54,157 bases of DNA from Bacteroidaceae bacterium (GTDB taxonomy: Bacteria > Bacteroidota > Bacteroidia > Bacteroidales > Bacteroidaceae). Location: contig JAFXDG010000107.1 of the NCBI GenBank assembly GCA_017521285.1, forward strand, positions 1 through 54,157, given 5' to 3'. The notes beneath the pieces were generated by a model, which did not search any database, was not told where the DNA came from, and saw only the letters and a list, made by a program, of their open reading frames with translations. Positions 1 to 54,157 of the stretch are shown piece by piece. Position 1 is the first letter of the stretch; every line of letters begins with the position of its first letter. The position numbers were made by a program, and so were the translations under genes.

Positions 1-50
1 AAGGAACTTTAGTGCGTTATTCTAAAAAATCAGGAGAGGAGATTAAGTAA
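1..50 (+). CDS. rplX: 50S ribosomal protein L24, C-terminal end only (partial)
   Basis: Only the last 15 codons and the stop are in the window. They read [15 protein letters not shown], which matches the C-terminal tail of Bacteroidales L24, and L24 is the gene expected just before rplE in the spc operon. The stop codon TAA (48-50) shares its last base with the rplE start in a TAATG junction, so the two genes are translationally coupled. L24 is a 23S rRNA-binding assembly protein of the large subunit. The identification rests on tail sequence plus gene order. Confidence 0.85.
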
Positions 51-607
51 TGAGTAATACTGCAAGTCTTAAGAAAGAATATGCAGAGCGCATCGCTCCT
101 GCATTGAAGGAGAAGTTCCAATATACTTCAAGCATGCAGGTTCCCGTACTCAAGAAGATTGTTATCAATCAGGGTTTGGGTATGGCTGTAGCTGACAAGA
201 AGATTATTGATGTTGCAATCAACGAGCTTACAACAATTACAGGTCAGAAAGCTGTAGCTACTATTTCTCGTAAGGACGTTGCGAACTTCAAGTTGCGTAA
301 GAAGATGCCTATCGGTGTGATGGTGACTCTGCGTCGCGAGAGAATGTATGAGTTCTTGGAGAAGTTGGTTCGTATTGCTTTGCCTCGTATCCGTGACTTC
401 AAGGGTATTGAGAGCAAGTTGGATGGTCGTGGTAACTATACATTGGGTATTCAGGAGCAGATTATCTTCCCTGAAATCAACATTGATAGCATCACACGTA
501 TCTTGGGTATGAACATCACATTCGTGACTACTGCTAAAACAGACGAGGAAGGCTATGCTTTGTTGAAAGAGTTTGGCTTGCCTTTTAAAAACGCTAAAAA
601 AGACTAA
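50..607 (+). CDS. rplE: 50S ribosomal protein L5
   Basis: A 185-aa protein of normal L5 length that binds 5S rRNA in the central protuberance of the large subunit. The family signature is visible in the segments [11 protein letters not shown] near the N-terminus, [15 protein letters not shown] in the first half and the [16 protein letters not shown] block in the C-terminal half. The ATG overlaps the rplX stop (TAATG) and is preceded by a purine-rich GGAGAGGAG stretch at 33-41. It is followed after 6 bp by rpsN. Expression should follow the whole ribosomal operon. Confidence 0.98.
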
Positions 608-613
608 TAGAGT

Positions 614-913
614 ATGGCAAAAGAATCAATGAAGGCTCGCGAGGTAAAGAGAGCCAAACTCGTAGCCAAGTATGCTGAGAAGCGTGCTGCGTTGAAGAAG
701 ATTGTTAACACTGGTGACCCTGTTGAAGCTTACGAAGCTGCTCAGAAGTTGCAGGATCTTCCCAAGAACGCAAATCCTATCCGTTTGCATAACCGTTGCA
801 AAATCACTGGTCGTCCCAAAGGTTACATCCGTCAGTTCGGAATTTCTCGTATCCAATTCCGTGAGATGGCATCTAATGGTTTGATTCCCGGTGTAAAGAA
901 AGCCAGCTGGTAA
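614..913 (+). CDS. rpsN: 30S ribosomal protein S14
   Basis: A 99-aa S14 of the long, zinc-free type: the C-terminal half carries the conserved [20 protein letters not shown] block, with none of the CxxC pairs found in short zinc-binding S14 paralogues. S14 assembles late into the 30S head near the A site. It lies 6 bp after rplE in the standard spc order (rplE-rpsN-rpsH). Start ATG at 614 gives the usual [11 protein letters not shown]-terminus. Confidence 0.98.
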
Positions 914-965
914 TTTATTGTTAAATATTGTCAGGATAGTCCTGATTAATTTAATTATTATTTAT

Positions 966-1361
966 ATGACAGATCCAATAGCAGATTATTTGACGAGGTT
1001 GAGAAATGCAATCAGTGCAAAGCACAGAGTTGTTGAAGTTCCTGCCTCTAATCTCAAGAAGGAAATCACTAAGATTCTTTTTGAGAAGGGTTACATCTTG
1101 AACTATAAGTTCGTTGAGGATGGTCCCCAAGGTACTATCAAAGTTGCTTTGAAGTACGATGCAGTAAACAAAGTGAATGCAATCAAGAAATTGCAGCGAG
1201 TATCCACTCCGGGTATGCGTAAGTACACCGGATATAAGGATATGCCGAGAGTGATTAATGGATTGGGTATAGCAATTATATCTACATCCAAAGGTGTGAT
1301 GACAGATAAAGAAGCTGCCGAACTGAAGATTGGTGGTGAGGTTCTTTGCTACGTATATTAA
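966..1361 (+). CDS. rpsH: 30S ribosomal protein S8
   Basis: A 131-aa S8, which binds the central domain of 16S rRNA. The N-terminus MTDPIADYLTRLRNA is the family-standard start, so I place the start at 966 and not at the in-frame upstream start at 918, which would add 16 hydrophobic, non-conserved residues. The C-terminal STSKGVMTDKEA block is typical. S8 is the known translational repressor of the spc operon in other bacteria; whether it acts so here cannot be seen. The 52-bp rpsN-rpsH gap is longer than its neighbours. Confidence 0.97.
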   Translation: MTDPIADYLTRLRNAISAKHRVVEVPASNLKKEITKILFEKGYILNYKFVEDGPQGTIKVALKYDAVNKVNAIKKLQRVSTPGMRKYTGYKDMPRVINGLGIAIISTSKGVMTDKEAAELKIGGEVLCYVY

Positions 1362-1376
1362 TAGGAGGATTCAAGT

Positions 1377-1946
1377 ATGTCAAGAATAGGAAAATTGCCC
1401 ATTAGTATTCCTGCTGGTGTTACTGTAAGCCAGAAGGATAATGTAGTGACTGTAAAGGGACCTAAAGGTGAGTTGAGTCAGTTCGTTGACCCCTCAATCG
1501 TAATGACCGTTGAGGATGGTAACATTACTTTCGCTTTGAATGAAGAAAACACTGAAGTTGGTCTGAAACAGCAGCATGCGTTCCATGGTTTGTACCGTTC
1601 ATTGGTAAACAATATGGTTGTTGGTGTTTCTCAGGGATATAAGAAAGAGCTCGAGTTGGTCGGTGTAGGTTACCGTGTATCCAACCAAGGAAATCTGATT
1701 GAGTTCTCTTTGGGATTCTCTCACAGCATCTTCCTCCAACTTCCTGCTGAAATCAAGGTTGAAACTAAGTCTGAGAGAAATAAGAACCCTCTGGTTATTT
1801 TGGAATCATGCGACAAGCAGTTGCTTGGTCTGGTTTGTGCCAAGATCCGTTCTTTCCGTAAGCCCGAGCCTTATAAGGGTAAAGGTATTAAGTTCGTCGG
1901 TGAAGAGATTCGCAGAAAGTCTGGTAAGTCAGCTGGTGCTAAGTAA
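1377..1946 (+). CDS. rplF: 50S ribosomal protein L6
   Basis: A 189-aa L6 with the typical MSRIGKLPISIPAGVTV start and the C-terminal KPEPYKGKGI signature. L6 sits near the factor-binding site of the 50S subunit. A strong Shine-Dalgarno-like AGGAGG at 1363-1368 lies 8 bp before the ATG, notable because Bacteroidetes genes seldom carry one. It lies 15 bp downstream of rpsH and 21 bp upstream of rplR. Confidence 0.98.
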   Translation: MSRIGKLPISIPAGVTVSQKDNVVTVKGPKGELSQFVDPSIVMTVEDGNITFALNEENTEVGLKQQHAFHGLYRSLVNNMVVGVSQGYKKELELVGVGYRVSNQGNLIEFSLGFSHSIFLQLPAEIKVETKSERNKNPLVILESCDKQLLGLVCAKIRSFRKPEPYKGKGIKFVGEEIRRKSGKSAGAK

Positions 1947-1967
1947 TCCTTTTAAAATTGTATTATC

Positions 1968-2309
1968 ATGACAACAAAAATAGAAAGACGCTTAAAGATC
2001 AAATTTAGAGTACGGAACAGAGTCTCTGGAACTGCTGGACGTCCGCGTATGAGTGTATTCAGAAGTAACAAGCAAATTTACGTGCAGGTAATTGACGATT
2101 TGTCAGGTAAGACATTGGCTGCTGCATCTTCTTTGGGTATGGAGACAATGCCTAAGAAGGAACAAGCTGCTAAGGTTGGTGAGTTGATTGCCAAGAAAGC
2201 ACAGGAAGCTGGTATTACAGCTGTTGTTTTCGACCGTAATGGTTACTTGTATCATGGGAGAGTAAAAGAAGTAGCTGATGCTGCTCGTAACGGTGGACTT
2301 AAATTTTAA
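1968..2309 (+). CDS. rplR: 50S ribosomal protein L18
   Basis: A 113-aa L18 that binds 5S rRNA together with L5. Conserved blocks include [20 protein letters not shown] near the N-terminus and a C-terminus ending [20 protein letters not shown]. It is a few residues shorter than the approximately 117-120 aa typical of the family, within the normal range. It is separated from rpsE by only 6 bp. Confidence 0.98.
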
Positions 2310-2315
2310 TTCGAT

Positions 2316-2828
2316 ATGGCAATTAATAAAGTTAAAATATCAAGCGATGTAGAGTTGAAGGACAGATTGGTGGCCATCAACCGTGTTACTAAGGTAACAA
2401 AGGGTGGTCGTACCTTTACATTCTCTGCAATTGTCGTAGTTGGTAACGAAAACGGCATCATTGGTTGGGGTCTTGGTAAAGCTGGTGAAGTAACAGCCGC
2501 TATTGCTAAGGGCGTTGAAGCTGCCAAGAAGAACCTCGTTAAGGTTCCCGTGTTGAAGGGTACTGTTCCTCACGAGCAGACTGCCAAGTTTGGTGGTGCT
2601 GAGGTATTCATCAAGCCCGCTTCTCACGGTACTGGAGTAGTAGCCGGTGGTGCTATGCGTGCCGTATTGGAAAGTGTTGGTATTACCGACGTTTTGGCTA
2701 AGTCTAAGGGTTCTTCTAACCCCCACAACTTGGTGAAGGCTACCATCAATGCATTGGCTGAAATGCGCGATGCCCGTATGGTTGCTCAGAACAGAGGCGT
2801 AAGTATGGAAAAAGTGTTTAGAGGATAA
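2316..2828 (+). CDS. rpsE: 30S ribosomal protein S5
   Basis: A 170-aa S5 with the N-terminal double-stranded RNA-binding-like S5 domain ([21 protein letters not shown]) followed by the C-terminal domain with the conserved [13 protein letters not shown] and [12 protein letters not shown] stretches. S5 sits at the mRNA entry channel and contributes to decoding fidelity. The gene overlaps nothing and is followed 12 bp later by rpmD, whose ribosome-binding site overlaps the end of rpsE. Confidence 0.98.
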
Positions 2829-2840
2829 GGAGGTTTATTT

Positions 2841-3017
2841 ATGTCAACTATAAAGATTAAACAGGTTAAGAGTAGAATTGGTGCTCCTGCAGATCAGAAG
2901 CGTACATTGGATGCACTGGGTCTTAAGAAGTTGAACCGCGTTGTTGAACACGAAGAGACTCCCTCAATTCTCGGTATGGTAGCAAAGGTTAAGCATCTGG
3001 TTGCCATCGTAAAGTAA
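2841..3017 (+). CDS. rpmD: 50S ribosomal protein L30
   Basis: A small 58-aa gene (MSTIKIKQVKSRIGAPADQK at the start, ending MVAKVKHLVAIVK). The single ferredoxin-like domain with KSRIG and LGLKKLN is the L30 signature. Its position between rpsE and rplO is the canonical spc order. A perfect AAGGAGG at 2827-2833 overlaps the rpsE stop region and lies 7 bp before the ATG, which supports the start and suggests coupled translation. Confidence 0.97.
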   Translation: MSTIKIKQVKSRIGAPADQKRTLDALGLKKLNRVVEHEETPSILGMVAKVKHLVAIVK

Positions 3018-3050
3018 GGTATTGTTAATTCTATAAAAAGTAATAACAAG

Positions 3051-3497
3051 ATGAAATTAAATAGTTTACAACCTGCTGCAGGTTCTACTAAGACAAGAAA
3101 GAGAATTGGACGTGGTCCGGGTTCTGGTTTGGGTGGAACTTCTACAAGAGGTCATAAAGGTGCTAAATCAAGATCTGGTTATAAGAAAAAGATTGGTTTT
3201 GAAGGTGGTCAGATGCCTCTTCAGCGTCGTGTGCCTAAGTTCGGTTTCAAGAATATCAATCGTGTAGAGTACAAGGCTATCAATTTGGATACCATTCAGA
3301 CTTTGGCTCAGGCTAAGGGCTTGGAAAAGGTCGCTATTGCTGATTTGGTAGCTGCTGGCTTTATTTCTTCAAACCAGTTGGTTAAGGTTTTGGGTAACGG
3401 TAACTTGACAATCAAGCTTGAAGTGGAAGCTCATGCTTTCTCTAAGAGTGCAGTTGCAGCTATCGAGGCCGTAGGTGGTAATGCAGTAAAACTCTGA
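3051..3497 (+). CDS. rplO: 50S ribosomal protein L15
   Basis: A 148-aa L15 with the glycine- and arginine-rich N-terminus (RIGRGPGSGLGGTSTRGHKG, then GFEGGQMPLQRRVPKFGF) and a folded C-terminal domain. L15 is a late-assembly 50S protein. The stop lies 4 bp before the secY start, so secY translation is likely coupled to it, as is usual in this operon. Confidence 0.98.
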   Translation: MKLNSLQPAAGSTKTRKRIGRGPGSGLGGTSTRGHKGAKSRSGYKKKIGFEGGQMPLQRRVPKFGFKNINRVEYKAINLDTIQTLAQAKGLEKVAIADLVAAGFISSNQLVKVLGNGNLTIKLEVEAHAFSKSAVAAIEAVGGNAVKL

Positions 3498-3501
3498 TTC
3501 A

Positions 3502-4845
3502 ATGAAATCTATTGAAACATTAAAGAATATATGGAAAATTGAGGATCTGAGAAATCGGATTCTCATTACCGTATTGTTTGTTGCAATTTATCGTTTTGGC
3601 TCATACGTTGTACTTCCTGGTATTGATGCCAACATGTTGACGAGATTGCACGAGCAGACAGGTGAGGGACTTATGTCCTTATTGAATATGTTCTCAGGTG
3701 GTGCATTCTCTAATGCCTCTATCTTTGCGTTGGGTATTATGCCTTACATTTCTGCATCAATTGTGATTCAGCTTTTAGCTATTGCTGTTCCCTATTTCCA
3801 GAAATTGCAACGCGAAGGCGAGAGTGGTAGAAGAAAAATAAACCAGTACACACGCTATTTGACTATTTGTATTTTGGTGTTTCAGGCTCCTGCCTATTTG
3901 GTGAACCTGAAGATGACTGCTGGCCAGGCACTGAATGCTTCAGTAGATTGGACTTGGTTTATGATTACTTCTACAATCATCTTGGCTGCGGGAAGTATGT
4001 TTATTCTTTGGCTTGGTGAACGTATTACAGACAAAGGTATCGGTAACGGTGTGTCTATGATTATCATGATTGGTATCATCGCACGTCTGCCTCAGTCTTT
4101 CGTTCAGGAACTGACCACAAGATTGGCTTCTCCTGGTGCAGGTGGTTTGGTAATGTTCTTGTTTGAAATTGTAGTTCTTCTGTTCGTTACAGCTGCTGCA
4201 ATCCTGCTTGTTCAAGGAGTCCGTAAGATTCCCGTACAATATGCCAAGCAGACAGCAGGTGGCCGACAGATTGGTGGTGCCAGACAGTATATTCCTTTGA
4301 AGGTGAATGCTGCCAATGTGATGCCTATCATCTTTGCTCAGGCAATCATGTTCATCCCCATTACCCTTATCGGCTTTTCAAGCAATATTGATGAGGCAAG
4401 TGGTTTTGTACGTGCATTGATGGATCACACAAGTTTTTGGTATAACTTTATCTTCTTTGTACTGATTCTGGTATTCACTTATTTCTATACTGCAATCACT
4501 ATCAATCCTACTCAGATGGCAGAGGATATGAAGCGTAACAATGGCTTCATTCCTGGAATCAAGCCTGGAAAGAATACAGCGGAGTACATCGATACAGTAA
4601 TGTCTCGTATTACTTTGCCCGGTTCTATTTTCTTGGGTCTTATCGCTATCTTGCCTGCTTTTGCGGGTGTATTTGGTGTGCAGCCTGAGTTCGCTCAGTT
4701 CTTTGGTGGAACTTCATTGCTTATCCTTGTTGGTGTTGTATTGGATACTCTCCAGCAGGTTGAGAGCCATCTGTTGATGCGTCACTATGATGGTCTGTTA
4801 AGCTCTGGACGAATCAAAGGACGTTCAGGTGTTGCAGCTTATTAA
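3502..4845 (+). CDS. secY: Preprotein translocase subunit SecY
   Basis: A 447-aa multi-pass inner-membrane protein, the channel subunit of the Sec translocon that exports and inserts nascent proteins. About ten hydrophobic segments are readable, with the SecY signatures YRFGSYVVLPGID at the start, NMFSGGAFSNASIFALGIMPYISASI in the plug/TM2 region (written here as landmarks in the first quarter), and RIKGRSGVAAY at the end. Cytoplasmic loops are rich in Arg and Lys. It is preceded by rplO and followed 15 bp later by map. Confidence 0.98.
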   Translation: MKSIETLKNIWKIEDLRNRILITVLFVAIYRFGSYVVLPGIDANMLTRLHEQTGEGLMSLLNMFSGGAFSNASIFALGIMPYISASIVIQLLAIAVPYFQKLQREGESGRRKINQYTRYLTICILVFQAPAYLVNLKMTAGQALNASVDWTWFMITSTIILAAGSMFILWLGERITDKGIGNGVSMIIMIGIIARLPQSFVQELTTRLASPGAGGLVMFLFEIVVLLFVTAAAILLVQGVRKIPVQYAKQTAGGRQIGGARQYIPLKVNAANVMPIIFAQAIMFIPITLIGFSSNIDEASGFVRALMDHTSFWYNFIFFVLILVFTYFYTAITINPTQMAEDMKRNNGFIPGIKPGKNTAEYIDTVMSRITLPGSIFLGLIAILPAFAGVFGVQPEFAQFFGGTSLLILVGVVLDTLQQVESHLLMRHYDGLLSSGRIKGRSGVAAY

Positions 4846-4860
4846 AGTAATATCAAAGCG

Positions 4861-5658
4861 ATGATATTTCTTAAAACAGAAGATGAAATAGAGTTACTAC
4901 GCCAAAGTAATCTCCTTGTGGGGAGAACTTTGGCGGAAGTAGCCAAACTGATAAAACCGGGTGTGACAACTGCAGAACTCGACCGTGTTGCTGAAGAGTT
5001 CATCCGTGATAACGGAGCAGTTCCTACCTTTAAAGGATTTCCTAACCCTAATGGTGCTCCTTTCCCTTGTACTTTGTGTACATCGGTCAACGCTCAAGTG
5101 GTTCATGGAATCCCCGGTAAGACCCTCTTACAGGAAGGTGATATCGTTTCAATTGACTGTGGTGTTCTTATGAATGGTTTTTGTGGAGATTCGGCATATA
5201 CTTTCTGTGTCGGTGAAGTCTCTTCAGAAATAAAACAGTTGTTGAAGGTTACTAAGGACGCTTTGTATCTGGGCATTCAGAATGCCGTTCATGGTAAGCG
5301 TTTGGGGGATATAGGCTATGCAGTTCAGCAATCATGTGAGTCTGTTGGTTATGGAGTCGTTCGTGAATTTGTCGGTCATGGTATTGGCAAAGAGATGCAT
5401 GAAGATCCGCAAGTCCCCAATTATGGTCGTCGTGGCACAGGCTCCCTTTTAAAGAGTGGTATGTGTTTGGCCATTGAGCCGATGATAACCATGGGTACTC
5501 GTCAGATTTACCTTGAAGATGATGGCTGGTCAGTGCGTACACGCGATGGAAAATGTGCCGCTCATTTTGAGCATACAGTGGCGGTGCGTCGTGGGAAAGC
5601 TGATATTTTGTCTTCGTTCGAGTTTATAGAAGAAGTATTAGGTGATAAAGCAATTTGA
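4861..5658 (+). CDS. map: Methionine aminopeptidase type I
   Basis: A 265-aa enzyme that removes the initiator methionine from new proteins. The pita-bread metal ligands are all present: Asp99, Asp110, His173, Glu206 and Glu237, spaced exactly as in the family ([31 protein letters not shown]). There is no N-terminal zinc-finger extension, so it is type Ia. It lies between secY and infA, as in many Bacteroidetes and Firmicutes. The stop TGA at 5656-5658 is 5 bp before infA. Confidence 0.97.
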
Positions 5659-5663
5659 TAAGT

Positions 5664-5882
5664 ATGGCAAAACAGTCTGCAATAGAACAAGATGGAGTGA
5701 TAGTCGAGGCATTGTCGAATGCAATGTTTCGCATTGAGTTGGAAAACGGACATGAGATTACAGGGCATATCTCAGGCAAAATGAGAATGCATTACATTAA
5801 GATATTACCTGGTGACAAGGTACGTGTGGAGATGTCTCCATATGACCTCACTAAGGGTAGAATAGTTTTCAGATATAAATAA
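5664..5882 (+). CDS. infA: Translation initiation factor IF-1
   Basis: A 72-aa S1-type OB-fold protein ([20 protein letters not shown] start, [18 protein letters not shown] near the end). IF-1 blocks the A site during initiation. An in-frame TTG at 5655 would add three residues and overlap map, but the ATG at 5664 gives the conserved MAKQ N-terminus and the usual length, so I chose it. It is followed by rpmJ after 11 bp. Confidence 0.97.
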
Positions 5883-5893
5883 AAGAATTAGAT

Positions 5894-6010
5894 ATGAAAG
5901 TAAGAGCATCATTAAAGAAACGTACGCCGGATTGCAAAATCGTTAGACGTAATGGCCGTTTGTATGTGATTAACAAAAAAAATCCTAAGTATAAGTTACG
6001 TCAAGGATAA
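5894..6010 (+). CDS. rpmJ: 50S ribosomal protein L36 (zinc-less form)
   Basis: A 38-aa gene reading [20 protein letters not shown] then [18 protein letters not shown]. The zinc-ribbon form of L36 has four ligands (CxxC, C, H). Here the first Cys is Thr, the third position is Asn/Lys and the His is Tyr, leaving a single Cys. It is therefore a C-minus form that cannot hold zinc, as I recall for other Bacteroidetes. Its place between infA and rpsM is canonical. Confidence 0.97.
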
Positions 6011-6044
6011 TTTTTAGTAATTTTGCAAAAAATAACTTTAGTAT

Positions 6045-6425
6045 ATGGCTATAAGAATTGTTGGTGTAGATTTGCCTCAGAATAAGAGAGGCGAAATTGC
6101 GTTGACCTATATTTATGGAATAGGTCGCAGTAGCTCAGCGAAAATCTTGGATAAGGCTGGTATTGATAGAGATATCAAGGTAAAGGACTGGACAGATGAC
6201 CAGGCAGCCAAAATTCGTGAGATTATCGGTGCAGAGTTCAAGGTGGAGGGTGACCTTCGCTCAGAAATCCAGTTGAACATCAAGCGCTTGATGGATATCG
6301 GTTGCTATCGTGGTGTTCGTCATCGTATTGGTTTGCCCGTTCGTGGTCAGAGTACCAAGAACAATGCCCGTACACGTAAGGGTAGAAAGAAAACCGTTGC
6401 AAATAAGAAAAAAGCTACTAAATAA
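6045..6425 (+). CDS. rpsM: 30S ribosomal protein S13
   Basis: A 126-aa S13 with the helix-two-turns-helix region ([20 protein letters not shown]) and the basic C-terminal tail with [21 protein letters not shown]13 bridges the 30S head to the 50S subunit and contacts tRNA. It opens the alpha-operon segment (rpsM-rpsK-rpsD-rpoA-rplQ) and lies 34 bp after rpmJ and 12 bp before rpsK. Confidence 0.98.
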
Positions 6426-6437
6426 TAATCGTTAGAT

Positions 6438-6827
6438 ATGGCAAAAAAAACAGTCGCAGCTAAGAAGAGAAATGTGAAAGTTGATGCCAATGGACAGTTG
6501 CATGTTCATTCTTCTTTCAATAACATCATTGTCTCTCTTGCAAACAGTGAAGGTCAGGTTATCTCATGGTCTTCAGCAGGTAAAATGGGATTTAGAGGTT
6601 CTAAGAAGAACACTCCGTATGCAGCTCAGATGGCAGCTCAGGATTGCGCTAAGATTGCATACGATCTCGGCCTTAGAAAGGTAAAGGCATACGTTAAGGG
6701 TCCGGGTAACGGACGTGAGTCTGCTATCAGAACAGTGCACGGAGCAGGTATCGAGGTTGTAGAAATCATCGATGTTACACCGCTTCCTCACAATGGTTGT
6801 CGTCCTCCTAAGAGAAGAAGAGTATAA
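6438..6827 (+). CDS. rpsK: 30S ribosomal protein S11
   Basis: A 129-aa S11 from the platform of the small subunit. The family signature is clear: the [21 protein letters not shown] block, then [20 protein letters not shown] and the C-terminal [18 protein letters not shown]. It is followed by an unusually long 131-bp gap before rpsD, described separately. Confidence 0.98.
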
Positions 6828-6958
6828 TAGATAACCAAGTTTAATCCTAACAGTTGGCGGAACTATTGATTGTTTATTTGGATTGTATTTTCCTTTCTGC
6901 AATCGCGGCTGCAAGCAATTTAGAACCGCTTCAGAAACAATAAAAATTAAAAGTAAAA
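6828..6958 (+). promoter_or_regulatory. Long rpsK-rpsD gap with a possible structured rpsD leader
   Basis: This is by far the largest gap inside the ribosomal operon, where other spacings are 4-52 bp. It contains a bipartite stem just upstream of rpsD: TTTCTG (6894-6899) pairs with CAGAAA (6932-6937), and inside it GCGG (6905-6908) pairs with CCGC (6926-6929). S4, the product of rpsD, is a known autoregulator of alpha-operon mRNAs in other phyla, so an S4-binding leader is a reasonable but unproven reading. An internal promoter is the alternative; I see no clean TAnnTTTG. Confidence 0.35.
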
Positions 6959-7564
6959 ATGGCAAGATATACTGGACCAAAATCAAGAATTGCCCGTAAA
7001 TTCGGTGAGGCAATCTTCGGACCTGATAAGGTATTGGCAAAGAGAAATTATCCTCCCGGACAGCATGGTAACAACAGAAGAAAGAAGACTTCTGAGTATG
7101 GTATCATGTTGGCTGAGAAGCAAAAGGCTAAGTACACATACGGTGTATTGGAAAAACAGTTCCGTAACATGTTTGAGAAGGCTGCAAGTGCCAGTGGCAT
7201 TACCGGTGAAATCCTGTTGCAGAATCTCGAAGCCCGTTTGGACAACGTTGTATTCCGTTTGGGTATCGCTCCTACTCGTGCTGCTGCTCGTCAGTTGGTT
7301 AGCCACAAACACATTGTGGTAGATGGTAAGGTTGTGAATATTCCTTCATATTCAGTTAAGCCTGGTCAGATTGTAGGTGTTCGCGAAAAGTCTAAGTCTT
7401 TGGAGGTAGTTGCAAACGCTTTGGCTGGTTTCAACCACAGCAAGTATCCTTGGTTGGAGTGGGACGAGGCTGCAAAGGCAGGTAAGTTGTTGCATCTCCC
7501 CGAGCGTGCAGATATTCCTGAGAACATTAAAGAACAGTTGATCGTTGAATTGTATTCTAAATAA
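6959..7564 (+). CDS. rpsD: 30S ribosomal protein S4
   Basis: A 201-aa S4, the primary 16S rRNA-binding protein of the 5' domain. It has the N-terminal domain ([20 protein letters not shown]) and the S4 RNA-binding fold from about residue 90 ([20 protein letters not shown], then [20 protein letters not shown]). No zinc-binding Cys cluster is seen at the N-terminus, so it is the C-minus type. It follows the 131-bp gap and precedes rpoA by 11 bp. Confidence 0.98.
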
Positions 7565-7575
7565 TAATTGATTTC

Positions 7576-8568
7576 ATGGCGATATTAGCATTTCAAAAAC
7601 CAGATAAAGTGATTATGTTGGAGGCGGATTCAACATATGGAAAGTTTGAATTCCGTCCGTTAGAGCCGGGTTTTGGTATTACGGTAGGTAATGCTTTACG
7701 CCGTATCCTGCTTTCTTCGTTGGAAGGATATGCCATCAATACTGTTCGTATTGAAGGTGTAGAGCATGAGTTCTCTGCTGTTCCTGGAGTGAAGGAAGAT
7801 GTGACAAACATCATCTTGAACTTGAAACAGGTGCGCTTCAAGCAGGCTGCTGATGAACCGACAGTAGAAAAGGTTAGTATCGACATTGCCGGTACTAATG
7901 AATTCAAGGCAGGTGATATAGCTAAGTATTTGAATGGATATGAAGTGTTAAATCCTGAATTGGTCATTTGCCATTTAGATTCCAAAGCAACTATGCACTT
8001 GGATTTGACCATTAACAGAGGCCGCGGTTATGTGACTTCCGAAGAAAATCGTGAGTTCTGTACCGATGTCAATGTTATTCCGGTCGATTCTATCTACACT
8101 CCGATTCGTAACGTAAAGTATCAGATTGAGAACTATCGTGTTGAGCAGAAGACCGACTACGAAAAACTGTTGCTTGAAGTTACTACGGATGGTTCCATTC
8201 ACCCGAAGGATGCATTGAAAGAGGCTGCAAAGATTCTCATTCATCACTTCATGCTCTTCTCTGACGAGAAAATCACGTTGGAAAGCACCGATGTTGACGG
8301 CAATGAAGAGTTTGATGAAGAGATTCTGCACATGCGCCAGCTCTTGAAGACCAAGTTGGTTGATATGAACCTTTCGGTTCGTGCCCTCAACTGCTTGAAG
8401 GCTGCTGATGTCGATACATTGGGAGACTTGGTACAGTTCAACAAGACTGACCTCTTGAAGTTCCGCAACTTCGGTAAGAAATCGCTCACGGAGCTTGATG
8501 ATTTGCTCGAGAGTCTGAATCTTACGTTTGGAACAGATATTACTAAATATAAATTAGACAAAGATTAA
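7576..8568 (+). CDS. rpoA: DNA-directed RNA polymerase subunit alpha
   Basis: A 330-aa alpha subunit. The N-terminal dimerisation domain covers roughly residues 1-230 ([28 protein letters not shown]). The C-terminal domain from about 255 carries the helix-hairpin-helix DNA/UP-element region ([20 protein letters not shown], then [20 protein letters not shown]). It nucleates core polymerase assembly. The gene sits between rpsD and rplQ; rplQ starts only 3 bp after its stop. Confidence 0.99.
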
Positions 8569-8571
8569 GTA

Positions 8572-9060
8572 ATGAGACATAATAAGAAATTCAATCATTT
8601 GGGTCGTACTGCTTCTCATAGAAGTGCAATGTTGGCAAACATGGCATGTTCTTTGATCAAGCACAAAAGAATCACTACGACCGTTGCCAAGGCGAAAGCT
8701 TTGAAGAAGTATGTAGAGCCTTTGTTGACTAAGGCTAAGAACGATACAACCAACTCGCGTCGTGTTGTATTCAGCAACTTGCAGGACAAGTATGCAGTAA
8801 CAGAGTTGTTCAAGGAAATCTCTGTAAAGATTGCTGACCGTCCCGGTGGATACACTCGTATCATCAAGCTCGGTCGTCGTAAGGACGATGCTGCCGAAAT
8901 GTGCTTCATCGAATTGGTAGATTACGATGAAAACATGGCTAAGGAGAAGACCGCTAAGAAGGCTACTCGTACACGTCGTTCTAAGAAGAGCACTGCTGCC
9001 GCTGAGCCTGCTGCTCCCGCAGTTGAGACTCCGGTTGAAGAAGCTCCTAAGGCTGAATAA
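8572..9060 (+). CDS. rplQ: 50S ribosomal protein L17 with acidic/alanine-rich tail
   Basis: A 162-aa L17. The core ([20 protein letters not shown] to [20 protein letters not shown]) ends near residue 125, the usual length in many bacteria. About 37 further residues follow, first Lys/Arg-rich, then Ala/Pro/Glu-rich. Such tails are common in Bacteroidetes L17 and are probably disordered. It is the last gene of the operon, followed 26 bp later by a strong terminator hairpin. Confidence 0.98.
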
Positions 9061-9080
9061 TCATAGCATTACATATATGA

Positions 9081-9117
9081 AAAAGAGGGATGTCACATCA
9101 GTGGCATCCCTTTTTTG
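9081..9117 (+). terminator. Intrinsic terminator of the ribosomal operon
   Basis: Stem GGGATGTCAC (9087-9096) pairs with GTGGCATCCC (9101-9110), ten pairs with one G-U wobble, around a four-base ATCA loop, and is followed by six T (9111-9116). The A-rich 5' side (9081-9086) makes it partly bidirectional. It directly follows rplQ, so it closes the S10-spc-alpha transcript. Confidence 0.93.
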
Positions 9118-9272
9118 TTATCACGTTCACATACACCTTGTCCTTCTCATGCTTGTCCATCTTTACGCAGGTGTAAACAATATCAGGATGGAAATGACGG
9201 AAGTGTAAAGACTTTCAGGAAGCTTTCAATAAAAGTGTCTACGAATGTAGTTAATGAAACTGAAAACCGTCT

Positions 9273-9335
9273 ACAGAAATCAGAATATAGTCAACGGAAA
9301 TTGTTGACATACATACGGAAATCGTTGATATACAC
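9273..9335. repeat. Degenerate 21-bp tandem array (three units)
   Basis: Three consecutive 21-bp units begin at 9273, 9294 and 9315. Each starts AC(A/G)GAAAT and continues with an AT-rich half. Unit 2, with its upstream edge, forms a small hairpin, GTCAAC around GGAAATT against GTTGAC. A more diverged fourth unit may precede them. The array abuts the 22-bp array starting at 9344. Confidence 0.7.
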
Positions 9336-9343
9336 AATTTACT

Positions 9344-9452
9344 CAGTACTCTTTAGAAAGTACTGCAGTACCATATAGGAAGTACTGGAGTACTGCTTAA
9401 GAAGTACTGGAGTATCTCTTAACAGATACTGGAACAACTCTTAAGTCTTGTT
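9344..9452. repeat. 22-bp array of five small palindromes with changing arms
   Basis: Five hairpin-forming units have centres exactly 22 bp apart (about 9354.5, 9376.5, 9398.5, 9420.5, 9442.5). Their arms are CAGTACT/AGTACTG, CAGTAC/GTACTG, AGTACT/AGTACT, AGTATC/GATACT and AACAA/TTGTT. Loops are 8-10 nt and often contain CTTAAGA or TCTTAA. The arms differ between units yet remain complementary within each unit, so the symmetry seems conserved more than the sequence. Function unknown. Confidence 0.75.
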
Positions 9453-9566
9453 GCACTACGCTTAAGCATTATCTTGCTATGCTTTGTATGTTAATGATTC
9501 CCGTTGGCTACTTTGTAACAAAATATACTGAATAGGAGTTTGAATGACTGGATAGAGGAACAGGTT

Positions 9567-10601
9567 TTAGGAGCAGTGTTTTATTTTGAAGATAATTTCG
9601 TATGTGTCTTTAAGTTCTGCAATATCTGTAAGAATATTGTTTTCTCCTTTTTCTATGGCATTGACAAATGCTGTAATTTCGCTGAAATATCCTTGCGTAA
9701 AGATTTGGTTGTTGGGTAGGATGGGTGAAAAGTTGTTTTGATGATACAAATGTTTTGTCAGAGTGTGGTGTGCGTGTAACTTCTCCAATGGAATGCCCAA
9801 TATCGTTGGTTGCTTGGGTGAAAAGGTCAGTTTGTCCATCTGAGTGAGTTGATAGACTCCAGAACGGGTGCAAATCTTCAGAGTTTCTTCTGCTTCAGTC
9901 CAAGTATAGGCCGTGGAAAGTTCGAGCGTACCGACGATGTGCTGATGTTGGAGCATGAGGATATAGGAGTCTTTATCGGTTTGTCGGCAAGAGAGAATCT
10001 GGGGTTGGCCAAACAGATAGCATACCAAATCAATAGGATGGATATAGAGGTCGAGCGTGGCATCGCCTTCCGGATAGCAACCAGTGAGATAGTGTAAATC
10101 GTAATTGATTAGGTGTTCCTTGTTCAGTTGTTTCTTTAAGATTTGTATTGCGGGGGCATACCTTTTTTGTAAGCCTGCCATGGTGACTATGGATTTGTGA
10201 ACATGTCGCAAGGCAATCAGTTGGTCGAGTTCTGTCAACGAATAGCATGGTGGTTTTTCTATGAATAGAGACTTCCCACTGTGAAGGACTTGTGATGCGA
10301 TGGAGAAATGAGCAGATGGTGAAGTGGCAACAAAGACTCCTTTCACATCCTTGTCGTTCAGTATTGCATCTAATGAGTCCGTTGCTTTTGTGCCAGCGAA
10401 CTTTTGTTCTATCAGTCGGGCTTTCCTTTCCGATGTGGCATAGATATATTTTAACGACACTCCAAGATGGTGCAGCACCGGGTAAAGGTTCGTCAATGAA
10501 TGTTGTCCCATGCCAATGAAAGCATAAGAATGTTGATATGTTTGACATAGATAACGCTCTGTGCGCATCCGCTTGTATCGGTTGATAAGTTTCTGCATCA
10601 T
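9567..10601 (-). CDS. Gfo/Idh/MocA family oxidoreductase
   Basis: A 344-aa NAD(P)-dependent sugar/cyclitol-type dehydrogenase by family. The N-terminal Rossmann fold starts near residue 26 (AFIGMGQHSLTNLYPVL, a GxGxxxxxxxxP pattern). The family EKP motif appears in LFIEKPP, where the Lys is the usual catalytic residue, and a C-terminal alpha/beta substrate domain follows with an IHPIDL histidine. Substrate cannot be told. The start ATG overlaps the radical SAM stop by 4 bp (ATGA), so the two are translationally coupled and probably work in one pathway. A second ATG follows immediately (10598). Confidence 0.88.
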   Translation of the reverse strand: MMQKLINRYKRMRTERYLCQTYQHSYAFIGMGQHSLTNLYPVLHHLGVSLKYIYATSERKARLIEQKFAGTKATDSLDAILNDKDVKGVFVATSPSAHFSIASQVLHSGKSLFIEKPPCYSLTELDQLIALRHVHKSIVTMAGLQKRYAPAIQILKKQLNKEHLINYDLHYLTGCYPEGDATLDLYIHPIDLVCYLFGQPQILSCRQTDKDSYILMLQHQHIVGTLELSTAYTWTEAEETLKICTRSGVYQLTQMDKLTFSPKQPTILGIPLEKLHAHHTLTKHLYHQNNFSPILPNNQIFTQGYFSEITAFVNAIEKGENNILTDIAELKDTYEIIFKIKHCS

Positions 10602-11659
10602 TGTATCAGTTTTATGTGTTCACGATAAGTTGTTTGAGAGTTTGCCGTCCATTGGTATTCGCCATAAAACCGTTCAATGAACCATTTGGGGAATATCCGC
10701 TCGAGGTTGCGTACAAGAATGATGTCGTACTTGCGATGAAAATTAATCCAACAATTGTTGCAATGTCGTGAGTAGTGGCATTGTGTACGGCAAGTTGATG
10801 CCCCGTTGAAGATTTCGTCAAGCGATTGTTGGTGGATGTTTCCTAATACTACGTCAAGATTCTGGCATAGTGGCACATCGCCATTGCTATGCACCACGAG
10901 GCTGCTCATGATGCTTTGGCAACGAAGTCGAAGATGCCCGTTCCGCCATTCATTATAGAGAGCAACAAAGTCGTAGTTCTCTTGTGTGTCGTGAATGCTG
11001 AGGGGGATTTGTTTTATAAAGTCAGAGGCTTTCAGCAGTTCACTTGTTGTGTCAAAGAATGCCATTGTACCGTAAATGCCGATGCGGATGTCCACATGGT
11101 AATGCTTTGCCACATCAATTACAAATGCCATATCCTCGAATGTGTTCCATGGCGACAAACAGAACATCAGCGACAGGGGGACTTCATTTTTTAGGGTTTC
11201 CACCACTTCGATTACGCGATTGAATCCATTGCATCCTCGCATCTGCTGATAAGTTGTGCGGTTCCCGTCAAGAGAAACGTACAGATGGCGTGGCTTGTAA
11301 CTGCGGACAGCGTCAATGACCCGCCGAGGTGCAAGTCCATTTGTAAGCAATGTATAATTGGGGTGATGTTCATGAAACCATGCCATGATTTCATTGGCTT
11401 GCGGATGCAGTATGAACTCGCCTCCTTCCAATCCTACCGTTGTCCTTTGTGTCACACACCGGCTTTGCATGATTTGCTGGATGTCGTTGAGTGAAAGATG
11501 TTCTACGGGCCGTTTTTGCCAGATGTTGCAATGTTTGCATTTTGACTGGCAAAGTGTAGTTGAGTAAATCATCAGTTGGGAGAGCCGCTTTTTTCGTGGC
11601 CTCATGATGTTGTTCAGATAGAGCAGACCATTATAGGTGTAATCATAAATGCTATACAT
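10598..11659 (-). CDS. Radical SAM/SPASM-type protein
   Basis: About 353 aa. The radical SAM [4Fe-4S] motif CxxxCxxC is seen as CQSKCKHC at residues 37-44, followed by the glycine-rich EGGEF segment and SLDG. The C-terminal third has several Cys (CQSI, LCQN, CRTQC, CNNC), consistent with a SPASM auxiliary cluster. Substrate unknown; related proteins modify peptides or sugars. I start it at the ATG at 11659. An in-frame ATG at 11707 would begin inside a perfect 16-bp inverted repeat and adds residues not typical of the family. It lies between the sigma-barrel gene and the oxidoreductase, all on the minus strand. Confidence 0.88.
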   Translation of the reverse strand: MYSIYDYTYNGLLYLNNIMRPRKKRLSQLMIYSTTLCQSKCKHCNIWQKRPVEHLSLNDIQQIMQSRCVTQRTTVGLEGGEFILHPQANEIMAWFHEHHPNYTLLTNGLAPRRVIDAVRSYKPRHLYVSLDGNRTTYQQMRGCNGFNRVIEVVETLKNEVPLSLMFCLSPWNTFEDMAFVIDVAKHYHVDIRIGIYGTMAFFDTTSELLKASDFIKQIPLSIHDTQENYDFVALYNEWRNGHLRLRCQSIMSSLVVHSNGDVPLCQNLDVVLGNIHQQSLDEIFNGASTCRTQCHYSRHCNNCWINFHRKYDIILVRNLERIFPKWFIERFYGEYQWTANSQTTYREHIKLIQ

Positions 11660-11662
11660 ACG

Positions 11663-11712
11663 ATTCGTTGCAATTTTGTTTTCTACTTGTAAAGTCCAAA
11701 ATTGCAACGAAT
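11663..11712 (-). repeat. Perfect 16-bp inverted repeat before the radical SAM gene
   Basis: ATTCGTTGCAATTTTG (11663-11678) is an exact reverse complement of 11697-11712, with an 18-nt spacer. It lies 10 bp after the stop of the sigma-barrel gene and ends 3 bp before the chosen radical SAM start. There is no T-run on the minus strand after it, so it does not look like a plain terminator. An mRNA hairpin that sets expression of the downstream genes or stabilises a processed end, or a protein-binding operator, would fit. Confidence 0.7.
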
Positions 11713-11722
11713 GACTGCACGC

Positions 11723-13402
11723 CTACCACGTAAATCTGATGCCGAATGGTAGCGACAGGTCGAACGGATGTTCAGTGTGATAAGTCTCTATCGGCCTGTT
11801 TGTGGGGATGTAGTATTGCAGACGTGGTTCAAAATAAGCGTTGATGTGTGGTAACAGTTGGTATTGTACGCCTGCGCTTACATGCACAGACCACTGCCAC
11901 GGTGCTTTGACATTGGCATGACTTTGTGGTAAAATCAATGAATCACCTAATGCAGTGTGCTGGTTGGGGTCAACATAAAGATGCTGTGTTGTCTCTTTCC
12001 CACGTACAGGAATGTCCAAATTGAGACCACCTGAAGCATAGAATTGCCAACGGTTCTTTTCCATGAACGTGTAGGTCAGTTTCAGTGGCAGGCCGACATA
12101 GTAGAGCTTCTGGGTACGGCGGGTGAGCATGTTGTGGCCGTCACTCTCAAAAGTGGATTTCATGCGTGTGTAACTTAATCCTGTGGTGAGATTCCAATGT
12201 TTGGATATGGGATAACTCAGCGATAGTTCAAAGGTACGTGGACGTTCGTGGTGTTTTCTCTCGGAAATGGGCGCGTTGGGATGTCCGGCATTCATAACCG
12301 CTATGCGTTTCATGTTCATTGCGCTGACACTGTCCATCTCGCTGGCATAGTTGTTTACATAGTCTATGTATTCTCCCCAATTGTAAATTCGCATTGAACG
12401 GGTCTGATTGCTTGACGCATAGTTGATGACGGTCAAGAAATTGTCGATGCCGCTAATGCCGTTTGAGGGAATGCCTGCGTATGCAAGCATGGTTCCCCAG
12501 GATGACTTTTTCTTCGCGGGTATAACGCGTTGCAGATTGGGGCATGTGCCAATTATTCCAGTTATCTGCACATCTGCATCAACAAGCCGGACCTCAGGTG
12601 TTGTTTGTTCAGTGAAGATTGTATCCGTATCCTTCTTTGAGTTTGCTGTCTGTTGTTGTTTGTTGACCATATTCACGGAGTCATTTATATGATGTCGGAT
12701 AGGTATGATTGTCATTTTTTTTGCAGAAGTGTTGGCTTTGTCCAGTTCTGTGTGAGTTGTCACCTCCTTTATGGGAGATTGCCTTTCATTCTTTGTTTCA
12801 AGTAGTCTCTCTGTTGGCTTTGTGCGTGTGAAGAGGTATAGTACCATGGGAAGCAGAATGGGTAGTAACCACAGCATCCAATGGTGGGCTAACGATTTTT
12901 GTAGCATTCTTTTTGCTCGTGTCAGTTGTGACGACGAGGAATGCGGCTTGATTCCCAATTTTTCTGCTATCTCTTTATGGGAAAGCCCTTCGAATACTGA
13001 CAGGCGAAATATATTGGCATACCCTTCGGGAAGAGAATCTATCGTTCTCATCACCTCGTCAAGTGATATGTCTCTCACGTTTTTCTCTTCCTCTGAAACG
13101 GGAATTGTTGTAGCCTCGTCCAGTGGAACTGTCGGCTGTGCGTCCAGATAATCCTTGTATTTTGATGCCACATTGCGGGTAATGGATATTATCCACGACT
13201 CTGCTTTACTTGTGTCCCGTAACCGGTCGAACGAGGTGAAAATTATTAAAAAAGCATCATGCAGGACATCTTCTACAGTCTGTTCGTCACTGATATAACG
13301 TCGGCATACGCTCTTCATTCGTTGAGCGTATGCTTTATACAGTTCGCCGAGTGCATCTGCATCTCCTTGTTTACATCGTTCTATCAGTAATGCTATTTCC
13401 AT
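11723..13402 (-). CDS. ECF sigma factor fused to a membrane helix and outer-membrane beta-barrel
   Basis: A single uninterrupted 559-aa frame. Residues about 8-85 are sigma region 2 (VEDVLHDAFLIIF, then WIISITRNVASKYKD). About 115-170 is region 4 with its helix-turn-helix (LSHKEIAEKLGI). Only a few residues later, about 175-191, comes a transmembrane helix (WMLWLLPILLPMVLYLF). Residues 195-375 are low-complexity, likely a periplasmic linker. The last 170 residues alternate as beta-strands (FELSLSYPISKHWNLTTGLS, LYYVGLPLKLTYTF) and end FGIRFTW, as in outer-membrane barrels. In the Dma family of Bacteroides, an anti-sigma domain, helix, linker and barrel form one protein beside a separate sigma gene; here sigma itself replaces the anti-sigma domain. 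ATGs at 13411 and 13537 are alternative starts; the latter lies upstream of the putative promoter. Confidence 0.87.
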   Translation of the reverse strand: MEIALLIERCKQGDADALGELYKAYAQRMKSVCRRYISDEQTVEDVLHDAFLIIFTSFDRLRDTSKAESWIISITRNVASKYKDYLDAQPTVPLDEATTIPVSEEEKNVRDISLDEVMRTIDSLPEGYANIFRLSVFEGLSHKEIAEKLGIKPHSSSSQLTRAKRMLQKSLAHHWMLWLLPILLPMVLYLFTRTKPTERLLETKNERQSPIKEVTTHTELDKANTSAKKMTIIPIRHHINDSVNMVNKQQQTANSKKDTDTIFTEQTTPEVRLVDADVQITGIIGTCPNLQRVIPAKKKSSWGTMLAYAGIPSNGISGIDNFLTVINYASSNQTRSMRIYNWGEYIDYVNNYASEMDSVSAMNMKRIAVMNAGHPNAPISERKHHERPRTFELSLSYPISKHWNLTTGLSYTRMKSTFESDGHNMLTRRTQKLYYVGLPLKLTYTFMEKNRWQFYASGGLNLDIPVRGKETTQHLYVDPNQHTALGDSLILPQSHANVKAPWQWSVHVSAGVQYQLLPHINAYFEPRLQYYIPTNRPIETYHTEHPFDLSLPFGIRFTW

Positions 13403-13491
13403 CGTAAACATAGTGCTTCTATTTGTTAAGTTCTGCAAATAGGGAAAAGACTGCATGATGCTGGTTGCTTTTTGAGATATTAAAACGCTTG

Positions 13492-13499
13492 CAAAATTA
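13492..13499 (-). promoter_or_regulatory. Putative -7 element of the sigma-barrel gene
   Basis: TAATTTTG on the minus strand fits the Bacteroides -7 consensus TAnnTTTG and would give a leader of roughly 75 nt before the ATG at 13402/13411. No clear -33 TTTG is present at the usual spacing, as expected if an alternative sigma factor or an activator is needed. Weak on its own. Confidence 0.35.
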
Positions 13500-13622
13500 C
13501 AAAAAGAGTATGAAGAAGCTTTGTAAAGTCCGGACAAACACGGTACGCGAATGGAGTCAACAGTTTGGAAGAATGCATTCTTCGGACATTGGGAAACTTA
13601 TATGCACGATAAAAAAAGCAGG

Positions 13623-13654
13623 TGACAGGTTTAGTTTTTTGCATAAATCTGTCA
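13623..13654 (+). promoter_or_regulatory. Dyad operator candidate in the leader repeat, copy 1
   Basis: Arms TGACAGGTTTA and TAAATCTGTCA are complementary at 10 of 11 positions around a 10-nt centre. The dyad ends 18 bp before the -7 box at 13673, where a -33 element would be expected but no TTTG is seen. This placement suits a transcription-factor site at about -60 to -30. The regulator is unknown. Confidence 0.5.
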
Positions 13655-13672
13655 AATTGTTCTAAAAAAGAG

Positions 13673-13680
13673 TATCTTTG
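13673..13680 (+). promoter_or_regulatory. -7 promoter element upstream of the AlbA_2 gene
   Basis: TATCTTTG is a perfect match to the Bacteroides TAnnTTTG -7 motif. It lies inside repeat copy 1 and would start a leader of about 100 nt ahead of the AlbA_2 ATG at 13787. The same element occurs in copy 2 ahead of metY. Confidence 0.6.
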
Positions 13681-13786
13681 CGACATCTTTCAGAAATTTA
13701 TAAAAAAGAACAAATTATTTATTGTTCAGATTTATTTCAGTCTGCTTTACCAAGCATAAGTACTCAAGAATGTAAAAAGATAATAT

Positions 13787-15352
13787 ATGGCCTTAGCAAT
13801 TAACATAAACGACCTGCTAAACAAACAGAAGATAGAATCCAATCGGATTGAATTCAAGAAGGGTTGGAATCCGGCAAGCATATACCACAGTGTATGTGCG
13901 TTCGCTAATGATTTTGATGACCTTGGAGGTGGTTACATAGTGGTTGGGGTTGATACGGATGAAAAGACTGGAGTCGCAGTTCGTCCTGTTGAAGGAATAC
14001 CTACAGAAAAGATTGATGGCTTTCTTCAGGAAATGGTAGGTTACAATAATAAGATTTCGCCTTACTATATGCCTCGTACAAGTGTGGAAGAGGTTGATGG
14101 TAAGTCTCTACTTGTGATTTGGTGCCCAGCAGGAATCAATCGGCCATATTCTGTACCGGAGAATGTGACGGCCAAAAGTATGACCAAAGAATATTTCTAT
14201 GTTCGTAGTGGTACAAGCAGCATCATTGCTAAGGGGGAAGTTCTTGACGAACTACGTGAGTTGGCAAGCCGTGTGCCATTTGACGAACGTGGAAATCCGG
14301 ACATCCGTTTGGAGGACATCTCTACATTACTTCTTCGTGAGTATTTGGTGAAGGTGGGAAGTAAACTTGCAAGTGACATCAACATAAAACCGTTGCAGGA
14401 GATTCTTGAGCAAATGGATTTGTTTGTCGGACCCAAAGAGAACAGAATGCTTCGCAACGTTGCTGCCATGATGTTTTGTGAGAACCCGAGCAAGTTTTTC
14501 AAGCGTACTCAAGTGGAAATAGTGTATTTCCCTGAAGGCCGATTGAAAAATCCAAGCAATTTGTACGAGGGGGCTGTTATCACTGGTTCCGTGCCTCAAA
14601 TCATTGACCGCACATTGGAATACCTTAAACGTATGCTTGTGATGCAGAGTATCATCAAACTTAATGATGACTATCGCAGTAAGAAGTTCTACACTTATCC
14701 GTATCAGGCATTAGAAGAAAGTGTGACGAACAGTCTGTACCATCGTGATTATCAGGAATGGGAGCCTGTGGTGATAACTGTAGAACCTGACGGTATAACG
14801 ATTCAGAATGTGGGTGGTCCTGACAGGAGTATCTCGGCTGCTGATATCTCCCGTTGCGATATCCTTGTTTCACGTCGTTATCGCAATCGTCGTTTGGGGG
14901 AATATCTTAAAGAACTGGATATGACAGAGGGTCGTAGTACCGGTATTCCTACCATTCAGAATGTTTTGGAGAACAATGGTTCTCCACGTGCAACAGTCGT
15001 TACAGATGAAGACCGCACGTTCTTCCGTATTACTATTCCCTGTCATGAAACCGCAGGAAATATCATTGCGGATATTGCTCATAAGGATGGAACTCTCAAA
15101 GCATCAAAACGTAGTACTCTGAAAAAAACACCAAAAAGTGGACTGAAAAGTGGACTGAAAAGTGGACTGAAAAGTGGACTGAAAATATTGGAACAAATAC
15201 AAAATAATCCCCAGTCCACATTGATAGAACTGGCGAAACAAACAGGTTATTCAAGAAGTTGGGTTGCTGAAACAATGAAGCGGCTTCAAGAACAAGGTGT
15301 TATAAAGCGTGTGGGTTCTGACAGATCCGGTCATTGGGAAATTGTTGGTTAG
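13787..15352 (+). CDS. AlbA_2-domain ATP-binding putative transcriptional regulator
   Basis: A 521-aa protein. The N-terminal AlbA_2/Schlafen-like DNA-binding domain covers about 15-155 (ESNRIEFKKGW, GGGYIVVGVD, YFYVRSGTSS). A GHKL-type ATP-binding C-terminal half (HATPase_c_4 family) follows, about 300-425, with EESVTNSLYHRDYQ as the N-box and GRSTGIPTIQN as the G-box. A four-fold SGLK repeat (about 451-466) links to a winged helix-turn-helix (about 470-520, STLIELAKQTGYSRSWVAET). Family members occur near mobile or defence genes, but function is unproven. The gene is bracketed by the 156-bp repeat and probably driven by the duplicated metY promoter. Confidence 0.88.
   Translation: MALAININDLLNKQKIESNRIEFKKGWNPASIYHSVCAFANDFDDLGGGYIVVGVDTDEKTGVAVRPVEGIPTEKIDGFLQEMVGYNNKISPYYMPRTSVEEVDGKSLLVIWCPAGINRPYSVPENVTAKSMTKEYFYVRSGTSSIIAKGEVLDELRELASRVPFDERGNPDIRLEDISTLLLREYLVKVGSKLASDINIKPLQEILEQMDLFVGPKENRMLRNVAAMMFCENPSKFFKRTQVEIVYFPEGRLKNPSNLYEGAVITGSVPQIIDRTLEYLKRMLVMQSIIKLNDDYRSKKFYTYPYQALEESVTNSLYHRDYQEWEPVVITVEPDGITIQNVGGPDRSISAADISRCDILVSRRYRNRRLGEYLKELDMTEGRSTGIPTIQNVLENNGSPRATVVTDEDRTFFRITIPCHETAGNIIADIAHKDGTLKASKRSTLKKTPKSGLKSGLKSGLKSGLKILEQIQNNPQSTLIELAKQTGYSRSWVAETMKRLQEQGVIKRVGSDRSGHWEIVG
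15137..15184 (+). repeat. 12-bp tandem repeat encoding (SGLK)4
   Basis: Four exact copies of AGTGGACTGAAA in frame within the AlbA_2 gene encode a Ser-Gly-Leu-Lys linker between the ATPase half and the winged helix. Exact nucleotide identity suggests recent slippage; changes in copy number would alter linker length without breaking the frame. Confidence 0.95.
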
Positions 15353-15468
15353 ACAATTCTTCTGAATTTTACTTTAATTTGTCCGCATTGCAATAATCCC
15401 ATCCGTATGTTTGGAAGAATGCATTCTTCGGACATTGGGAAACTTATATGCACGATAAAAAAAGCAGG

Positions 15469-15500
15469 TGACAGGTTTAGTTTTTTGCATAAATCTGTCA
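15469..15500 (+). promoter_or_regulatory. Dyad operator candidate upstream of metY
   Basis: This is the same 11-bp-armed dyad as at 13623-13654 (TGACAG...CTGTCA outer arms). It occupies the region where the -33 contact should be, 18 bp before the TATCTTTG box. It could bind a sulfur- or methionine-responsive regulator, but this is inference. Confidence 0.5.
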
Positions 15501-15518
15501 AATTATTCTAAAAAAGAG

Positions 15519-15526
15519 TATCTTTG
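15519..15526 (+). promoter_or_regulatory. -7 promoter element of metY
   Basis: TATCTTTG is a perfect TAnnTTTG, 38 bp before the metY ATG. There is no TTTG at -33; the dyad operator covers that region, suggesting regulated activation or repression. Confidence 0.6.
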
Positions 15527-15564
15527 CGACATCTTTCAGAAATTTATAAAAAAGAACAAATTAT

Positions 15565-16842
15565 ATGGAAAAGAAACTGAAGCCGGAAACCCTGTGTGTA
15601 CAGGCCGGATGGCAACCTAAGAAGGGCGAGCCGCGTGTGCTGCCTATCTATCAGAGCACTACATTCAAGTATGACACCAGCGAGCAGATGGCCCGCCTTT
15701 TCGACCTCGAGGACAGCGGTTATTTCTACACCCGTCTGCAGAATCCTACGAACGATGCCGTAGCTGCCAAGATTGCAGCGCTCGAAGGTGGAGTGGGAGC
15801 TATGTTGACTTCCAGCGGTCAGGCTGCCAATTTCTATGCTATCTTCAACATTTGCCAGGCCGGCGACCACTTTGTATGTGCTTCGGCTATCTACGGAGGC
15901 ACCTTCAACCTGTTTGCCGTGACCATGAAGAAGCTCGGCATCGAGGTGACCTTTGTGGATGTGGATGCCAGTGAAGAGGAAATCAATGCAGCCTTCCAAC
16001 CCAATACCAAGGCACTGTTTGGTGAGACTATTTCCAATCCCAGTTGTGCCGTGCTCGACATCGAGAAGTTTGCCCGCATTGCCCATAGCAACGGTGTGCC
16101 CCTCATTGTGGACAACACTTTTGCCACTCCTATCAATTGTCGTCCTTTTGAATGGGGAGCCGACATTGTCACTCACTCTACTACCAAATATATGGATGGC
16201 CATGCCACTGCCGTGGGTGGTGTCATTGTCGATAGCGGCAATTTCGATTGGGAGGCTCACGCCGACAAGTTCCCCGGCCTGACTACCCCCGACGAGTCTT
16301 ATCACGGCCTGACCTACACCAAGGCGTTTGGCAAGATGGCTTACATGACCAAGGCCACTGCCCAGCTCATGCGCGACCTCGGTTCTATCCAGTCGCCGCA
16401 GAATGCCTTCTTGCTCAATCTGGGATTGGAGACCCTGCATCTGCGTATGCCCCAGCATTGCCGCAACGCACAGGCCGTGGCCGAGTGGCTGGAGGCTAAC
16501 GAGAAGGTGGCTTGGGTGAACTATTGCGGTTTGAAGGGAAACAAGTACTACGACCTCGCTCAGAAGTACCTCCCCAATGGCTCGTGCGGTGTCATCGCCT
16601 TTGGCCTGAAGGGCACGCGTGAAGATGCCATCCGGTTTATGGATAATCTGAAGTTGGCCTGCATCGTTACCCACGTGGCCGATGCCCGTACCTGTGTGCT
16701 CCATCCCGCCAGCCATACCCACCGCCAGTTGAGTGACGAGCAGTTGCGCGAAGCCGGTGTGGCTCCCGACCTCATCCGCCTTTCTGTCGGTATCGAACAT
16801 GTGGAGGACATCATTGCCGACCTTGAGCAGGCGATGGAGTAA
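15565..16842 (+). CDS. metY: O-acetylhomoserine sulfhydrylase (PLP-dependent)
   Basis: A 425-aa member of the Cys/Met-metabolism PLP enzyme family, cytoplasmic, making homocysteine from O-acetylhomoserine and sulfide. The PLP lysine is Lys208 in THSTTKYMDGH; the SSGQAAN and IVDNTFATP blocks are typical. The length and the AGWQPKKGEPRVLPIYQSTT N-terminus favour MetY over the shorter (about 380-400 aa) MetB/MetC. It is more GC-rich than the AlbA_2 gene before it, whose insertion would have left the metY promoter intact because the leader is duplicated. Confidence 0.93.
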   Translation: MEKKLKPETLCVQAGWQPKKGEPRVLPIYQSTTFKYDTSEQMARLFDLEDSGYFYTRLQNPTNDAVAAKIAALEGGVGAMLTSSGQAANFYAIFNICQAGDHFVCASAIYGGTFNLFAVTMKKLGIEVTFVDVDASEEEINAAFQPNTKALFGETISNPSCAVLDIEKFARIAHSNGVPLIVDNTFATPINCRPFEWGADIVTHSTTKYMDGHATAVGGVIVDSGNFDWEAHADKFPGLTTPDESYHGLTYTKAFGKMAYMTKATAQLMRDLGSIQSPQNAFLLNLGLETLHLRMPQHCRNAQAVAEWLEANEKVAWVNYCGLKGNKYYDLAQKYLPNGSCGVIAFGLKGTREDAIRFMDNLKLACIVTHVADARTCVLHPASHTHRQLSDEQLREAGVAPDLIRLSVGIEHVEDIIADLEQAME

Positions 16843-16885
16843 GGTACGTAAAAAGCCTAATGGCATCTCAAAATAGGTGAATCGT

Positions 16886-17452
16886 ATGAATGAACTTGAA
16901 GAAATAAGAAGTCGGATTTACGAAATCCGTGGTCAGAAGGTGATGCTGGATAAGGATTTGGCACTGTTATATGGGGTGGAAACCCGCATATTGAGTCAGA
17001 GTGTTAAACGAAATATCGAAAGATTCCCCGATGATTTTATGTTTCAGTTAAATCAGGATGAGTGGGGAATCTTGAAATCACAATTTGTGACATCAAGTTG
17101 GGGAGGTGACCGAAAACTCCCTTTTGTATTTACCGAACAAGGTGTGGCCATGCTTTCCGGGGTGCTTCGTAGTCAGACTGCTATTCAAGTGAACATTCGT
17201 ATTATGCGTGCTTTTGTTGCGGTTCGCCAATATCTTTCAACTCCACCGTGTACCCACTGTCATGTTGAGAGCGAGGTGCATAAGTTGAAAGCGTACATCG
17301 AAGAAATTCTTGCTGACCAGAATGATTTTAATGAAGACATTAATCATGCTTTGGCTCTGTTGCAAGCCGCTGTATTCACAGACAGTGAGGACGTCTCCGA
17401 GAAACGTATATTTACTACGACCGTCAAAGGATTCAGACCCGACGAACAATGA
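16886..17452 (+). CDS. ORF6N-domain protein
   Basis: A 188-aa protein. The N-terminal ORF6N (KilA-N-related) DNA-binding domain covers about 5-95: [20 protein letters not shown], then [20 protein letters not shown] and [16 protein letters not shown] short coiled or helical C-terminus follows. Such proteins are common in Bacteroidetes phages, plasmids and genomic islands, usually as putative antirepressor-like regulators; function here is unknown. A GTG at 16877 would add three residues; I prefer the ATG at 16886. It lies 43 bp after metY and 30 bp before the GH43 gene. Confidence 0.87.
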
Positions 17453-17482
17453 AATTTACTACTTAATAACTTTGTTAACTTT

Positions 17483-19468
17483 ATGAACAGAAAAACTTTG
17501 AAAAGTGCCCTTATGGCCTCGGCGGCAGCCGTGACGATGGCGTTGGGTGGTTGTGCCCAGCCCAAGATGGAGAGCTACTTATTTGCCTATTTCACCGGCA
17601 ATGCTCCCGAAGAAGAGCAGATTTGTTTCGCTCTGAGTGACGATGGTTACAACTACACCTTGCTGAACGATGGTGAGCCTATTATCAATTCGGCCGACAT
17701 CGCCCGCAAAAAGTGTGTGCGCGACCCCCATATCCTGCGTGGTGAGGACGGAAAAACCTTCTACATGGTCGTTACCGACATGCGCAGTTGGGATGGATGG
17801 AGCAGCAACGACGGACTTGTGCTCCTCAAGAGTAACGACCTTATCAACTGGACCAGTTCGGCCATCGACTTCCCCGATACATGGCCCGATATGTTCGACC
17901 GCGACAAACTGAACCAGGTGTGGGCGCCTCAGACCATCTACGATCCCGAAACTAAGAAGTACATGGTCTATTATTCTATCGGTTGGAATGGCGATGTTCA
18001 TCGTGAGGCCCGTGAAAACGACGACCCCTCTGATGACCACAAGACACACTACGTCATCTATTGCTCGTATGCCAACGAGGAATTCACCGAGCTGTCCAAG
18101 CCCGAAATCCTCTATGACCACAAGGCCAACACCATCGATGCCGACATTGTGTTCAACGAAGCCGACGGACTCTATCACATGTTCTTCAAGACTGAGGGTG
18201 AAGGTAACGGCATCCAGCAGGCAACTGCCAAGACACTGCGTGGCGAATGGACACCCGAACGCAAGTATCTCCAGCAGACCAATGTGGCTGTAGAGGGTTC
18301 AGGTGTGTTCAAACTCATCGACTCTGACGAGTGGATTCTGATGTACGACTGCTACGGCTCTGGTTACTATGAGTTCTGCAAGAGCAAGGACCTCCATAAC
18401 TTCGAGAAGATTGCCCAGACCAAGACACGCGGAATCTTCACACCCCGTCATGGTACCACCATTACCATCACTCGCGAAGAGGCTGACCGCTTGCGTAAGC
18501 ACTGGCCCAACACCGAGGCCCGCAACCCGGTGATTGAAGGTTTCCGTGCCGACCCCGAGGTGCTCTACTCCAAGCAGACTGGAAAGTACTACATCTATCC
18601 TACCACCGACGGCACTCCCGGTTGGGGCGGACATAAGTTCAATGTCTATTCGTCTGACGACCTCACCAACTGGAAGGATGAAGGTACCATCCTCGACCTC
18701 AAGACTGACCAGGTCACTTGGGCCGACGGCAACGCTTGGGCACCCTGTATCGAGGAAAAGCTCATCGATGGCAAGTACAAGTACTTCTTCTACTTTAGCG
18801 GCAACCCCGTAGCCGGTGGTGGCAAGCAGATTGGTGTGGCTGTGGCCGACCATCCCACTGGACCCTTCACCGACTCTGGCCGTCCTATGATCAGCAAGTC
18901 GCCCACCGGATGGGGACAAGAGATTGATGGCGACGTCTTCACCGACCCCGTCAGCGGACAGAGCTATTTCTATTGGGGCAATGGCTATATGGCCGGTGCC
19001 AAGCTCAACGACGACATGATTTCTATCGACGAGTCAAGCATCGTTGTCCTCACTCCCGAAGGCGGCAGCCTGCGCGACTATGCTTACCGCGAAGCTCCCT
19101 ATGTGTTCTATCGCAACGGCCTCTACTATTTCCTTTGGTCGGTAGATGACACTGGTTCGCCCAACTACCACGTGGCTTACGGTACCTCCAAGTCTCCCCT
19201 TGGCCCTATCGAAGTGGCTGAGCGTCCCGTCATCCTGCGTCAGGATGGAAAGCGTGAAATCTACGGTCCTGCCCACAACAGTGTGCTCCAGCTTCCCGAC
19301 ACCGACGAGTGGTACATTGTCTATCATCGCATCAACAAGGATCATATCGAACGCCGTCAGGAGCCCGGTGTACATCGTGAAGTCTGCATCGACCGCATGT
19401 ACTTCAACGAAGACGGTACCATCCAGCCCGTCAAGCCCACCCATCGTGGCGTGAAGCTTGGGGAGTGA
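17483..19468 (+). CDS. Tandem GH43-type glycoside hydrolase lipoprotein
   Basis: A 661-aa protein with a lipoprotein signal (lipobox LGGC, Cys24), so it is probably anchored on the surface or in the periplasm. Two five-bladed propeller domains are readable. The first, about 35-345, has KCVRDPHILRGEDGKTFYMV with the GH43 catalytic-base Asp context. The second, about 352-655, has GFRADPEVLYSKQTGKYYIY, EIDGDVFTDP and REAPYVFYRNGLYYFLWS. GH43 enzymes are arabinanases, arabinofuranosidases, xylosidases or galactosidases; substrate cannot be set from sequence alone. No SusC/D is adjacent. A terminator follows. Confidence 0.9.
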   Translation: MNRKTLKSALMASAAAVTMALGGCAQPKMESYLFAYFTGNAPEEEQICFALSDDGYNYTLLNDGEPIINSADIARKKCVRDPHILRGEDGKTFYMVVTDMRSWDGWSSNDGLVLLKSNDLINWTSSAIDFPDTWPDMFDRDKLNQVWAPQTIYDPETKKYMVYYSIGWNGDVHREARENDDPSDDHKTHYVIYCSYANEEFTELSKPEILYDHKANTIDADIVFNEADGLYHMFFKTEGEGNGIQQATAKTLRGEWTPERKYLQQTNVAVEGSGVFKLIDSDEWILMYDCYGSGYYEFCKSKDLHNFEKIAQTKTRGIFTPRHGTTITITREEADRLRKHWPNTEARNPVIEGFRADPEVLYSKQTGKYYIYPTTDGTPGWGGHKFNVYSSDDLTNWKDEGTILDLKTDQVTWADGNAWAPCIEEKLIDGKYKYFFYFSGNPVAGGGKQIGVAVADHPTGPFTDSGRPMISKSPTGWGQEIDGDVFTDPVSGQSYFYWGNGYMAGAKLNDDMISIDESSIVVLTPEGGSLRDYAYREAPYVFYRNGLYYFLWSVDDTGSPNYHVAYGTSKSPLGPIEVAERPVILRQDGKREIYGPAHNSVLQLPDTDEWYIVYHRINKDHIERRQEPGVHREVCIDRMYFNEDGTIQPVKPTHRGVKLGE

Positions 19469-19483
19469 TATGAGTGAAGAATG

Positions 19484-19548
19484 AAAAGTGAAGAGTGAAG
19501 AATCAGACAGTCTGCATGGGCTGTGTGCTTCTTCACTTTTTTTGTTTT
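19484..19548 (+). terminator. Probable terminator after the GH43 gene
   Basis: AAAAGTGAAGA (19484-19494) pairs with TCTTCACTTTT (19530-19540), followed by a T-rich stretch (TTTGTTTT). The loop is long and contains a small inner stem. The left side lies in a GAGTGAAGAAT-type simple repeat that recurs after SusC1 (31805-31822). Confidence 0.65.
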
Positions 19549-19564
19549 AGTGGACACTAATTTT

Positions 19565-19647
19565 AGACATAAGAACATAAGAACAGAAGACAAATATTGC
19601 TATGCAAGCTCCTTATGTGCTTCTGTTCTTATGTCAAAAAACGAAGA
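19565..19647. repeat. 83-bp direct repeat, copy A, flanking the Rpn gene
   Basis: It is nearly identical to 20724-20807. Each copy is itself a hairpin: ACATAAGAACAGAAG near the left end pairs with CTTCTGTTCTTATGT near the right end. The two copies bracket the nuclease gene and its promoter. Copy B starts at the base after the nuclease stop codon. Confidence 0.9.
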
Positions 19648-19751
19648 TGGTACTGTGTCTTAAAAAGGTAAATCCGCGTCATCCGCGTCTAAAAATTGAA
19701 CGGTTGCATTTTGACATAATCTCTTGAAGGAGCATAAACTTTGTAAAAACA

Positions 19752-19782
19752 TTGCGATTTTCGGAATAATGCAATATCTTTG
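19752..19782 (+). promoter_or_regulatory. Promoter of the Rpn-type nuclease gene
   Basis: TTG (19752-19754), a 20-bp spacer, then TATCTTTG (19775-19782): a good match to the Bacteroides -33/-7 promoter. The predicted start lies about 20 nt before the ATG at 19812, which also argues for that ATG over the TTG at 19803. Confidence 0.72.
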
Positions 19783-19811
19783 CGGGCAGAAAAACTAACG
19801 TATTGGGAATT

Positions 19812-20723
19812 ATGGCAAATTACATCCGATTCGATTGGGCCATGAAGCGCTTGCTTCGCCAAAAAGCCAATTTTGGCGTGATAGGGGGATTGTTGACCTC
19901 GCTTTTGAATGAGAAAATCACTATCCGACGTATGTTGGAAAGCGAAAGCAATCAGGAAGAGGAATACGACAAGTACAATCGTGTTGACATCCTTGCCGAG
20001 GACAGCAAGGGGCAATTGATTCTGATTGAAATACAGAACAACAACGAGTATGCCTATTTCCAGCGTATGCTTTTCGGCGTGTCCAAACTGGTGACGGAGT
20101 ACATCCGTCGCGGTCAGGGATACGAGAACATCCGCAAGGTTTTCAGTGTCAACATTGTCTATTTTGCCTTGGGGGCGGGAAAGGATACGGTGTATCATGG
20201 TACTACCGAGTTCCGTGGCATACACGACAATGACATTCTGCAACTTTCTCCTTTCCAACGCGAGAAGTTCAAGGTAGATACCGTCAGTCAGCTCTATCCC
20301 GAATACTATATCCTCCGTGTGAACGATTTCGACAAATGGTCAAAAGTCCCCCTTGAGCAGTGGATATACTTTCTGAATACTGGTGAAATACCCGATGATG
20401 CTGATGCTCCAGGGCTGGCCGAGGCTCGCGAACTGTTGAAAGTCGATTCTCTCTCTAAAGAAGAGAAGAGGGCCTACTACCGCCATTTGGACAATGTTGT
20501 CATCCTTCGTGACAATATCACCACCGAACGTGCAGAAGGTCGTGCAGAAGGTCGTGCAGAAGGCCGTGCAGAAGGTCGTGCAGAAGGTCGTGCAGAAGGT
20601 CGTGCAGAAGGTGAATACTTGAAGACTTTAGAAATCGCCCGTAAAATGAAACTGTCGGGTTTGGATTTGCAGTCTATCATATCATTTACTGGCCTTTCAG
20701 CCGAAGAGATTGAAAGTTTATAA
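19812..20723 (+). CDS. Rpn family PD-(D/E)XK nuclease / putative transposase
   Basis: A 303-aa protein. The N-terminus (ANYIRFDWAMKRLLRQKANF) and the PD-(D/E)XK core RVDILAEDSKGQLILIEIQN match the recombination-promoting nuclease (Rpn, transposase_31-like) family; the active-site residues are the Asp of VDIL and the E-x-Q of IEIQN, a common variant of ExK. A seven-fold RAEG repeat (about 240-267) joins the core to a C-terminal helix (KMKLSGLDLQSIISFTGLSA). The gene has its own promoter and is flanked by 83/84-bp direct repeats, so it looks like a discrete acquired unit. Confidence 0.88.
   Translation: MANYIRFDWAMKRLLRQKANFGVIGGLLTSLLNEKITIRRMLESESNQEEEYDKYNRVDILAEDSKGQLILIEIQNNNEYAYFQRMLFGVSKLVTEYIRRGQGYENIRKVFSVNIVYFALGAGKDTVYHGTTEFRGIHDNDILQLSPFQREKFKVDTVSQLYPEYYILRVNDFDKWSKVPLEQWIYFLNTGEIPDDADAPGLAEARELLKVDSLSKEEKRAYYRHLDNVVILRDNITTERAEGRAEGRAEGRAEGRAEGRAEGRAEGEYLKTLEIARKMKLSGLDLQSIISFTGLSAEEIESL
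20529..20612 (+). repeat. 12-bp tandem repeat encoding (RAEG)7
   Basis: Seven in-frame copies of CGTGCAGAAGGT, with one silent change (GGC in the third copy), encode a charged Arg-Ala-Glu-Gly linker in the Rpn-type nuclease. Near-identity implies recent expansion by slippage, with variable linker length expected between strains. Confidence 0.96.
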
Positions 20724-20807
20724 AGACATAAGGACATAAGAACAGAAGACCAATATTGCTTATGCAAGCTCCTTATGTGCTTCTGTTCTTATATCAAAAA
20801 ACGAAGA
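20724..20807. repeat. 84-bp direct repeat, copy B, flanking the Rpn gene
   Basis: It begins at the base after the nuclease stop codon and repeats 19565-19647, with one extra T (GCTTATGC versus GCTATGC) and a few substitutions. The internal ACATAAGAACAGAAG/CTTCTGTTCTTAT hairpin is kept and may also terminate or protect the nuclease mRNA. Confidence 0.9.
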
Positions 20808-20866
20808 AAGCACTGTAAAATCATAAAGAACTGCTGTAAATTTGCAAATAACTGCTTTAGTTCTTT

Positions 20867-20950
20867 GTTTCACGTCGTGAAATAGTCATTTCGTGCTTTG
20901 GAATGAGTATTTCACGACGTGAAATGAGTGTTTCGCGATGCGAAATGAAG
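20867..20950. repeat. 21-bp array of four TTTC...GAAA palindromes
   Basis: Units begin at 20867, 20888, 20909 and 20930, exactly 21 bp apart. Palindromes are TTTCACgtcGTGAAA, ATTTCgtgctttgGAAT (imperfect), ATTTCACgacGTGAAAT and TTTCGCgatGCGAAA. The arm bases CAC/GTG change to CGC/GCG together. It resembles the array at 9344-9452 in having a two-helical-turn period and symmetric units, but the sequence differs. Confidence 0.8.
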
Positions 20951-21077
20951 AAGTGAGCTTATTCATTTCTGTTTTACAGCCTGTTTTTTATTGTTTTGCG
21001 AAGGACTTTCTGACAATTTTCAGTAGGCTTCTTCTTTTCCTTTTATTTACGGCTATGGGGGCTGTCATTATATATTC

Positions 21078-21264
21078 AAGTTTCGCAAGCTCAACTTTCA
21101 GGAGTACAGGAGTGTAGGAGTGACGCTTCGCTTAGGAGTATAGACGATAGTGCTGCTTGCATAGTCGAAACTATTATCTACACTCCTACACTCCTCCCTC
21201 CTACACTCCTAAAAAAACTCCTCCCTCCTACACTCCTGCTACTTCTCTACTTGCGAAAGTTGAA
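21078..21264. repeat. Complex inverted-repeat element, left copy
   Basis: It starts with a 22-bp tag (21078-21099, AAGTTTCGCAAGC...) that recurs exactly in inverted orientation at 25662-25683. Then come GGAGT-type short repeats, CGCTTCGCT, a TAGACGATAGT stretch, ATAGTCGAAACTATTAT and a run of CTCCTACACTCCT-like repeats. The layout matches the reverse complement of 25531-25683. The element is not coding and carries no transposase. Confidence 0.8.
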
Positions 21265-21552
21265 TTATATATAGATGTATTTCTCTTCTTTTCTGTGCGA
21301 TTGTTCCCCTTTCTGTTTTGTGTCAAACTGGGGCTATAAATTTTTCGTTATCGCGCACGGGTGGGCAGGTGTAATTCTTTACTATTAAAAAAACTTAAAT
21401 TCTGAGGCTTTTTCCTTAAATGTCTTTTTTTTTTGAGCCGCTTTATCTACCTTCGCTCCGTTAAAGTGTGTTTTGGCTTGTCTAAAACCCTTAAAATTGT
21501 GGGAACAATTATATTTATATAACATTATTATTAACTTTAGTTTTTAAAGCTT

Positions 21553-24500
21553 ATGAAACTTAAACAATTACTAATTTTGGGTGCGTTGCTGCTTTCTGGT
21601 AGTGCATCGGCAGCTATTGTGGATGGTGTGCGTCAAGCTCCGGCTATGCCCGAACCTATTGATGCTTTCACTGATGGCCAGACATCTATGTACATGTACA
21701 ACGTGGGAGCTGGAAAGTTCTTCTGCGGTGGAAATGCATGGGGTACACAAACCAGTGTAAGTGAGACTGGTTATCGTGTTTATTTCGAACAGTATATCGC
21801 TGAAGGCGCTGAAGCTTGGGATGGTACAACTGTTTATTTCAGAGATTCTTGCTTGGCCAAATCTGGTGCTATGAAGGATGTTTTCTTTGATAACGCAAGT
21901 GGCGGTTGCTTTGTTGACCGTGGTTCTCAGGGTAACTATTGGTGGAAACTCGAAAAGAATACTGACAATGCATACTATCGTTTGTCTATGGCGGAGGCTA
22001 ACCCTAACTATCAGGATTGGCAGGTGTTGGCTGACTCTGTAGGCCGTACTTATTGGGGATGGGATTCTGCAAACGGTACTGTTATTTCTTCATTCCTGAA
22101 TCCTGCAAACGAAGGTATTCACGTTGATTGGGCTTTCTGTACTATTCCTGCATACGATGCTTATCAGGTGGAACTTGGTGTGTATAAGAAGGCTCAGGAA
22201 CTTAAGACCGCTATTGATGATGCGGAATCTCGTGGTGCAGATGTGACAGCTCAGAAGAGTGTGTATCTCAATGAAGCTGCTACAACTGAAGAACTTACTG
22301 CAGCAATTGACGAGGTTCGCGTAATTATCGATAATTATGTGGATCCTAATAAGCCTGTTGATAAGACTTTCTTGTTGAAGAATCCTGATTTTGCAAGCAA
22401 TAATTCTAATTGGAGTGGTACTTCTCAAGGTTGGGAGAATGGTGTTGTTGAAGTTTATCAGGGTGCTTTTGATACGTATCAGAAAGTTTCAGGACTTGCT
22501 GATGGTGTGTATTCTGTTGGCGTACAAAGTTTCTTGCGTACAGGTTGGGTTGAAGAAGCTTATGCATCTTGGGCTGCAGGCGAAGACATCAAGGCTGTTG
22601 TTTATGCCTCTAATGGTGTGGATAGTGTAACAACTAAGGTTCCGAGTCTTTTTGCAGGTTCTAAGGATGTATCTTTGGAGTGTGGTAATGAATTGACAGT
22701 TACTACTAATGAAGGCGGAACACTCTACGTGCCTAATATGCGTTCTTCAGCAGATGCTTATTTCAAGGATTCCGAACGTGGACCTAACTATGTGAAGAAT
22801 GTGCTGATTTCTGTTAATGGTGGAGAGTTGAAGGTTGGTACAGCTTTGAGAGCTGCTTCTGCTGGTTATTGGTTTGTTATGGATAATTGGACTCTGTCTT
22901 TCTTGGGTTCTAAGCCTGAAGCTTATCAGATGGTATTGGATAATGCTTTACCCAATGCTTTGGTATTCGGTGAAGATGTTGTTTGTACCGAGGGTATGGT
23001 GGAAGCATATTATGAGGCCGTAGAAGGCTTGAAGACTACGAAAGTAACAAACCACGAAGAATTGTCTGCTGCCTTGACTATTTTGTCTGGTAAGGAGGTT
23101 GCTGAAAATGTAACTCTTTGGAGTAATTACAAAGATAGTGTAGCTATGGGCCTTGAACTTATTGTTAAAGGTTATGTTGGTGAGCCTGTAGATTTGTTGG
23201 GTGATTATGTTGAGTTTGATGCTGAAGATATTTTGTCTGAATTGGCTTTGACTTCAGAAGAATTGAAAGCTGAAATGGCAAAACTTAGTGAATTGATTGA
23301 AGGTGCGAAGCGTTGTGTATTGCCTGGTACTGATGTAACAAAGGATTATATCTATAACTATGACTTTGAAAATACCAACGATACCGGTAATGACGGTAAG
23401 GGTTGGGAAGGTAATTGGACTGCATACGGTGGCCCTGCTGACAACAAGTGTATGGAGGCTTATGCTATAAAATGGGATACTTATCAGGAAGTTAAAGATG
23501 CTCCCGTAGGTCTTTATGAAGTTTCTCTCCAAGGATTCTATCGCGTTAAACGTGGTAACGATGCTTTTGCAATGTATCAGAATGGAGAACAAACTTGTCC
23601 GGGTTCTGTGTATATCAACAACAACTATAGTCCCGTTAAGTGTGTATTTGACGAGCCGGTAAGTTGGGCTGCCAATATCTACTCAGGTTCTACCAGTGGT
23701 GCAGAAGGTGCTTTCTGTCAGTTCGAGGATCCTGCGCAGCCGGGTGACAGCTTGTGCTTCCCCAATGATATGGCCACTGCAGGTGAGGCATTTACTGCTG
23801 GTATGTATCAAGCTGCAGCCAGTGGTGTGGTTGCCAAGGCTGGTGATTCATTTAAGATTGGTGTGAAGGGTGAACAGCAAACCGACACATGGGTAATATG
23901 GGATAACTTCAAGTTGGTTTATTGGGGTAAGCAAGCTGATAAGGTATTACCTCATCTTGAAAAAGCCATCGAAGCTGGTAAGGCTAACTTGGAGAAGTCT
24001 ATTACTAAGGACGTTTACGAATTGGTAAATGCTGCTATTGCTGAAGGTGAAACTGCTATTGCAGCTCAGGATGGTAATGGAATGTTTGATGCTTTGGTTA
24101 AGTTGTATGATTCTAACGACTCAGTGAACGCTGTTACTGTTATTTTGGATGCAACTTTGGCTGAGGCTGAGAATTTGTTCCAGGCTGCTGCTTCTGCAGT
24201 TACTGCTCCTGAAAGTGTAGTGGCTGAAGCTTATCTCCTTGCAGGTGAGGTTATGGATGCTATCGATGCACGCGAATTGACTACTCAGGCTGCTGAGAAT
24301 TATAGAAAGAAGATGAACCTGATGTTGATTACTCTGAGATTGCCTGATACTGCAGGTGCTTCCGATGACAATGCAATTGATGTGACTTCTGTTCTTGATA
24401 ATCCTGACTTCGGTGACATGCTTGGAGTAAATACTGTTGATGGTTGGGACGGTGCTACAGGTAGCTTCGGTAATGATGATACTCAGAAGGCTACAATGGC

Positions 24501-25152
24501 TTATGAATACTATCAGAAAGTATTTGACATGTCTCAGACTGTTATTGGTGGTCTGCCTAACGGTACTTATCGTGTAGAGGTTCAGGCATTCGGCCGCTTG
24601 GGTGGTTCTCAGGATGACTTCGATGCATTCATCCACAATCCTGACACTATGTCAGCCGCTCGTCCTATCATTTACGCTTACTCTACTACAGACTCATTGG
24701 CAACTTACAAGGCTGCTCCTGTTAATCTGTATGGTAGTGCAGCTCTTACTGAGGATTTGGCTGGCGAAGGTACAGCTTCTTTGACTGATGCTAACGGTAA
24801 TACATTCTATACTCCGAACAGCATGGTATCTACAAGTGTATGGTTTAACGCTGGTTACTACAACAATGTTTTGTATGTGGATGTAACTGACGGTACACTC
24901 TGCTTGGGTATGAAGAAGGAAGCTTATAACACCAACGACTGGGTAATGATGGATAGCTGGAAACTCTTCTACTTGGGTACTAACAGCGCATACGACATCC
25001 AGAATGTTGTTGCCGCCGACGGTCAGGTAGTCAGCGTATCTGTTTACGGTGCCAACGGTGCTCAGTTGAACGGAATGAAGAAGGGCTTGAACATCATCCG
25101 TACCGTATATGCTAACGGTGCTGTGAAGGTGAAGAAGGTTATGGTAAAGTAA
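21553..25152 (+). CDS. Secreted 1199-aa protein with three jelly-roll-like modules
   Basis: Sec signal peptide (MKLKQLLILGALLLSGSASA). I see three related modules at about 275-450, 600-790 and 995-1150. Each has an NPDF or NYDFE start, a Trp-rich patch, a (D/Y)xYQ(K/E)V motif, a GxYxVxVQ(A/G/S)F strand and a closing WxxxDxWxLxFLG-type line, as in galactose-binding-like beta-sandwiches. Helical linkers separate them (ELKTAIDDAESRG; LEKAIEAGKANLEKS). The C-terminus (SVYGANGAQLNGMKKGLNII, ending VKKVMVK) resembles a T9SS-type sorting tail. Probably an extracellular glycan- or matrix-binding protein; no catalytic domain recognised. A terminator follows. Confidence 0.75.
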   Translation: MKLKQLLILGALLLSGSASAAIVDGVRQAPAMPEPIDAFTDGQTSMYMYNVGAGKFFCGGNAWGTQTSVSETGYRVYFEQYIAEGAEAWDGTTVYFRDSCLAKSGAMKDVFFDNASGGCFVDRGSQGNYWWKLEKNTDNAYYRLSMAEANPNYQDWQVLADSVGRTYWGWDSANGTVISSFLNPANEGIHVDWAFCTIPAYDAYQVELGVYKKAQELKTAIDDAESRGADVTAQKSVYLNEAATTEELTAAIDEVRVIIDNYVDPNKPVDKTFLLKNPDFASNNSNWSGTSQGWENGVVEVYQGAFDTYQKVSGLADGVYSVGVQSFLRTGWVEEAYASWAAGEDIKAVVYASNGVDSVTTKVPSLFAGSKDVSLECGNELTVTTNEGGTLYVPNMRSSADAYFKDSERGPNYVKNVLISVNGGELKVGTALRAASAGYWFVMDNWTLSFLGSKPEAYQMVLDNALPNALVFGEDVVCTEGMVEAYYEAVEGLKTTKVTNHEELSAALTILSGKEVAENVTLWSNYKDSVAMGLELIVKGYVGEPVDLLGDYVEFDAEDILSELALTSEELKAEMAKLSELIEGAKRCVLPGTDVTKDYIYNYDFENTNDTGNDGKGWEGNWTAYGGPADNKCMEAYAIKWDTYQEVKDAPVGLYEVSLQGFYRVKRGNDAFAMYQNGEQTCPGSVYINNNYSPVKCVFDEPVSWAANIYSGSTSGAEGAFCQFEDPAQPGDSLCFPNDMATAGEAFTAGMYQAAASGVVAKAGDSFKIGVKGEQQTDTWVIWDNFKLVYWGKQADKVLPHLEKAIEAGKANLEKSITKDVYELVNAAIAEGETAIAAQDGNGMFDALVKLYDSNDSVNAVTVILDATLAEAENLFQAAASAVTAPESVVAEAYLLAGEVMDAIDARELTTQAAENYRKKMNLMLITLRLPDTAGASDDNAIDVTSVLDNPDFGDMLGVNTVDGWDGATGSFGNDDTQKATMAYEYYQKVFDMSQTVIGGLPNGTYRVEVQAFGRLGGSQDDFDAFIHNPDTMSAARPIIYAYSTTDSLATYKAAPVNLYGSAALTEDLAGEGTASLTDANGNTFYTPNSMVSTSVWFNAGYYNNVLYVDVTDGTLCLGMKKEAYNTNDWVMMDSWKLFYLGTNSAYDIQNVVAADGQVVSVSVYGANGAQLNGMKKGLNIIRTVYANGAVKVKKVMVK

Positions 25153-25188
25153 TTTGAGTTATCATAGATTCCTGTAACGAAGAAAGGA

Positions 25189-25228
25189 ACTCCGGAGGTG
25201 GAACCTCTGCCTCCGGAGTCCTCTCTTT
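25189..25228 (+). terminator. Terminator after the 1199-aa gene
   Basis: ACTCCGGAGG (25189-25198) pairs perfectly with CCTCCGGAGT (25210-25219) around an 11-nt loop and is followed by CCTCTCTTT. The T-tract is modest, but the stem is strong and sits 36 bp after the stop. Confidence 0.75.
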
Positions 25229-25739
25229 AAAACTGAAAAGAAAAACACTCACCTTAAACATACTATATGGAAAATTACTGCCGGATAGATGCAGCAGGGG
25301 AAAGCAGTCTCCCTCTCTTTCTGCAAACAGCTAATCCACTGATACCGACCGCTGCCAAAGGGGCAGCCCTGAGTAGGACTTGAGATAAAGACAGCTACTA
25401 TTGCCTGCACAGATGAGGCAATGATAGCCGTCTTTAAGTGGATATAGAGGGTTGGAAATTGAATGTGACGATTGACACCGGCATGGCAGGAGAATGGCTC
25501 TTGCGATTAGAAAGATGAAACTTCCGCTAGTATAAGAAGTTGCAGGAGTTGCAGGAGTTACAGGAGTTCAGACGATAGTTTCGACTATACTTGACATAAC
25601 GTTCAAATCTATTGTCTGTAACTCCTGAGCGAAGCGAAAACTTCTGAACTCCTGAACTCCAGAAAGTTGAGCTTGCGAAACTTAAATAAAGAGAAAATAT
25701 AAACAAAATTATTAACTATAAAACTAATTGTGACGTGTT
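25229..25739. other. Non-coding interval upstream of the fasciclin/Sus locus
   Basis: No gene with supporting features; a 38-codon frame at 25267 looks random. There is a long imperfect hairpin (25387-25435): AAAGACAGCTACTATTGCCT pairs with the AGGCAATGATAGCCGTCTTT side at 17 of 20 positions. GCTGCC/GGCAGC forms another small stem shortly before it. The inverted-repeat element (25531-25683) follows. The last 55 bp are an AT-rich leader without a clear -7 box. Confidence 0.55.
25531..25683. repeat. Complex inverted-repeat element, right copy
   Basis: The reverse complement of this segment has the same order of parts as 21078-21264: the exact 22-bp tag (25662-25683), GGAGTTCA-type repeats, CGCTTCGCT, CAGGAGTTACAGAC, ATAGTCGAAACTATCGTCTG and a final run of AACTCCTG repeats. 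The two copies point toward each other around the 1199-aa gene. Confidence 0.8.
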
Positions 25740-28439
25740 ATGAAAAGCAAAGCTATGAGACACTTGTTCTGTAGAAGCGCTTTTGCCGCCTGTCTGATGG
25801 GTACGGCTGTGATGCTGCCATCGTGTGAGGATGATGTCCTTACCGGTCAGCCTTCATGGCTTGGTAACTCTATCTATGAACGATTGGAGGAAGAGGGCAA
25901 CTATCAGACCACGCTCAAGTTGATTCACGACTTGGGGCAGTACGATGTGTTGAGTCAGACAGGTTCTAAGACCCTGTTTGTTGCGAATGACGAAGCCTAC
26001 GAAGAGTGGTTCAAGACCAACGAGTGGGGAGTGAGAAGTTATGACCAGTTGACAACAGCCCAGAAGAAACTGTTGTTCAACAGTGCGATGGTGAACAACG
26101 CCTACTTGGTTGAGTTGCTCTCCAACGTAAGCGGTCCCGACCCCGGCGAACGTGCCGGTAAGTGTATGCGCCGTCCGTCAGCTGTCAGCATCTACGACTC
26201 GGTATATACCATTGTACCCGAGGATATGCCTGGTGTAATCAGCGAGCGTGTGGCCGGATACGAGGATGCATGGGCCAAACATCGTGGAAAGAGCAATGGT
26301 ATTGTGCTGATGAAGGACAACCAGCCGGCTCCGATGATTCACTTCCTGCCTGCTTTCATGGCATACAACAAGATTACTGACAACGACCTTTCTATCCTGA
26401 CCAACGGTAAGGCCAACTCTACTAAGGAGGCTTGGGTGAACGGTATGCAGATTACCGAACGCGACATCACTTGTAAGAACGGTTACATCCACAAGGTGGC
26501 CGGTGTGATTGAGCCTACGGTGAACATGGCCGAGTTTATCCGCCAACAGGGTCGTGTGGAAGACGAGGGCATGTCAACCGGTTTGTGGTCACGCATGATC
26601 GACCGCTTCTCGGCTCCCTTCTACAACGATGCTGCCACCAAGGAGTACAACCGCTTGTATAACAATACAGACTCAGTGTTTGTTCTCCGTTATTTCTCTG
26701 AATGGAGTGCTAACGGTGGTGCCTTGAATGCGACTCCCGACGGTGAGCGCGTAGCCGACCTGTTGCCCTTCGATCCGGGATGGAATACCTATATGTACAG
26801 CAATACGTCGGACTATACGATGTATTACGATGCCGGTGTGATGATTGTACCTACCGACTCGGCTATGCACGCCTGGTTCGATGGTGAGGGTAGCGAGTTG
26901 AAGGAGCAGTTCGGCTCTTGGGACAGCATCCCCGCCCAGACATTGAAGGAACTGTTGGGTGCCAACATGATTGAGTCGTTCACCGACAAGGTGCCCTCTA
27001 AGTTCGACAACATCCTGGATGCCTCTACCCAGTTGCCGTTGGGTATCACTCCGGGCGATGTGAAGATGTCGTATATGGGTTGTAACGGTGTGGTATTCGT
27101 GACCAACAAGGTGTTTACTCCCCGTTCTTACTCAAGTGTGGCTTTCCCCGCCATGATTCGTGAAGAGACTTTGAAGGTTATCTATTGGGCATTTGACAAC
27201 TTGGACTTCTTGCCTTACCTGAACTCAATGGACTCATACTATAGCTTGCTGTTGCCGACCAACAACGCCATGTTGTGGTACGTTGACCCCGTGAGCTACG
27301 GTACTACACAGCCCACCATGCTCGAGTTCTACTATGACAAGGACGAGAAGCGTGTGAATGCATCACGTTACAACTGTACCATCGACTCAACCGGTGCCAT
27401 CACTCCGGGTGTGCGTGTACAGGCCAAGGTGGCTACCACTATTGTGGAAGACCGTCTGAACGACTTGATTGACCAGTTGATTATCGTGGGTGACATCGAA
27501 GACGGTCACGAGTATTACAAGACCAAGGGTGGTACTCCCGTGCGTGTGATTCGCGAGAACGGAGAGATTCAGATTCAGGGTCTCTGGCAGACCGGTTATG
27601 GCAAGAACCTGACCGTGCGCACCGTATATGACAAGACTGAAAAGGGTAACGGTAAGTCATACGAAATTGATGACCAGATGCCGTTGGCTTCCCAGAAGTC
27701 AGTGTATGGTACCCTGTTGGGCAATCCCGCGTATGAAGAGTTCTTGAACCTCTTCTTCGGTGGTGACCCCGAAGATCCGAAGAACAGTATGATGATTCAG
27801 ACAATGAGCAACAACAAGTATGCTTGTGCCGGTGTGGCCACAGGTAACTACAACGTCCGTCTGTTCGAGAACTATAACTATACTGTCTATGTGCCGACCA
27901 ATGAGGCTATCCGCGACTTGGTTGAGAAGGATTCATTGCCTACTTGGGAAGACTTTGAATATTACGACAGCCTTTCTATCGACGATGCTTCTTCAGAAGA
28001 AGACCGTGCCTTGTACGAAATGTACTGCACAGTCATCAAGGAGCGTATTACAGACTTTGTCCGCTACCACTTGCAGGATAACTCTGTGATTATCGGTGCT
28101 ACGCCTGTTGAGAATATGGCATACGAAACAATGTTGGTGAACGAAGAGACCGGCCGTTTCTTCGGTCTGGACGTTACCAGCACTGATAATTCTATTGAAG
28201 TGGTTGACCAGACGAACCGTGTACACCGTGTGGTGCTGGATGCCGACAAGAAGAACTACAATCAGATTTGTCGCGAATTCTGGTTTACTGCCAGTGCCGG
28301 TAAGTTGAGCAACACTTCTACTATCTATATGGAGTCGGATGCCGTGGTGCATCAGATTGATGGTGTCTTGAGACACAAGTGGTATGGAACTACTTGGGAG
28401 CAGGAGGCCTACGATCGAGTTAGAGCTAATGCTAATTAA
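25740..28439 (+). CDS. Fasciclin (FAS1) repeat lipoprotein, four domains
   Basis: An 899-aa lipoprotein (lipobox LPSC at about 26-29, followed by EDD, favouring surface export in Bacteroidetes). I read about four FAS1-like repeats: about 45-260, 310-475, 480-640 and 645-895. They are recognised by the H1/H2-type strings KTLFVANDEAYEEWF, AGVMIVPTDSAMHAWF, YYSLLLPTNNAMLWY and YTVYVPTNEAIRDL. FAS1 domains mediate adhesion or ligand binding. It is the first gene of the locus; SusC1 follows after 14 bp with a strong AAGGAGG site (28438-28444), so they share a transcript. Likely a surface accessory of the SusCD complex. Confidence 0.87.
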   Translation: MKSKAMRHLFCRSAFAACLMGTAVMLPSCEDDVLTGQPSWLGNSIYERLEEEGNYQTTLKLIHDLGQYDVLSQTGSKTLFVANDEAYEEWFKTNEWGVRSYDQLTTAQKKLLFNSAMVNNAYLVELLSNVSGPDPGERAGKCMRRPSAVSIYDSVYTIVPEDMPGVISERVAGYEDAWAKHRGKSNGIVLMKDNQPAPMIHFLPAFMAYNKITDNDLSILTNGKANSTKEAWVNGMQITERDITCKNGYIHKVAGVIEPTVNMAEFIRQQGRVEDEGMSTGLWSRMIDRFSAPFYNDAATKEYNRLYNNTDSVFVLRYFSEWSANGGALNATPDGERVADLLPFDPGWNTYMYSNTSDYTMYYDAGVMIVPTDSAMHAWFDGEGSELKEQFGSWDSIPAQTLKELLGANMIESFTDKVPSKFDNILDASTQLPLGITPGDVKMSYMGCNGVVFVTNKVFTPRSYSSVAFPAMIREETLKVIYWAFDNLDFLPYLNSMDSYYSLLLPTNNAMLWYVDPVSYGTTQPTMLEFYYDKDEKRVNASRYNCTIDSTGAITPGVRVQAKVATTIVEDRLNDLIDQLIIVGDIEDGHEYYKTKGGTPVRVIRENGEIQIQGLWQTGYGKNLTVRTVYDKTEKGNGKSYEIDDQMPLASQKSVYGTLLGNPAYEEFLNLFFGGDPEDPKNSMMIQTMSNNKYACAGVATGNYNVRLFENYNYTVYVPTNEAIRDLVEKDSLPTWEDFEYYDSLSIDDASSEEDRALYEMYCTVIKERITDFVRYHLQDNSVIIGATPVENMAYETMLVNEETGRFFGLDVTSTDNSIEVVDQTNRVHRVVLDADKKNYNQICREFWFTASAGKLSNTSTIYMESDAVVHQIDGVLRHKWYGTTWEQEAYDRVRANAN

Positions 28440-28453
28440 GGAGGAACCAAATA

Positions 28454-31400
28454 ATGATACAGAACATAATAAATAAAGGAGTGCTCCGTCTGGCTGCCTT
28501 GGCAGCTCTGATGCTGACCTTTACGGCAGCAATGGCTCAGATCCGGAGCGTGAGCGGAACCGTAAACGATGATATGGGCCCTTTGATGGCCGCAGCCGTA
28601 TGTGAAATCGATGACAACGGACGTATCATTGAAAGTACTGTGACGGATATGAACGGTAACTTTACCATGAGAATCCGTGATGCGAAGAAGAATAAGATTC
28701 AGTTCCAGTATGTAGGCTGTAAGACTATCGTTCTGCCTATCAACAAGGCTGTGTACAATGTGACCATGCAGTCTGATTTGGTGTTGGACGAAGTGGAGGT
28801 GAAGGCTCAGAGAAAGATGGGTGGTAACAACCTGCCTATCCCTGAGCGCGAAATCTCTTTTGCAACCCAGACATTGGACATGACCGAATTTGAAGGATTG
28901 GGTATCACATCAGTGGATGAAGCGTTGCAGGGACGTATCGCCGGTTTGGACATCATCGCCAACTCTGGTGACTTGGGTTCCGGTTCTACCATGCGTCTGC
29001 GTGGTGCTGCCACACTTTCTACCATGACAAACAGCCAGCCGTTGATTGTTGTCGATGGTAATGTGCGCAACGTCGATATCTCTTCATTGGACCTTGCTTC
29101 GGCCAACAACGAGCAGTTCGCCCAGTTGCTGAACATCAACCCCGAGGACATCGCCAGCATCACTGTGTTGAAGGATGCGGCAGCTTCGGCTGTGTATGGT
29201 AGCCAGGGTGGTAACGGTGTTATCGAGTTCACCACCAAGCGTGGTGTGAAGGGTAAGCCCCGTTTGAGCTACTCACTGAAGTTGACTTCTACCTATCAGC
29301 CCAAGGGATATGACCTGTTGAATGGTGACGACTACACCATGTTGCTGAAGGAGGCTTACTTCAACCCCGAGCAGAGTGATGCTGCCGGTAACATCCGTGA
29401 GTTGAACTACGACCCGACCTACTCAGAGTACGAACAGTACAACAACAACACTGACTGGCGCGATGCCGTTACGCAGTGGGGTCTCCGTCAGAACCACTAT
29501 GTGTCTATCGCCGGTGGTGGTGACAAGACTTCGTTCCGTATCGGTGTGGGTTACGACAACGAGACCGGTACCATGATTAAGCAGGAGTTGGACCGTCTCT
29601 CTACCCGCGTGGCTTTGGACTACAACGTCAGCGAACGTATCCGTATTTCTACGAACTTCGCCATGACCTATACCAAGAACCAGCGTAACAGCGATGGTCT
29701 GTTGGACCTCGCCCTGAAGAAAATGCCTAACATGGGTATCTACGAACAGTATCCCGTCGGCCATCCCTTGCAGGGACAGAGCACCGGTGCTTACTACACC
29801 ATGTTGCAGAGCGGTTCGGATGTGTTCCGCGATGACCAGCGTAAATACGTCAATCCCGTGGCCAGTGCACACTTGGCCAAGAATCACCAGAAGACATACG
29901 ACATGACTCCTGAATTGATTCTTAACTATCGTCTGTTGGGACTGGAAGAGGATACTTGGCAGTTGAACTACCGTGGTAGTGTGTATATGAACATCTACAA
30001 CCAGTACGATGACAAGTTCTATCCCTCTGAATTGAAGACTACCTCTTGGAACGCAGGTGACGGTGTGAACACCTCTTCAACCGGTAGCTCCAAGAGTGTG
30101 GGTGTGAACACCAAGCACCAGTTGACTTTGATTCCTACGTTCAACAACAAGGACCACTCGGCCATGTTCATGGGACGTTTCGAGTTGAACACCAGCAAGT
30201 CAAGCAGCCAGTCAACCTCTGGTAAGGGTCTTCCTTCCGGTGGTATCGCTACTCCCGATGCCGGTGGTATGATTACCAACATGTCTTCTTCTAATGGTGA
30301 AGGCCGTTCATTGTACTACACCTTCTCTGCCCACTATGCTTACAAGGAGCGCTATGTGGCCGACGTCAACCTGCGTGTCGATGGTACCACCGTATTCGGT
30401 CCCGACAAGCGTTGGAACTACTTCCCCTCACTCTCTCTTCGTTGGAACGTTATCGACGAGCCTTGGATGGAATGGTCCAAGAAGTGGTTGAGCATGTTGT
30501 CACTCCGTCCCAGCTGGGGTCGTGTAGGTATCCAGCCGAGCGGCAGCTTCCTCTATACTTCCAAGTATGGAACCGGCGACCGTTATCTGGACATGGCATC
30601 CATGCGTCCGTTGAACATCCGTCTGGCCGATATGCAGTCTGAAATCCAGACCAGCTGGAACTTCGGTATGGATATGTTCTTCTTCGATGACCGTCTGCGC
30701 TTGACCGTGGAGGCTTACCACCAGACTCGTGACAACATGTTGATGCCCGGATACCGTATCCCCTCAAATGCCGGTTTCGCCACTTTGGCCTACAAGAACA
30801 CCGGTAAGATGAAGAACGAAGGTTGGGAGTTCCACATCAGTTCTGATCGTGTCATCAAGGCCGGTAAGTTCCACATGGATGTGAATGCCAACTTCGGTAA
30901 CAACCGGAGCACCATCCTGGAAATGGACGAGTTCGTGCTTGAAGGCAAGAACAAGAAATTTGACTATGAAAACAGAACCGTTTTGCAGCGTGTGCAGGTG
31001 AACAACCCGTTTGCGTCTATCTACGGTTTCCGCTGCAAGGGTGTTTATCAGTATAACTACGAGACATTCCGCGACATGACTCCCGACGAACGTGCCGAGT
31101 TCCTGGCAGCAGGCAAGACTGCTCCTATCGTGAAGAATGCCAATGGTGAAGTGGTATATGACTCTGAAGGCAAGCCCGTGCGTATGATGTACAACTACAC
31201 CAACGACGGTACAGGCAAGAACTACAAGTTCACCGGTGGTGATGCCATCTATGAGGATATCAACCACGACGGTAACATCAACGCCCTCGATATCGTGTTC
31301 TTGGGTAACTCGTTGCCTAAGTTGACCGGTGGTTTCGGTTTCACATTCACATACGACCGTTGGAGATTGAACAGCCAGTTCGTTTACCGTGTAGGTTACG

Positions 31401-31804
31401 ACGTGTTGAATATGGCTCGTCTGGATGCTGAGGCCATGACCGGCAACAACAACCAGAGCCAGGCTGTGAACTACCGTTGGCGTAAGGAGGGTGACATCAC
31501 CTCTATTCCTCGTGCCATGCATGGTAACACCAACTATAACACCCTCGTGAGCGACCGCTTCGTTGAGGATGGTAGTTACTTGCGTATGAGTTATCTCCAG
31601 TTGAACTATGATTTGCCCAAGAAATATCTGACAGGCATCGGTTTGAACCGCCTCAGCTTCTATGCAAGTGCCAACAACTTGTTCGTACTGACCAAGTACT
31701 CAGGTGTTGACCCCGACGTGTCAGGTGGTGAAGGTCCGGCTGTTGACCACAACCAGACTCCGCGTTCACGCTCTTATACATTGGGTATAACTGTGGACTT
31801 CTGA
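28454..31804 (+). CDS. SusC/RagA-type TonB-dependent outer-membrane transporter (1)
   Basis: 1116 aa. Signal peptide (LAALAALMLTFTAAMAQ), a carboxypeptidase-regulatory-like domain (about 30-115, SVSGTVNDDMGPLMAAAVCE), then the plug (about 120-270, SVDEALQGRIAGLDIIANSG and SAVYGSQGGNGVIEFTTKRG) and a 22-strand-type barrel ending SYTLGITVDF. It imports oligosaccharides or peptides with its SusD lid. An AAGGAGG ribosome site lies 9 bp before the ATG. SusD1 starts 44 bp downstream, after a short simple-repeat stretch (ATCATAAAATCATAAATCG). Confidence 0.95.
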   Translation: MIQNIINKGVLRLAALAALMLTFTAAMAQIRSVSGTVNDDMGPLMAAAVCEIDDNGRIIESTVTDMNGNFTMRIRDAKKNKIQFQYVGCKTIVLPINKAVYNVTMQSDLVLDEVEVKAQRKMGGNNLPIPEREISFATQTLDMTEFEGLGITSVDEALQGRIAGLDIIANSGDLGSGSTMRLRGAATLSTMTNSQPLIVVDGNVRNVDISSLDLASANNEQFAQLLNINPEDIASITVLKDAAASAVYGSQGGNGVIEFTTKRGVKGKPRLSYSLKLTSTYQPKGYDLLNGDDYTMLLKEAYFNPEQSDAAGNIRELNYDPTYSEYEQYNNNTDWRDAVTQWGLRQNHYVSIAGGGDKTSFRIGVGYDNETGTMIKQELDRLSTRVALDYNVSERIRISTNFAMTYTKNQRNSDGLLDLALKKMPNMGIYEQYPVGHPLQGQSTGAYYTMLQSGSDVFRDDQRKYVNPVASAHLAKNHQKTYDMTPELILNYRLLGLEEDTWQLNYRGSVYMNIYNQYDDKFYPSELKTTSWNAGDGVNTSSTGSSKSVGVNTKHQLTLIPTFNNKDHSAMFMGRFELNTSKSSSQSTSGKGLPSGGIATPDAGGMITNMSSSNGEGRSLYYTFSAHYAYKERYVADVNLRVDGTTVFGPDKRWNYFPSLSLRWNVIDEPWMEWSKKWLSMLSLRPSWGRVGIQPSGSFLYTSKYGTGDRYLDMASMRPLNIRLADMQSEIQTSWNFGMDMFFFDDRLRLTVEAYHQTRDNMLMPGYRIPSNAGFATLAYKNTGKMKNEGWEFHISSDRVIKAGKFHMDVNANFGNNRSTILEMDEFVLEGKNKKFDYENRTVLQRVQVNNPFASIYGFRCKGVYQYNYETFRDMTPDERAEFLAAGKTAPIVKNANGEVVYDSEGKPVRMMYNYTNDGTGKNYKFTGGDAIYEDINHDGNINALDIVFLGNSLPKLTGGFGFTFTYDRWRLNSQFVYRVGYDVLNMARLDAEAMTGNNNQSQAVNYRWRKEGDITSIPRAMHGNTNYNTLVSDRFVEDGSYLRMSYLQLNYDLPKKYLTGIGLNRLSFYASANNLFVLTKYSGVDPDVSGGEGPAVDHNQTPRSRSYTLGITVDF

Positions 31805-31848
31805 TGAGTGAAGAACGAAGAATCATAAAATCATAAATCGTAAATCAA

Positions 31849-33567
31849 ATGAAAAAAACAATATATAGTTTAGTTCTTGCTGCCGGAATGGCCGGAGGAT
31901 TTTCTTCTTGCAGTGATTTCTTGGAAATCAAGCCGCAGAATGAAGTCCTTTTCGAAGACTTCTGGAACGAAAAGGCCGACGTGGACGCTATCGTTGCCGG
32001 ATGTTATTCTGGCTTGCAGGAGGATGCTGTGGTATCCCGTATGCTGATATGGGGTGAGTTCCGTAGCGACAATGTGACTGTGGGTACCAACATTTCGTCT
32101 GATAGAAATTTGGATAACATCCTGAAGGAGAACTTGCTGTCTTCTAATGGTTATACCACTTGGGATGCATTCTATACTGTCATCAACCGTTGTAATACAG
32201 TTATCAAGTATGCTCCCCTGGTAGCCGAGCGCGACATCAGTTTCTCGGAAGGCGAATTGCGTGCTACTGTTGCCGAAGTTTCGGCCATCCGTTCTTTGTG
32301 TTACTTCTACCTGATTCGTGCTTTCCGCAATGTGCCTTATACCACTGAGGCCTACATTGACGACAACCAGCGTTTCGACCTGCCTGCCACTCCGTTCTAC
32401 GATGTGTTGGACAGCCTGATTCTGGATCTTGAAAGAGTAAAGGGTGATGCCGTGTACAAATATCCCGAAGATAAGAAGAACTATCAGACCGGACGTATCA
32501 CACGCGAATCCATTTATGCCATGTTGTGCGAAATGTACTTGTGGAAGAAGGATTATGCCAACTGTATCCGCTATGCCGATATGGTTATCGAATCCAAGAA
32601 GTTGACAGAGGAAGAGGAGCGCAAGAAATTGTCGGGCACTTTGGCCACTCCTGAAGAGTACTTGGGCGGTTACCCCTTGTATCCCGGCCGCTTGGGCAAT
32701 ACAGGTTCATACTATGGTAACGCCTATACTGCGATTTTCGGCGAAGGCAACAGCAAGGAGGGTATCTTTGAGTTGACCTACGACAAGGAGAACGATGCTA
32801 TGCGTTCAAACTCTGCATTCAACAAATATTATGGCAGTGGCGAAGGTGGCGGATTGGTAAAACCTGCCAGTTTCATTGCCGAGGATATTTCGACCAAGAG
32901 CTACAAAGTGTTCAACAACAAGTTGGATGCCCGCTTCTATGAGAATGTGGATGCAGAGGGTCCCACCGTGTTGAAGTGTGTTGCCCGTTCGGCTGACATC
33001 AATGCACAGAGCACGGACAATATCCGTAACACTGCATCTTTGTATACTCGTGACAAGAATAGGACAAACTACATCTTCTACCGTTTGTCTGACATCATGT
33101 TGCTGAAGGCTGAGGCATTGGTACAGACCATGAGCAATGCGAACGATGATTCTACGGTTACTGCCAATATGGAAATCATACGTGAGGCTTTCGCATTGGT
33201 GAACGTCATCAACAAGCGTTCATTGTGCCAGAACCCGTTGAAGGATACATTGCAACTCGGTAACTACACTACCAAGAGCCAGATGGAAGATTTGGTATTG
33301 CTGGAGCGTCAGCGTGAGTTGATGTTCGAAGGCAAGCGCTGGTTCGACCTGGTGCGCGATGCTATGCGTAAGGAGAATACCAATACGCTGATTTCACGCG
33401 CTTTGCAGAAATATACATCTAATACCTCTGTAATCCAGAACAAGCTCCTGAAATTGGATGCTATCTTCTGGCCGATCCACGAGGACGAATTGAAGGTGAA
33501 CAAGAACCTGAAACAGAATCCTGTTTACGGTGCAAGTGAAGATGATGATTATGAACTGAACTATTGA
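31849..33567 (+). CDS. SusD/RagB-type outer-membrane lipoprotein (1)
   Basis: 572 aa with lipobox SSC (Cys21), followed by SDFLEIKPQNEVLFEDFWNE, the typical SusD start. TPR-like helices and the C-terminal LVLLERQRELMFEGKRWFDL box are diagnostic. SusD proteins sit as a lid on the partner SusC barrel and bind the ligand. It pairs with SusC1 immediately upstream. Confidence 0.95.
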   Translation: MKKTIYSLVLAAGMAGGFSSCSDFLEIKPQNEVLFEDFWNEKADVDAIVAGCYSGLQEDAVVSRMLIWGEFRSDNVTVGTNISSDRNLDNILKENLLSSNGYTTWDAFYTVINRCNTVIKYAPLVAERDISFSEGELRATVAEVSAIRSLCYFYLIRAFRNVPYTTEAYIDDNQRFDLPATPFYDVLDSLILDLERVKGDAVYKYPEDKKNYQTGRITRESIYAMLCEMYLWKKDYANCIRYADMVIESKKLTEEEERKKLSGTLATPEEYLGGYPLYPGRLGNTGSYYGNAYTAIFGEGNSKEGIFELTYDKENDAMRSNSAFNKYYGSGEGGGLVKPASFIAEDISTKSYKVFNNKLDARFYENVDAEGPTVLKCVARSADINAQSTDNIRNTASLYTRDKNRTNYIFYRLSDIMLLKAEALVQTMSNANDDSTVTANMEIIREAFALVNVINKRSLCQNPLKDTLQLGNYTTKSQMEDLVLLERQRELMFEGKRWFDLVRDAMRKENTNTLISRALQKYTSNTSVIQNKLLKLDAIFWPIHEDELKVNKNLKQNPVYGASEDDDYELNY

Positions 33568-33620
33568 TCAGGGCATACCTCGAATGATAAACACTGAAAA
33601 TAACTAATAACAAGAGAAAT

Positions 33621-35651
33621 ATGAAAATAGTTAGAAATATATTGCTCGGTATCGTATGCTCGATGGGCTTTGTGGCTTGCGAGGACGACTTGAATACTGA
33701 GAATTATTACACTTTTACCGGTGAGATGATGAGTGACTACATCACCACACGTCCGCAATTCAGTAGTTTTTCTACGATTGTGCAGCGTGCCGAGTTGATG
33801 GATTTGCTCTCAACATACGGTCATTACACCTGCTTTGCGCCCGACAATAAGGCTGTGGATGCCTATTTGAAGCAGCGCGGAAAGAGTTCGTTGGATGAGT
33901 TGACCGATGCAGACTGTGACACCATTGCCCGTACACACTTGGTGGCCAATATGTATTCTACCATTGAAATGTCTGATGGTACGCTGCATACAGCCAACAT
34001 GAACCGTCGTTACATCCAGATTACTCATGGATTCGATGCTGACAGCAATGCTGTGGTATATCTGAATCGTGCCGCCCATATCTATTATGGTGCAGAAGAC
34101 GACTCGGTAGAGAATGGTATCGTGCATCCTATCAATATGGTGCTTGAGAACTCCAATGCCAGTGTGGTTGACAACATGAAGAAGAATCCCAAGATTTCTC
34201 TCTTCTATCAGGCATTGGTGGCTACCGGTGTGGTTGATACCTTGCAGATGTTGAAGGACGAGAACTACAATCCCAAGCAGTATCCCCGCTATTACTACAC
34301 CTCTGACTTCTGGAGAGAGGTGGCTATGGTGCCGGATGAGAAGAAGTATGGATTCACGTTGTTCATCACACCTGACTCTATCCTGGCAAGCAAATATGAT
34401 ATCCATTCATTGGAAGATTTGGCAGCCAAGGCCAAGAGTATCTATGATGCCACTTATCCGCAAGATGCCGGCAAGTACGACGATGACTATGAGAATCCGA
34501 AGAACCCGTTGAACCGTTTCGTGAGATATTGTATCCTGACCCGCGACGTGAAGGGATGGGACTACATCACAACGAAGGAGTTCCACCAGGGTGTGGTACA
34601 GGGTGCCCTCGGTATCAAGACCGACAAGATGAATCCGATTGACTGGTATCAGACTTTGTTGCATGGAACCATGATCAAGTTCGAGCAGCTGACTATGCGT
34701 CAGTTTGTGGGTAACGGTACGCTGAACCAGCGTTATGCCAACCGTCGTTACGATGCCAACTATCAGTTCGAGGGTGCTTGCATTTCACCGACTATCGAAT
34801 CTGAATACATCCAGGATGCTCCGAACGGACGCTACTTCTATGTGGATGACATTGTTGCCTTCTCTACTGACGTGCGCGACAAGGTTCAGAACATGCGTAT
34901 CCGTATGGACTTCTCTACGGTATTCCCCGAATTGATGACTCATGACATCCGTCTGAATGGTGACCCGACAACCGATGACAACTCTGCTTCACCGGATGAG
35001 ACATTCAAGAACGGACGTAACTATTACTTCCCCGCTGGCTATCTGGATGGTGTGACTTCAAAGGGTAACTGCTACTTCGTTTACCGTCGTCCCCACTGGA
35101 ACTTCTGGTGCTATCAGGGTGACGAGTTGAACCTCTTCGGTGACTATGACTTTGAGTTCCGTCTGCCGCCCGTACCCTATTCAGGTGAATGGCAGGTTCG
35201 TCTTGGATTCTGTGCACTGGGAACCCGTGGTATTGCCCAGATTTATTTCGATGACATTCCGCAGGGTATTCCTTTGGACATGCGTGTATATCTGGATGAC
35301 GAGCGTATCATGGGTACTGACTTCAGCGAAATTTCTTACACATCTATGACTGATGAAGAAAAGGCTGAAGACCAGAAAGCATTGAAGAACAAGGGTTATT
35401 ATCGTGGTGCATACGGTGGTTATCACAGTGACGGTAACGTTATCAACGAGTTTGTGACCAATCCGCGTACTCACCGCCGTGTACTCTGCCAGACCTATAT
35501 TGACAACACTCAGGATCATTACTTGCGTATCCGTTGTGCTTCAAAGAGCAAGACCGGTAACAACAATGAGTTCATGATTGACTACTTGGAACTTGTTCCG
35601 AAGAGTGTCTATGGTGTGGTTGATGAAGGAGAAATTGAAGATGATTTGTAA
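33621..35651 (+). CDS. FAS1 lipoprotein with C-terminal beta-sandwich region
   Basis: 676 aa; lipobox VAC (Cys20) followed by EDD. An N-terminal FAS1 domain (about 35-180, YGHYTCFAPDNKAVDAYLK) and a second FAS1-like segment (about 190-380, YGFTLFITPDSILASKYD) are followed by a C-terminal part (about 400-665) that looks like a jelly-roll ligand-binding fold (YSGEWQVRLGFCALGTRGIA, then IDYLELVPKS). It occurs between SusD1 and a further FAS1 lipoprotein, 53 bp after SusD1, so it is likely a surface glycan-binding partner by position. No enzyme motif seen. Confidence 0.82.
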   Translation: MKIVRNILLGIVCSMGFVACEDDLNTENYYTFTGEMMSDYITTRPQFSSFSTIVQRAELMDLLSTYGHYTCFAPDNKAVDAYLKQRGKSSLDELTDADCDTIARTHLVANMYSTIEMSDGTLHTANMNRRYIQITHGFDADSNAVVYLNRAAHIYYGAEDDSVENGIVHPINMVLENSNASVVDNMKKNPKISLFYQALVATGVVDTLQMLKDENYNPKQYPRYYYTSDFWREVAMVPDEKKYGFTLFITPDSILASKYDIHSLEDLAAKAKSIYDATYPQDAGKYDDDYENPKNPLNRFVRYCILTRDVKGWDYITTKEFHQGVVQGALGIKTDKMNPIDWYQTLLHGTMIKFEQLTMRQFVGNGTLNQRYANRRYDANYQFEGACISPTIESEYIQDAPNGRYFYVDDIVAFSTDVRDKVQNMRIRMDFSTVFPELMTHDIRLNGDPTTDDNSASPDETFKNGRNYYFPAGYLDGVTSKGNCYFVYRRPHWNFWCYQGDELNLFGDYDFEFRLPPVPYSGEWQVRLGFCALGTRGIAQIYFDDIPQGIPLDMRVYLDDERIMGTDFSEISYTSMTDEEKAEDQKALKNKGYYRGAYGGYHSDGNVINEFVTNPRTHRRVLCQTYIDNTQDHYLRIRCASKSKTGNNNEFMIDYLELVPKSVYGVVDEGEIEDDL

Positions 35652-35709
35652 TTGTGGATTGGACCGTCAGGTTCTCATAATTAAGAATTCATAATTAAGA
35701 ATTGAAAAT

Positions 35710-37440
35710 ATGAAATATAACAAGAAATATATTAAGGTATTAGGGTTGGCCGCAGCGGCAACCCTTACCTTCCAGGCTTGTTCTGATGATTGGGATGAGC
35801 ATTACGACGTGAAGCCACAGGGTACAGGTGTGACATTGTGGCAGACTATTTCGTCTGATCCTTCACTGAGCAATTTTGCCAAGGTCATTCGAGCTGCCCA
35901 GTATGACAGGGCTTTGGCCAGCTCACAGGTGTTTACCGTGTTTGCCCCGACTAATGACAAGTTCACCGAAGAGATGGCAAACGAATGGATTGCCATTTAT
36001 CAGGAGGACAAGCAGGGTGGTGTCAAAGACACGGAAAACAGAACTATCAAAGAGTTTGTAAAGAACCATATCGCGTTGTACAATCATTCGGTTTCAACTG
36101 AGTATAATGATACAGTGGTGATGATGAACGGTAAGTATATGCCGTTGACTAATGGTGCTGATGGTGCGACAATGGGTGACGAAAACGGACAGTTGACAGC
36201 CCTGAACCAGTTGCATTCCAATGGTGTGTTGTTCACTGTCGCCAATCCTTTGTACTACTTCCCCAATGTGTTCGAGCAGTTGGGTAAGATTGAAGGTTTG
36301 GACAGTATTGCCAAGTTCATGTACGATTTCAACGAGTACAAGTTCATTCCCGAACAGAGTGTGCCCGGTGGTATTGTGAACGGACAGACTGTCTATCTGG
36401 ACTCTGTGACCCGTCTGACAAACAAACTTTTCAACTATGTGGATAACATCAGTGTGGAGGACTCTACCTATTGGATGGTTGTTCCTGACAATGAAAAGTG
36501 GACGGAGATGGTTAATGAATACACCAACTACTTCAACTTTGATGACAATGTGGCCAAGCGCGACTCGTTGCAGCACACATGGACACGTCTGTCTATCATC
36601 CGTGGTACGGTATTCAGCGCTACTGTCAATCCCGAGAAGAACATCATGGACTCTGTAAGATCTACCAATGCCATGCACTACACTTCTCGTGAAATCTTGT
36701 ATGGTAACAGCGACATTGCCTATTACCAGTACAATCGTCCCTTTGACGAAGGCGGTATCTTCTCTGACGTAGAGAACTTCCCCTGTAGTAATGGCGAAGT
36801 GCGCAAGGCCAATACTTGGAATATCGACAAGACACAGACCTTCTTCCAATTGATTCTGACAGAGGGTGAAAGCCGTAGTTATCTGGCTGGTGTGGATGGT
36901 CAGCTCGGTACTCCCGAAGTACCCAAGACCCGTACTTCATACATCAATGTCCGTCCCGACAATCCGTTCTACGAGCAAGTGTCCGGCAAGAGCTTTATTG
37001 AAATTGCTCCGAGTACAGCGGCTGTGAATCCTTCGGCCATGTTCTATCTGTCGGATGTTTTGTCTAACTTGCCTTATGACGTATATGTGGTGATGGTGCC
37101 TGCTTTGGCTGCTGATACAGCTGCAACAACAGCTCAGCGTCTGCCCATCAAGGCCCGTTTCACATTGGGTTACCACGACCAGAGCGGTAAGTCTGTAACT
37201 ACCGTATTGACTAGAGACATGGAGTCTCAAGCTGACAAGATTGATACCATGCTGGTAGGCAGCAACGTGATTATACCGACCTGTTCATACGGACTGACTG
37301 AGCCTCAGGTGACTTTGAACATCGAGAGCCGTGTAACATCAAGTCAGGCGAACAAGAAATTTACGAGAACCATGCGTGTGGATGCCATTATCTTGAAACC
37401 GCACGTTGAAGGCTCGGAAGAAGTAGAAACTGAAAAATAA
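35710..37440 (+). CDS. Fasciclin (FAS1) domain lipoprotein, two domains
   Basis: 576 aa; lipobox QAC (about Cys23) followed by SDD. FAS1 domain 1 covers about 40-205 (SQVFTVFAPTNDKFTEEMAN) and domain 2 about 210-370 (TYWMVVPDNEKWTEMVNEYT). A C-terminal beta-rich region (about 375-570) ends with a TMRVDAIILKP strand. It is placed directly before SusC2 with an 8-bp gap, which implies tight co-expression. A 14-bp simple duplication (ATAATTAAGAATTC-like, 35680-35707) lies just upstream of its start. Confidence 0.85.
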   Translation: MKYNKKYIKVLGLAAAATLTFQACSDDWDEHYDVKPQGTGVTLWQTISSDPSLSNFAKVIRAAQYDRALASSQVFTVFAPTNDKFTEEMANEWIAIYQEDKQGGVKDTENRTIKEFVKNHIALYNHSVSTEYNDTVVMMNGKYMPLTNGADGATMGDENGQLTALNQLHSNGVLFTVANPLYYFPNVFEQLGKIEGLDSIAKFMYDFNEYKFIPEQSVPGGIVNGQTVYLDSVTRLTNKLFNYVDNISVEDSTYWMVVPDNEKWTEMVNEYTNYFNFDDNVAKRDSLQHTWTRLSIIRGTVFSATVNPEKNIMDSVRSTNAMHYTSREILYGNSDIAYYQYNRPFDEGGIFSDVENFPCSNGEVRKANTWNIDKTQTFFQLILTEGESRSYLAGVDGQLGTPEVPKTRTSYINVRPDNPFYEQVSGKSFIEIAPSTAAVNPSAMFYLSDVLSNLPYDVYVVMVPALAADTAATTAQRLPIKARFTLGYHDQSGKSVTTVLTRDMESQADKIDTMLVGSNVIIPTCSYGLTEPQVTLNIESRVTSSQANKKFTRTMRVDAIILKPHVEGSEEVETEK

Positions 37441-37448
37441 CAAAGGAT

Positions 37449-40400
37449 ATGAATAGATATATTTTATTCGGATTAACTTCGCTGATGGCCTTCTCATTGA
37501 ATGCCTCAGCTCAAGAGGAAGCAACAGGCGAGGGAACTGTAAGTAACGCACCTCGTGTGGCTACTTCGAAAAGTCAGTATCCTACACGTCAGGTCAAGGG
37601 CCAGGTTTTGGATGCTGTTACGGGAAATCCTATTGCCGGTGCGCTGGTCAGTGCAGCGGAGATAAATGGATATAGTGCGCTGACAGGCGAAGATGGAACT
37701 TATACGTTGAATGTGCCTGAATTTGCTTCAGCCATTTATGTGACAACTCCTGATTACAATCCCGTGAGAATCGGTTTGCAGAAAGGAGATGAACAACGTA
37801 CAGCCAAACTCTATTCTGCCATCTTCAAGGCTGAATACGAAGGAACAACCAATGTGCGTGGCGACAAGAAAGCGGCTGACTTCAAATACACCAATGCCTA
37901 TAACATCAAGGATGAAATCCAGGGACAGTTGGGTGCTTATGCCCTGACAATGGCTCACAGTGGAACTCCGGGTGTGGGTAGCACCATGTTTGTGCAGGGT
38001 TTGAACTCTCTGAATGTCAATGCCCAACCGTTGGTGGTTGTGGACGGAGTCATCATTGACCAGCAGTACGGACGCCCGTTGCTTCACGACGGTCTCTACA
38101 ACGACATCTTGGGAAACATCAATCCTGCTGATATCGAGAGTGTGGAAGTGATGCGTAACGGTACGGCTCTCTATGGTTCCAAGGGTGCCAATGGTGTCAT
38201 CATCGTAAAGACACGCCGCAACACCTCTATGGCAACCCGTATTACTGCCAGTGCATCTGTGGGAGTTACCATGTTGCCCAAGTTCATTGATGTGATGAAC
38301 GCTGACCAGTATCGCGGTTATGCTTCTGAATTGTTGGGTAGTACAGGTACCAAAATCAAGGAGTTCAAGTTCTTGAACGAAGATCCTGATTACTACTACT
38401 ACAAGCAGTATCACAACGATACAGACTGGAAAGACGGCCTTTATCGCGAGGCTTTCACTCAGAACTATGGTTTGAACATCGGTGGTGGTGACGACATTGC
38501 CAGCTACAACCTGTCATTGGGTTATACTTCGGCACAGAGTACGTTGGAGTACAACGACCTCAGCCGTCTGAACATCCGTTTCAACACCGACATCAATCTG
38601 ACTGACAAGTTGGGTGTCCGTTTCGACGCATCATTTGCTGACCAGTCACGTTCTTTGCGTAACGATGGTGCTCCTGCCGGTTATGACGAAGGAACTTCTA
38701 CTGCTCCTTCTTTCCTGGCCTATACAAAGAGCCCCTTCTTGAATCCTTATACATACGGACGTGGTGTGTTCTCTAAAGTTCACTATGACATTCTGGATGA
38801 AGACTATCTGGACGAGGCTCTTGCCAATGTATCTAACTACAACTACAAGATTGCCAATCCGATGGCCTTGAACGAGTATGCCGATGGTGAGAACAAGAAC
38901 CGTTTCGAGACTTCACAATTGAACCTGGCCATTACTCCCAAGTACCAGTTCAACCAACACTTGTACTTGAGCGAGCACTTCAGCTACAACCTGGTGAATA
39001 CGAACGAACGTTTCTATATCCCCGTGAATGGTGTGCCCAGCTACTATGTGAACAGTGTGAATGCTTTCCGCGAGAATGAAACCCGTTCACTTTACTCCAA
39101 GCAGGAGTCAATGACCAGCGATACCCGTCTGGACTGGAACAACCGCTACGGTGCACACAGCTGGCATCTGTTCGGTGGCTTGCGTGTAAACACTGAGAAC
39201 TATACACTCAATTCACAGTTGGGCTATAATACAGGTAGTGACAAGACTCCGTTCATCAGCTCTGGTTTGATGAATGCCACCACTGAAGGTACCAAGGATA
39301 CATGGTTGAATATGTCATGGTATGGTCAGGCTGAGTACAACTACAAGAGCCGCTACTACTTGCAGGCCAACTTGGCATTGGATGCTTCTTCTCGTTTCGG
39401 TAACGATGCTGACGGTTTGAAGATTGCTGGTGTGCCTTGGGGTGTGTTCTACGGTGTACAGGGTTCTTGGGTCATCTCCAATGAATCATGGTTCGCAGGC
39501 ATCAAGCCCATCAACTATTTGCGCCTGACTGCCGGTTACGACGTAAGTGGTAACGACGAAGTGGATTACTATGCAGCCCGTAGCTTCTTCCGTGCATCCA
39601 AGTACTTGAACTCTATTTCAGGTCTTGCCTTTGACGGAATCGGTAACACTGAGATTCAGTGGGAGACTACCCGCCGCTTCAATGCCGGATTGGAGACTAA
39701 CCTCTTCAACAACCGCTTGAACTTGAGCTTCAATTATTTCAACAGTACTACTTCTGACCTGTTGACCAACCAGACACTCAACATCCTGACCGGTTTGAAG
39801 ACCAACTGGGCCAATGGTGGTGAACTGAAGAACGAAGGTTTTGACGCTGCGTTCAACGTGAAGGTACTTGCCCTGAAAGACTGGCAGTGGCAGGTTGGTG
39901 CCAGCGTAGGTCACTACAAGAATGAGATTACCGACCTCCCCGTCAACTTGGAAGGCAAGCGTGAAATCATGACCGAACTGTATGGCGCTACTGTTCTGAC
40001 CAAGATTGGTGAATCTTCTAACGTATTCTATGGTTACGAGACACAGGGTGTATTCTCTACCACAGAAGAAGCTGAGGCTGCCGGTCTCTACTTCTTGGGC
40101 GAGAATGGTACAACCAAGCACTTCTTCGGTGCCGGTGACATGCACTTTGTTGACCAGAATGGCGACCACGAAATCAATGAGAAAGACCGTGTGATTATCG
40201 GTAATCCGAACCCCGATTTCTATGGTAACATCCATTCTTCACTCACTTGGAAGCATTTGACATTGGACGTTCGTTTCAACTATTCATTGGGCAACGATGT
40301 GTACAACTACATGCGTTCACAGCTCGAAGGTGGTAACCGCTTCATGAACCAGACCACTGCCATGGTGAACCGTTGGCAGATGGAGGGCCAGCAGACCAAC

Positions 40401-40700
40401 ATGCCGCGTGCAACCTTCCAGGATCCCATGGGTAACAGCCGCTTCAGCGACCGTTGGATTGAGGACGGAAGCTATCTCCGTTTGAAGAGCGTAACCTTGT
40501 CATACGACCTGCCGCTGACCTCTGAATATTTGCAGGGTGTACAGGTATGGGTACAGGGTAACAACCTTTGGACTGCTACCAAGTATTTGGGTAGCGACCC
40601 CGAGTTCTCTACCACTTCTGCCATTATCGGTCAGGGTATCGACTTGGGCCAGATGCCTCAGAGTGCCTCTATCGTAGCAGGTGTAAAGCTTAATTTGTAA
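37449..40700 (+). CDS. SusC/RagA-type TonB-dependent outer-membrane transporter (2)
   Basis: 1083 aa. Signal peptide (to about residue 21, LNASAQ), a regulatory-like domain (about 48-120, QVKGQVLDAVTGNPIAGALV), an extended linker, the plug with QPLVVVDGVIIDQQYG and ALYGSKGANGVIIVKTRRN, and a barrel ending in ASIVAGVKLNL. It is clearly different in sequence from SusC1, so this is a second transporter and not a recent duplicate. SusD2 follows after 24 bp. Confidence 0.95.
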   Translation: MNRYILFGLTSLMAFSLNASAQEEATGEGTVSNAPRVATSKSQYPTRQVKGQVLDAVTGNPIAGALVSAAEINGYSALTGEDGTYTLNVPEFASAIYVTTPDYNPVRIGLQKGDEQRTAKLYSAIFKAEYEGTTNVRGDKKAADFKYTNAYNIKDEIQGQLGAYALTMAHSGTPGVGSTMFVQGLNSLNVNAQPLVVVDGVIIDQQYGRPLLHDGLYNDILGNINPADIESVEVMRNGTALYGSKGANGVIIVKTRRNTSMATRITASASVGVTMLPKFIDVMNADQYRGYASELLGSTGTKIKEFKFLNEDPDYYYYKQYHNDTDWKDGLYREAFTQNYGLNIGGGDDIASYNLSLGYTSAQSTLEYNDLSRLNIRFNTDINLTDKLGVRFDASFADQSRSLRNDGAPAGYDEGTSTAPSFLAYTKSPFLNPYTYGRGVFSKVHYDILDEDYLDEALANVSNYNYKIANPMALNEYADGENKNRFETSQLNLAITPKYQFNQHLYLSEHFSYNLVNTNERFYIPVNGVPSYYVNSVNAFRENETRSLYSKQESMTSDTRLDWNNRYGAHSWHLFGGLRVNTENYTLNSQLGYNTGSDKTPFISSGLMNATTEGTKDTWLNMSWYGQAEYNYKSRYYLQANLALDASSRFGNDADGLKIAGVPWGVFYGVQGSWVISNESWFAGIKPINYLRLTAGYDVSGNDEVDYYAARSFFRASKYLNSISGLAFDGIGNTEIQWETTRRFNAGLETNLFNNRLNLSFNYFNSTTSDLLTNQTLNILTGLKTNWANGGELKNEGFDAAFNVKVLALKDWQWQVGASVGHYKNEITDLPVNLEGKREIMTELYGATVLTKIGESSNVFYGYETQGVFSTTEEAEAAGLYFLGENGTTKHFFGAGDMHFVDQNGDHEINEKDRVIIGNPNPDFYGNIHSSLTWKHLTLDVRFNYSLGNDVYNYMRSQLEGGNRFMNQTTAMVNRWQMEGQQTNMPRATFQDPMGNSRFSDRWIEDGSYLRLKSVTLSYDLPLTSEYLQGVQVWVQGNNLWTATKYLGSDPEFSTTSAIIGQGIDLGQMPQSASIVAGVKLNL

Positions 40701-40724
40701 GAAACAGTTAAAGACGTTAAGAAT

Positions 40725-42572
40725 ATGAATACTAAATTGAATATAAAGAACCGACTGTGCACGATGCCTTTTGTCGTGTGCCTGTTCATGGTGTCAGCCT
40801 TGGGGCTGACATCATGCGAAGACCTCTTCGAACAGGATTCAGAATATGTGATATTCGATGGTGACAATGCGTTGGACAATGCGGCTGATACCATCTATTC
40901 GGTGATTGGTGTGCTGAACAAGTTGCAGGCCATTGCCGACCGTACTCACCTGTTGGGCGAGGTGCGTGGTGACTTGGTGGATGTGACCGATGCTACTCAT
41001 GCCGAATTGCGTAACGTTGCTCTCTTCGACATTGCCGAAGATAACAAGTATAATAATCCCCGTGACTATTATGCCATCATCAACAACTGTAACTACTTTA
41101 TCGCTAACGTAGATACAACCATCATCAACAACCGTAACGAGAAGATCTTCTTGCGTGAGTATGCTGCCATCAAGGGATTCCGCGCATGGACTTACCTCCA
41201 GTTGGCGCTCAACTACGGTAGTGTGCCTTTCGTTACTGACCCGATTCTGACAAAGCTGGATTCAGAGAAAGACTATCCGCGCTATGGCATTCAGGAAATC
41301 TGTAACTACTTCATTCAGGATTTGGCTCCGCTGGTAGATGTGGAGATGCCCGGTTATGGAACCATCCGCAGCGTGGATTCACGCCTCCTCTATTTCCCCA
41401 TCCATCTGTTGTTGGGTGAACTCAACTTGTGGGCCGGCAACTACAAGCAGGCTGCATTGAGCTATTACAACTACATCAGCAAGCGCAACGGTATGAACTC
41501 TACCTATCCTATCGGTATTGCCCGTGTCGGATGGTATGATCCTGAATGGGAAAGTATCATATCGTACAGTGGCCTGCTCGCTCAGGAAAGATATTCTGAT
41601 GACGCTGAGCTGATTACCATGATTCCGGGTGACTCTATCCCCTCTGAAGGTTACTACAGCGAATTGCGCGAGTTGTACAACAGCTCTGAGGAAAACGACT
41701 ATAAGGCGAGCCTGATTCCTTCGAAGTCATTGCGTGACCTCTCTCATGCACAGCGTTTCTGCTATGTTGACGTGAGCGACGGTGGTGAGAAGGATACCCT
41801 TTATGCTCCCGAAAAGATTGACTGGGTTTCTACGGTAATGGATATGAGTGGTGACCTCCGTTTGTTCAATTCATGGGATATCCAAGAGAACTTCGTGAAC
41901 AAGAACGACGAGAAGGTGGAATACCAGACAATCGAAAAGCACCAGACCCGTAACATCCACATCTATCGTCGTGTGATGGTTTACTTGCGCATGGCCGAAG
42001 CTTTGAACCGTGCCGGTTATCCTGCATTTGCTTACCAGATTCTGGCTTCCGGTGTGAACAACAACGTCATCGAGACCGAGGTGATTCCCCACTACAGTGC
42101 CGACTCTACCTTCTTGCGTCAGTTCGACTTCCCCAACATCCGTTATCAGTTGAATACACCTGAATTGGATGCTATGGGTACTACAGCTGCCAATGTCAAT
42201 ACCATTGGTATCCACTCTCGTGGTTCGGGTTGGGCTTCTGCCAACAAGTACTATCAGATGCCTGTTGACACGCTGTTGGCCAAGACTGACTCTTTGGCCC
42301 ATATCGCTTGGCAGCAGGATATGGTGGAAGATATGTTGGTTGACGAGTTTGCCTTGGAGTTGGCATTCGAGGGAACCCGTTTCTATGACTTGATGCGTGT
42401 GGCTCTGCGTCGTGGCGAGCCTGCTTATCTGGCCGACCGTATCTATGCCCGTCGTGGTGAGCAGAATGCAGCTTCCATGAAGGGTGAAATCAAGACTGAC
42501 CTTTACAACAGCGACAACTGGTATCTCCGCTGGAATGGCGAGATCGGGTTGGAACCTGCAGGAAACAAGTAA
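40725..42572 (+). CDS. SusD/RagB-type outer-membrane lipoprotein (2)
   Basis: 615 aa; lipobox TSC (about Cys31) followed by EDLFEQDSEYVIFDGDN. The SusD architecture is supported by the helical core (AAIKGFRAWTYLQLALNYGS) and the C-terminal ELAFEGTRFYDLMRVALRRG box. It pairs with SusC2. It is the last gene before a strong terminator, so it closes the main transcript of the locus. Confidence 0.95.
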   Translation: MNTKLNIKNRLCTMPFVVCLFMVSALGLTSCEDLFEQDSEYVIFDGDNALDNAADTIYSVIGVLNKLQAIADRTHLLGEVRGDLVDVTDATHAELRNVALFDIAEDNKYNNPRDYYAIINNCNYFIANVDTTIINNRNEKIFLREYAAIKGFRAWTYLQLALNYGSVPFVTDPILTKLDSEKDYPRYGIQEICNYFIQDLAPLVDVEMPGYGTIRSVDSRLLYFPIHLLLGELNLWAGNYKQAALSYYNYISKRNGMNSTYPIGIARVGWYDPEWESIISYSGLLAQERYSDDAELITMIPGDSIPSEGYYSELRELYNSSEENDYKASLIPSKSLRDLSHAQRFCYVDVSDGGEKDTLYAPEKIDWVSTVMDMSGDLRLFNSWDIQENFVNKNDEKVEYQTIEKHQTRNIHIYRRVMVYLRMAEALNRAGYPAFAYQILASGVNNNVIETEVIPHYSADSTFLRQFDFPNIRYQLNTPELDAMGTTAANVNTIGIHSRGSGWASANKYYQMPVDTLLAKTDSLAHIAWQQDMVEDMLVDEFALELAFEGTRFYDLMRVALRRGEPAYLADRIYARRGEQNAASMKGEIKTDLYNSDNWYLRWNGEIGLEPAGNK

Positions 42573-42587
42573 TAGATAGTCCGATTG

Positions 42588-42640
42588 AAATCACAGGGAC
42601 GCAAAGAGGTCTTTGGCCTCTTTGTGTTTCTGTGATTTTT
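42588..42640 (+). terminator. Strong terminator after SusD2
   Basis: Outer arms AAATCACAG and CTGTGATTT, inner arms CAAAGAGG and CCTCTTTG, loop TCTTTGG, then a T-run (to 42640). The stem is long with a small internal mismatch region. It separates the seven-gene FAS1/SusCD unit from the GH128 gene, which therefore probably has its own promoter in 42641-42717 or depends on read-through. Confidence 0.88.
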
Positions 42641-42717
42641 ATTGTCTGTGCTTTATCAAGGGGACGGGCATTCCCTCTGTAACTGATTTTTTTTGTTCTG
42701 ATTCATAAATACCCTAT

Positions 42718-45700
42718 ATGAGAAAATTACAACGTCTGTTATTTCTTTTACTGACATGGTTACCTCTCTCTCCTGTATTGATGGCGGCCCGTCAGACTGA
42801 AACTGTCGAACAGGTCAACGGCACTGTCACCCTCAGTGGCGCTGTTGATTATGTCATTACCGATGCCAACCCGTTTGCCGACGGGGCTGTGCTCGACATT
42901 ACCAATACGGAGGAGGCCGTGGTTATCCTTCCGAGGGTGAAACCCTCGCAGGTGTCGGCCCACTTGAGCCATATCCTCATCAACGGAGCCAAGGCCGTGA
43001 AGAACACCAACTGTATGGTGAAGATTTATGCCAATGGTTCCATTATCTTGCCTCATGGCAAAGAGGTGAAGCCTTTGACTGTGTATGCAGGTAAGGGACA
43101 GACTGGTGAATCTGCCAGTTTTGCAGCAGGCTCACGCCAGTCGTTGGCCAGCCATGCCTTGAACAATCGCATACAGAGTTTCACCCTGATGCGTGGCTAT
43201 ATGGTTTGGTTCGCCACCAAGTCAAGCACGACCGACCCTGGTTATAACCGCATTTTCATTGCAGACAAGGAAAATGTGCAGATAGACTTGCCTACCATTC
43301 TCAGCAATTCTATTTCCGCCTTGCGCGTCAGCCAATGGAACGATGCCAGCAAGAAAGGATATGCCGGTTGGGACCCCGCCTTCAACGAACCCCTCAACAC
43401 CACTTGGTGCTACAACTGGGATGCCGGTGTCAATGTGTGGGACGACCGCGAGTATGTCACCATCAAACAGCATAAATGGTGGCCCGGTATTTCCGACGTC
43501 GGCAATAATGGAACGTCGGCCAATATCCTCAGTTTCAATGAACCCGACAATACAAATGACCCGGCACAGACGCCTGCCACCGTTGCCGAGGCATTGGCAT
43601 CTTGGCCCGAGATGATGGCCACCGGCCGTCGTTTGGGAACCCCGGCTATGGCCAGCAATTGGAACTGGCTTTACGAATTTATCGACTCCATTGATGCCCG
43701 CGGATGGCGATGCGACTTTGTGGCGGTGCACAGCTATTGGTACAGCGATTGGCCAAGTTGGAAGAGTACGCTGCAGAACGTGAAGAACCGTACCGGCCGC
43801 CCCATCTGGATTACCGAAATGAACTATGGTGCCAACTGGACGGGATGGCCCGGTAGCGACCGTTCGGGCAGTGCGGCCAACTATGCTATCCAATTGCAGC
43901 ACATGAAGCCCATCTTGGATGGGCTGGAAGCCACCCCTTGGATTGAACGCTATGCTTACTACAATTGGGTGGAGGACTGCCGCAAGGTGATTGATGGCGA
44001 CATGAAGCTGACCCCCATAGGCGAATATTATGCCAATCTGCAATCCGATTTGGCCTATAATTCCCTCTACAATGTGGTGCCGAAGTTGCCCAAAATGAAG
44101 GCTCCCGACAGTTTCACCCTTGACTACGACAAGGCGAACCGCACGGCTACCTTGAAATGGAAAGAGTACAACGGAGAATATAACCAGAGTATGACTGTGG
44201 AGCGTCGTGTGAACGGAGTGTGGGAGAAGGTGGCTGAGATAGCTTTTGAGGAGACTGCTGCTGAATACACCTACACGGACACCGGTGTGTTGAACGGATA
44301 CACTTACCGCATCTGTCTGGTGGATGCCAGTGGCAAGACAAGCTATACACGTACACAAGAGACTGTCATCAACGACCTTCAGGTGGGTGATGCACTCTCG
44401 GTAGGTGGCCGTAACCGCTATGTGGGTGGCAACTTGATGCCCAATCCTGACTTTGATTTGGGCACTTTGGGATGGACCAATGGACAAGGCCAACCTTTGA
44501 CGGATGAATGTTTCACGGTGGTTCCTGTCGGTGGCATCGATGGAGGACCCTTCTTGCGTGCCTGGTCATCCGAAACTGGCATGAACACAGCCGGTGCCTT
44601 GAAGACATTCTTCCCCATACAGCCAGGGCAGGACTATTATTTCTCCGGTTCGGTCTGTAACGACGAAGTGGCTATGCACCGTTTGAGCCTGACCAAGGAC
44701 GGAAGCAAGGAAGATTCAGTGGCTGCCTCCTTCAGTCTGGCTCCAGTGTGGGCTTCCCAATCATTTACCTTTAACAGTGGAGACTACACGCAGGCTATGT
44801 TCGTTTGTCGTCGCATGAACGGTAAGTCTTTGTTCGACAAGTTCATGTTCTGTGCGCTGTTCGACAGCCGTGAAGAGGCCATTGCCGACGGAGTGGCTTG
44901 TCTGCGTCGCAGTGCTGCGGTGGTACAGGAGCATGTGGCTGCCCATCCCGAGTTAGTGGATGAATTGTCTCAAGTGCTTGCTGCCGTTGATGGAACGGAT
45001 GAAACCTGCTATACCCTGTTGTCTGAAGCTATTGAGAATGCCCTTGCTGCTGCCCGTGAAAAGGCGGCGATGGAAAGTCTGTTAGCTAAGGTGCGTCGGG
45101 CTGTAGAGTTGCAAGTGCCCGGTTTTGACTTGTTGCAGACGGCGATGAATTTGGCAGAGCAGGCTCAGACTGCTGCCGAATATATCCAAGCTGCCGCCGC
45201 TTTACGTTCGTACTATGAGGAGTTGGTGCCCCAAGTGTATGCCGCTAATTTGATAGGTTCTCCTGACTTTGCCTCTATCGTGCCTTGGAAAACCAGTGTG
45301 GGTACCTATACAGGTGGTGACCAACGCCGGAATACCGTGGCTGGTAAGAGTTGTTGGAATGCCTGGTGGTCGGGCTTGTCAGCCAGTGAGGGTAAGGTTC
45401 AGACGATGGAAATCCGTCAGGAGGTTACGGGACTCACCCATGGTTTCTATGCTTTGGAGTGCAAGGCCGCCACTCAGTTGGGTTGTTTGGCCGACCAGCA
45501 TGCCTATCTGACCTACGAAGGCGATACCCTCTCTTCGTCTTTCCTGACGTATGATTATCTGGATGTGGCTACTGCTGCCGACAGTGTGAAGTGGGAAACC
45601 CTGAGTACACCTCTGATGTATGTCCCCGATGAAGGAACACTCACTGTAGGCTTTGTGGGTAGCAAGCAGGGGGCAGTTGATGGAGCTTGGCGACCCTATG

Positions 45701-46368
45701 CTGATGCTGCGGGTGCTCGTGACAATCGCGAAGGATGGTGGTGTGCTACCGATTTCGCCTTGCGCTATATGCCGGGATACCGTTGTCAGGTGCCGGCCAG
45801 CGGATGGGGAGCCATTTGTCTGCCTTATCAGATGACTCCGACAGATGGTGTGCATCTCTATCAGATAGCCGGACTTTCGGCCGACTATACCCTGTTGTAT
45901 CTGGAGGAAGTGACTGAAACAGTTGCCGGTGTGCCCTATATCTATCAGACCACTTTGCCCGAAATCTTCTTCTACGGTCGTGGTGAGTCGGTGAGCAAGG
46001 CTGCAACGGTGAACAATCTGCGCGGCAATTTCCAGACTTCGGCTCGTGTGCCGGCCAAGAGCTATGCACTGACCGATGGCGGATGGGTGCGTGTGGCCGC
46101 CAGTGACCGCCCCTATATGTTGGACTATTCAGCCATCATTCGTAGTGTCTCGTCACTTCCTGTCCTCCAGTCTTGGGATGGAGCTTCTATGCCTATCAGT
46201 GGGGCTGTTGACGAGATGGCACAGGGAATCGGTTCCATCCTTGTCGATGGTCAGATTCCATCTACAGATGGGCTTTATACACCTAACGGTCAGCGTGTGG
46301 CTGCCCCTGTCAGCGGACAAATCTATATCCGCGTACAAAGTGGAAAGGCTGAGAAGTTAGTGTATTGA
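42718..46368 (+). CDS. Secreted GH128-type glycosidase with accessory modules
   Basis: 1216 aa with a signal peptide (to about residue 24). The catalytic core, about 195-455, is of the glycosyl-hydrolase catalytic core/GH128 type. The two expected glutamates are visible: Glu275 in FNEPD (acid/base) and Glu367 in WITEMNYG (nucleophile), amid many Trp (HKWWPGI, HSYWYSDWPSW). Then come an FN3-like domain (about 460-550), a beta-sandwich module (about 555-715), helices, a second module (about 840-1010) and a C-terminal tail (LYTPNGQRV...) of sorting type. GH128 members cleave beta-1,3-glucan. It is the only enzyme of the locus. Confidence 0.86.
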   Translation: MRKLQRLLFLLLTWLPLSPVLMAARQTETVEQVNGTVTLSGAVDYVITDANPFADGAVLDITNTEEAVVILPRVKPSQVSAHLSHILINGAKAVKNTNCMVKIYANGSIILPHGKEVKPLTVYAGKGQTGESASFAAGSRQSLASHALNNRIQSFTLMRGYMVWFATKSSTTDPGYNRIFIADKENVQIDLPTILSNSISALRVSQWNDASKKGYAGWDPAFNEPLNTTWCYNWDAGVNVWDDREYVTIKQHKWWPGISDVGNNGTSANILSFNEPDNTNDPAQTPATVAEALASWPEMMATGRRLGTPAMASNWNWLYEFIDSIDARGWRCDFVAVHSYWYSDWPSWKSTLQNVKNRTGRPIWITEMNYGANWTGWPGSDRSGSAANYAIQLQHMKPILDGLEATPWIERYAYYNWVEDCRKVIDGDMKLTPIGEYYANLQSDLAYNSLYNVVPKLPKMKAPDSFTLDYDKANRTATLKWKEYNGEYNQSMTVERRVNGVWEKVAEIAFEETAAEYTYTDTGVLNGYTYRICLVDASGKTSYTRTQETVINDLQVGDALSVGGRNRYVGGNLMPNPDFDLGTLGWTNGQGQPLTDECFTVVPVGGIDGGPFLRAWSSETGMNTAGALKTFFPIQPGQDYYFSGSVCNDEVAMHRLSLTKDGSKEDSVAASFSLAPVWASQSFTFNSGDYTQAMFVCRRMNGKSLFDKFMFCALFDSREEAIADGVACLRRSAAVVQEHVAAHPELVDELSQVLAAVDGTDETCYTLLSEAIENALAAAREKAAMESLLAKVRRAVELQVPGFDLLQTAMNLAEQAQTAAEYIQAAAALRSYYEELVPQVYAANLIGSPDFASIVPWKTSVGTYTGGDQRRNTVAGKSCWNAWWSGLSASEGKVQTMEIRQEVTGLTHGFYALECKAATQLGCLADQHAYLTYEGDTLSSSFLTYDYLDVATAADSVKWETLSTPLMYVPDEGTLTVGFVGSKQGAVDGAWRPYADAAGARDNREGWWCATDFALRYMPGYRCQVPASGWGAICLPYQMTPTDGVHLYQIAGLSADYTLLYLEEVTETVAGVPYIYQTTLPEIFFYGRGESVSKAATVNNLRGNFQTSARVPAKSYALTDGGWVRVAASDRPYMLDYSAIIRSVSSLPVLQSWDGASMPISGAVDEMAQGIGSILVDGQIPSTDGLYTPNGQRVAAPVSGQIYIRVQSGKAEKLVY

Positions 46369-46379
46369 TACAGTAAGAT

Positions 46380-46519
46380 TTAGGCGCGGATTACGCGGAT
46401 AAATGGGTTCAAAGCTATGGCTAATGGCGATGGCGATGGCTAATGGCGATGGCTATGGCGATGGCTATGGCTTTGAACCTTGAACCTTGCCTCCATTTAT
46501 CCGTGTAATCCGCGTCTAA
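46380..46519. repeat. Long palindromic repeat with a hexamer-rich loop
   Basis: Arms 46380-46406 and 46493-46519 are complementary at 25 of 27 positions (TTAGGCGCGGATTACGCGG and onward). A second inner pair is GGTTCAAAGC (46406-46415) with GCTTTGAACC (46470-46479). The 54-nt loop is built of ATGGCT/ATGGCG-type hexamers and AATGGCG heptamers. It lies between the convergent GH128 and MarC genes and may act as a two-way terminator. Confidence 0.85.
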
Positions 46520-46530
46520 AAACAGAATAC

Positions 46531-47127
46531 CTATTGTCCCAATTGCTCCATCAGTTGGGAAATGTTGGCTGTAAAGAGACGGACGGAGATGGCCAACAGG
46601 ATGATACCGAAGAACTTACGTAACATATAGATGCCGCCCTTGCCCAAAAGATGTTCAATGCGGCTGGTCATAGTAAGTACGATATAAACCCACACCATAT
46701 TGAGTATTAGGGCTATGGTGATATTGATGGCGGCAAATTCGGCCCGTAGGGAGAGTAGAGTGGTGAATGAACCCGGTCCGGCCAACAGGGGGAAGACCAA
46801 AGGCACGAGGGTGGCCTCTTTGATGGGACCTTGGTTTTTGAATATCTCTATGTCGAGAATCATTTCCAATGACATCAGGAAGATGATGAAGGCACCCGCC
46901 ACGGCAAACGAAGCTATATCTACCTGAAAAAGTTTGAGCAGGATTTCTCCAGCAAAGAAGAATATTATCATCAACAGAAACGAAATGCTGGCAGCGGCAA
47001 ACGCATTAATTTTACGGCCATTTTGTTGAATGTTGATAATGATGGGAATGGAGCCGATGATGTCTATCACGGCAAACAGCACAATGAAGGCGCTGAGAAT
47101 TTCTTGGAAGTTGATGCTCGCAAACAT
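46531..47127 (-). CDS. MarC family integral membrane protein
   Basis: 198 aa with six hydrophobic segments. It starts MFASINFQEILSAFIVLFAV and carries the MarC family's PLLAGPGSFTT loop and the AVIDIIGSIPI segment. The family spans the inner membrane; its role is unclear (the former link to antibiotic resistance is not supported). It is transcribed divergently from the Crp/Fnr gene with its own clear promoter. Confidence 0.92.
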   Translation of the reverse strand: MFASINFQEILSAFIVLFAVIDIIGSIPIIINIQQNGRKINAFAAASISFLLMIIFFFAGEILLKLFQVDIASFAVAGAFIIFLMSLEMILDIEIFKNQGPIKEATLVPLVFPLLAGPGSFTTLLSLRAEFAAINITIALILNMVWVYIVLTMTSRIEHLLGKGGIYMLRKFFGIILLAISVRLFTANISQLMEQLGQ

Positions 47128-47150
47128 AGTCTTTTCGGTTTAGGATTCTG

Positions 47151-47181
47151 CAAATATATTCAATATTTATGCAATGAACAA
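47151..47181 (-). promoter_or_regulatory. Promoter of the MarC-family gene
   Basis: On the minus strand: TTG (47181-47179), a 20-bp spacer, then TATATTTG (47158-47151), 23 bp before the ATG. It matches the Bacteroides -33/-7 consensus with the usual spacing. Confidence 0.7.
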
Positions 47182-47264
47182 TGAAAAGAAGCTATTTGTT
47201 TGCTTGAAAACTAAAAAAAGATGAAAAAGGAGGCTTTTGGGGTGCTTCCTGTGGCGGAAATAGC

Positions 47265-47272
47265 TATATTTG
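47265..47272 (+). promoter_or_regulatory. -7 element of the Crp/Fnr gene
   Basis: TATATTTG is a perfect TAnnTTTG, 21 bp upstream of the ATG at 47294. The nearest TTTG (47236-47239) is 25 bp upstream of it, longer than the usual 19-21, so only the -7 part is called. Confidence 0.55.
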
Positions 47273-47293
47273 TGAACCAAAAGAGTGTGAATT

Positions 47294-47977
47294 ATGGATT
47301 TTACGATGTACGACACATTGTTGCAGCTCCCTCTCTTCCAGGGATTGGGCAAGAATGACATAACGGAGATTCTCTCCAAGGTGAAGTTTCATTTCAAGAA
47401 ATATTCAGCCGGGGAGTACTTGTTCCGTCAGGGGGATGTCTGTTCGGAACTGGCTTTCTTGATGAATGGTACGCTGATGGCCGAGACGGTGGCAATGAAT
47501 CATACATACCGTTTCTGTGAAGCGCTTCCTGTGGCCGGTGTGCTCGAACTGTATTCACTTTTTGGTATCCGTCCCTACTATCAGGCTTCGTACCGCGCCA
47601 TGACTGAGGTGGGGGTGCTGACCATTGAGAAACAGTATTTGGCTGAATTGCTGGCCAACTATATGCCTTGTGCCTTCAACTTTTCAAATATCATTTGCAC
47701 ACGGTCACAGTATCTCTACCAACGCATCTGGAGCGATATGGCAGGCGACATTTGTACCCGTTTCGTACAGTTCCTGATGCAGCGCAGTTCCCGCCCGACG
47801 GGACTGAAGGTGGTACATATCAAGATGGAGGATTTGGCCACTCTGTTGAACGACCGTCGCATCAATGTGTCCCGTATGCTGAACGCTTTACAGGATTTGG
47901 GACTGGTCTCTCTCAGGCGGAAGGAGATAGAGGTGCCGGCCTTGGAAAAGTTGGTCGCATATCATGCCAGTCGTTAA
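47294..47977 (+). CDS. Crp/Fnr family transcriptional regulator
   Basis: 227 aa. The N-terminal cyclic-nucleotide-binding-like barrel covers about 15-125 (FKKYSAGEYLFRQGDVCSEL, then AFLMNGTL), then the dimer helix. The C-terminal winged helix, about 150-220, has LATLLNDRRINVSRMLNALQ as recognition region. No Fnr-type Cys cluster is evident and the ligand is unknown. Divergent from the MarC gene. An alternative start at 47306 would remove four residues. Confidence 0.88.
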   Translation: MDFTMYDTLLQLPLFQGLGKNDITEILSKVKFHFKKYSAGEYLFRQGDVCSELAFLMNGTLMAETVAMNHTYRFCEALPVAGVLELYSLFGIRPYYQASYRAMTEVGVLTIEKQYLAELLANYMPCAFNFSNIICTRSQYLYQRIWSDMAGDICTRFVQFLMQRSSRPTGLKVVHIKMEDLATLLNDRRINVSRMLNALQDLGLVSLRRKEIEVPALEKLVAYHASR

Positions 47978-48135
47978 CTATCGTTAATCTTCCTTGTTTC
48001 TTTCTATTCTTTTGTTAAAAAAAACGGCTCTTTCTGTGTCGGTTATAGCTTTTGCAGTACATTTACATCTTTAAATGACTGAACGGGGCAGAGTTTGTCC
48101 CGCATGAGAGTGAAAACTGATAAATAGACAGACAG

Positions 48136-50292
48136 ATGAAGAAACTGACACAGGGCCTTTCAGCTCTATTGATTTGTATGACAATGATGACACAATCTTG
48201 TACGAAAACCGAAGAACAAGCCCAGAATCCTTTTCTGGTGCAGCAGTATGAAACTCCTTACGGCACAGCGCCCTTCCACCTGATTGAGGCGGCCCACTAC
48301 GAGCCGGCCATGCAGGAAGGTATGGCGGCCGAAGACCAGGAGATTGCCGATATTGTGAATAACCCCGAGGCACCGACATTTGCCAACACCATTGTACCCT
48401 ATGCCAACAGTGGTGCCATGCTGAACCGTGTGCTCAGCGTTTTCTATAACCTGATGGAAGCCGAAACAAATGACACGTTGCAGGAGATTGCCCAACGCAT
48501 GTCACCTATGCTGACCGAGCATGGGAACAACATCAGCCTGAATCCCGAACTGTTCAAACGTGTGAAGGCTGTGTATGACACACAGAAGGATGACCCCGCG
48601 CTGACAGCCGAAGACCGTGAACTGTTGGAGAAGGTCTATACCGGCTTCGTCCGTAGCGGTGCCAACCTCTCTGAGGCAGATAAGGAAGCCTACCGTGCGT
48701 ATAGCAAGGAGTTGAGCGCCCTCCGTTTGAAGTTTGCCCAAAATGCTTTGAAGGAGAACAATGCCTTTGAACTCCATATCACTGATTCGACCCAATTGGC
48801 AGGTCTGCCTCCTACTTCGGTGGATGCGGCTGCCGAAACAGCTAAGGAACGTGGCAAAGAGGGATGGGTCTTCACATTGGCCGCTCCCAGCTACTCACCC
48901 TTTATGACCTATTGCCAGAATCGCGACCTGCGTCGCCAGATGTATATGGCCTACAACACCCAGTGTAGCAAGGGCGACTCGTTGGATAACAAGGAGACGG
49001 TGAAGCGTATCGTCAGCCTGCGCCGCCAAATGGCAGGTCTGTTGGGCTACAACACTCATGCCGACTATGTGTTGGAGCAACGTATGGCCGAGAACAGCGA
49101 GAATGTTTACCACTTGCTCAACCAATTGGTAGATGCCTATATGCCAGTGGCCCGTAAGGAAGCTGCTGAGGTGGAGGCTTTTGCCCGCAAGTCTGAGGGT
49201 AATGCCTTCCAATTGCAAGCTTGGGATTGGAGCTATTACAGCGATAAGCTGCGCAAAGCCAAGTACGACATGGACGCCGAATTGCTTCGTCCCTATTTCC
49301 AATTGAGCAAGGTGCAGGAGGGCGTTTTCGGATTGGCCACCCGCCTCTATGGTATCACTTTCAAGGAGAACAAGGAGATTCCCGTATATCACCCCGACGT
49401 GAAGGCTTACGAGGTGTTGGATGAGGACGGTTCATTCTTGGCTGTGCTCTATACCGACTATCACCCCCGTGCCAGCAAGCAGAGCGGTGCATGGATGACC
49501 GCCTACAAGGACCAATGGATTGAAGAAAACGGAACGAACAGCCGTCCCCATGTTTCCATCACTATGAACTTTACCAAGCCCACCGCCGAGCGTCCTGCCC
49601 TTTTGACTATGGGCGAGGTGGAAACTTTCTTGCACGAGTTCGGTCACGCCATCCACGGTTTGATGGCCAATACCAAGTATCGCGCCATGAGCGGTACGAG
49701 CGTTTATCGCGACTTCGTGGAACTTCCCTCACAGATTATGGAGAATTGGGCGGGCGAGAAAGAGTTCCTCCATACTTTTGCCCGCCACTATCAGACAGGT
49801 GAACTTATTCCAGATGAACTGGTTGAGCGCATGAAGGCTGCCCGTAATTTCAACGTGGCCAATGGTTGCATCGGACAGGTGAAGTACGGTATGCTTGATA
49901 TGGCATGGTACACCTTGACCGAGGACTTCGACGGTGATGTGGAGAAGTTCGAGAAGGCCGTATGGGCCAAGTTGCAGGTGCTTCCCGCCGTACAGGGAAC
50001 TTGCATGAGTGTGATGTTCTCCCACATCATGGATGGTGGCTACTCGGCAGGTTACTACGGTTACAAGTGGGCCGAGGTGCTCGATGCCGATGCCTTCTCT
50101 GTGTTCAAGGAGCGTGGCCTCTTCAGTCGTGAGGTGGGCGAAGAGTTCCGTCGCAAACTGTTGGAGAAGGGTGGAACCGTACACCCCATGACTCTCTACA
50201 AGGACTTCCGTGGGCAAGAACCTACCATCGAGGCATTGCTCCGTCGTAACGGTATCGTACCCGAGAAGAAGATTAAAGAACGTATTGACTGA
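48136..50292 (+). CDS. M3 family metallopeptidase (peptidyl-dipeptidase-like) lipoprotein
   Basis: 718 aa. Lipoprotein signal (MMTQSC, about Cys22). The zinc site HEFGH is at residues 500-504 (FLHEFGHAIHGL), followed by the expected downstream Glu region (FVELPSQIMENW) and the C-terminal YYGYKWAEVLDADAF block. This matches Dcp/oligopeptidase F-like M3 enzymes, which trim peptides in the envelope. It lies 9 bp upstream of a small lipoprotein gene, probably in one operon. Confidence 0.93.
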   Translation: MKKLTQGLSALLICMTMMTQSCTKTEEQAQNPFLVQQYETPYGTAPFHLIEAAHYEPAMQEGMAAEDQEIADIVNNPEAPTFANTIVPYANSGAMLNRVLSVFYNLMEAETNDTLQEIAQRMSPMLTEHGNNISLNPELFKRVKAVYDTQKDDPALTAEDRELLEKVYTGFVRSGANLSEADKEAYRAYSKELSALRLKFAQNALKENNAFELHITDSTQLAGLPPTSVDAAAETAKERGKEGWVFTLAAPSYSPFMTYCQNRDLRRQMYMAYNTQCSKGDSLDNKETVKRIVSLRRQMAGLLGYNTHADYVLEQRMAENSENVYHLLNQLVDAYMPVARKEAAEVEAFARKSEGNAFQLQAWDWSYYSDKLRKAKYDMDAELLRPYFQLSKVQEGVFGLATRLYGITFKENKEIPVYHPDVKAYEVLDEDGSFLAVLYTDYHPRASKQSGAWMTAYKDQWIEENGTNSRPHVSITMNFTKPTAERPALLTMGEVETFLHEFGHAIHGLMANTKYRAMSGTSVYRDFVELPSQIMENWAGEKEFLHTFARHYQTGELIPDELVERMKAARNFNVANGCIGQVKYGMLDMAWYTLTEDFDGDVEKFEKAVWAKLQVLPAVQGTCMSVMFSHIMDGGYSAGYYGYKWAEVLDADAFSVFKERGLFSREVGEEFRRKLLEKGGTVHPMTLYKDFRGQEPTIEALLRRNGIVPEKKIKERID

Positions 50293-50301
50293 TAATCCCC
50301 T

Positions 50302-50751
50302 ATGACATCATCCCTTATCCGAAAGATTTTCCTTCCCTTGTTTGTTGTGTGCATCGGCCTTGTGGCCGCTGCATGCAACGACGAGGACGACATCGACATC
50401 TTTGTGGGACGCACGTGGAAAGTGTCCAATCTCTTTGGAGCTACCAACCGTCCCGTGTTGAGTGAAGAACAGGCCAAGACCATTGCTAAGGACGGTGCCT
50501 TCTACATCAAATTTGACAGCCGTACCGAGTTCAAGGGATGCACTCTTGACAAGAATTTCAGTGGTACATGGAGTGTCGATTTGAAGAAGCGTACCATCTC
50601 GTTGCGTTTTCGTGACACGGGCAATCCTTCGGACCAATTGAGTAAAATGGTGATAAAGGCCATACAGAATGCTGTGGCCTACGATGGTGACTATAATTAT
50701 TTGAAACTGAGGGATGCCGAGGCTGCTTACATCCTCTTCCGCCCTTACTGA
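50302..50751 (+). CDS. Small lipocalin-like lipoprotein (DUF4847-like)
   Basis: 149 aa with lipoprotein signal (VAAAC, about Cys25) followed by NDEDD, a surface-export-like acidic motif. The rest reads as a small beta-barrel (GRTWKVSNLFG, FYIKFDSRTEFKGC, FSGTWSVDLKKRTISLRFRD), as in Bacteroides DUF4847-type lipoproteins, an assignment from memory of the family. Function unknown. It sits between the M3 peptidase and the deaminase; the next start is 17 bp after its stop. Confidence 0.72.
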   Translation: MTSSLIRKIFLPLFVVCIGLVAAACNDEDDIDIFVGRTWKVSNLFGATNRPVLSEEQAKTIAKDGAFYIKFDSRTEFKGCTLDKNFSGTWSVDLKKRTISLRFRDTGNPSDQLSKMVIKAIQNAVAYDGDYNYLKLRDAEAAYILFRPY

Positions 50752-50767
50752 TAACGAACAGACTCCA

Positions 50768-51205
50768 ATGAGTAACATCGATAAAAAACAAGAAGACCTC
50801 GACCGGCGTTATATCCGTATGGCAAGCATTTGGGCCGAGAACTCCTATTGTCAGCGCCGCAAGGTCGGCTGTCTCGTAGTGAAGGGAAATATGATAATTT
50901 CCGATGGTTACAACGGTACCCCTTCGGGTTTCGAGAATGTCTGCGAGGACGAGAACAATGTGACCAAACCATACGTGCTTCATGCCGAGGCCAATGCCAT
51001 CACCAAGATAGCCCGCTCGGGCAACAGTAGCGAAGGGGCCACCATGTATGTCACCGCTTCGCCTTGCATCGAGTGTGCCAAGCTTATCATCCAGTCAGGT
51101 GTCCGTCGGGTGGTCTATTCCGAGAAGTACCGTTTGGAGGATGGCATCCGCCTCTTGGAGCGTGCCGGCATCGAGGTGTGCTATTTGGAAATGAAAGAAG
51201 AATAA
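50768..51205 (+). CDS. dCMP deaminase family protein
   Basis: 145 aa cytidine/deoxycytidylate deaminase fold. The zinc site is complete: His72 and Glu74 in HAEANAI, Cys100 and Cys103 in PCIEC. It converts dCMP to dUMP for thymidylate synthesis if it is the true dCMP enzyme; the NGTPSGF and VCEDE segments favour that subgroup. The start is the ATG at 50768; upstream codons overlap the lipoprotein gene. The S41 protease gene starts 9 bp later. Confidence 0.93.
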   Translation: MSNIDKKQEDLDRRYIRMASIWAENSYCQRRKVGCLVVKGNMIISDGYNGTPSGFENVCEDENNVTKPYVLHAEANAITKIARSGNSSEGATMYVTASPCIECAKLIIQSGVRRVVYSEKYRLEDGIRLLERAGIEVCYLEMKEE

Positions 51206-51213
51206 AGAATGAT

Positions 51214-52851
51214 ATGAAATCCCGTAATATAGCTCTTTTGATTATAGCCAGTGTTGTGACTGGTATTGCCGTAGGTACCTTCTTTACCCGTCGGTTACTG
51301 TCTCCTTATCTGAACGTCATTAATGTCTCCACCAACAAGGTGGGCGATTTGTTGCACATTGTTGATGAAATGTATGTCGATTCAGTCAATGTTGATGACA
51401 TGGTGGAGCAGGTGATGCCTCAGGTACTGAAGGAACTCGACCCCCATTCGATGTACATTCCTGCCAAAGATTTGGAAGATACGAATGCCGAGTTGAAGGG
51501 AAGTTTCAGTGGTATCGGCGTACAGTTTACCATCCAGTCGGACACGGTGCATATCAACAGTGTCATCAAGGGAGGCCCTTCGGAAAAGGTGGGTCTGATG
51601 GCTGGAGACCGCATTATCTCCGTTGATGATTCGGCTTATGTGGGCAAGGTGGTGACCAACGAAGAGACGATGCGCCGGTTGAAGGGGCCTAAGGGTACCC
51701 AAGTGAAGCTCGGTATTCATCGTCAGGGCGAGAAACAGCCCCTCAGCTTCACCATTGTCCGTGGTGATATCCCCGTCAAGAGTGTGGATGCGGCCTACAT
51801 GATTACTCCCCAGTTGGGCTATGTGCGCGTTAATAAGTTTGGAGAGACTACTTATGCCGAATTGCTTTTTGCCCTGGCCTCTTTCGGACAGTACGATTGT
51901 CAGGGTATCATTATTGACCTCCGTGGAAACACTGGCGGATATATGGCCGCTGCTGTCCAGATGGTCAACGAGTTCCTCCCCAAGAACCGCCTGATTGTAT
52001 ATACCGAGGGACGCAACAGCCCACGCGAAGAGTACCGTTCCAACGGACGGGGCAATGTGCAGGGGCTGCCCATCGTAGTGTTGATGGACGAGATTTCGGC
52101 CAGTGCCAGTGAAATTTTCGCCGGAGCCATACAGGACAACGACCGGGGTACCATCATTGGCCGCCGTTCTTTTGGAAAGGGACTTGTGCAGCAGCCCTTT
52201 GAGTTTCGTGACGGATCGGCCATGCGACTCACTGTGGCCCGTTACTATACCCCTGCCGGCCGCTGCATCCAGAAACCCTACATCAAGGGTAAGGGACAGG
52301 ACTATGACATGGACCTCATCACCCGCTACGAGCATGGTGAGTTTTTCTCGCAAGACAGCATCCATCAGGATGAAAGTTCCATCTTCCACACCTCTATTGG
52401 CCGACCGGTCTATGGTGGAGGTGGCATCATGCCCGACATCTTTGTTCCTCAGGATACCAGCGACTACACCTCTTACTACAAGATGGCGGCTATGCGTGGC
52501 CTGATGGTGAAGTTCGCCTTTGACTACACCGACCACAACCGTCCCCGCTTGAAGGAGTATGAAACTGTGGAAACTTTGGAGAAATACCTCAAGAACCAGG
52601 GCTTGCTCGAACAGTTTGCCCGCTATGCCGACCAGCGTGGCCTGAAGCGCCGCAACAACATGCTCTACCGCTCGCGTGCCCTCTTCGAAGAGGCCCTCTA
52701 CGGAAACATCATCTACAACATGCTGGGCATGGAGGAATATTTGAAGTACCTCAATGCCACCGATCCTGCTGTCCTTCGTGCCATTGAGGTGCTGGAGCGT
52801 GGCGAGAGTGTGCCGAAGGTTGTGGAGAGTGGAGAATCCGATACTGAGTAG
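51214..52851 (+). CDS. S41 family C-terminal processing peptidase
   Basis: 545 aa with an N-terminal signal anchor (NIALLIIASVVTGIAVGTFF), a PDZ domain (about 95-180, IKGGPSEKVGLMAGDRIISV) and the tail-specific protease core. The Ser-Lys dyad is Ser297 (SASASEIF) and Lys322 (FGKGLVQ), 25 residues apart as in Prc/CtpA. It acts in the periplasm on protein C-termini. An upstream in-frame ATG at 51064 would overlap the deaminase gene by over 100 bp, so I used 51214. Confidence 0.95.
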   Translation: MKSRNIALLIIASVVTGIAVGTFFTRRLLSPYLNVINVSTNKVGDLLHIVDEMYVDSVNVDDMVEQVMPQVLKELDPHSMYIPAKDLEDTNAELKGSFSGIGVQFTIQSDTVHINSVIKGGPSEKVGLMAGDRIISVDDSAYVGKVVTNEETMRRLKGPKGTQVKLGIHRQGEKQPLSFTIVRGDIPVKSVDAAYMITPQLGYVRVNKFGETTYAELLFALASFGQYDCQGIIIDLRGNTGGYMAAAVQMVNEFLPKNRLIVYTEGRNSPREEYRSNGRGNVQGLPIVVLMDEISASASEIFAGAIQDNDRGTIIGRRSFGKGLVQQPFEFRDGSAMRLTVARYYTPAGRCIQKPYIKGKGQDYDMDLITRYEHGEFFSQDSIHQDESSIFHTSIGRPVYGGGGIMPDIFVPQDTSDYTSYYKMAAMRGLMVKFAFDYTDHNRPRLKEYETVETLEKYLKNQGLLEQFARYADQRGLKRRNNMLYRSRALFEEALYGNIIYNMLGMEEYLKYLNATDPAVLRAIEVLERGESVPKVVESGESDTE

Positions 52852-52885
52852 CTTTGTTATATTATGAAGGTGTGTCATAATACAC

Positions 52886-52997
52886 TTTTTAGACGCAGAT
52901 GACGCGGATGACGCGGATTGATTTGTTCAAAGTTCAATACTGTCTCAGTGTGCTGAAAATTATAATCCGCGTTATCTGCGTTATCCGCGTCTAAAAA
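52886..52997. repeat. Palindromic CCGCGT repeat (second full copy)
   Basis: Arms 52886-52919 and 52964-52997 (34 bp each, about 4 mismatches), built from GACGCGGAT-type units and ending in TTTTTAGACGC / GCGTCTAAAAA. The loop contains TTCAAAGTTCAA, echoing the TTCAAAG of the copy at 46380. It fills the S41 to cyclo-ligase gap and may terminate the upstream transcript in either direction. Confidence 0.85.
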
Positions 52998-53047
52998 ATG
53001 AAATGATGGCATTTTGATACACTTGCATGATTCTGATTCTATAATTA

Positions 53048-53602
53048 ATGTGCGAAACCATGAACACCAAACGCATCCTCCGCCAGTCCATCCGTACCAT
53101 AAAGGCTTCCTACTCCCGTGCGGAGTTGGAAGCCCTTTCTGTATCTGTGCTCCAGCGGTTGGAGCAGCATCCTCGGTTTGCTGAGGCTCGCACCGTGTTG
53201 CTCTATCATTCCTTGCCCGACGAGGTGGACACTCATGCTTTCATCGGCCGTTGGTGTAGTCAGAAGGAAATCATTCTCCCCACCGTGGTGGGCGACGACC
53301 TTGAACTGTACCGCTATACCGGCCCCCACTGTCTCACCCTTGGCAGCTATGGCATTCTGGAGCCTTCGGGCGAACTGTTCACTGACTTTGAACGCATCAC
53401 CTTGGCCGTCATTCCCGGCATGGCCTTCGATCAGCTGGGCAACCGCTTGGGACGTGGCAAAGGCTACTACGACCGCCTGCTGCCCCGTCTCCCTCGTGCC
53501 TACAAACTCGGCCTCTGTTTCCCCTTCCAACTCCTCACTGAAGAGATTCCCCACGAGCCGCACGACTGCCGGATGGATGAGGTGATGGGGACTTTCCATT
53601 AA
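53048..53602 (+). CDS. 5-formyltetrahydrofolate cyclo-ligase
   Basis: 184 aa. The family's C-terminal motif GNRLGRGKGYYDRLL (about 136-150) binds ATP/phosphate, and an N-terminal basic segment (RILRQSIRTIKASYS) precedes it. The enzyme turns 5-formyl-THF into 5,10-methenyl-THF using ATP. ATG at 53048 or 53060 are both possible; the second gives MNTKR. It lies after the palindromic repeat, so probably has a separate promoter. Confidence 0.93.
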   Translation: MCETMNTKRILRQSIRTIKASYSRAELEALSVSVLQRLEQHPRFAEARTVLLYHSLPDEVDTHAFIGRWCSQKEIILPTVVGDDLELYRYTGPHCLTLGSYGILEPSGELFTDFERITLAVIPGMAFDQLGNRLGRGKGYYDRLLPRLPRAYKLGLCFPFQLLTEEIPHEPHDCRMDEVMGTFH

Positions 53603-53642
53603 ATTTATTGCAGGAAACAGCGTTTATTGAGAATATAATTAT

Positions 53643-53650
53643 TATATTTG
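53643..53650 (+). promoter_or_regulatory. -7 element of the AAA ATPase gene
   Basis: TATATTTG fits TAnnTTTG and lies 27 bp before the ATG at 53678. No TTG/TTTG is found at 19-21 bp upstream, so only the -7 half is supported. Confidence 0.45.
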
Positions 53651-53677
53651 CAATAAAATTTAAAGCTGTTGGTTTTT

Positions 53678-54157
53678 ATGCAAGAAAATGTGCTTCTAAA
53701 TCCCTTTGTTGTAGGCAAATATGTTTCGGAGAGATACTTCTGCGACCGTAAGGATGAAACGGATTTTTTGGTGAAACAAATTGAGAACGGTCGCAATGTC
53801 GCACTGATTTCACCGCGTCGTTTGGGTAAAGCCGGGCTTATCCGCCATTGTTTTAACCAAGAGCGCATTCACGCAGATTTTTACACGTTTTTTATAGACA
53901 TTTATGCCACCACTTCAATGACGGAGTTCGTCTATTTGTTGGGGAAAGCAATTTATGAAGAGCTGAAACCGCGTAAGACGGTGTGGGCTGAGCGCTTTTT
54001 CCAGGCTATTGCGTCATTGCGTGTGGGATTCAAGTTGGATGCCATTACAGGAGAACCTGCTTTTGACATTGGTTTGGGGGATATACAGATGCCTTTGAAC
54101 ACGCTGGATGAAATCTTTGCCTATTTGGAGGCTGCTGACAAGCCATGCGTTGTGGCG
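53678..54157 (+). CDS. AAA-type ATPase, N-terminal part (runs off the window)
   Basis: 160 codons are open to the window end with no stop. The N-terminus (MQENVLLNPFVVGKYVSERY) and the P-loop ISPRRLGKAGLIRH at about 45-58 match the Bacteroidetes AAA/archaeal-type ATPase family (often PF01637-like with a C-terminal PD-(D/E)XK domain), whose usual P-loop is SPRRxGKTxL. Here Ala replaces the Thr/Ser after the Walker lysine. The Walker B region and C-terminus are beyond the edge. Confidence 0.82.
   Translation, partial: MQENVLLNPFVVGKYVSERYFCDRKDETDFLVKQIENGRNVALISPRRLGKAGLIRHCFNQERIHADFYTFFIDIYATTSMTEFVYLLGKAIYEELKPRKTVWAERFFQAIASLRVGFKLDAITGEPAFDIGLGDIQMPLNTLDEIFAYLEAADKPCVVA

Follow-up and report, generated by a model that had tools for sequence, protein, structure and literature searches.

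A fused ECF sigma factor and outer-membrane barrel conserved in Bacteroidaceae, with a predicted promoter before its own gene and apparent exchange of the barrel half

How can a sigma factor act on its promoters when its own polypeptide chain appears to tie it to both membranes of the cell? The question is raised by a gene on the minus strand of the window, i.e., the whole 54,157-nucleotide stretch of Bacteroidaceae DNA analysed here, in which a single open frame (11723–13402) encodes ECF sigma regions 2 and 4, a transmembrane (TM) helix, a disordered linker and an outer-membrane (OM) barrel. An earlier note, made from the sequence alone, had proposed this joined frame, and the proposal is confirmed. 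The protein has 559 residues, and all 28 aligned full-length fusions, the window's included, match both domains (sigma regions 2 and 4 and barrel family PF13568). The parts of the gene are as follows.

11723..13402, minus strand: sigma–TM–linker–barrel fusion gene (559 aa, stop included)
12887..13402, minus strand: ECF sigma domain, residues 1–172, with regions 2 and 4 and PHSSSSQL in region 4
12824..12886, minus strand: predicted TM helix, residues ~173–193, from hydropathy, directly C-terminal of region 4
12506..12823, minus strand: disordered low-complexity linker, residues ~194–299 (~105 residues; pLDDT <50 at 193–298)
11726..12496, minus strand: 8-stranded OM barrel, residues 303–559, with an FTW end (structure model, fold matches and family match)

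A second conserved ATG of the gene stands at 13411. The sigma part has regions 2 and 4 with no region 3 between them, as expected of an ECF sigma factor, and no separate sigma gene adjoins the fusion gene in the window. The TM helix had been noticed to lie close to the helix-turn-helix; it in fact starts 1–6 residues past region 4 in the fused proteins, with L119 as the sole exception, and in the structure model (folding alignment of 26 rows, L009 and L011 left out) one helix spans residues 157–192, the model confidence being low in region 4. The linker is poorly conserved in sequence and measures 103–139 residues across 28 homologues. The structure prediction that the earlier note had called for yielded, in model and fold matches alike, an 8-stranded OmpA/OprF-like barrel, whose first loop is long (about residues 310–388, with two helices in the model). 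This loop has 77–90 residues in 27 of the 28 homologues and 33 in L011, and the barrel ends in tryptophan in 27 of 28. The modelled layout is thus predicted to be a tether with a TM helix and a periplasmic linker, and we infer that the N-terminus is cytoplasmic, the helix anchored in the inner membrane and the barrel inserted by BAM. A reading of the fusion as a defence system was rejected, since PADLOC gave no match for the protein.

Could the fusion be a sequencing error or a lone event? A scan of public genomes found 35 loci, 27 of which match nearly the whole query at 39–65% identity (best segment), mostly in Prevotella, Prevotellaceae or Bacteroidaceae MAGs from ruminants. Among the matches listed, with up to four candidates scored per genome, at least 68 of 301 same-family genomes contain an uninterrupted fused frame of ~490 residues or more, six of them with two full copies, and 172 of the 301 have some match at 1e-25. 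An error or a lone fusion is ruled out by these uninterrupted frames, which also answer the call for homologues free of frameshifts. In the order scan (393 genomes, up to three candidates per genome), nine genomes match at 1e-50, and fused frames outside the window's family occur in G519 (two), G653, G673 and probably G661. In the phylum scan (395 genomes, up to three candidates per genome), 73 match at 1e-30; among the matches listed, fused frames occur in the window's own family only, and outside it the sigma or the barrel stands in a separate frame. Many of the loci compared come from MAGs.

The median dN/dS, from 37–40 of the 40 closest pairs, is 0.11 for the sigma part, 0.20 for the TM helix, 0.31 for the linker and 0.16 for the barrel, and sequence comparison indicates that purifying selection is acting on every part of the fusion. 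The dS of the barrel (1.10, vs. 0.61 for sigma) is inflated because barrels have been exchanged, as described below. With intact domains, a dN/dS of 0.11 and a conserved promoter 5′ of its own gene, the sigma half has the look of a working factor. The frame is interrupted, through error or real loss, in three fused genes: in L123 (G161) an in-frame TGA separates sigma region 4 from the TM helix, L083 (G157) has a TAG within the linker, and L120 (G085) is broken, with sigma and barrel in separate frames.

The earlier note had seen no description of the arrangement. However, Dma3 of Bacteroides thetaiotaomicron is reported, in a passage of PMC13088901 that credits Pardue 2024, to have a sigma domain at its own N-terminus, and BT2778 is listed as an annotated sigma-70 factor (PMC10434189). 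By that published description, the Dma3 locus (bt_2778-2779) is likened to the architecture found here, and the window protein likewise has its sigma domain N-terminal in a Dma-like chain; the arrangement is therefore already known. The contrast that the earlier note drew with the Dma proteins, i.e., an anti-sigma N-terminus and a separate sigma factor, stands for Dma1 and Dma2 and falls for Dma3 (PMC13088901, same passage). In the literature searched on fused, tethered or membrane-bound sigma factors, nothing closer than Dma3 was found. In IutY of Pseudomonas putida (ECF243), a sigma factor is likewise attached to a membrane segment and is released by Prc and RseP; unlike the window protein, which has no anti-sigma domain within its chain, IutY has an anti-sigma part and serves siderophore-system signalling, and the section of PMC8999054 that treats it describes no barrel of its own. 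The ECF48/52/53 sigmas (e.g., SCO4117) share a C-terminal TM extension with the fusion, whereas they are described in that section as actinobacterial, with a zinc-finger anti-sigma domain and without an OM barrel (PMC8999054). What is added here beyond Dma3 is the wide conservation, the promoter, the regulon and the barrel exchange, for which no report was found in the literature searched, a search that covered few subscription journals; Pardue 2024 may hold some of it. The odd layout of Dma3 thus becomes that of a class found widely, and conserved, among the Bacteroidaceae of rumen and gut.

The closest two-gene relatives have a sigma frame of 186–241 codons followed by a membrane-protein frame of 416–467 codons, and we infer from this layout, together with a NigD-like neighbour, that these unfused loci are Das/Dma systems. 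Such pairs (Dma1, Dma2; EcfO/Reo; M0N98_03761-03760) resemble the fusion in their homologous sigma and barrel, TM helix, disordered tether and −35 core TGCAGT, which is common to fused and unfused loci. They differ in that there are two genes, and in that the membrane protein opens with a ~50-residue anti-sigma segment (MKEDDKW...DYSEPLP.GLWE..E.EL; 47–54 residues, 81 in L145) ahead of the TM helix, a segment absent from the fused proteins. As regards a possible place in the ECF21 group, the fused sigma resembles the unfused sigma genes in promoter and in a region-4 signature around SSSQL, S(S/A/G)SQ; seven further ECF factors of the window genome (one of them cut short there), when compared, did not show this signature.

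The earlier note would have been refuted by relatives that always come as two genes; both forms exist, in separate clades. In a sigma tree of 98 rows, fused and unfused are split by one change when only these two states are counted, and the fused label requires three changes if broken genes and other ECFs are counted as well. For the sigma tree, 18 locus ids (duplicates, partial or contig-cut copies) were left out beforehand. A barrel tree of 92 rows gives the same single split, the unfused rows being set apart by a branch with support 97. In both trees, the fused genes from genera g3 and g13 group with the fused rows. The trees allow a single fusion event, by which the fused class was apparently born once through loss of the anti-sigma part, although, the placement of the root being uncertain, fission may have occurred instead. 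The unfused pair L126/L127 adjoins the fused clade in the barrel tree and has a fused-type promoter and a methyltransferase neighbour, and would therefore, subject to the same uncertainty about the root, resemble the pre-fusion state.

If the sigma half works, where does it act? Two candidate promoter sites are found at the window locus.

13430..13455, minus strand: predicted promoter of the fusion gene, TGCAGTCTTTT, with GAAC at offset 22
11694..11719, minus strand: second promoter copy, between the fusion gene and the radical-SAM gene, TGCAGTCATT, with GGAC at offset 22

The sequence TGCAGTCTTT, with one mismatch allowed, is found upstream of 64 of the 67 distinct fused genes (57 exact; identical proteins and genes with <200 upstream bases left out), a score that shuffled upstreams reach in 0.9%, and 52 of the 64 sites stand 52–53 nt before the ATG. 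The conserved form is RTGCAGTCTTT, followed by a second (−10) element, mostly GGAC or TATC, which begins ~22 nt past the first T. The three genes without the motif are L011, L109 and L110; the latter two, from genus g13, have a lipoprotein-like neighbour of another kind. A coding role for the conserved ATG/GTG CAG TCT TTT was considered and rejected, as only 12 of the 64 sites are in frame and open into the gene, the window site among them; a stop interrupts 28, and the other 24 are in another frame. In the same region of the unfused sigma genes, TGCAGTA is found in 20 of 24, TGCAGTC in two and neither in two (L010, L120 and L123, of the fused clade, are left out of this count and kept in the −10 tally), and the −10 element at the same offset is mostly CATTTATA, vs. 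GGAC/TATC in the fused genes. Given a conserved two-part motif with a covarying −10 at the fused genes, the fusion gene is predicted to be autoregulated through an ECF-type promoter. At unfused loci, TGCAGTA-N13..17-CATT stands before the divergent NigD-like gene in six of 12 cases (L132, L133, L135, L136, L139 and L141; NigD domains confirmed on one of the 12) and before none of 42 genes of four other neighbour clusters, in line with the control of nigD1 by Das1 described in PMC13088901 where that pair is treated.

Downstream of the fusion gene lie two predicted targets.

10598..11659, minus strand: radical SAM/SPASM protein, predicted target (start taken from orthologues, MYSIYDY...)
9567..10601, minus strand: Gfo/Idh/MocA-family oxidoreductase, also a predicted target, through a shared transcript with the radical-SAM gene, whose stop it overlaps by 4 bases

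At least one of four families is present among the next four same-strand downstream frames at 41 of 46 fused loci, a count that includes a few near-copies: radical SAM/SPASM (23), Gfo/Idh/MocA oxidoreductase (19), a ~190-residue lipoprotein (17) and class I methyltransferase (12). Neither of two neighbour lipoproteins tried gave a Pfam match. Whereas the window fusion is followed by a radical SAM protein and an oxidoreductase, of the seven loci, fused or broken, in genera g3 and g13 (L106–L111, L120), five have a methyltransferase neighbour. The −35 part of the promoter precedes the radical-SAM gene in 20 of 22 cases, the lipoprotein gene in 13 of 18 and the methyltransferase gene in eight of 12 (so that two, five and four genes, respectively, are without a good copy), and the same scorer finds it before 3 of 204 other same-strand neighbours and in 2 of 281 shuffled stretches. 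When the −10 is also required, with tetramers that were picked after the upstream regions had been viewed, the counts are 14/24, 13/18 and 9/15, compared with 9/359 for other neighbours and 3/570 for shuffled stretches; six of the nine other-neighbour matches belong to loci and strands of NigD-like genes. No promoter was found before two rarer lipoprotein families (0/6) or before the oxidoreductase gene (0/19 with the −35 scorer, 0/21 with the −10 also required), the latter being what co-transcription with the radical-SAM gene would produce. In 24 of 41 pairs, sigma gene and neighbour have one and the same −10 tetramer, against a permuted mean of 11.6 and with none of 10000 permutations as high, although this permutation ignores the relatedness of the loci.

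The pattern TGCAGTCWTT-N11..13-GRAC occurs twice in the window genome (86% complete), at 13430–13455 and 11694–11719, and a control pattern occurs once; because the pattern was written after both sites had been seen, only the absence of further sites is informative. In G008, the full pattern likewise occurs twice, both times at its fused locus. Since the full-pattern sites lie only at the locus, the predicted regulon is the locus itself. A genome-wide regulon was rejected: the exact RTGCAGTCTTT has seven matches in the fusion's own genome, vs. eight for the reversed control, with no convincing target gene at those outside the fusion locus. Across all 15 genomes of the genus, the full pattern gives seven sites vs. 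four for the control; three of the seven are in two genomes in which no fusion turned up (G001 and G013), and the fusion-bearing G010 has no full-pattern site because its site reads TGCAGTATCC. A further ATGCAGTCTTTTTT site with TTATCAT downstream was seen at L158 (G000 C23:23549), without a clear target gene.

The two halves of the fusion do not always share a history. L041 and L053 are 95% identical in sigma and 45% in the barrel, L009 and L041 are 97% and 45% identical, and L038 and L039 show the reverse (sigma 76%, barrel 94%). Identity drops sharply near residue 280, where the linker ends, and two barrel types are found beneath near-identical sigma–TM halves (L041, L053, L009, L037 and L044; window residues ~280–559). 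The barrel data reject a clade supported by the sigma tree (p-AU 2e-64), and the sigma data reject a clade of 11 type I barrels (p-AU 2.5e-4), with groups that were chosen after the trees had been seen. At the level of sequence, the simplest reading is that the sensor half has recombined; since many assemblies contain the same barrel types, chimeric MAG assembly is the less likely cause.

We propose, with a probability of roughly 0.6, that the fusion is a Dma3-type tethered, autoregulated ECF sigma factor that is freed by proteolysis when its barrel senses a change in the envelope. The tether, with region 4 held against the membrane, would keep sigma away from its promoters. When the barrel or its long first loop registered a change at the outer membrane, a periplasmic stretch would become exposed to a site-1 protease, after which an RseP-like M50 protease would cut and free the sigma fragment. 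The fragment would then switch on its own promoter and that of the radical-SAM/SPASM–oxidoreductase pair, which would modify an envelope component, and autoactivation would rebuild and reset the sensor because every round of synthesis yields a new tethered molecule. As sigma appears to be tethered across the envelope, proteolytic release would be the simplest route. An M50 protease is present, but M50 proteases are found in all 14 control genomes as well, so its presence says little about release.

What the barrel would sense is the point on which the strongest alternative differs, as it concerns the signal and not the release: the signal may be an unfolded or mis-inserted barrel, i.e., a gauge of barrel assembly or of general envelope stress instead of a ligand. 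We regard this as possible, if the less favoured view of the signal. The C-termini of OM proteins are recognised by DegS, with the unfolded OM protein as the signal, and the tryptophan end of the barrel in nearly all homologues is consistent with such a gauge. In Phocaeicola vulgatus, the toxin BcpT, which acts on the envelope, raises the sigma gene of an unfused relative 33-fold, and without the anti-sigma gene only 15 genes change and the O-antigen is longer, as described in the relevant section of PMC9308784. The authors of that section suggest envelope stress as the signal for this unfused pair, and the genes that BcpT induced include many that the BamA inhibitor bacteroidetocin A is known to induce as well, both of which favour a gauge; the section does not say that bacteroidetocin A induces the sigma pair (PMC9308784). 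However, the swapping of two barrel types under near-identical sigmas, together with the conserved length of the first loop, suggests specific recognition.

Release itself would be dispensable if the uncleaved, tethered sigma bound RNA polymerase and promoters at the inner membrane, the barrel altering only geometry or abundance. Regulators of the CadC/ToxR type work from the membrane without cleavage; in the fusion, the TM helix follows region 4 almost directly, so that no anti-sigma domain needs removal, and a tiny predicted regulon that includes the sigma gene suits action at one locus. We nevertheless consider this unlikely, given that the sigma/anti-sigma fusion IutY needs proteolysis, according to the account of it in PMC8999054, and that a recognition helix running into the TM helix, as modelled, would leave little room for −35 DNA. 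Weaker still, and to our mind improbable, is the idea that the fusion is an anti-sigma factor or decoy, in which the sigma half would vie for RNA polymerase or promoters, the genes being driven by another sigma: Dma1 and Dma2, of similar layout, are indeed described as anti-sigma factors in the passage of PMC13088901 on them, but the anti-sigma segment of the unfused proteins is missing, the −10 elements covary within loci, and the window genome, 86% complete, has no second profile match at 1e-25 and other barrel-family frames of 194–255 aa, vs. 416–467 aa for the unfused proteins, and thus offers no obvious partner for the fusion.

Beyond the proposed release of a tethered sigma by proteolysis, a broader reading can be offered tentatively, its chances being a little short of even: the whole surface-to-promoter circuit may reside in one chain, in which the tether stands in for a lost anti-sigma factor, the regulon amounts to little more than the gene's own locus, with the fusion gene and envelope-modifying enzymes of which several have a promoter copy to themselves, and the barrel is a swappable cassette that can be re-aimed at changing surface cues such as toxins or phages. 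If so, lineages would swap the sensor by recombination beneath a constant sigma–TM–linker half, and one molecule could carry a signal from the cell surface to a few promoters. The concrete promoter and target genes make sigma release and the barrel signal testable by a simple reporter, and the swapped barrels provide natural domain exchanges for mapping the signal.

Two other parts of the window were noted in passing. A divergent gene at 13787–15352 (plus strand) encodes Schlafen AlbA_2, RecG-C-terminal-like ATPase and winged-helix domains, the last of which is preceded by a GLKS repeat. A SusC/SusD-type cluster at 25740–46368 (plus strand) includes three fasciclin-domain proteins, two TonB-receptor plug proteins and a glycosyl hydrolase.
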